Shown: positions 1 to 34,194 of the stretch, piece by piece | How the letters are laid out: the number at the start of each line of letters is the position of its first letter | How positions within the stretch are numbered: position 1 is the first letter of the stretch | NCBI GenBank assembly: GCA_011039385.1 | Contig: DRBO01000160.1 | Coordinates: 1 to 34,194 of the forward strand | From: Chloroflexota bacterium | Lineage (GTDB): Bacteria; Chloroflexota; Anaerolineae; Anaerolineales; UBA11858 | Direction of reading: 5' to 3' | Length of the DNA stretch: 34,194 bases | Notes under the pieces: model-generated | What the model saw: the letters and a program-made list of their open reading frames with translations, nothing else | Databases searched by the model: none | Told to the model about the DNA's origin: nothing | Position numbers and translations under genes: made by a program

Positions 1-123
1 GAATCCCTGCATGGCCGCGACTTTCGTGATCGCCGCTGTCAAGGTGGTTTTTCCGTGGTCGATGTGCCCCATGGTGCCCACGTTCAGGTGCGGCTTCGTC
101 CGTTCAAATTTCTCTTTCGCCAT
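1..123 (-). CDS. tuf: Elongation factor Tu, N-terminal fragment (runs off window)
   Basis: Reverse complement of 1-123 translates [43 protein letters not shown]-Tu P-loop GHxDHGKTTL; located downstream of fusA. Confidence 0.95.
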
Positions 124-182
124 AGTTCTTCTCCTGACCTAAAAAATGTCTAAACCTCTTGATTGTTTATATGTGGGCAGCA

Positions 183-2258
183 TCAGCCACCAACGATTAT
201 TTTTTTCGATAATTCCTCTGATACCTTTGAATAATGATCAAACTCCATGGTAAACGCTCCCCGGCCTTTAGTTGCTGACCGCAGCTCGGTCGCGTATCCA
301 AACATTTCAGCAAGGGGGACCATGGCCCGCACTCCCTGCGTGCCGCCCGGATGAGCATCCATTCCCAGAACATCTCCCCGTCGGGCGTTAATCTGCCCAA
401 TTATATCACCCAGGAAATCTTCGGGAATGACAACTTCAACTCTCATGATCGGTTCCTGCAATACGGGTGCCCCTTTCTGGATTCCCTGCCGGAAGGCCAT
501 AGATCCAGCCATCTTGAATGCCAGATCACTGGAGTCCACTTCGTGAAAGGAACCATCCACCAGGGTAACCTTGACATCCGTAACCGGGTAGCCGGCCAAC
601 ACCCCGGATTCCGCGGCGGAGAGGATCCCTTTTTCTACTGCCGGAATATATTCCCGGGGAATCGCACCACCTTTGATCTTTTCCTCAAAAACGATCCCGC
701 TGCCATCTCCCAAGGGTTCCAGGTTCAACACCACATGCCCGTACTGTCCATGGCCCCCGGTTTGCTTGACATGGCGGTAGTCCACTTTTTCCACCGGGCG
801 GGTAATGGATTCTTTGTAAGCAACCCGCGGGCGGCCAACTCTGGCCTGGACCTTAAACTCGCGCAGCATGCGGTCAACAAGCACTTCTAAGTGCAGCTCG
901 CCCATGCCGGAGATCAGTGTCTGACCTGTATCACCATCCACACGGACCTGGAATGTGGGATCCTCTTCTGATAATTTCTGCAGCGCTGTGGCCAGCTTAT
1001 CCTGGTCTGCGGCGGTTTTAGGCTCAATGGCGACCATGATCACCGGATCCGGGAAGGTAATATTTTCCAGGATGATCGGGGACTTGGGATCACAAAGCGT
1101 GTCACCTGTGAAGCTGTTCTTTAGGCCGAGCACCGCGGCGATGTCACCCGCGCCAGCTGTGGTGATATCCTCCCGGCGATCTGCGTACATGCGGATCAGC
1201 CGGCCAATACGCTCGCGCTTGGCCTTTCCAGGATTGAAAACTGAAGTGCCCTGCTCGATCACACCGGAGTAGATCCGAATGTAGGCCAACCGTCCCACGT
1301 AGGGATCGGTGACAATCTTGAATACCAGCGCGCTGAGGGGCTCATTATCATCCGGGCTGCGGGAGATGCTTTCCTCTGATTTGGGCTCATTACCCTCTAC
1401 GGGAGGGATATCCAACGGGGATGGCAGATAATCCACCACAGCATCCAGCAGGGGCTGGACACCGGTGCTGATCAGGGAACTGCCACACAGTACCGGCGTG
1501 AGCTTATTGTTAATGACCGCTGCCCGGAGGGACTTCTTGAGTTCCTCTTCGCTGATGATCACCTCTTCGAGGTACTTCAGGGTCAGATCCTCATCCGTTT
1601 CAGCGATGACCTCAACCAGATCGTGACGGGCATCTTCCACCTGCTCCACCAGGTCTTCCGGGATATCTATTTCCACCGGGGAGCTGCCCTCATGGTCTTC
1701 CCATATATAGGCTTTGCGGGTGATGATATCCACAACACCCTGAAATTTATTCTCAACGCCGATAGGTACCTGGATGGGAATAGCGTTGGCGCCAAGCCGC
1801 TCGCGAATCATGTCCACTGTGCGCTTATAGGAGGACCCTACTCGGTCCATTTTATTGACAAAACAGATCCGGGGGACTCGATACAGATCAGCCTGCCGCC
1901 AGACTGTTTCGCTCTGAGGCTCAACACCCTGTACAGCATCAAAAACAACGACCCCCCCGTCAAGTACTCGAAGAGATCGCTGGACTTCTGCCGTAAAATC
2001 GATGTGGCCAGGAGTGTCAATGATGTTGATCAAATGCCGCTTCCAGACAGCAGAGACAGCAGCAGAGACGATCGTGATTCCTCGCTCACGCTCCTGGTCC
2101 ATCCAGTCGGTAACAGTTGTCCCATCATCGACAGAACCGATTTTATGCGTTTTGCCTGTGTAATACAGGATCCGCTCGGTCGTGGTTGTTTTACCCGCGT
2201 CGATGTGGGCAATGATACCAATATTTCGGAACTGCTCTAAAGCGTACTTTCTGGCCAT
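183..2258 (-). CDS. fusA: Elongation factor G
   Basis: 691 aa; [45 protein letters not shown] motifs; str operon context. Confidence 0.98.
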
Positions 2259-2288
2259 ACTTCCTTATTTAATATAGCTAATTTTGAA

Positions 2289-2756
2289 CTAGACCCGGAA
2301 GTGAGAGAAGGCCCGGTTGGCTTTGGCCATGCGGTGGGCTTCTTCCCTCTTACGGATTGCAGCGCCTTCATTATTAACGGCACTGAGCAGCTCTTCTGCC
2401 AGACACTGGTCAAAAGGCATCCCTTTTCTAGCCCGGGCTGCTTCCAGTATCCAGCGGGTTGCCAGGGTAAACTGGCGGTGAGTTGGAACCTCCATGGGTA
2501 TCTGGTAGGTCGCACCTCCGATCCGGCGGGGGCGAACTTCCATGCGCGGGGACGCATTCTGCATAGCCTGCTCAAAGAGCTCAACCGGATCCTTGCCAGT
2601 CTTTTCAGCCATGATGTCAAACGCGCCGTATACCAGGGTGGCTGCTACGTTCTTTTTGCCTTTTTTCAAGACGTGATTGATAAACGTCTGAACCCGAACG
2701 TTGTTGAAACGCACATCGGGCTCAATCTTTCTCCTGTCAGCACTTCTCCGTCTCAT
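2289..2756 (-). CDS. rpsG: 30S ribosomal protein S7
   Basis: 155 aa; MRRRSADRRKIEPDVRFNNVRVQTFINHVLKKGKKNVA..., typical S7. Confidence 0.98.
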   Translation of the reverse strand: MRRRSADRRKIEPDVRFNNVRVQTFINHVLKKGKKNVAATLVYGAFDIMAEKTGKDPVELFEQAMQNASPRMEVRPRRIGGATYQIPMEVPTHRQFTLATRWILEAARARKGMPFDQCLAEELLSAVNNEGAAIRKREEAHRMAKANRAFSHFRV

Positions 2757-2804
2757 CTGTACTCTCCATCAAGTAGTTAAAACACTCACTTATCCCACCC
2801 GAAC

Positions 2805-3218
2805 TTAAGGTGCTTTTGTTCCGTATTTTGAACGGCCCTGTTTGCGGTCATCCACGCCGCTGGAGTCCAGCACACCACGAACGATATGGTAGCGCACACC
2901 AGGGAGGTCCTTCACACGGCCACCACGAACCAGCACAACAGAGTGTTCCTGCAGGCCATGGCCTTCACCAGGGATGTAAGCTGTTACCTCAATGCCATTG
3001 GTCAGCCGCACACGGGCGATTTTCCGCAAGGCTGAGTTCGGCTTTTTGGGTGTCATGGTTCGCACGATAGTGCAAACGCCCCGTTTCTGGGGAGCACCTT
3101 TATCCTGGCGGATTCTGCGCTGTTTCATCGAGTTAAATGTATAACGCAGCGCAGGAGCTTTGCTCTTGGTCTTTTTGTCTGTTCGTCCTTTGCGGACTAA
3201 TTGATTAATTGTTGGCAC
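2805..3218 (-). CDS. rpsL: 30S ribosomal protein S12
   Basis: 137 aa; [51 protein letters not shown]. Confidence 0.98.
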
Positions 3219-3256
3219 ATTCGCCTCCGTCCTAATCCTGATCTCTTTTCAAATAG

Positions 3257-3286
3257 CAAGGCCATCGATTTTGCTAGATGGCCTTG
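3257..3286. promoter_or_regulatory. Perfect 10-bp inverted repeat (stem-loop) in the rpsL 5' leader
   Basis: caaggccatc (3257-3266), 10-nt loop gattttgcta, gatggccttg (3277-3286); lies between the candidate rpsL promoter and the rpsL start codon; no T-tract on either side. Confidence 0.6.
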
Positions 3287-3353
3287 GATCGCTCGTAAAC
3301 CGCTATTCAATCGTTCGTTTTTGCCCTGATCTATTAAGGGACAACGAAAAAGA

Positions 3354-3382
3354 ATTTTAGCACGCCAGTATAGCGGCGTCAA
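3354..3382 (-). promoter_or_regulatory. Candidate sigma70-type promoter for rpsL-rpsG-fusA-tuf
   Basis: Minus strand TTGACG (3377-3382), 17-nt spacer, TAAAAT (3354-3359). Confidence 0.65.
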
Positions 3383-3432
3383 GCCAGTCCATCTCGATTA
3401 CTATACGATCTTCTTGCCTGCGGCAAGACTGC

Positions 3433-6400
3433 TTAGCGGTTACCCAAACCCAGTAATCCTGTGCTCATGCGTGGGATTTGGGTCCGACTGTCCTCCTTCC
3501 CAAAGGTGATTACTTCGCCTTCCTCGGTGACCGCTTCAATGGCCAACCCCAGGCTTTGCATTTCTTTTACCAGTACCCGGAAAGACGCCGGGATGCCGAT
3601 CTCTTCGATCGGTTCGCCTTTGACGATTGCCTCATAGGCTTGCACACGACCGACTACATCGTCGGATTTGACCGTGAGCATTTCCTGCAGGGTGTGGGCA
3701 GCCCCATACGCTTCCAGAGCCCAAACTTCCATCTCGCCAAATCGTTGACCACCAAACTGGGCTTTGCCGCCCAGCGGTTGCTGGGAAACCAAGCTGTACG
3801 GCCCAGTGGACCGCGCATGCACTTTATCCTCAACAAGATGGTGCAGCTTGAGAATGTTCATCACGCCTACGGTGACTGGATTGTGGTAGGGTTTTCCGGT
3901 CTTCCCATCATACACTACCTGTTTACCAAACAGCGGCAGGGGAACCCCGGTTTTTTCAACCAGTCGGGTTGCTTTTTCTCTCAATTTTTCCAGGTCTACT
4001 TTGTCCAAACTGCCAGGTTTTGGGTCACTGACATGTTCGATCCACAGCCGCAAGCAGGCAGTCACTGCCCGCTCATCCTGGATATCACGCTCATTATAAG
4101 GAATTTCCTGGTCCTCGAAGAACAGGATCTGGTCAGGATCATATCCCTTCTCCTTCAGCCATTCGTACAGCACGGAGCGCCGGGCATAGATTTCATCTGA
4201 AACTAGCTTGTAGACATCGTATCCCAATTCTCCCAGCCAGTGTTCCAGGTAAAGCCGGCGGGCTTCAAAGTTGTCCTGCAGATCGGAGGGTTCATAATCA
4301 AAACCATCCAACCATTCCCAGGCTTTCTGCTCAGCCTCGGCCCAAGCCTGATCCATCAACCAGGAGCGGGCGAGTTCAGCCTCGATTTCGCTTTCCCGGG
4401 CACCGTCGAACACCGGTGTGATTGCCCTGAATCCCAGCTTACGGGCAGCCCATCCTAAATGGGCTTCCAATACCTGACCGATATTCATACGGCCAGGCAC
4501 ACCTGTTGGCGAAAGCAGCATATCCACCGGGGTTCCATCTTCCAGGTAAGGCATATCTTCTACAGGAACAACAGTGGAGACCACCCCTTTGTTCCCGTGT
4601 CGGCCAGCGATTTTGTCGCCCGCGGTGATGCGCCGCTTCTGGGCTACAAAAACCCTGACCATTTTTTCCACACCAGCAGACAGATCCACATTGTCTTCCC
4701 GGGTGAACACGTTGACATCAATGACCTTACCTCGCTGCCCATGAGGCATGCGCAGGGAGGTGTCCTTTACGTCGCGGGATTTTTCACCGAAGATCGCTCG
4801 CAGCAGCCGTTCTTCCGGTGAGAGTTCCTTTTCACCTTTGGGGGAGATTTTTCCCACTAAAATATCATTAGGGCCGACTTCAGCGCCGATACGGATCACA
4901 CCGGTCTCATCAAGATCCTTGAGGGCGTCCTCACCGACATTGGGAATGTCACGGGTGATCTCTTCCGGCCCCAGCCGGGTATCCCGGGACTCAACCTCAT
5001 GTTCCTCTATGTGGATGGATGTATAAACATCGTTCTGAACCAAGTGTTCAGAAATCACAACCGAGTCCTCAAAATTGGCGCCTTCCCAGGACAGGAATGC
5101 GACCGTTACGTTCTGTCCGAGAGCCAGATTGCCTTCCACCGTGGAGGAGGAATCTGCAATGACATCGCCTTTTTTAACCAGCTGGCTCTTTCGGACAATC
5201 GGCCGTTGGTCAATGCATGTGCTCTGATTGGAGCGTTCATACTTCCAGAGTTTATATTCTTTGTTTTCATTCTCCTTATTACGGATGATAACTTTATCAC
5301 CCACAACAGAAATCACTTCACCATCCTCTTCAGCCAAGAGCACCTGCCCGGAATCCAGGGCAGCCGGTTTTTCCATCCCGGTTGATACGGTGGGAATCTC
5401 CGGGTTTAGAAGGGGAACTCCCTGGGCCTGCATATTAGATCCCATCAGGGCCCGATTGGCGTCATCGTGGGAAAGGAAAGGAATCAGGGCGGCGCTGATA
5501 CCAACGATTTGGTTGGGCGCCACATCAATATATTCAATGTCTGTGGGTTTCACAAACAGGAAATCCGAGTGATGGCGGGCAGAGACCCGGTCTTTAACAA
5601 ACTCATAGTGCTCGTTAATTTCCGCGTTGGCCTGAGCGATAACAAAACGATCCTCTGCGTCCGCAGCCAAATACTCCACTTCTTCGGAAATGTAGGGCGT
5701 AACCAGCACTTCCTCGATTTTGGCTTTTTTCATAGCTGTTATCATTTTTCCAGTGATGCGCTCCCCGGCTTTGCCCAGCACTTTCTTTGTGGAAGGATGG
5801 ATTACATCCTCCCGCAGCTGTGCGTTTTCTATTTCAGGATCTTTCGGCGAAACAACATTGCGGACCTTGCGGTAAGGGGTCTCAATGAATCCATAGTCGT
5901 TGACCCGGGCATAGGAAGCGAATCGGCCAATCAAACCAATATTCGGTCCTTCGGGGGTCTCGATGGGGCAGATGCGGCCGTAATGGGACTGGTGCACGTC
6001 ACGGACATCAAAGCCAGCCCGCTGACGGTGAAGACCGCCGGGTCCCAGGGCTGAAAGCGTCCTCTTATGACGCAGTTCGGAAAGCGGGTTGGTCTGGTCC
6101 ATGAATTGCGAGAGCTGGCTGGAGCCGAAGAACTCCCGCAACGAGGCCACCACAGGGCGGATGTTCACCAAGGTTACCGGGGACATCTTCTTTTTTCCGC
6201 GGATGGACATTCTTTCCCGAATCACCCGCTCCATGCGGCGGATGCCAACCCGGAGTTTATTCTGGATCAGCTCGTCCACAGTTTTGATGCGGCGATTGCC
6301 AAGATGGTCGATATCGTCCGGATCCTGCATGTTGTTGTTGATCTCGATCATGCGGCGGATCAGGTAGTAAATATCCCATTTGGTGATGGTCAGGTGAGAA

Positions 6401-7350
6401 ATGGGGACCTTGCCTCCCAGATCATATTTCTGATTCAGTTTGTACCGCCCAACCCGTTCCAGATTGTAGCGCCTGTCATTAAAGAGCTGGTCCTGTAAAA
6501 ATTCTCGGGCATTTTCTACTGTGGCAGGATCACCCGGTCGCATACGCTTAAAGAAATCAATCAAGGCCATCTCAGCAATAGTCATTCCATCAGGTATGTC
6601 CCAATCTGGTTCCTGAGCGAAACAAGCTGGAATGAACATGCGGTCGGGATTGGTGTCAATGTCCTCAAACAGGGCAATCAGCTCTTCGTCTGACCCAGTT
6701 TTAATTGGAGAATCCTTCAGGCCGTCATCAACAGCGGCCAGGGCACGCAGGAAGATGGTTACCGGAATGGTCCGCTGGCGGTTGAACCGGATGGTCAGAT
6801 ACCCGGTCTTGCGGGTCTCGAATTCCATCCAGGCGCCCCGGTCAGGGATTAATTTTGATACTGCCAGCCGCCGCCCAGTCGCCCGGTCAACCTCGGCTTC
6901 AAAATAGACACCAGGAGAGCGGATCAACTGTGAGACAATCACGCGTTCGGTACCATTAATAATGAAGGTCCCTTTATCAGTCATCTCCGGGAACTCACCC
7001 ATGAAGATTTCTTGCTTGATCGGTTCCGGGACTTTTGCACCAGCCAGCAAGACAGAAACATACAGCGCAGATGCATAGGTCAGGTCCCGCTCGACACATT
7101 CCTGCACGGAATATTCCGGGGGCTCAAAACGATAATCCAGTCCCCACTGCTCTGCTTCCGGGGATTTACTGGGGAAGTACAGCTTCATTTTCCCGTTGTA
7201 GGATTCAATAGGTGAAATCTCATGAAATAATTCTTCGATTCCCTTATCTTTGAGTCGTTTGAAGGAATCCAGCTGGACTTCAATCAGGGGTGGCAGCGGA
7301 TACCGATAGCTGATACGAGCGTAATTTTTGGCTTTATCTTCTTGAGCCAT
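3433..7350 (-). CDS. rpoB: DNA-directed RNA polymerase subunit beta
   Basis: ORF extends to 7383, but the ATG at 7350 ([22 protein letters not shown]) is preceded by GGAAGAGGG. Hallmarks: [87 protein letters not shown]. Confidence 0.98.
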   Translation of the reverse strand: [1305 protein letters not shown]

Positions 7351-7521
7351 AGAATTTCCCTCTTCCTTTTTGTACTTGACCAAAATGGCCTACAGCGGTT
7401 AATATACGCGTAAGTACGCCCCGGTCTTTTACCAGGGCATGCGATTGTGCCTTGAATCTAAATTTGGATACCGTTTTTTCCAACGAGTATCCTCTGGGCT
7501 TGTTTTTAACCCAGACACACA

Positions 7522-7550
7522 ATTATATAAAATATGAGGACAACGGTCAA
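7522..7550 (-). promoter_or_regulatory. Candidate sigma70-type promoter for rpoB
   Basis: Minus strand TTGACC (7545-7550), 17-nt spacer, TATAAT (7522-7527); predicted leader of about 165 nt to the ATG at 7350. Confidence 0.7.
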
Positions 7551-7595
7551 GGCATAGGGCAGAACAATCTATGCCCTTGGCAACTGCCACCAATT

Positions 7596-8495
7596 ATGGA
7601 TATAGAACACAAATCAGGTTTTATCGCCGTCATGGGCCGTCCCAATGTCGGAAAATCCACGCTACTTAACCGTCTGCTAAGACAGACAATTGCTGCGGTT
7701 TCTCCTAAACCCCAGACCACACGCCTGCAGCAGTTGGGCATCCTGACCTTGCCAGAGGCCCAGCTGATTTTTATCGATACCCCCGGTTTACACATTCCCC
7801 AGCATAAATTGGGGGAAATGATGAATCAGGACGCCTTGCTGGCCCTGGAGGATGCCGATCTGGCCCTGCTGATCCTGGATGGCAGTAAACCTCCCGGGGA
7901 GGAAGACCTGATCTTCGGGCAGGCTTTCTCGAATTTGAAATCCAAACCCCCCGTGCTGCTGGTACTAAATAAATTGGATAAAATCTCCCCGGGGGATCTC
8001 GATGACCGAATCGCTCAGTACCAGGCCCTGATGCCTGAAAGCTCCTTGATCGCAATTTCCGCCGCGAGCGGTCAGAATCTAGACCAATTGGAAGACCGCC
8101 TGATCCAACTCCTTCCGGAAGGCCCCCTGCTCTATCCGGAAGATCAGGTGACCGATCTGTATGAACGCGAGATCGCTGCGGACTTGATCCGGGCTTCTGC
8201 TATGAATTTGCTGGAAAAAGAACTCCCCCACGTAATTGCGGTGCGGATTGATGAATATAAGGAGAGAGAGGGGGGGAACGCATATATCGAGGCGACCCTG
8301 TTCGTGGAACGCGACTCCCAGAAAGGCATCGTCATCGGGGAAAATGGGAAGATGATCAAAAAGATTGGCTCGGCGGCCCGCCGGGAAATTGAATCTATGA
8401 GCGATCGCAAAGTTTTCCTGCGATTGCGGGTCAAAGTGAAGAAGAATTGGCGCAATGACCCGAATGCCCTGCGCTTGTTTGGTTTCAAGAAATAA
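7596..8495 (+). CDS. era: GTPase Era (ribosome assembly)
   Basis: GRPNVGKSTLLNRLL, DTPGLH, NKLD, C-terminal KH-type VIGENGKMIKKIGSAARREIE. ORF opens at 7452, but the family-like start is MDIEHKSGFIAVMGRPN at 7596. Confidence 0.95.
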   Translation: MDIEHKSGFIAVMGRPNVGKSTLLNRLLRQTIAAVSPKPQTTRLQQLGILTLPEAQLIFIDTPGLHIPQHKLGEMMNQDALLALEDADLALLILDGSKPPGEEDLIFGQAFSNLKSKPPVLLVLNKLDKISPGDLDDRIAQYQALMPESSLIAISAASGQNLDQLEDRLIQLLPEGPLLYPEDQVTDLYEREIAADLIRASAMNLLEKELPHVIAVRIDEYKEREGGNAYIEATLFVERDSQKGIVIGENGKMIKKIGSAARREIESMSDRKVFLRLRVKVKKNWRNDPNALRLFGFKK

Positions 8496-8536
8496 ATATC
8501 ACTGAAGGGAATTCACGTCTACTAGAAACCAGGTCT

Positions 8537-11422
8537 CTACTGGATCACACTGAACTCTACGCTAAGTTCCGCCTTATTGCCTGCCTGATCCAGCGCCCTC
8601 ACAACCAGATCATGAGACCCAAGGACCAGCTGCCAGGGAACAATGAAAGGACTGATACGCCTGGATGCCAGCAGGGTGTCATTCATAAAAAAATCCACCT
8701 CTTCAATTTCTGCGGGATTGGTAAATTGTACTTCCAGTAAAAGGTCTTCTCCCTTCTGAAAGGTAATCTTGCCATCAAAAAGATCAGTGACCAGAACAAA
8801 TTCCGGGGGTGTATTATCAACAGATACGATCAGTGATCTCTTCTGGATTTGCTGGTTCTCCTGAATAACCACTAGCTGCAAGGCGTAAATCCCTTCCGCC
8901 AGATCGCTCGTGTCCCAAGTTCCAAGGCTTCGATTCTCGGCCGGGGAAGTGATATCCTCTCCTATCTGCAGCCAGGAACGCGGATTCAAACCAATCCCAT
9001 ACTGCAGTCGAGCCGAGACAAACCCCTCTTCCGGTATAGAGCCACTTATCCTCACCCTGCCCCGCACAAAAGACAGATTGTCTGGCGTTGTCAGGCGAAG
9101 CGCATCGTCATCCTGGTTGGCGTCCTGCAAATCGAATAAAACTGGAGGGACTTCAATCCCCGCGGTTTCCGCCCAGGTGTCCGCTAGCGGTGGCACATTA
9201 AGGTAGACGCGTTCTTCTATCTGTGCGGCAGGCGTAAAGACAGATGCCAATAGCCCTGTTTCGCGGTTGACTTCTAAAGCCTGGTAAAGCCCATCCAGCC
9301 CCAAAGGTTCATTCCCTTGAATGAAAACCTCGCGAACGATCCGAGGGCAAAATTCTGTCGGAAGATCGCCAGATGGATAACAGACATCTTGGGTGATAAT
9401 GCCTGGGGGCATCTCCCACTCTTCAGCCTTAAAATCCTGGGAAACATATTGGGTGACCGCTCGCCATAAATCGGCAGAGATTTCAACCGGATCGATGCCT
9501 ATCCTTTCCACCTCTGGAGCAAGCCCGCCAGTCCAGGCACCTACCACGATCTGTGGGGTGTAGCCAATCACCCAACCAGACTGTCCACCGGGTACATAGC
9601 CAGTTTTTACGCCTGCAGGCCGGCCAATGCGGAACACATCGCTTGTTTGAGGATCCAGCCAAGCTTCCTTGTCGCTTAAGACATGATTGACCAGGTATGC
9701 TAATTCCTCATTGATGACCTTTTTTTCCAGCAGATAATTGTTTTGGGAATAATCCAGGCCTGCCTGGTCTTCTATATGCAAGATCCCCACCGGTTTTATT
9801 TCTAGGCCTGTTGCATCAACCGCCCTGCCCTTTAGATAACCTCGATTTACAAACACCCCAAAACCCTGCAGCAGATCAGTCATCTTCAAGGGTGAATTCT
9901 CAGTAGCAGATAGACTGGTCAGATTTGTACCTGCTGGAATAGAAAACCCAAAAAGCCCTAGGGTGCTTCGGAATCGGGGAGAACCCTGAGTATCAAGTAA
10001 TTGTTCTGCCGGCGAAAGCAAATCATTTACCAGTGCGGTGCGCATGTTGACAGGGCCCAGGAACTCTTCCTCTCTGTTTGTCGTTGGATGCAGATCGGTG
10101 AAGATCAAATCGCGTTCAGGAAGAGGGATATCCCACACCAGTGAGGCGGGTTCAAAACCCTGTGTGAAAGAATTGAGGTACAAATAAGGGGTGATCAGAG
10201 TGCCAGGATCACGGGGTTTGTCCAGGCTGGCGGAATCCCCGGACTCAGTTACCCCAACCATCCCCAGCAGTTCCCCCGTGAAGGGATCGTACACCACCAG
10301 ATCCATTTCCAAGGGGTCATTGAGCTCCAGGTAAGGGCCGCTGTACCTGGGGAGCAGCCTGGCAGCTTCGCAACCAGATCCCAGCTGAAGATCCTGCTCA
10401 TAAACCCGCTGGCGCATGATTTCCAGCGTACAGGTTAATGCATCTTGCAGCTCACCATTCAGCGTGGAAATGATATCCAAGCCGCCACGAAGCAGCCGTT
10501 CCTCAGGAATAGATTCTCCTGCTTCAGCTAACACATAGGACACAAATGCGGGGGGGGACAAGTCATCATCAGACTCTGGATCCGCATAAATTAGCCTGGC
10601 CCTGGCTGCCCTATCCGCCTCACCTGAAGAGAGAAAACCAGCCTCGGCCATATGCTCCAGGACTTCGGCCTGATTTTCCCGGGCCGCTACAGGAGCGTCC
10701 TGTGGATTCAGGGCAGGAAAAATGGCCGCAGCAGCCAGCATAGCAGATTCACCCAGATTCAGATCCCCCAAATCCTTTCCAAAATAAAATTCTGCTGCCT
10801 GGGCAACCCCATAGATCTGATTGCCGTAGTAGGCACTGTTGAGATACCATTCGAGGATTTTTTCCCTGCCATAGGTAGCGATGACTTGGTCTGCCAGCAA
10901 ATGTGTCCGGATCTGATAATAAGGGTGGTCCAGTTCCTGCCAGAGAAGCAACTCTTTCACAAGGATCTCGGGGAATGGATCCTCTCCTCCATCCAGAATA
11001 TTGACCCAAAAAGAATCCGATCGCTGGAAGTAATCTGGGTCAACGGCGGCCAGAGTCGCCAGAATCAAATCCTCTGGCACCTCACTGAAAAATATGGTTT
11101 CCCCATCTGTGATGGCTGAATATCGCCGGACGGCAATGGCTGGATTGTCAAATCTCCACAGGACTCGCACTCCATCCCGATCGAGTATCCGGGAGGGTTC
11201 CAGCAAGGACCCGCTGATGGGATCGAGCAGGACTTCCAATTCTTGGGGAGATGGCAGATCCTCGGTAATCTCTGTGTAGAGGCTGACTCCATAAATCACA
11301 CCCGCTGAGGCCAGAACGCTGACCACCGCCGCAAGTAGAAAACCGATCGTTCCCAGGGGATTGGATCGGCTTTTCGCCTGTCTCTTCTTTCGAAACCGCA
11401 GGAGATGCAGTTGATATCCCAT
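8537..11422 (-). CDS. Class A penicillin-binding protein-like protein (GT51 + transpeptidase fold, degenerate catalytic motifs) with C-terminal Ig-like domains
   Basis: 961 aa; N-terminal TM; GT51 features KILEWYLNSAYYGNQIYGVAQAAEFYFGK...LGESAMLAA; transpeptidase features GGLDIISTLNGELQDAL, PAGVKTGY..GWVIGYTPQIVVGAWTGG; SxxK position reads TLIT. Confidence 0.85.
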   Translation of the reverse strand: MGYQLHLLRFRKKRQAKSRSNPLGTIGFLLAAVVSVLASAGVIYGVSLYTEITEDLPSPQELEVLLDPISGSLLEPSRILDRDGVRVLWRFDNPAIAVRRYSAITDGETIFFSEVPEDLILATLAAVDPDYFQRSDSFWVNILDGGEDPFPEILVKELLLWQELDHPYYQIRTHLLADQVIATYGREKILEWYLNSAYYGNQIYGVAQAAEFYFGKDLGDLNLGESAMLAAAAIFPALNPQDAPVAARENQAEVLEHMAEAGFLSSGEADRAARARLIYADPESDDDLSPPAFVSYVLAEAGESIPEERLLRGGLDIISTLNGELQDALTCTLEIMRQRVYEQDLQLGSGCEAARLLPRYSGPYLELNDPLEMDLVVYDPFTGELLGMVGVTESGDSASLDKPRDPGTLITPYLYLNSFTQGFEPASLVWDIPLPERDLIFTDLHPTTNREEEFLGPVNMRTALVNDLLSPAEQLLDTQGSPRFRSTLGLFGFSIPAGTNLTSLSATENSPLKMTDLLQGFGVFVNRGYLKGRAVDATGLEIKPVGILHIEDQAGLDYSQNNYLLEKKVINEELAYLVNHVLSDKEAWLDPQTSDVFRIGRPAGVKTGYVPGGQSGWVIGYTPQIVVGAWTGGLAPEVERIGIDPVEISADLWRAVTQYVSQDFKAEEWEMPPGIITQDVCYPSGDLPTEFCPRIVREVFIQGNEPLGLDGLYQALEVNRETGLLASVFTPAAQIEERVYLNVPPLADTWAETAGIEVPPVLFDLQDANQDDDALRLTTPDNLSFVRGRVRISGSIPEEGFVSARLQYGIGLNPRSWLQIGEDITSPAENRSLGTWDTSDLAEGIYALQLVVIQENQQIQKRSLIVSVDNTPPEFVLVTDLFDGKITFQKGEDLLLEVQFTNPAEIEEVDFFMNDTLLASRRISPFIVPWQLVLGSHDLVVRALDQAGNKAELSVEFSVIQ

Positions 11423-11434
11423 AATCAGATCTTT

Positions 11435-13159
11435 TCAGCTGATTTTTTCAGCAACATATGCCATCAGCTCTCTGGCGGAGGCCAGGTTTTTTTCACTTGG
11501 ACCGCCCAGCATTGTGGCCAACTCCTCCACTCGCGCTTCCCCCTCGATCTCAAGTACTTGAATTGCCGTTCTCCCTTCGATCAGGGATTTCACCACCTGG
11601 AAATGCTGCTGGCCAAAACCGGCCAGTTGTGGGAGGTGCGTGATGCAGATCACCTGGTGCTCTGGCGTGAGGCGGTAAAGTTTTTCTCCCACAACTGCCC
11701 CTATCCGTCCCCCAATTCCTTGATCAATTTCATCAAATACCAGCGTTGAGATATGATCAGCCTGGGCAAGCACATTTTTCAAGGCAAGCATCAAGCGGGA
11801 AGTTTCTCCTCCCGAGGCTGTCTTGGCAAGGGCTTTAAGCCCCTCTCCCGGGTTGGTTTCCACCAGGAATTCAATTTTTTCAAGCCCATCAGGGTAATAT
11901 TTTACGCGTTGTCCGGTCTCATCTATGACCCCTGCTGGATCCTCCTCTGACCTGAAAGCAATATCAAATCGAGCTCCAGCCATCTTCAAGTCATTCAGCT
12001 GGTCTTCCAACTCAGCGGACAGTTGCCGTGCTCCTTCCTGTCTGGCCCGGGTTAGGTCCTGGCCACTTTGCCCAAGTTCTACCAGCAAACTCTTTTCGAT
12101 CTTAAGCAGCTCATCAATCCGAGTGTTCCTGCCTGTGATCTCGTCCAACTCCACCCTGGCTTGATCACGGTACGCGAGGATTTCAGGTATATCCTGGCCG
12201 TATTTTCTTTTCATTTCCTGGATCAAGGCCAGGCGCTCCTGGGTTTTGTCCAATTCTGCAGAATCAAATTCGAGGTTATCCAGGTAGGATCTGAGCTCCT
12301 TACCAAGCTCAAACAAACCATCACTCAAGCCTGCTGTTTTCCCCGCAAGGCCTTCCAGCACAGGATCGATCTGGAATAATTCATTAGAAGACCGAACAAT
12401 CTGACCGACCAAATCCATTACTGTAGGCTGGTTTCCAGGCGCATCATCCAGGATGGTGAGGACCTTTTGACAAAGATCGGATAATTTTTCTGCGTTCACA
12501 AGTTGATTTCGGCGTTTGGCAAGCTGTTCTTCCTCGCCTTCCTGCAATCCCGCCAGCTCGATCTCTTCGATCTGAAAAGAGAGTAAATCCTTTCGTTGGT
12601 CCGCTTCCAGGTCAATCTGCCTTAACTTTGCCAACTCCCTCTGAGTCTGGCGGAGATCAGAATAGACTTCTTGGTAAGCTTTCAGCAATTCAGCTGTATT
12701 CGCATAGCGGTCTAACAAGCCCAAATGCTGACTGACCTTCATCAAGGAGAGGTGTTCTGACTGACCATGGATATCCACCAGGGATTCACCCAGCTCGACC
12801 AGCAGGGCAACATTGGTCCGGTGACCGTTCACCCGGGCGATATTGGGCCGATCCGCCCTCATCTCACGGGTAAGGGTAAGGTATTCGGTCCCATCCAGAA
12901 TTTCCTCTTCTTTGAGGCGCTTGAGCAAACTTTCTTTGATCGTCGGGGGGATTTTAAATACCGCTTCCACACTGGCAAAATCGCTTCCCTGACGCAGGGC
13001 AGACATATCCACCCGCGAGCCAAGGAGCATTTCCAGCGCTCCCATAATGATGGATTTTCCTGCGCCGGTTTCCCCAGTCAGGATCACCAGACCGGGATTG
13101 AATTCCAATTGCAGGGAATCTATTATGGCGAAATTTTTGATGCGCAGTTCAACAAGCAT
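11435..13159 (-). CDS. recN: DNA repair protein RecN
   Basis: 574 aa; MLVELRIKNFAIIDSLQLEFNPGLVILTGETGAGKSIIMGALEMLLG; VFDEIDQGIGGRIGAVVGEKL; QVICITHLPQLA. Confidence 0.96.
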   Translation of the reverse strand: MLVELRIKNFAIIDSLQLEFNPGLVILTGETGAGKSIIMGALEMLLGSRVDMSALRQGSDFASVEAVFKIPPTIKESLLKRLKEEEILDGTEYLTLTREMRADRPNIARVNGHRTNVALLVELGESLVDIHGQSEHLSLMKVSQHLGLLDRYANTAELLKAYQEVYSDLRQTQRELAKLRQIDLEADQRKDLLSFQIEEIELAGLQEGEEEQLAKRRNQLVNAEKLSDLCQKVLTILDDAPGNQPTVMDLVGQIVRSSNELFQIDPVLEGLAGKTAGLSDGLFELGKELRSYLDNLEFDSAELDKTQERLALIQEMKRKYGQDIPEILAYRDQARVELDEITGRNTRIDELLKIEKSLLVELGQSGQDLTRARQEGARQLSAELEDQLNDLKMAGARFDIAFRSEEDPAGVIDETGQRVKYYPDGLEKIEFLVETNPGEGLKALAKTASGGETSRLMLALKNVLAQADHISTLVFDEIDQGIGGRIGAVVGEKLYRLTPEHQVICITHLPQLAGFGQQHFQVVKSLIEGRTAIQVLEIEGEARVEELATMLGGPSEKNLASARELMAYVAEKIS

Positions 13160-13160
13160 G

Positions 13161-13679
13161 TTAATTTCTTAGCTGGTGATAGATATAAAACGTGATGATC
13201 AGAGCATAAGCCAGCCGCCAAATGATCGCGACAAGTCCCCCCAGTAATCCGTAACCCTCTATCCAGTAGGTTTCATACAGGTAATAGATCGGTGGCACAA
13301 GGCTGGTTAATAATGCAGCCCCACTCATCACAAATTTCAGCAGGGGGGAACGCCGGTTTTTAATGGCTTTTTTGGTTGCCAGCACGACAAGATACCCTGC
13401 CCCTATGGCGATCAAGATGTTGTAAAAGCCAAAGTAGGCTCCCAATCGACTGCCAAACAAAGCGATCACAGCAGTGATAAACGCCGCGATCAGATGGTCA
13501 AACCATTTTGTGGTGATAAATACCTTCTGCTGAGAACGGATACAATCCGGACAGCGGTAACCCGTCGGGGTATGTGTCGCGCATTGGATGCAGATCGGTT
13601 TATTGCAGCGGTTGCAGCGCAATTGTGTTTCACGCTTGGGATGAAACGCGCAGGTAAGTGTTTGTTCAGTTTCTGACAT
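13161..13679 (-). CDS. B-box-type zinc-finger multi-pass membrane protein
   Basis: 172 aa; CAFHPKRETQLRCNRCNKPICIQCATHTPTGYRCPDC N-terminus followed by several hydrophobic segments; overlaps the nadK stop by 14 bp. Confidence 0.75.
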   Translation of the reverse strand: MSETEQTLTCAFHPKRETQLRCNRCNKPICIQCATHTPTGYRCPDCIRSQQKVFITTKWFDHLIAAFITAVIALFGSRLGAYFGFYNILIAIGAGYLVVLATKKAIKNRRSPLLKFVMSGAALLTSLVPPIYYLYETYWIEGYGLLGGLVAIIWRLAYALIITFYIYHQLRN

Positions 13680-14565
13680 TGGTTTTTTTTATGGCTGGAT
13701 TTTGGTCCATATAGGGAATCAAATTGCGATAAAAGTAGCCAGGGTCCTGGAAGCGGACAAATCGGACCATATTCTCGCTAGCGCGAATTTCTACCCGGTC
13801 ATCATTATCCACTTTGATAGCCGGCTGACCATCAATGCTGATAACAGCTTCATGGGAGGTGTGCACGGTCACAGAAATCTGGACAGACTCCTCCAGGACC
13901 AAAGATTGTTCAATAGAAAGATGCGGGGCAACTGGAACCAGGATGATATTTCTCAACTCAGGCGAAAGGATTGGCCCCCCCGCCGCCATCGCATAGGCGG
14001 TGGACCCTGTAGCGGTCGAGGCAACGATCGCGTCTGCGACTAATGTGCTCAAATGCCTGGTATTAATGAAGATTTCCAACTCAACCGGGCGGATAGTTAC
14101 GCCCCGGCTGATCACCGCATCATTCAGGGCATGCCAGCGGCCGAATTCCTTCCCCTGCCTATACAGCACAACTTCTAGCATCATGCGCTTCTCAATCCAA
14201 TAGTCGCCGGCCAGCAAGCGCTTGAGGGCTGCAGACCATTCATCACGCTGAATTTCAGTTAAAAATCCATACCTGCCCAGATTAATTCCCAGAATTGGCA
14301 CCTGGGCGGGAGCGCTGATATGGCCTGCCCTCAGCATGGTTCCATCTCCACCCAGCGCTATCAATAAGTCCTGCTGGCCGTTATTTACCCCGGTCCTGAG
14401 GATGGACTCGTCCATGCGGCCCAGAAGCACTTTTTTTCCCTGCGCTTCCAGGGAAGCACCTATCTCTTCAGCCAGGGTATATGCCTGCTCGCTTTTCGGG
14501 TGCACAGCAATCGCGATGCTGGTAAATTCAGTAAGGGCTTTTGCCATAGGGATATATTTTATCAA
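13666..14565 (-). CDS. nadK: NAD kinase (ATP-NAD/AcoX family)
   Basis: 299 aa; LLIALGGDGTMLRAGH, ILGINLGRYGFLTEI, ASTATGSTAYAMAAGGPILSPE, SIDGQPAIKVDNDDRVEI. Start may be MAKALTEF at 14547. Confidence 0.93.
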   Translation of the reverse strand: MIKYIPMAKALTEFTSIAIAVHPKSEQAYTLAEEIGASLEAQGKKVLLGRMDESILRTGVNNGQQDLLIALGGDGTMLRAGHISAPAQVPILGINLGRYGFLTEIQRDEWSAALKRLLAGDYWIEKRMMLEVVLYRQGKEFGRWHALNDAVISRGVTIRPVELEIFINTRHLSTLVADAIVASTATGSTAYAMAAGGPILSPELRNIILVPVAPHLSIEQSLVLEESVQISVTVHTSHEAVISIDGQPAIKVDNDDRVEIRASENMVRFVRFQDPGYFYRNLIPYMDQNPAIKKTNVRN

Positions 14566-14593
14566 TCCAATATATGACCAACATTAAAGAGAG

Positions 14594-14911
14594 TCAGGAA
14601 TCCTTATCTCCAGGATGCTGAAAGAGGCTCTCAGCCAAAGAGGTGCTGCCGGGAATGGTAATCTCACCAAAGGCCGCCTCGAATTTTGCCAGATTATCAC
14701 CCAGGGCCTTGTAAATCAACTTCGCGCTCAAGGGGCTCAATAAGATCCGGGAAAGGAATTTGGGCGCGTTCAATCCCGGCAGGATCTGGGCAAAATCAAA
14801 TACAAACTCTGATGGGGTGTGAGTGATCCTGGCCAGATTGGCATAAGCTGCATCCAGGTCAGGAGGATACGAAATTGGGGGAATCTTAAGTTCCCGAGGT
14901 TTTTTTTCCAT
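14594..14911 (-). CDS. DUF3467-like small protein
   Basis: 105 aa; AAYANLARITHTPSEFVFDFAQILPG...ILLSPLSAKLIYKALGDNLAKFEAAFGEI resembles the DUF3467 pattern. Confidence 0.7.
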   Translation of the reverse strand: MEKKPRELKIPPISYPPDLDAAYANLARITHTPSEFVFDFAQILPGLNAPKFLSRILLSPLSAKLIYKALGDNLAKFEAAFGEITIPGSTSLAESLFQHPGDKDS

Positions 14912-14940
14912 TACCGCTGCCTTACTTATTCTCTGCAGTC

Positions 14941-15363
14941 TTAGAAGGGAATATCATCCTCATCCACTACATCAGCCGCTCCACCGCCAGCGCCGGATTG
15001 CATGGCCTGATCTTCTGCCCGGGAGGATAAAAAGGTTACATTCTGGGCAGTCATCTCAAAGCTCGCTGCTGGTGTGCCATCATTTCGGGTCCAGACCCGG
15101 GGGCCGCCAGTTTCGGGATCCGGGCGGAGATACCCCTCAACCAGAACCTTGCTTCCCTTCCTTAAATATTGGTTCACAGTTTCTGCTCTTCCGCCCCAAA
15201 CCGAGACGCGAAACCAGGAGGTCTCCTTTACTTTCTGCCCACTGGAGTCCGTATAGACCCGATTGGTAGCCACTGACATATCCGTGACTGCCTGCCCACT
15301 CGGCAGATAGCGCATTTCAGGGTCGCGGCCTAAATTTCCAACAATGGTTAATTTCTGATACAC
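14941..15363 (-). CDS. ssb: Single-stranded DNA-binding protein
   Basis: 140 aa; MYQKLTIVGNLGRDPEMRYLPSGQAVTDMSVATNR...WFRVSVWGGRAETVNQYLRKGSKVLVEG...; C-terminal DEDDIPF. Confidence 0.97.
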   Translation of the reverse strand: MYQKLTIVGNLGRDPEMRYLPSGQAVTDMSVATNRVYTDSSGQKVKETSWFRVSVWGGRAETVNQYLRKGSKVLVEGYLRPDPETGGPRVWTRNDGTPAASFEMTAQNVTFLSSRAEDQAMQSGAGGGAADVVDEDDIPF

Positions 15364-15509
15364 AATTCCTCCTCTTCAGCAGCACATCACCCGATCCTGA
15401 GGGGTGTAAGGTACTGCTTTCTATTTCAGAATATTATACACTGTCTCAGTTTACCAAACTTGACTCCAGGGCGAATCCTGTCTGGATTAGCTCCCCCTGT
15501 TCTGAATAC

Positions 15510-16283
15510 TCACTTGGGGAGGACCTCGCGAGCGATCAAATCGGAGAAGCTGACTGTCAGGGCAGTATCCCCGACTGAGCGGGCGTAGACCCCAAATGAC
15601 CCGTAGATCCTTTGCTGAACCTCAGTGGAGAATTGGGAGATACCATTAATATAGATATGGATCTCATTCTCAGCAACCAGAACGGCTAACTTTGTCACGC
15701 TGGGCGCGCCCACAGGGATCGAGGCACTTCTTGTCCAGGGGTAAAGGGTCGTAGTGACACCCGATACGTACCTGTCTAGGCGGACCTCTCCACTGCAGGA
15801 AAGCGCAAAACGGTAATATTGACCGCTCCCAATCACACTGAACAGGAATCCATATTCATCGCGAGCAGAACACAACACCGGGTTGGCGGTTATCTCCGCA
15901 TAAAAATCACCCACATCAGGTTTATCCCTGGTGCCTGCAAGATAGGTCCCAGATTCATTTATGATGATATTGATCTCCCCATTCCCGATATTGATCTGCC
16001 CGCGCTCATTCTGAGGGAGTGACCATCCCTCCGGGGAGATAAATTGATCCTGATATAAGACTTCGCCCAATTCCACCATCACCCCAGGTGTGGGTGTGAT
16101 TTTCAGGGTGGGCGTTACCACTGGCGTTTCTGTTGGTGGGAACCAGATCACCGTGGGTGTACTCGTTGGAGGTGGTGTCAGGGTTATTGCAGCCGTGGGT
16201 GTGTCCTCAGCCCTGGGAGCTTCCAAATGCAGACAGGCAACCAGGAAGAAAGCGGTCAGACTGATACAGATCTTTTTCATCAT
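15510..16283 (-). CDS. Putative lipoprotein with Thr/Pro-rich linker and concanavalin-like/DUF1080-like C-terminal domain
   Basis: 257 aa; signal with FLVAC lipobox; TPTPPTSTPT linker; beta-rich C-terminal region (GFLFSVIGSGQYYRFALSCSGEVRLDRY). Ends 3 bp from the purA stop. Confidence 0.65.
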   Translation of the reverse strand: MMKKICISLTAFFLVACLHLEAPRAEDTPTAAITLTPPPTSTPTVIWFPPTETPVVTPTLKITPTPGVMVELGEVLYQDQFISPEGWSLPQNERGQINIGNGEINIIINESGTYLAGTRDKPDVGDFYAEITANPVLCSARDEYGFLFSVIGSGQYYRFALSCSGEVRLDRYVSGVTTTLYPWTRSASIPVGAPSVTKLAVLVAENEIHIYINGISQFSTEVQQRIYGSFGVYARSVGDTALTVSFSDLIAREVLPK

Positions 16284-16286
16284 TCG

Positions 16287-17576
16287 CTATCGCTGGATTA
16301 CCTGGGATCTCTCCGGACCCACAGATATGATGGTCACTGGTACGCCTAGGAGAGATTCGAGAGCTTTTACATATCCCCGGGCGGCTTCAGGAAAGTCAGC
16401 CCATTGCCGGGTGGAAGTCAAATCCTCCTCCCAGCCAGGCAATTCTTCGTAAATCGCTCTCATTCCTCCCAGGTTTCCAGGACCCATCGGTAATCTCTGG
16501 TGGATTTCTTCCCCGATCTGGTAAGCCGTGCAGAGTTTTAGCTGATCAAATCCTGAAAGAATATCCAATTTGGTAAGGGCAATCTCAGTAATCCCATTAA
16601 CGCGAATGGCATACCGGAGCAGGACAATATCCAACCAGCCAACCCTGCGAGGCCTTCCTGTTGTGGTCCCAAATTCATCCCACTGGTTCTGTCCTGTTCC
16701 CCGTAAGCGCGTGGCCAGATCTCCTTCCAACTCAGTCGGGAACGGCCCTTCACCCACCCGGGTCTGGAATGCCTTCACAACGCCAATTACGCGATCCGCG
16801 GAGCCAATCCCCAGGCCAAGACCAACCAGTGCCCCGGGAGCAGTTGGTGTGGAACTGGTGACATATGGATATGTCCCATGGTCCAGATCCAAGAGTGTTC
16901 CCTGGGCTCCTTCCGCCAGGATCATTTTTCCTTCGGCCAATGCTTTCTCGGCATATGCGCCGGTTTCTGAGAGATAGGGCCGGAGCTGTTCAGCATAGCC
17001 CTGGAAATCACGGATAATTTTCTGGTCATCCAACGGCTCTTCCCGGTAGACCACTTCCAGTTGATAATTGACTTCCTTGAGATGGTCAGCCAGGGCTTGA
17101 CTGAGTGCACCATCAACCAGCATCAATTCTGTCCGCAGGCCCGAACGATTAACCTTGGAGGTATAAGCTGGTCCAATCCCCCGGCCTGTAGTACCGATTT
17201 TAGCATCACCGCGAGCTCGCTCCCGCGCCCCATCAAGAGCCCGGTGACCGGGTGTGATCAAGTGGGCGGCAGAGGAGATTTTGACCCTATCCGGGTTTAC
17301 TGACACACCAGCTTCCCGGACCTGTTCGATCTCTTCCAGAAGCGTGGCCGGGTTGATGACCATGCCATTCCCGAGCAGCCCAACTATGTGAGGGTGAACA
17401 ATGCCAGATGGAAGCAGGTGGAGTTTGAATATGTCCTCCCCCACAGTGACCGTATGTCCGGCGTTATCCCCACCAGAATACCGGGCAACGATATCCGCTT
17501 CGCCAGCCAGGAGGTCTACTACTCTCCCTTTGCCTTCATCTCCCCATTGAGCTCCCACAATAATGTTCAGCGGCAT
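16287..17576 (-). CDS. purA: Adenylosuccinate synthetase
   Basis: NIIVGAQWGDEGKGRVVDLLA, GNGMVINP, GTTGRGIGPAYTSKVNRSGLR, LDLDHGTYPYVTSSTPTAPG; ORF opens at 17594, MPLNIIVGAQWGDEGKG starts at 17576. Confidence 0.97.
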   Translation of the reverse strand: MPLNIIVGAQWGDEGKGRVVDLLAGEADIVARYSGGDNAGHTVTVGEDIFKLHLLPSGIVHPHIVGLLGNGMVINPATLLEEIEQVREAGVSVNPDRVKISSAAHLITPGHRALDGARERARGDAKIGTTGRGIGPAYTSKVNRSGLRTELMLVDGALSQALADHLKEVNYQLEVVYREEPLDDQKIIRDFQGYAEQLRPYLSETGAYAEKALAEGKMILAEGAQGTLLDLDHGTYPYVTSSTPTAPGALVGLGLGIGSADRVIGVVKAFQTRVGEGPFPTELEGDLATRLRGTGQNQWDEFGTTTGRPRRVGWLDIVLLRYAIRVNGITEIALTKLDILSGFDQLKLCTAYQIGEEIHQRLPMGPGNLGGMRAIYEELPGWEEDLTSTRQWADFPEAARGYVKALESLLGVPVTIISVGPERSQVIQR

Positions 17577-17737
17577 AGAATACTCCAGATCCAATTCTTT
17601 ATATGATTTCCTTCGTGGACAAAGCGATTAAAATACCCGTGTAAAATGCTACATTACAAGATAGAATCATTCTAGCATAAACTAAATCGCTTACCAGACC
17701 ATCTTTATTTTTTCCAGGTAAGTACCAGGAGAAAAGA

Positions 17738-18748
17738 ATGCCGGAAAGAACCATACTCATCACCGGGGCATGTGGAGAAATCGGCCAGGCCCTGATCGAA
17801 GCCCTATCAGAAGATCCTCAAACTACCATCATATCCCTGGATCTGAAAACATTGCCAGGCCACCTGACAGGAAAGACAACCCACTTCCAGGGGGATTTAC
17901 TGGCCAAGGATTTTATCAAGGAAATTGAAAACAAATACGCCTTCCAAGAGATTTACCACCTGGCTGCCGTCCTCTCAACCACAGCGGAGTACAATCCCTC
18001 CCTGGCTCACAAGGTGAACACCGGCATCACCCTTGACTTGCTGGAGCTGGCTGCCCGTCAATCCCAACAAATTGGATCATCGGTGAAATTCTTATTCCCC
18101 AGCTCTATTGCCGTATACGGGATGCCAGACCTGGAGACCAAGTCATCTGCACCTCCCGTAAAAGAGACTCAATGGACAGAGCCAACCACCATGTATGGCT
18201 GCTCCAAGCTTTACTGTGAAAAAGTAGGCTCTTATTACAGCGATCATTACCATCAGTTGGATGACCAGCCCCCTATCCGGATTGATTTCCGAGCCCTACG
18301 TTTTCCGGGGATCATCAGCGCGTTTACTGTTCCCAGTGGAGGGACAAGCGACTTCGGGCCAGAAATGATCCATTTTGCTGCCCAGGGAAAACCCTACAGG
18401 TGTTTTGTCCGCCCTGATGTCAGGATTCCCTTTATGGTCATGCCTGATGCCGTCCGTTCGCTCCTGGAACTTTCCAAAGCACCCCTAGAAAAGCTGACCC
18501 GCCGGGTTTACAACGTCACCAGTTTCAGTTATTCAGCCCGGGATTTCCAGAAATTTACTGAAAGCGGCTTCCCAGGAGCGCAAATTACCTATCAGCCGGA
18601 CCTGCCCCGGCAGGAAATTGTGGATTCCTGGCCGGCGGATATTGATGACCAAGCTGCCCGCTCGGATTGGGGCTGGAAGCCAAAATACAATGCCAAGGAT
18701 GCCTGCCAGGGATATTTGTTGAAAAACATCATTGCGCATTACGCCTGA
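17738..18748 (+). CDS. NAD-dependent epimerase/dehydratase (SDR), similar to SDR-type L-threonine 3-dehydrogenase
   Basis: 336 aa; ILITGACGEIGQAL, SSIAVYG, YGCSKLYCE, FRALRFPGIIS..GGTSDFGPEMIHFAAQGKPYRCFVRPDVRIPFMVMPDAVRSLLEL. Confidence 0.85.
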   Translation: MPERTILITGACGEIGQALIEALSEDPQTTIISLDLKTLPGHLTGKTTHFQGDLLAKDFIKEIENKYAFQEIYHLAAVLSTTAEYNPSLAHKVNTGITLDLLELAARQSQQIGSSVKFLFPSSIAVYGMPDLETKSSAPPVKETQWTEPTTMYGCSKLYCEKVGSYYSDHYHQLDDQPPIRIDFRALRFPGIISAFTVPSGGTSDFGPEMIHFAAQGKPYRCFVRPDVRIPFMVMPDAVRSLLELSKAPLEKLTRRVYNVTSFSYSARDFQKFTESGFPGAQITYQPDLPRQEIVDSWPADIDDQAARSDWGWKPKYNAKDACQGYLLKNIIAHYA

Positions 18749-18775
18749 ACAATAAGTTTTTTTTACCATACCTAG

Positions 18776-18806
18776 CATACCGGATCAGATAGCCAGATCC
18801 GGTATG
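18776..18806. terminator. Strong stem-loop after the SDR gene (possible terminator/processing hairpin)
   Basis: cataccggatc (18776-18786) / gatccggtatg (18796-18806), perfect 11-bp stem, 9-nt loop; only a weak T-tract on + side, T8 lies upstream of the stem. Confidence 0.5.
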
Positions 18807-18875
18807 TTGCTATTCAATTCTGTAGTATGATGAGGTAAATTTTCGAACGGCCTAATTAGCTTACAGGTTGAGATA

Positions 18876-19937
18876 ATGGGAAAACACCCTTCAATCACTC
18901 CCGGACCTATCGCTCTATTCGGATCCGGTGAAAGCGCGCCGGGAGGTCGGAAGATCTTTGATTTTCTATTCCAATTATCACCTCCTTCACCCCGGGTGAA
19001 GATCCTTGAAACACCAGCAGGATTTGAGCTCAATTCAGATCAGGTCGCTTCCAACATAGGCGACTTTATCAATCACCACCTTCAGAATTACCATCCCGAG
19101 ACCGAAGTCATCCCCGCCCGAAAAAAAGGCACCAAACACAGTCCTGATACCCTTGAAATCGTCCAGCCCATCCTGGAAGCTGATCTGATTTTTATGGGAC
19201 CAGGCAGTCCCAGCTACGCGGTGCGTCAGCTGCGAGATTCACTCGCCTGGGAATATGTACTGGCCCGCCACCGCTTGGGAGCTGGACTGGCTTTTTCCAG
19301 TGCGGCAACCGTGGCAATCAGCGCTGCCGCTCTTCCGGTGTATGAGATCTACAAAGTCGGAGAGGACCTCCATTGGAAGCCTGGATTAGATTTTTTCTCT
19401 CCCTATAACCTCCCCCTGGTTTTTATCCCCCACTGGAATAACCAGGATGGGGGCGATGGGCTGGATACCAGCCGTTGTTATCTGGGTCAATCCCGCTTTG
19501 CAGAGCTGGCTAAATTACTCCCTGAAGACCAAATCATAGTCGGCATCGATGAAAACACTGGCCTGGTAATCGATTTTCAGGCGGGTTCCTTGCATGGGGT
19601 TGGCCAGGGGAATGTGACAACAATCGAGAAGGGTTCCCAGAACGTCATCCCTGCCGGCAAGAAGGTGGATCTAACTGACCTGGGCAGCTTCGAACTTTGC
19701 GATCCATTGGCTGGAATCCATGCTTCAAGCTGGGAGGCCGCTCTATTGGCCGCTGATCAAATCACCGAGCCAGTCCTCCCTCCCCCGGAAGTGATTGGAT
19801 TGGCGGAAGAACGCCAGCGGGCAAGAACGGATAAGGACTGGGAAAAAGCTGATCAACTAAGAAGGGAGCTTGAAGCCCGGGGGTGGGAAGTCCAGGACAA
19901 CCCTGACGGATATCAACTTGAGGGTAAAACCAAATAA
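18876..19937 (+). CDS. S51/cyanophycinase-like (class I glutamine amidotransferase-like) protein with CysS-type C-terminal tail
   Basis: 353 aa; PIALFGSGESAPGGRKIFDFL, ADLIFMGPGSPSYAVRQL, GLAFSSAATVAIS; tail VIGLAEERQRARTDKDWEKADQLRRELEARGWEVQDNPDGYQLE resembles the C-terminus of cysteinyl-tRNA synthetases. Confidence 0.75.
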   Translation: MGKHPSITPGPIALFGSGESAPGGRKIFDFLFQLSPPSPRVKILETPAGFELNSDQVASNIGDFINHHLQNYHPETEVIPARKKGTKHSPDTLEIVQPILEADLIFMGPGSPSYAVRQLRDSLAWEYVLARHRLGAGLAFSSAATVAISAAALPVYEIYKVGEDLHWKPGLDFFSPYNLPLVFIPHWNNQDGGDGLDTSRCYLGQSRFAELAKLLPEDQIIVGIDENTGLVIDFQAGSLHGVGQGNVTTIEKGSQNVIPAGKKVDLTDLGSFELCDPLAGIHASSWEAALLAADQITEPVLPPPEVIGLAEERQRARTDKDWEKADQLRRELEARGWEVQDNPDGYQLEGKTK

Positions 19938-19991
19938 CACTTTCGGTACGTGAGTTAACGACATAGCAGTAGAGATCTAGGAGAAAAAAAG

Positions 19992-20888
19992 ATGGAAAAC
20001 AAACCAGCACTGGGTTATATCGGTCTGGGCTTGATGGGTAAACCCATGGCTTTAAATTTACTGAATGCTGGCTACGAGGTGGTTGTGCACAACCGCAGCC
20101 GACAAGTGGTCCAGGAACTCGTTGAAAGAGGTGCCAGGGAAGCTTTTTCTCCCCGTGAAGTCTCTTCCCGGGTGGATATTGTATTCACAAATCTTCCAGA
20201 TTCCCCAGATGTGGAACAGGTCGCCCTGGGTGAGGATGGGATCCTCTCAGGCGCGAAAGAGGGATTGATCTATGTGGATCATTCCACCATCAAACCCTCT
20301 CTGGCCAGGAAGATCGATCATGAATTCCGGGCGGTGGGAGCCTATGCCTTGGATGCCCCAGTCAGCGGAGGTGATGTTGGCGCCCAGAATGGAACTCTGG
20401 CTATTATGGTTGGAGGACCGGAGGAAGCTCTGGAGAAGCTTGTGCCAATATTTAATGTCGTGGGCAAATCTATCACCCACGTTGGAGAAGCCGGGGCCGG
20501 TCAGATCGCCAAGGCTGCCAACCAGATCATGGTTGCAGCCCAAATGGTTGCCATGGCTGAACTGCTGGTGCTGGCCAAAAAGACCGGGGCTGATCCTGTC
20601 CGGGTCGTCAAAGCGATCCAGGGAGGAGCGGCCCAATGCTGGACCCTGGATGTCAAGCCGGAACGCCTTTTCGCCGGCAACCGCGAACCGGGCTTTAAAG
20701 CCTACATGCAGGAAAAAGACTTGAAAATTGTAGTCGATACTGCCCGGGAATATGGCGCCCCCCTGCCTTCAGCCAGCCTGCACACGCAGCTGTATGGCGC
20801 AATGCTGCAGATGGGCATGGAAAACCTGGACAATTCAGCGGTGATCGGTGTGATCGAAAAACTGGCCGCGACAAATCTCCTGGATTAA
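19992..20888 (+). CDS. 2-hydroxy-3-oxopropionate reductase / 3-hydroxyisobutyrate dehydrogenase family
   Basis: 298 aa; LGYIGLGLMGKPMALNLLNAGYEVVVHNRS, DAPVSGGDVGAQNGTLAIMVGG, GQIAKAANQIMVAAQMVAMAEL. Confidence 0.9.
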   Translation: MENKPALGYIGLGLMGKPMALNLLNAGYEVVVHNRSRQVVQELVERGAREAFSPREVSSRVDIVFTNLPDSPDVEQVALGEDGILSGAKEGLIYVDHSTIKPSLARKIDHEFRAVGAYALDAPVSGGDVGAQNGTLAIMVGGPEEALEKLVPIFNVVGKSITHVGEAGAGQIAKAANQIMVAAQMVAMAELLVLAKKTGADPVRVVKAIQGGAAQCWTLDVKPERLFAGNREPGFKAYMQEKDLKIVVDTAREYGAPLPSASLHTQLYGAMLQMGMENLDNSAVIGVIEKLAATNLLD

Positions 20889-20924
20889 TTCCCGGGTTGG
20901 AAGGAGAACATGTTTTCTTAAGAG

Positions 20925-21074
20925 GGGCTGTCTGAAAAGTCCAACTTTTCCGATCAGCTCCCCATTTAGAGATGAATTTCTTGTAAAATATAAGTGTTTT
21001 CCCCCACTTTGAGAGTAAAAAAATAAGCAAAATATACTAGTCGCCTTCCACCTACTTGACTTTTAGGACAGCCC
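20925..21074. mobile_element. 150-bp MITE-like element / IS remnant bounded by ~17-bp imperfect terminal inverted repeats
   Basis: Left GGGCTGTCTGAAAAGTC (20925-20941); right GACTTTTAGGACAGCCC (21058-21074), reverse complement GGGCTGTCCTAAAAGTC: 15/17 identity; AT-rich non-coding core. Confidence 0.55.
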
Positions 21075-21158
21075 TTTGTTTTATTGAGGAAACGGCCTTC
21101 TGCCGGGTTTTCATTCCTGCAGGTATAATTCGCAGTGTGGGTCTTTGTGGAAAAAAAC

Positions 21159-22049
21159 ATGGAAAAAACAACCAAGAAACTTAAACAGATACGGTGGGAC
21201 AAGAAAACATTCCGGGATTATTTTTTAATCTCATTGGGTTCAACCCTTCAGGCAGTCTCCCTGCGGACATTCCTTGTACCGGCCCGCCTGGCCAGCGGCG
21301 GAATTAGCGGCCTGGCACAGATCATCAACAGCTACACCGGGTGGCCGATCGGTGTTATGGTGTTGCTGGGGAATCTTCCCCTATTTATCATGGGCTGGCG
21401 CTTTCTGGGTGGCCCTCGTTTTGCTGCCCGTACAGCGTTCGCTATTCTGTCATTTTCCATCCTGGTGGATATCCCACTGCCCTTCCTGCCTGCAGGGGGT
21501 ATCACAAATGATGCCGTACTCAACACGCTGTATGGCGGCGTGGTAAGTGGTATCGGTTACGGGCTGGTTTATAAAGGCCGGGGCACAAGTGGGGGCACTG
21601 ACATCCTGGCCAGAATCCTCAGCAGCTGGCGGGGAATCCCGGTCACCCAGAGCTATCTGATTACCGATGCCCTGATCATTTTCCTGGCCGGACTCTCTTT
21701 TAGCTGGGAAAATGCCCTCTATTCCCTGGTGCTGCTTTATATCAGCGGCATCGCAGCGGAATCCATCAGCCAGGGCTCGAATGTCCTGCGAACCGGTTTG
21801 ATTATCACCGCTAAACCAGAGCCGATCATTGAGGAGATTTTCCATCGCCTGAGAAGGGGCGTAACCATCATGAACGCCAAAGGTGGCTACTCCGGTGACG
21901 AAAAAACCATTTTATTATGCGTGGTCACCCGGGCTGAAGTTCCCCATTTGAAAACCATCACCAGAGACCTCGACCCGCAAGCCTTTTTGATCATTGGGCA
22001 GGCACATGAAGTCCGCGGCGAGGGATTCCTGCCCATCGAGGAAGATTGA
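21159..22049 (+). CDS. YitT family membrane protein (DUF161 + C-terminal DUF2179)
   Basis: ORF opens at GTG 21135; MEKTTKKLKQIRW at 21159. FLVPARLASGGISGLAQIINSYTGWPIGVMVLLGNLPLFIMGWRFLG, GRGTSGGTDILARIL, C-terminal RGVTIMNAKGGYSGDEKTILLCVVTRAEVPHLK. Confidence 0.9.
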   Translation: MEKTTKKLKQIRWDKKTFRDYFLISLGSTLQAVSLRTFLVPARLASGGISGLAQIINSYTGWPIGVMVLLGNLPLFIMGWRFLGGPRFAARTAFAILSFSILVDIPLPFLPAGGITNDAVLNTLYGGVVSGIGYGLVYKGRGTSGGTDILARILSSWRGIPVTQSYLITDALIIFLAGLSFSWENALYSLVLLYISGIAAESISQGSNVLRTGLIITAKPEPIIEEIFHRLRRGVTIMNAKGGYSGDEKTILLCVVTRAEVPHLKTITRDLDPQAFLIIGQAHEVRGEGFLPIEED

Positions 22050-22071
22050 TCTGATAAACAAGAAAAATACC

Positions 22072-22097
22072 TGCAACTTTACCTCACCGAACCCGTA
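22072..22097 (+). promoter_or_regulatory. Candidate ECF (sigmaW-like) autoregulatory promoter
   Basis: TGCAAC (22072-22077), 16 nt, CGTA (22094-22097), compared with the known Bacillus sigmaW pattern TGAAAC-N16-CGTA; 34 nt upstream of the ECF sigma start. Confidence 0.5.
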
Positions 22098-22131
22098 TAT
22101 TCAATCAAGGCAGGACGCAAGGAGAACTTGA

Positions 22132-22746
22132 GTGTGTGACACTGAAGCGCAATGGATTGCTGAAGCAAAAACCGGCGATAAGGAAGCTTTTTCCAACCTT
22201 GTCGAAAAATACCATAGACCGGTATATAGCGTATGCTACAGGATGCTGGGGACACCCACGGCTGCGGAAGATGCAGCCCAGGAAGCCTTCATCCGGGCCT
22301 ACAAGGCACTGGATCGCTATGATCCGGAGAGGTCGTTTGCCACCTGGCTGCTGTCAATTGCTTCCAACTACAGCATTGATCAGCTCAGAAAGAGAAAGGT
22401 GACCATCCTCTCCATGGACAGCGAGAAACACGCCTGGCTGGCTCCGCCAGATCCAGGACCCAGCCCTGAAAAGGTGGCTCTGGATAAAGAGAAGCAAGCC
22501 CTCGTGCAAACCATTCTGGCTGAATTGAATGAAACGGATCGGGCCGCGGTTGTTCTGCAGTTCTGGCACGATTATTCATACGAGGAAATTGCCGAAACAT
22601 TGGATCTCAGCACCAGCGCGGTAAAAAGCCGCTTGTTTCGGGCCCGGCGGTTGTTAGCGGAAAAATGGCAGGAAATACAAACAGTCTCGATACCTTCTAT
22701 CAAACCTGCTGGAAAAAGGATCGCTCATGAATCACCAACAATTTGA
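22132..22746 (+). CDS. RNA polymerase sigma factor, ECF/sigma-70 family
   Basis: 204 aa, GTG start with AAGGAGAA RBS; VYSVCYRMLGTPTAAEDAAQEAFIRAYKALDRY, SFATWLLSIASNYSIDQLRKRK, YSYEEIAETLDLSTSAVKSRLFRARRLL. Confidence 0.93.
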   Translation: MCDTEAQWIAEAKTGDKEAFSNLVEKYHRPVYSVCYRMLGTPTAAEDAAQEAFIRAYKALDRYDPERSFATWLLSIASNYSIDQLRKRKVTILSMDSEKHAWLAPPDPGPSPEKVALDKEKQALVQTILAELNETDRAAVVLQFWHDYSYEEIAETLDLSTSAVKSRLFRARRLLAEKWQEIQTVSIPSIKPAGKRIAHESPTI

Positions 22747-23269
22747 AACCTGGATCTTACAGGAAAACGACCTGAATCAGGAACAGCAGCGTGAGCTCCA
22801 TCTCCATCTGAAAGGCTGCTCCCAGTGCCAGGGATTCTACCAGGCAGTTCATCAACTGGATCATCTTTTCAAAATCGCGCCTGAACCCACCCCGGCGCCA
22901 AATTTCAGTGCCCGGTGGATGGGCCGGATCGAACACCAGGAAAGGCGCAGGAATCGGCTGATCCTGGGGATTACCCTGGTGGTGATCACACTGGCAACGA
23001 TCATCCTGCTCTCAGTAGTTAGCCTGGAACTCAGATCAGCTGTGGACTTCTTCCCGCAAATGTTGTTGGAACTGGTCACCTTCCTTGCCAATGGGATTGT
23101 ATTTTTTAATCAGATCAGCAATATCCTCTCACCCCTGGTGAGAGTAGGCGCTAAATACTTATCACCTCTCTGGCTGTATGCAATTACCTTCGGCCTGAGT
23201 GGAATCACTGGGGCCTGGATCATCACCTCGCTTCATGCCAGATCTTTGCAGAAGGAGTTAAACTCATGA
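22727..23269 (+). CDS. Anti-sigma factor with zinc-finger (ZAS/zf-HC2-like) domain and TM segments
   Basis: 180 aa; HLKGCSQC (HxxxCxxC); TM LILGITLVVITLATIILLSVV; overlaps the sigma gene by 20 bp. Confidence 0.8.
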   Translation: MNHQQFETWILQENDLNQEQQRELHLHLKGCSQCQGFYQAVHQLDHLFKIAPEPTPAPNFSARWMGRIEHQERRRNRLILGITLVVITLATIILLSVVSLELRSAVDFFPQMLLELVTFLANGIVFFNQISNILSPLVRVGAKYLSPLWLYAITFGLSGITGAWIITSLHARSLQKELNS

Positions 23270-24426
23270 AAAACATCTATCGAATTTTCATCCTGCTGCT
23301 GCTCGTCAGCGCAATACTTGCCCCCACTTCTGCCTACGCATCCGGCTTTGAGGATGACAAGGTCATCTTTGGGAGCAACTATACCCTCCAGGCAGGTGAA
23401 ACCCTTAATGGAGACCTGGTCGTTTTCGGTGGAAACGTCACCCTGGAAGAATCCTCAACTGTAAATGGGGACACCGTGGTCTTTGGCGGAAACGTCACCT
23501 CAAAGGGGACCATTAATGGGAATCTGGTTGCCCTGGGCGGCTTTGTGGTCCTGGGAGATGACACCCTCATCCAGGGTGACCTCACGGTGGTTGGCAGCTC
23601 ATTTGAACAATCTCCGGGCGCAGTCATTACCGGCAATATCGTCACGGAAGAAAACATTCCCTTTGAATTTGAACTGCCTGAAAACGGCCTCTTGGGAGGA
23701 GATTTCTCCCTGCCAAGGTTCAAACAGCTGCCCTTTGTCTCCACCTCCTGGTTCTTCATCCGGATCTTGATCTGGACCGGATTGGCTGTCCTGATCGGAC
23801 TTTTCATCCAGGACCAGGCAGCGGTCATCAACCAGTCCGCTTTTGGTGAACCAGTAATGTCATTCGTGGTAGGGCTGGGCATTGTTGTCCTGGCTCCTTT
23901 TGTTTTCCTGGCCCTATTAGTGACCATCCTGCTCAGCCCGGTCAGTCTGGTGGGTATATTCGCCTTGATCGCTGCCTGGGTTTTAGGCCTGGTATCACTT
24001 AGCATTGAAGTCGGACGCAAACTGGCCCAGGCCCTCAATAAGACCTTACCGGTGCCGCTTCTGGCTGGCATGGGCATGTTCATCCTGACCCTGTTCTTCA
24101 ACGGCTTCAGTCATGTGGTGCCCTGTGTGGGCTGGCTGCCTAAATTCATCCTGGGGATCTGGGTGATCGGTGCAGTGATCCTGACCCGTTTTGGAACCAG
24201 CGCCTATCCGGAAGCGAAAGACCAGCCTGCAGAAGAGGTCATTCCAGAAACATCCCCAATCAGGGCAATTCCTGAAGCCTTCCCAGGCATAGATGAATTC
24301 AACGCCACCAAAGCAGCCCTGGATCTGGCAGAAACTGAAGGGCTAGACCTCTCTACAATCTCCGGCAGCGGAGCTGGGGGGAGAATCACCCTTAACGACG
24401 TCCGCAAAGCTATCAAGAATCGGTAA
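23266..24426 (+). CDS. Bactofilin-like (polymer-forming) membrane protein with C-terminal E3-binding (PSBD)-like domain
   Basis: 386 aa; signal peptide, repeats LNGDLVVFGGNVTLEESSTVNGDTVVFGGNVTSKGTINGNLVALGGFVVLGDDTLIQGDL, several TM segments, C-terminal ATKAALDLAETEGLDLSTISGSGAGGRITLNDVRKAI. 4-bp overlap with anti-sigma gene. Confidence 0.8.
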   Translation: MKNIYRIFILLLLVSAILAPTSAYASGFEDDKVIFGSNYTLQAGETLNGDLVVFGGNVTLEESSTVNGDTVVFGGNVTSKGTINGNLVALGGFVVLGDDTLIQGDLTVVGSSFEQSPGAVITGNIVTEENIPFEFELPENGLLGGDFSLPRFKQLPFVSTSWFFIRILIWTGLAVLIGLFIQDQAAVINQSAFGEPVMSFVVGLGIVVLAPFVFLALLVTILLSPVSLVGIFALIAAWVLGLVSLSIEVGRKLAQALNKTLPVPLLAGMGMFILTLFFNGFSHVVPCVGWLPKFILGIWVIGAVILTRFGTSAYPEAKDQPAEEVIPETSPIRAIPEAFPGIDEFNATKAALDLAETEGLDLSTISGSGAGGRITLNDVRKAIKNR

Positions 24427-24449
24427 TAACAGCAAGGGATAACTTAGCA

Positions 24450-24479
24450 CAAGCCCCGGTTTCCCGGGGCTTGTTTTTT
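24450..24479 (+). terminator. Rho-independent terminator of the ECF operon
   Basis: CAAGCCCCGG-TTTC-CCGGGGCTTG followed by TTTTTT. Confidence 0.9.
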
Positions 24480-24727
24480 AAGGTGGGAAGTGAACGTTTG
24501 GAATAGCTTTTCAATTGGAAAATATCAAAATGGGTTCTGGATACTTGCATATCAAGTTTGGGTGAAGACAAAAAACCTATCTAAAAATGTGCTCCACCCT
24601 TATATGCTAAAATAAAAATGCAAGACATCCTCAAATGATGCCTAAGCGGAAAACCTTTATCCAAACACGGGCAATCAGTATATTTCAGACAAATTCCTAA
24701 TAATTACACCCTGAAGGATCAAATCTC

Positions 24728-25441
24728 TTGAGAATTCTTGTTGTGGAAGATGAAGTTGATATGGCAAATGCACTAGCCCGCGGATTAACGACGCAGGGGT
24801 ATGCGGTAGACACCGCCAGCACAGGGCTAGAGGGTGTTGGGCTGGGAACGGTATATGACTATGACCTGGCAATCCTGGATCTCAACCTACCAGACATGGA
24901 CGGGTTGGAAGTTTGCCAACAGCTGCGGACCGAGAAACCTGAATTGCCTATTTTGATCCTCACGGCTCGGGAAAGAATTGAAGATAAAGTGCTTGGTTTA
25001 GATCTATGCGCTGATGATTATCTGGTAAAGCCTTTCCATTTTGACGAACTGACTGCGCGCATCAGAGCCATACTTAGGAGAGAGTTCAGAGAGCGAACAC
25101 CCTCGCTGATTGCTGGAGATTTGAAACTGGACCCCGTCAGCAGGACTGCTCAGCTGGGCAAAAAGGAATTATCACTCACCCGCAAGGAATTCGGAATTCT
25201 TCACTACCTGATGCGATATCCAGGAAGGGTGGTAAGCCAGGAAGAACTCATTGAACACGTCTGGAACGAGCGGGTAAATATATTTTCCAATTCTATCCGA
25301 ATTCATATCCATTCATTGCGCAAAAAACTGGGCGATAATGCCAACAACCCCCAATACATTGAGACTGTCATTGGACAGGGCTACCGCCTGCTTAAAACGA
25401 GTATCACCAATAGCCATGAGAACACCGATGAGATTTCGTGA
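24728..25441 (+). CDS. OmpR/PhoB-family response regulator
   Basis: 237 aa, TTG start; MRILVVEDEVDMANALARGL, LAILDLNLPDMDGLEV, LTARERIEDKVLGLDLCADDYLVKPF; winged-helix LTRKEFGILHYLMRYPGRVVSQEELIEHVW. Confidence 0.95.
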   Translation: MRILVVEDEVDMANALARGLTTQGYAVDTASTGLEGVGLGTVYDYDLAILDLNLPDMDGLEVCQQLRTEKPELPILILTARERIEDKVLGLDLCADDYLVKPFHFDELTARIRAILRREFRERTPSLIAGDLKLDPVSRTAQLGKKELSLTRKEFGILHYLMRYPGRVVSQEELIEHVWNERVNIFSNSIRIHIHSLRKKLGDNANNPQYIETVIGQGYRLLKTSITNSHENTDEIS

Positions 25442-26624
25442 GCGATTTTCTATCCCTATAACTTTGCGCTGGAGTCTTACCCTTTGGACTGCTGGGTTGG
25501 TGTTATTTCTTGGACTTGGCCTTACAGTATTCACAAATGTCATCACTTCTATCCGCATCCCACGAGTCCTCACTGTGGATCTCGTACCAACTCAACTTCC
25601 GCTTTCCGGACAGATCACTCCCGACCACTCTTCTCAAGATCCTGCAGCAGACAGTAATGGACATCCTGCAATTGTAGAACAATTTCAAGAGCTCGCGATT
25701 CGAGAGGTCCGCCTGATCACAATCGTCGAGATCATAATCTTTTCAATCATCGGCGCGATAGGCGCATTTTGGATATCCAGGCAAGCCTTACAACCTTTGC
25801 GCCACCTCAACCACCTCGTATCAGAGATCGAGCCGGGAACCCTTAATCAGCGCCTATCCTTGAGCAGGAGAGAAGACGAAATCAAACAATTAGCCGATGC
25901 TTTTGACGATATGCTGGAACGGTTGGAACGGGCATTCGGGCAGCAAGGGAGATTTGTGGCCGATGCAGCTCATGAATTAAGAACCCCACTGGCCAATATG
26001 CGCACCAATCTTGAAGTCATCCAAGCGGATCCCAACGCAACGAGGTCTGATTACAAGAATCTAAGCAAGACATTCAACCGCTCACTTGCTAGATTAGAAG
26101 GCCTGGTAGAAGATCTCCTCCTGCTGGCAAAAGGAGAACAAGCCATCAATAAGGAGCCTGTCAGTTTAGAAGATTTACTCAACAAAGTGATACAAGAAAC
26201 CGAGCCACTATCACAAAAACATCAAGTTGAAGTCAAGTTAGGGACGACAGGAAACCATATCATAGCTGTGGATGGACCACTGCTGTCCATTGCTTTCCGA
26301 AATCTGATCGTTAACGGCATCCAATACAACCGCGCTGGTGGACAGGTTACGGGCACCGTTCGGGTTGAAGAAGAAACTGCGATTATTGAGGTGATAGATA
26401 CGGGAATAGGCATACAAAAACACGATTTACCACATATCTTTGAGCGTTTCTATCGAGTGGATAAATCGCAAAGCCAGTACCTTGGTGGCGCCGGCTTGGG
26501 TTTATCCATTACGGCCCATATCGTGGAGCTCCACGGGGGCTCTATAGAAGCAGAAAGCGAGCCAGAAGCCGGGTCCTGCTTTACCATACGCCTGCCATAC
26601 CAGGAATATACATCCAATTCTTAA
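25416..26624 (+). CDS. Sensor histidine kinase (HAMP, HisKA, HATPase_c)
   Basis: ORF opens at 25338; likely start MRTPMRFRERF at 25416 (or 25428). Two TM segments, AHELRTPLANMRTNLEVIQ, DTGIGIQKHDLPHIFERFYRVDKSQSQYLGGAGLGLSI. Confidence 0.93.
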   Translation: MRTPMRFRERFSIPITLRWSLTLWTAGLVLFLGLGLTVFTNVITSIRIPRVLTVDLVPTQLPLSGQITPDHSSQDPAADSNGHPAIVEQFQELAIREVRLITIVEIIIFSIIGAIGAFWISRQALQPLRHLNHLVSEIEPGTLNQRLSLSRREDEIKQLADAFDDMLERLERAFGQQGRFVADAAHELRTPLANMRTNLEVIQADPNATRSDYKNLSKTFNRSLARLEGLVEDLLLLAKGEQAINKEPVSLEDLLNKVIQETEPLSQKHQVEVKLGTTGNHIIAVDGPLLSIAFRNLIVNGIQYNRAGGQVTGTVRVEEETAIIEVIDTGIGIQKHDLPHIFERFYRVDKSQSQYLGGAGLGLSITAHIVELHGGSIEAESEPEAGSCFTIRLPYQEYTSNS

Positions 26625-26659
26625 CGGGGAGTTAACACCTCCTGTGCTACTCTTAGATT
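26621..26659 (+). promoter_or_regulatory. Candidate response-regulator direct repeat plus -10 element
   Basis: TTAAC at 26621-26625 and 26632-26636 (11-bp phasing); TTAACA (26632-26637), 16 nt, TAGATT (26654-26659). Confidence 0.4.
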
Positions 26660-26695
26660 GAAAAATACATGGAGTAGTTACTTTACAAGGAGGTG
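26636..26695 (+). promoter_or_regulatory. Nested inverted repeats that could sequester the Shine-Dalgarno of the crystallin-like gene
   Basis: Outer CACCTCCT (26636-26643) / AGGAGGTG (26688-26695, the SD); inner CTACTC (26647-26652) / GAGTAG (26672-26677). Confidence 0.45.
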
Positions 26696-26700
26696 AACCC

Positions 26701-27390
26701 ATGTGGAAAAGGGTCTTACTTATCATGGGAGCGATTATCTTGGCCGGTGGATTAGCGATCATGATAATCAACTCCACAGTCTCAGCAGATGGGATCAAAC
26801 CACCAAAAATAATCGCTCCTGTGGCTCATAAACCAGATTCCATTGATCCTGGTGGATCTCAAGTGGTTTTCCTGGAACCAATTCGCCCGGGAGATGAAGG
26901 TTGGAATGCCTGGAATGAGCAGCCGGATCTGTTTAGCGATCAGGGGGAGGCGGTCAATGGTTTTATCAAAGGAACCAGTGATAGTGCTGAGTATCGATGC
27001 GTAATTTACCTTGAACCGATCAAGCCTGGCGAAACCTCCTCTAAAGCTTCAGGTCCGGTGTGTACTGCAGGGCCGATTGAGTCTATTACTGGAATCTCCC
27101 TTGATTCCAGCTACCTGATCGCGAAATACTATAATTGGACCAACTACTTATATAGATTGGTGGAATACTATGGTGGATCACCCTGCTCACCATCCATCTC
27201 TTATGGTGTAACCGATCTCCCCGATAACCTTGACAATAAATTTGCCTCCGGCCAGGCCTTCTCAGACTGCGACCATATCAACGTCTACGATTTCAATAAT
27301 TACGGTGGGCCATCTTATTATTGCGGGGCTAACTGTTCAAGCTTCTATGCCCTGAATGACGACGTGAGTTCCTGGACTGTGGGGGATTAA
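26701..27390 (+). CDS. Secreted beta/gamma-crystallin-like (peptidase inhibitor I36-like) protein
   Basis: 229 aa; signal/TM MWKRVLLIMGAIILAGGLAIMIINSTVSA; duplicated FLEPIRPG / YLEPIKPG; C-terminal INVYDFNNYGGPSYYCGANCSSFYALNDDVSSWTVGD resembles a Greek-key crystallin motif; SD AAGGAGGTG. Confidence 0.65.
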   Translation: MWKRVLLIMGAIILAGGLAIMIINSTVSADGIKPPKIIAPVAHKPDSIDPGGSQVVFLEPIRPGDEGWNAWNEQPDLFSDQGEAVNGFIKGTSDSAEYRCVIYLEPIKPGETSSKASGPVCTAGPIESITGISLDSSYLIAKYYNWTNYLYRLVEYYGGSPCSPSISYGVTDLPDNLDNKFASGQAFSDCDHINVYDFNNYGGPSYYCGANCSSFYALNDDVSSWTVGD

Positions 27391-27397
27391 AACAAAT

Positions 27398-27430
27398 AAG
27401 GGACAAAGTCTGTTAAAAAATTCGTCCCTT
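27398..27430. terminator. Possible bidirectional weak terminator between convergent genes
   Basis: AAGGGAC (27398-27404) / GTCCCTT (27424-27430), 19-nt loop, between convergent genes. Confidence 0.35.
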
Positions 27431-27459
27431 TGATGAATCGTAATGCGTTTGAGGTCTTA

Positions 27460-28257
27460 CTACTTCCGATTCTTCTGGCGCTTGATCCAGGCTGCCCCCC
27501 ATAAGCCAATCGCGCCCAGCCCGAGGGCGATTTCCAGGATCCTCATCCAGGGGATTGCGAGGGTCTCAACTGGGCGGCTGATTTCCTGTTCTGGATAATA
27601 GTCGGCTTCTGTGGGCATTGGTTCTTCATCCAGGGAGAGACCATTTTCAAGTTCCTGGGATTCTTCCTCCCAGGCATCTTCTCCACCACTGTAATCCCGG
27701 TTGGTCTCCTCCAGGATTGTTTCGGTTTCCCCCTCCGCCATCCTCACGGAATCCCCTTCCTGGCCCGAGTCAAATTTTTCCGGGGCCTTTACAACTTCCT
27801 CCATCTCCGCTGCTGGAGCGACTTCTTCTTCTGCAGCTTTCTCTACCGCCAGCACAGCAGGTTCTTCCAGCTCATCAGCTGCGGCTTCCAGCATCACTTC
27901 TTCCGCCCTGGGAGCCTCGGCACCAAGCATGCCGCTTTTCAGCACCCCAGATCCAATATCCAGCACCACCACACCAATGAACAGGAATGACAAGGCTGCC
28001 GCTGCCAGGCGGTATCCCCACGCCTGGGACCGTCTGTGGGGGACTTCAACCATGGCGGATGTCAACTTAAAATTCCGGGGGACGGAGAGGAGGGGCGTGT
28101 GGGTTAAAACTGATTTAACATACCTGATCTCTTCCAGGGCAGCGTTCAGATCAGGATCTTCCTCCATCCTGTTCTGAAGCTTAATCAATTCACGCTGGCT
28201 CAACTCACCATCCAGATAGGCAGATAATTGAGCCCACTCCCTGTTGGAGATCTTCAT
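27460..28257 (-). CDS. Anti-sigma factor-like membrane protein with acidic low-complexity extracytoplasmic region
   Basis: 265 aa; AQLSAYLDGELSQRELIKLQNRMEEDPDLNAALEEI, TM LAAAALSFLFIGVVVLDI, Glu/Ala-rich region, second TM near C-terminus; 4-bp overlap with the sigma gene. Confidence 0.75.
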   Translation of the reverse strand: MKISNREWAQLSAYLDGELSQRELIKLQNRMEEDPDLNAALEEIRYVKSVLTHTPLLSVPRNFKLTSAMVEVPHRRSQAWGYRLAAAALSFLFIGVVVLDIGSGVLKSGMLGAEAPRAEEVMLEAAADELEEPAVLAVEKAAEEEVAPAAEMEEVVKAPEKFDSGQEGDSVRMAEGETETILEETNRDYSGGEDAWEEESQELENGLSLDEEPMPTEADYYPEQEISRPVETLAIPWMRILEIALGLGAIGLWGAAWIKRQKNRK

Positions 28258-28865
28258 TCTGATGCCACCTCACCTACATGACGCAAACTGGGAGGGAAAA
28301 GTTCCTTGAACCCGCGCAAACAATCCTGCAAGCTTCTCCTAGCCCTGGACAGGCGGCTCTTGACGGTACCCAGCGGGCTGTCAACAACTGCTGCAGCAGA
28401 TGCATAGTCCATCCCCTGGATATCAACCAGGACTACAACCGCCCTGAATTCAAGTTCCAGGCGATTCAGACAGGTTTGAATGGCATTAGAGAGCTCTTTG
28501 CGCTGGGCAAATTCTTCAGGATTTTCGGCAGGATCCTCCAACCAGGGCGCTGATTCCAGATCTTCTCCCTGGTCGTTTTCTGGGGTCAGCGGCACAACTG
28601 GCTGCCGCTGGCGGCGCCGATACTCGTCATAACAGGCATTGCTGACTATTCTGAGCAGCCAGCTTTTAAAGGATCCCCCTCGATAGGTATGTAGTTTTTT
28701 ATAGGCAGAGATAAAGGCTTCCTGGGTTGCATCCGCCGCCGCATCTGGTTCGCCAATGACCCGGTAAGCCTGGTTGTAAACCAGAGATTGGTATTCAAGG
28801 ACGATCTGGTTAAAAGCATCCAAATCCCCTTCCAGTGATTTTGAGATCTGCTCTTTGAGATTCAT
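28254..28865 (-). CDS. RNA polymerase sigma factor, ECF/sigma-70 family
   Basis: ORF opens at 28901; MNLKEQISKSLEGDLDAFNQIV at 28865. VYNQAYRVIGEPDAAADATQEAFISAYKKLHTYRGGSFKSWLLRIVSNACYDEYRRR; MDYASAAAVVDSPLGTVKSRLSRARRSL. Confidence 0.93.
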   Translation of the reverse strand: MNLKEQISKSLEGDLDAFNQIVLEYQSLVYNQAYRVIGEPDAAADATQEAFISAYKKLHTYRGGSFKSWLLRIVSNACYDEYRRRQRQPVVPLTPENDQGEDLESAPWLEDPAENPEEFAQRKELSNAIQTCLNRLELEFRAVVVLVDIQGMDYASAAAVVDSPLGTVKSRLSRARRSLQDCLRGFKELFPPSLRHVGEVASE

Positions 28866-28944
28866 GGTCTGGATCAAAACGCTACCTGCTGCGGCAGCCA
28901 AGCTTCTTTCACCACTACGAGTAGTCCTTAATGTTCAGGGGTCA

Positions 28945-31260
28945 TCAGCCTTGAAGCTGCCCTAACAATTTCTGATAGGCTTCGATGTTGGGGGGATTCA
29001 GGGTTACGATTTCTTGGATCACAGCAACAGCCTCGCTTTTTCTACCGGCATCAAGCAGCATATCACCCAAGCCATCCAGTTCTGATATGGCCTGTTCTTG
29101 CAGGCCAAGCTCTTTATAAAAATCAACCAGCCGCCGGATAATGAATTCCTCGCGAGGAATCTCAGTATTCAGGCTGGTCAGATAATCCTCAATGACCTCT
29201 TTGTCTTCCTTCGGATCATATAGCGCAAGAAATCGATCGATTTCCTGTTCAGCATCTGAGAGCTTACCCAGTCGGTAGCTTAAGTCTACAATGGATATAC
29301 TGGCCTTCCTGTTTCCAGGAGAAACCTCGCTGATCTCGGCATAGGTGGCTATTGCAGCCTCCCAATCTAAACGCTGGATATCAAGATCTGCCAGGCGCTG
29401 CAACAATTTCATCCGAACGATTTCTCCATCCGGAATTGATTTTGCCAGTGCCAGAGCCTTGACATAGGCAGATCTGGCGCTGTCCAGTTCAGCCAGTGGG
29501 AAAAAGATCTCAGCCAGATTGATGTATTCCTGGATCGCTTCTTCTTTCTGGCCATATTCCTCCAGAAGATCAATCTGTCGCTGACGGATTTCGATATTCA
29601 TGGGCTGGAGGTCAATGACCTTCTTTAACATGGTCAATGCCCGCTCCGTTTTCCCCTGGACTGTGTACACATCGGCAACCGCAAGGTATTTGGTCACTGC
29701 GCCGTCAATCTTGTTCGTAGCCATCAGAATATCGCCAATCGTGACGTGCAGAGGCAGGAAAGTGGGCGCGTTGCGCAGGGCGAAAAATGCCATTTCCATA
29801 GCTGCCCCATAATGGCCCTCCTGGACCAGCATGTTAATATTCTGATGAATGCCCATGATCTGGCTGCGGCGGTCATCCAGCAAGGCATCCAGTTGGGGAA
29901 GGATCAACCCCTCCTCACTCTTCCCTTGAGAACGCAGCTCAACCAGGATAGCCCGCCAGTCAGGCCTGAGCAGCATCTCACCTATATGGGTGCTCATCTC
30001 AATATAGGCATCACCCCCTTCCTGCTGTTCAAGATCATCCATCATCACTTCATAGAGATGGATTAGATCCTCAACATCTTCCTTGTCAGCCAGAGATGTA
30101 TCCGCAATCCGCAGGGCTTCCAGATATTCCCTGCTGGCGTCTACCCATTGTTCCATTCCGGCATAATATTGGGCCAGCAACAGACGGGAGGCAAGAGCAA
30201 AATTTTCGTGGGGCACTGATTTATTCAGGGAGCGGACGGCGCTTTCCATCCGGCCCAGGTTGCTGAATAAATAGCCCAACAAGAAATAAGCCGCCGGATT
30301 GGTATATCCCTCATCAATGGCCTTTTTGATGTTCTCTGCTGCGTCCTTTTCATTTCCTGAGGAAAAGTTCTCAATTGCCTGGGAAACGTGGAGCTTCACT
30401 GCGCTGCCATCCTCTAGAATTTCACCCGCTTCAGCGTTCCAGCTCAAGGCAGAGTCCAGATCTCGTCCCGGCCTCTTTTTACCGCTTTCAGCACCTATTT
30501 CCTCCTCAAACATCGCTTCCGCAAGAATGATCATTGCCTTATCAACAGCCTCAGCAATAGGGGTCTCATATTCCTTATCTGGTTCAGGTTTTGGGGCTTC
30601 AAGCTGCGCTGCCTCAACCTGGATCTCCTCCTCGGGCTCTTTATCAATTGGCTCAGGAATGGGCAGCTGCCGGCCCTGACGGAGTATCTCCCTGGCTCGC
30701 AGAGCGATAATATTCTCTGGTGAACATCTCAACGCTCGATCGATGGATTCGGTAGCTTTTACCGTATTTCCGCTGAGCTGCAGCAAACTTGCCGTGTGGA
30801 TATATTCACTCACCGCGAGTTTCTTTCTTCCCAGTCTCTCGTAGACCATACCCAGACGGGCGTGCGCTTTGACATTTCTAATGTCCAGCTCAAGCACACG
30901 TTTCCAGTTTTCGATAGCTTTTTGGATGTCTTCGTTCTTTAAGTGAGCTTCGGCGGCCAAGAGTGAGGCTTTCAGCGCCTCTGTGAGCTGGTTAACTTCC
31001 TTGTATATCAAGAACATTTTTTCGTACGGGGCAGGGTCATCCGGGTTAATTTCCACAGCTTTCCTGTAGGCGTCTAGCGCTTCCCGGTATTCCCGCATTT
31101 CATAATATGCCAAACCAATATTGGTCATGGCCTTAAAATTACCGGGGTCCAAATCCAGCGCCTGCTGGTAATAAACAGCAGCGTCATTCCAGTTTTTATC
31201 CCAGGCGGCAGAGTTGCCTTTCGATAACAGATCCTTCAGCTCTTGATTCAATTCAGTCAT
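28945..31260 (-). CDS. Tetratricopeptide repeat protein
   Basis: 771 aa; repeated TPR units e.g. AAVYYQQALDLDPGNFKAMTNIGLAYYEMREYREALDAYRKAVEINPDDPAPYEKM. Confidence 0.93.
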   Translation of the reverse strand: MTELNQELKDLLSKGNSAAWDKNWNDAAVYYQQALDLDPGNFKAMTNIGLAYYEMREYREALDAYRKAVEINPDDPAPYEKMFLIYKEVNQLTEALKASLLAAEAHLKNEDIQKAIENWKRVLELDIRNVKAHARLGMVYERLGRKKLAVSEYIHTASLLQLSGNTVKATESIDRALRCSPENIIALRAREILRQGRQLPIPEPIDKEPEEEIQVEAAQLEAPKPEPDKEYETPIAEAVDKAMIILAEAMFEEEIGAESGKKRPGRDLDSALSWNAEAGEILEDGSAVKLHVSQAIENFSSGNEKDAAENIKKAIDEGYTNPAAYFLLGYLFSNLGRMESAVRSLNKSVPHENFALASRLLLAQYYAGMEQWVDASREYLEALRIADTSLADKEDVEDLIHLYEVMMDDLEQQEGGDAYIEMSTHIGEMLLRPDWRAILVELRSQGKSEEGLILPQLDALLDDRRSQIMGIHQNINMLVQEGHYGAAMEMAFFALRNAPTFLPLHVTIGDILMATNKIDGAVTKYLAVADVYTVQGKTERALTMLKKVIDLQPMNIEIRQRQIDLLEEYGQKEEAIQEYINLAEIFFPLAELDSARSAYVKALALAKSIPDGEIVRMKLLQRLADLDIQRLDWEAAIATYAEISEVSPGNRKASISIVDLSYRLGKLSDAEQEIDRFLALYDPKEDKEVIEDYLTSLNTEIPREEFIIRRLVDFYKELGLQEQAISELDGLGDMLLDAGRKSEAVAVIQEIVTLNPPNIEAYQKLLGQLQG

Positions 31261-31282
31261 AACGTTCTCTCTTCAAAGGATA

Positions 31283-34084
31283 TTAACCAGCATACTCTGC
31301 CAGAGAACCCCAATCACGGCCAAATTGGGCTTCAGTGGTGAGCGGGATCTCCAATGAGTACACATCCTCCATGGCAGATTTTACCAGCTTAATGGTTTCC
31401 TCTACTTCCTCATCCATCACTTCCAGAACCAATTCATCGTGCACCTGGAGCAGGATTTTTCCTGTTAGCCCAGAAGCCGCCAGCTGTTCTGCCACCGCAA
31501 TCATAGCCAGCTTCATAATATCCGCTGCTGAGCCCTGGATAGGCGCATTGATGGCTTCTCGCTCCTCCCGGCGCCGGATATTCGCATTTGTGGCCGTCGC
31601 CAGGCGTGGAAAATATCGCCTCCGTCCCAGGAGGGTTTCCACATAGCCAAATTCCCTGGCCTGTTCCCGGATTTGGTCTAGATATCCCTTAATTCCCGGA
31701 AAACGCTGAAAATAGGTTTCCACAAACTTTTCCGCTTCTGCCAGCGTCAACTCTGTCGTCTGCGTCAGGCCATAAGCGCTCATCCCATAAATTAATCCAA
31801 AATTGATCGCCTTGGCATCTCTGCGCTGCTGGCTGGTAACTTCCTCTGGAGGAATATTGAGGATGGCAGCCGCTGTGGTTGTGTGAATGTCTTTTCCCTC
31901 TCGGAACGCTTCCAACATTGCCTGATCACCGGCCATATGGGCAGCCACCCGAAGCTCGATTTGAGAATAATCGACTGCCACCAGGAAACAACCCGGGGCA
32001 GCTATAAAGGCTTTTCTGACCTGACGTCCCAGCTCTGTCCGGATGGGTATGTTCTGCAGGTTGGGATCAGTGGAGGCGATCCTTCCTGTTACCGATCCGG
32101 TCTGATTATAAGATGTATGCACACGCCCCGTGCGGGGATTAACCTGAGTTTGCAGAGCATCCACATAGGTGGATTTTAATTTAGTATATTCCCGGTAATC
32201 AAGCACCCAGGAAGGAACTTCGTGCTGGTTCCTTAAATATTCAAGCACATCAGCCGAGGTTGAATAATATCCACTGGCGGTTTTCGAACCTCGATCCGGC
32301 GGAACCAGCGCCAGCGTTGTAAACAGCGCCTCCGATAACTGTTTGGGGGAATTCAAATTAAACTCGTGGCCAACACTTTGGAAGATCTTTTTCTCCAGCT
32401 TCCTCAGATCCGCTTCCAACCTCTCAGACATTTCCGCCAGAAAAGGAATATCCAAACCGATACCTTCCATCTCCATACTGGCAAGGATGGGGATAAGCGG
32501 CATCTCCAGTTTTTGGAAAAGCTCTCGGCTCTTGGCTTGTTCCAGATCATACTCCAGCACGGGCTTTAACAACAGCACCATCACGGCATCTTCCACCGCA
32601 TACCGGGCCGCATCCTGGATGGCTACCTCAGCCATGGTTATCTGCGATTTACCCTTGCCGATCAGGCTTTCAATTTCCTGCATGGAGCGGTTGAGTCTGA
32701 CCCAGGCCAGTTTCTTTAATCCCAGGTTTCTGGAGGAAGGATTGACCACCCATTCCGCAATCATGCTGTCAAATCCCAGGGGGTAAACCCTTAAGCCCGC
32801 CCTGGCCAGCATGACATAGTCGTATTTGAGATTGTGGCCCAATTTGGGAATAGCTGGATCGGTCAGCGGTCCACGCAAGGCATCCAAAACAACTTCCAGA
32901 TCAAGCTGCTCACCTTCCTGATGGCCAACTGGAATGTAAAATCCCTCAGTTTCGGAAACCGCCAGAGAGATCCCCACCAGCTCTGCAGCCATTTGATCTG
33001 TTGAGGTAGTTTCTGTGTCAAAGGCAATCTGAGAGGCAGATGCCAGGGTCTTTTTTAGACCTTCCAGACTCTCCGGGGTGGTGACCACATTAACTTTGAT
33101 CCCTCCTGGAGATTCTGCTGCGGTCAGAAAATCGCCTTTCTCCTCTCCCTCTTCGCCAAACAGGACCATCTGGCCTTGCTGAACTGTCTTTCCATAGATC
33201 TCCTCCACCACAGAGAGCCGGTCCAGCAGTGTATTGAACTCCAATGTCCGGAACAACTCCCTGACTTTCAAGGGATCGAATTCATCTGGTTTGGCCTGAT
33301 CGAGATCGATCTCAACACCCAAGTCGCTGACAATGCGGGCTAGCTTCTGGCTTAAGTAGGCGTCCTCTTTACCTTCGACCAGCTTGGACTGAAAGCGGCC
33401 TGAGACCTCAGCGATGTGCTCATAGATATTATCCAGGGTCTGGTATTCTTCCAGCAGCTTGACCGCTGTTTTTTTTCCAACTCCGTACACACCAGGGATA
33501 TTATCAGAACGATCACCGATGATAGCTTTAAAATCGACCACCTGTTCCGGCCAAACTCCCAGGGTCTCCTTGACATCTTCCCGGAAGTAATCCTTGGCAT
33601 CCCGCAAGGACCGTCCAGGCAAATTAACTGAGATGCGCTCATTAACCAGCTGCAGCAGATCTTTGTCGCCCGTGATGATTTTCACCGCCAGGCCCTGATC
33701 CACAGCCCAACGCGCCAGGCTGCCCAGCACATCATCCGCTTCGTAGCCCTCCATTTCTGCCCGGGGAATATTAAAGGTATCGACCAGCTCGCGGATCCTT
33801 TCTATCTGCGGTCTGAGATCCTCGGGCATTTTTTCCCGAGTTGCTTTGTACTCGGGAAAAATCTCATCGCGGAACGTCTTTCCAGTATCGAAAACTACCG
33901 CTAAATAATCTGGCCGCTCCTGTTCCAGGAGGCGCAGTAGAACACTGGTAAAACCATAAATCCCCGCAGTGGGTTCCCCCCTGCTGGTCAACCAGCGGGC
34001 GGGGTTGGTGCCGCCACTGGTCAGCGCATAATAAGTCCGATAAGCAAGAGCATGGCCGTCAATTAAGTAAAGGGTTGATGTCAT
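31283..34084 (-). CDS. polA: DNA polymerase I
   Basis: ORF opens at 34096; MTSTLYLIDGHALAYRTYYAL at 34084. 5'-nuclease KIITGDKDLLQLV; 3'-5' exo DTETTS, NLKYD, YAVED; pol VAVDYSQIELRVAAHMAGD, RRDAKAINFGLIYGMSAYGL, QVHDELVLEV. Confidence 0.98.
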   Translation of the reverse strand: MTSTLYLIDGHALAYRTYYALTSGGTNPARWLTSRGEPTAGIYGFTSVLLRLLEQERPDYLAVVFDTGKTFRDEIFPEYKATREKMPEDLRPQIERIRELVDTFNIPRAEMEGYEADDVLGSLARWAVDQGLAVKIITGDKDLLQLVNERISVNLPGRSLRDAKDYFREDVKETLGVWPEQVVDFKAIIGDRSDNIPGVYGVGKKTAVKLLEEYQTLDNIYEHIAEVSGRFQSKLVEGKEDAYLSQKLARIVSDLGVEIDLDQAKPDEFDPLKVRELFRTLEFNTLLDRLSVVEEIYGKTVQQGQMVLFGEEGEEKGDFLTAAESPGGIKVNVVTTPESLEGLKKTLASASQIAFDTETTSTDQMAAELVGISLAVSETEGFYIPVGHQEGEQLDLEVVLDALRGPLTDPAIPKLGHNLKYDYVMLARAGLRVYPLGFDSMIAEWVVNPSSRNLGLKKLAWVRLNRSMQEIESLIGKGKSQITMAEVAIQDAARYAVEDAVMVLLLKPVLEYDLEQAKSRELFQKLEMPLIPILASMEMEGIGLDIPFLAEMSERLEADLRKLEKKIFQSVGHEFNLNSPKQLSEALFTTLALVPPDRGSKTASGYYSTSADVLEYLRNQHEVPSWVLDYREYTKLKSTYVDALQTQVNPRTGRVHTSYNQTGSVTGRIASTDPNLQNIPIRTELGRQVRKAFIAAPGCFLVAVDYSQIELRVAAHMAGDQAMLEAFREGKDIHTTTAAAILNIPPEEVTSQQRRDAKAINFGLIYGMSAYGLTQTTELTLAEAEKFVETYFQRFPGIKGYLDQIREQAREFGYVETLLGRRRYFPRLATATNANIRRREEREAINAPIQGSAADIMKLAMIAVAEQLAASGLTGKILLQVHDELVLEVMDEEVEETIKLVKSAMEDVYSLEIPLTTEAQFGRDWGSLAEYAG

Positions 34085-34194
34085 ATTCGCTTCCAAATTG
34101 AGCTTTCAGGAACCTGTGCTTCCAAAAGGGGCTGGAAATTTGTCTCTGGATCGCAACAGGTTAAAACAATTATAATCTGCCTGATTTTCCACCA

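Follow-up and report, generated by a model that had tools for sequence, protein, structure and literature searches.

A widely conserved class A penicillin-binding protein homologue of Chloroflexota that appears to have lost both catalytic centres

Class A penicillin-binding proteins (PBPs) are classic enzymes and drug targets. Among those that bear on the protein described here is E. coli PBP1C (PbpC), a class A PBP that carries a C-terminal BiPBP_C domain and keeps its catalytic residues. The role of PBP1C is unclear; repair or an extra glycosyltransferase activity has been proposed (PMC6131605). That a PBP can also serve a structural role independent of catalysis is indicated by PBP 2B of B. 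subtilis, which still supports division when catalytically inactive (PMC5656894). Wall pseudoenzymes also occur naturally: degenerate LytM factors, DipM for example, regulate active enzymes (PMC10336132).

The 961-residue protein considered here, which we refer to as the pseudo-PBP, shares with class A PBPs of the PBP1A/PBP1C type its domain order, fold, GT51 motif 4, N-terminal membrane helix and C-terminal Ig-like domain, and differs from them by loss of both catalytic centres, the residues of which are kept in E. coli PBP1C. It differs from B. subtilis PBP 2B, which belongs to class B and is inactive solely through laboratory mutation, and from the DipM-type LytM factors, which regulate hydrolases and are unrelated in fold. 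No natural class A PBP devoid of both centres turned up in the open-licence literature on Chloroflexi PBPs or on PBPs described as inactive, pseudo or degenerate.

The gene occupies positions 8537-11422 on the minus strand of the window (the whole stretch of 34,194 nucleotides that was analysed) and its frame is unbroken. Its product has a predicted architecture consisting of one N-terminal membrane helix (residues 22-53 in the structural model, with a hydropathy peak from residue 25; 11264-11359, minus strand), a GT51 fold followed by a transpeptidase fold, and two C-terminal regions. The first of these (residues 666-870; 8813-9427, minus strand) contains a beta domain and the invariant Cys 681 and 692, and its conservation is not relaxed relative to active homologues. 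The second (residues 871-961; 8540-8812, minus strand) is an Ig-like domain with a weak Pfam match to Big_7, and BiPBP_C is found in some orthologues. A phmmer search of the PDB gives a match to PBP1A (9.6e-28) that spans both the GT51 and transpeptidase domains. The AlphaFold model, for which sequences of the pseudo clade were the only input, has a mean pLDDT of 86, and its best PDB matches by Foldseek are all class A PBPs (E 1e-26 over 703 columns). A more decayed relative (L056, family f2) no longer matches the Transpeptidase family but nevertheless models as a class A PBP (pLDDT 81), its model likewise having class A PBPs as PDB matches. All 40 pseudo members scanned match both TIGR02074 and TIGR02073; the window protein, however, reaches a small part of the curated cut-off for each (198 of 508.75 bits and 137 of 494.2 bits, respectively), and active orthologues are also below the TIGR02073 cut-off, at 417 and 382 bits. 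As judged from sequence and predicted structure, descent and fold place the pseudo-PBP in the class A PBP family, whereas activity does not, and names assigned automatically to such proteins ('PBP1A family' or 'transglycosylase domain', for instance) are misleading with regard to their activity.

Alignment with L038, the genome's own intact class A PBP (985 aa), and with 57 further active homologues fixed the register of the catalytic motifs. GT51 motif 1 reads AVDPDYFQRSD (residues 126-136; 11015-11047, all motifs being on the minus strand), with the glutamate replaced by V127, Asp128 kept and the His/Asn position occupied by R134. (The first-pass annotation had recognized the loss but had read it as Glu-Asp to Asp-Pro, a minor misregister by one residue: Glu has become Val and the Asp is retained.) In motif 2 (residues 146-153; 10964-10987; GxSTITQQ in active enzymes, more generally GxSTxxQQ) the serine is replaced by D148 and the two glutamines by E152-I153. 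In motif 3 (RKxxE; residues 169-173; 10904-10918) the R, K and E are all replaced, by Y169, Q170 and T173. Motif 4, EWYLN (residues 191-195; 10838-10852), is kept. The transpeptidase domain presents TLIT in place of SxxK (T408/T411; residues 408-411), exactly at 10190-10201 where it had been annotated, and DLL in place of SxN (D467/L469; residues 467-469; 10016-10024), the aspartate being conserved within the pseudo clade. KTG is intact in the window protein (K606-G608; 9599-9607), as had also been noted. KTG is the one element of a bifunctional enzyme that is present among the GT51 glutamate, GT51 motifs 2 and 3, SxxK, SxN and KTG. The Pfam Transgly match is confined to the second half of that domain (profile positions 73-177), and Pfam Transpeptidase has no match in the window protein. 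The initial proposal of a class A PBP homologue with both centres lost would have been undermined by a canonical SxxK or GT51 glutamate lying elsewhere in the protein. Alignment and Pfam find no canonical catalytic motif elsewhere in the 961-aa ORF, which rules out misalignment as the source of the missing motifs, and the proposal is borne out by alignment, fold and phmmer.

The degeneration is not peculiar to one genome. When the window's own genome was searched for orthologues together with those of 60 relatives from the order, each of the 61 genomes gave a match. Classed from fetched loci and their motifs, 43 of these genomes, in ten of 15 families (f1, f2, f5, f6, f7, f8, f11, f12, f13 and f14), have a dead or nearly dead version, a count that includes three genomes classed from partial sequences (G009, G011 and G039); twelve, in the five other families (f3, f4, f9, f10 and f15), have an intact orthologue, and six were assigned to neither class. 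Seven further genomes of family f11 are consistent with the pseudo class. No genome has both versions among the fetched loci, and the notion of the pseudo-PBP as an extra duplicate beside an active orthologue was rejected. An alignment of 88 rows contains 44 that lack both the GT glutamate and the SxxK lysine, 40 that have both, four that have the glutamate without the lysine and none that keeps the lysine having lost the glutamate; the lysine is accordingly absent from all 48 non-active rows and the glutamate from 44 of them. The active and pseudo labels rest on these two residues, so that the other motifs constitute an independent check, and they follow the labels almost perfectly: SxN is present in each of the 40 active rows and missing from every one of the other 48, and the active rows retain practically all other motif residues. 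Recurrence of the losses at the same positions in dozens of orthologues implies that neither chance nor sequencing error is responsible. Elsewhere in the phylum, thirteen strong matches retain the GT glutamate and SxxK; twelve belong to other classes, and the remaining one to a different family of the class. A search of genome contigs for related loci has one distant Elusimicrobia homologue as its sole match.

The variability of these sites bears on whether the protein might be a partial enzyme that works with unusual residues, Thr408 serving as nucleophile, for example, or Asp128 as general base. Of 48 rows, 43 do have Ser or Thr as the would-be nucleophile, and 37 have Asp at 128. However, the nucleophile site varies not only between Ser and Thr but also to Asn, Ala, Met and Glu, and at the SxxK lysine, SxN and GT glutamate positions the clade shows a wide assortment of unrelated residues. 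An enzyme would hardly tolerate such variation, and residual catalysis of this kind is very unlikely. The first-pass annotation's suggestion that the KTG pocket might sense beta-lactams, as would a sensor of the BlaR1/MecR1 type, fares worse. It draws on the KTG of the window protein, but at that site most orthologues have KMG, KIG, KVG or KLG, and in f8, f12 and f2 the lysine is lost as well. The SxxK lysine is gone in all; with T408/T411 in place of the Ser/Lys pair no acylation is expected, as it would be of a BlaR1/MecR1-type sensor, and the Pfam scan found no signalling domain in the window protein. We assign next to no probability to a sensor of this type. On the sequence evidence it is instead very probable that the pseudo-PBP is a pseudoenzyme, that is, a class A PBP without polymerising or crosslinking activity.

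Ancestry was analysed principally with a tree from which columns around all catalytic residues had been masked and long rows removed (all trees are 'quick' searches without bootstrap). In the masked tree a single clade (SH-aLRT 100) unites the dead proteins; it is nested inside one active class A PBP type and adjoins the active proteins of f3, f4, f9, f10 and f15. The two other class A types of these genomes are intact among the fetched loci. The tree indicates that the ancestor is an active class A PBP that is still present in the sister families, and that both chemistries were lost in the common ancestor of approximately ten families. Placement is less sure for f2, f5, f8, f13 and part of f49, which are long branches, and the unity of the main clade for its long-branch families may owe something to long-branch attraction. 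In a wider set drawn from the class, the state must have changed three times or more (in the main clade, f49 and f34/f62), with at least two losses beyond the main clade, in related orders. The f49 loss (L121 and L173) is nested among active f49 proteins; the f34/f62 loss comprises L120, L165, L166, L186 and L187. Several of these f49 and f34/f62 proteins have lost the transpeptidase lysine with the GT glutamate still present, which suggests that transpeptidase chemistry was lost first. One of them, L173 (genome G251), has SALQ at SxxK, QTG at KTG and an intact SxN, and is a possible early intermediate of loss.

In the window the pseudo-PBP gene is the last of a same-strand row that begins with NAD kinase (13666-14565, minus strand) and continues with a 172-aa zinc-finger (B-box-like) ORF (13161-13679, minus strand) and recN (11435-13159, minus strand), the pseudo-PBP starting 12 bases past the recN end. 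Downstream lie era (convergent) and then rpoB, both identified by eye. Across families, recN adjoins the pseudo-PBP in f1, f7 and f14, and G046 (f14) has recN, the zinc-finger ORF and NAD kinase all in the same order. In the remaining families the gene sits at other loci, as do the active orthologues examined. Partial conservation of the gene row supports orthology and explains little about function; as neighbours, recN, NAD kinase and era do not point to wall synthesis. In several f1 genomes (L090, L093, L102 and L105) an ORF of ~1180 aa, belonging to one common cluster, lies between recN and the pseudo-PBP or beside it. Elsewhere in the window, a 257-aa ORF without a confident family (15510-16283, minus strand) lies between ssb and the adenylosuccinate synthetase gene, and a 771-aa protein consisting mostly of tetratricopeptide repeats (28945-31260, minus strand) adjoins DNA polymerase I.

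Nei-Gojobori dN/dS is 0.12-0.22 for pairs of pseudo proteins versus 0.06-0.23 for active pairs. This similarity to active relatives, together with the full-length orthologues, upholds the first-pass annotation's view of an intact ORF under selection; the contrary prospect that it had raised, of orthologues revealing a decaying pseudogene, is not what the orthologues present. Internal stops within a few extended matches, and the relaxed constraint on the GT and transpeptidase (TP) domains, might be taken to signify a gene in slow decay that is retained through its operon position, but full-length frames in ten families across deep divergence, the low dN/dS and the differing gene neighbourhoods of other families make slow decay scarcely credible. 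With catalytic residues lost, fold kept and selection maintained across orthologues, the protein has the properties by which a pseudoenzyme is recognized.

Constraint is not distributed evenly along the protein: it is relaxed in the GT and TP domains and not in the C-terminal part, above all residues 666-760. Mean pairwise identity is 0.45 among pseudo versus 0.65 among active proteins in the GT domain and 0.39 versus 0.63 in the TP domain, compared with 0.60 versus 0.55 in residues 666-760, where pooled regional dN/dS is also lowest (0.08). Cys681 and Cys692 show no variation in any of the three class A types. In the pseudo clade, as among most of its active relatives, Cys331 and Cys351 are almost invariant. 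Other residues, e.g., Asp467, Asn466, Arg172 and Gln179, are conserved in the pseudo clade only, implying that the GT and TP domains are under changed constraint rather than free of it. An alternative role is that of a pseudoenzyme that binds lipid II or nascent glycan or peptide without turnover, as a sensor or substrate-holding subunit. Ligand binding would be in keeping with the fold retained in the model, with the frequent presence of motif 4 (EWYLN), of Asp128 and of both Lys and Gly in KxG, and with a newly conserved residue where SxN once lay, Asp467, which 34 of 43 pseudo rows share. On the other hand, GT51 motifs 2 and 3 are lost, nearly all of the proteins have a shorter segment separating motif 1 from motif 2, former active-site columns are among the least conserved, and the KTG lysine is itself dispensed with in three families. 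Ligand binding is, on balance, unlikely.

A gene that is intact and strongly selected across about ten families, with both centres lost, probably encodes a non-enzyme part of the wall machinery, and the non-enzymatic role initially offered as plausible can be rated likely on motif loss and selection on the intact ORF. We favour, with somewhat better than even confidence, a pseudoenzyme that also has a docking or regulatory role. Anchored in the membrane, the pseudo-PBP would form part of the machinery for wall synthesis and would dock onto active synthases or the wall by means of its C-terminal part and the outward faces of its old domains. Docking would position or regulate active synthases, and the pseudo-PBP can be thought of as retaining the docking and regulatory share of the work of its ancestral PBP. 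From conservation alone we infer docking, and we regard the C-terminal part as the most probable site of contact; that part, being conserved in active homologues too, could instead serve stability or wall binding.

Candidate partners are to hand. The genome (84.6% complete) encodes one intact class A PBP (on contig C166; the 985-aa protein used above for the motif register, and the second, canonical class A PBP for which the first-pass annotation had advised a search), three class B PBPs and two SEDS polymerases. With this active machinery present, wall synthesis need not depend on pseudo-PBP chemistry, and docking might be to the intact class A PBP or to SEDS with class B PBPs. Whether these proteins constitute a conserved class of doubly dead class A PBPs, having arisen at least three times in one bacterial class, with a scaffold or allosteric role in peptidoglycan synthesis that is kept over a whole order, we regard as evenly balanced. 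If so, class A PBPs carry a separable structural function that outlives their chemistry (both centres dead, order-wide, with repeated origin), and the debated non-catalytic role of PBPs becomes testable without artificial mutants. In other bacteria, PBP1C genes are known to lie beside genes for alpha-2-macroglobulin; two alpha-2-macroglobulin genes are found in this genome, on other contigs (G000:C22:11469-11735 and G000:C6:25924-26187), in frames of 1953 and 2049 aa.
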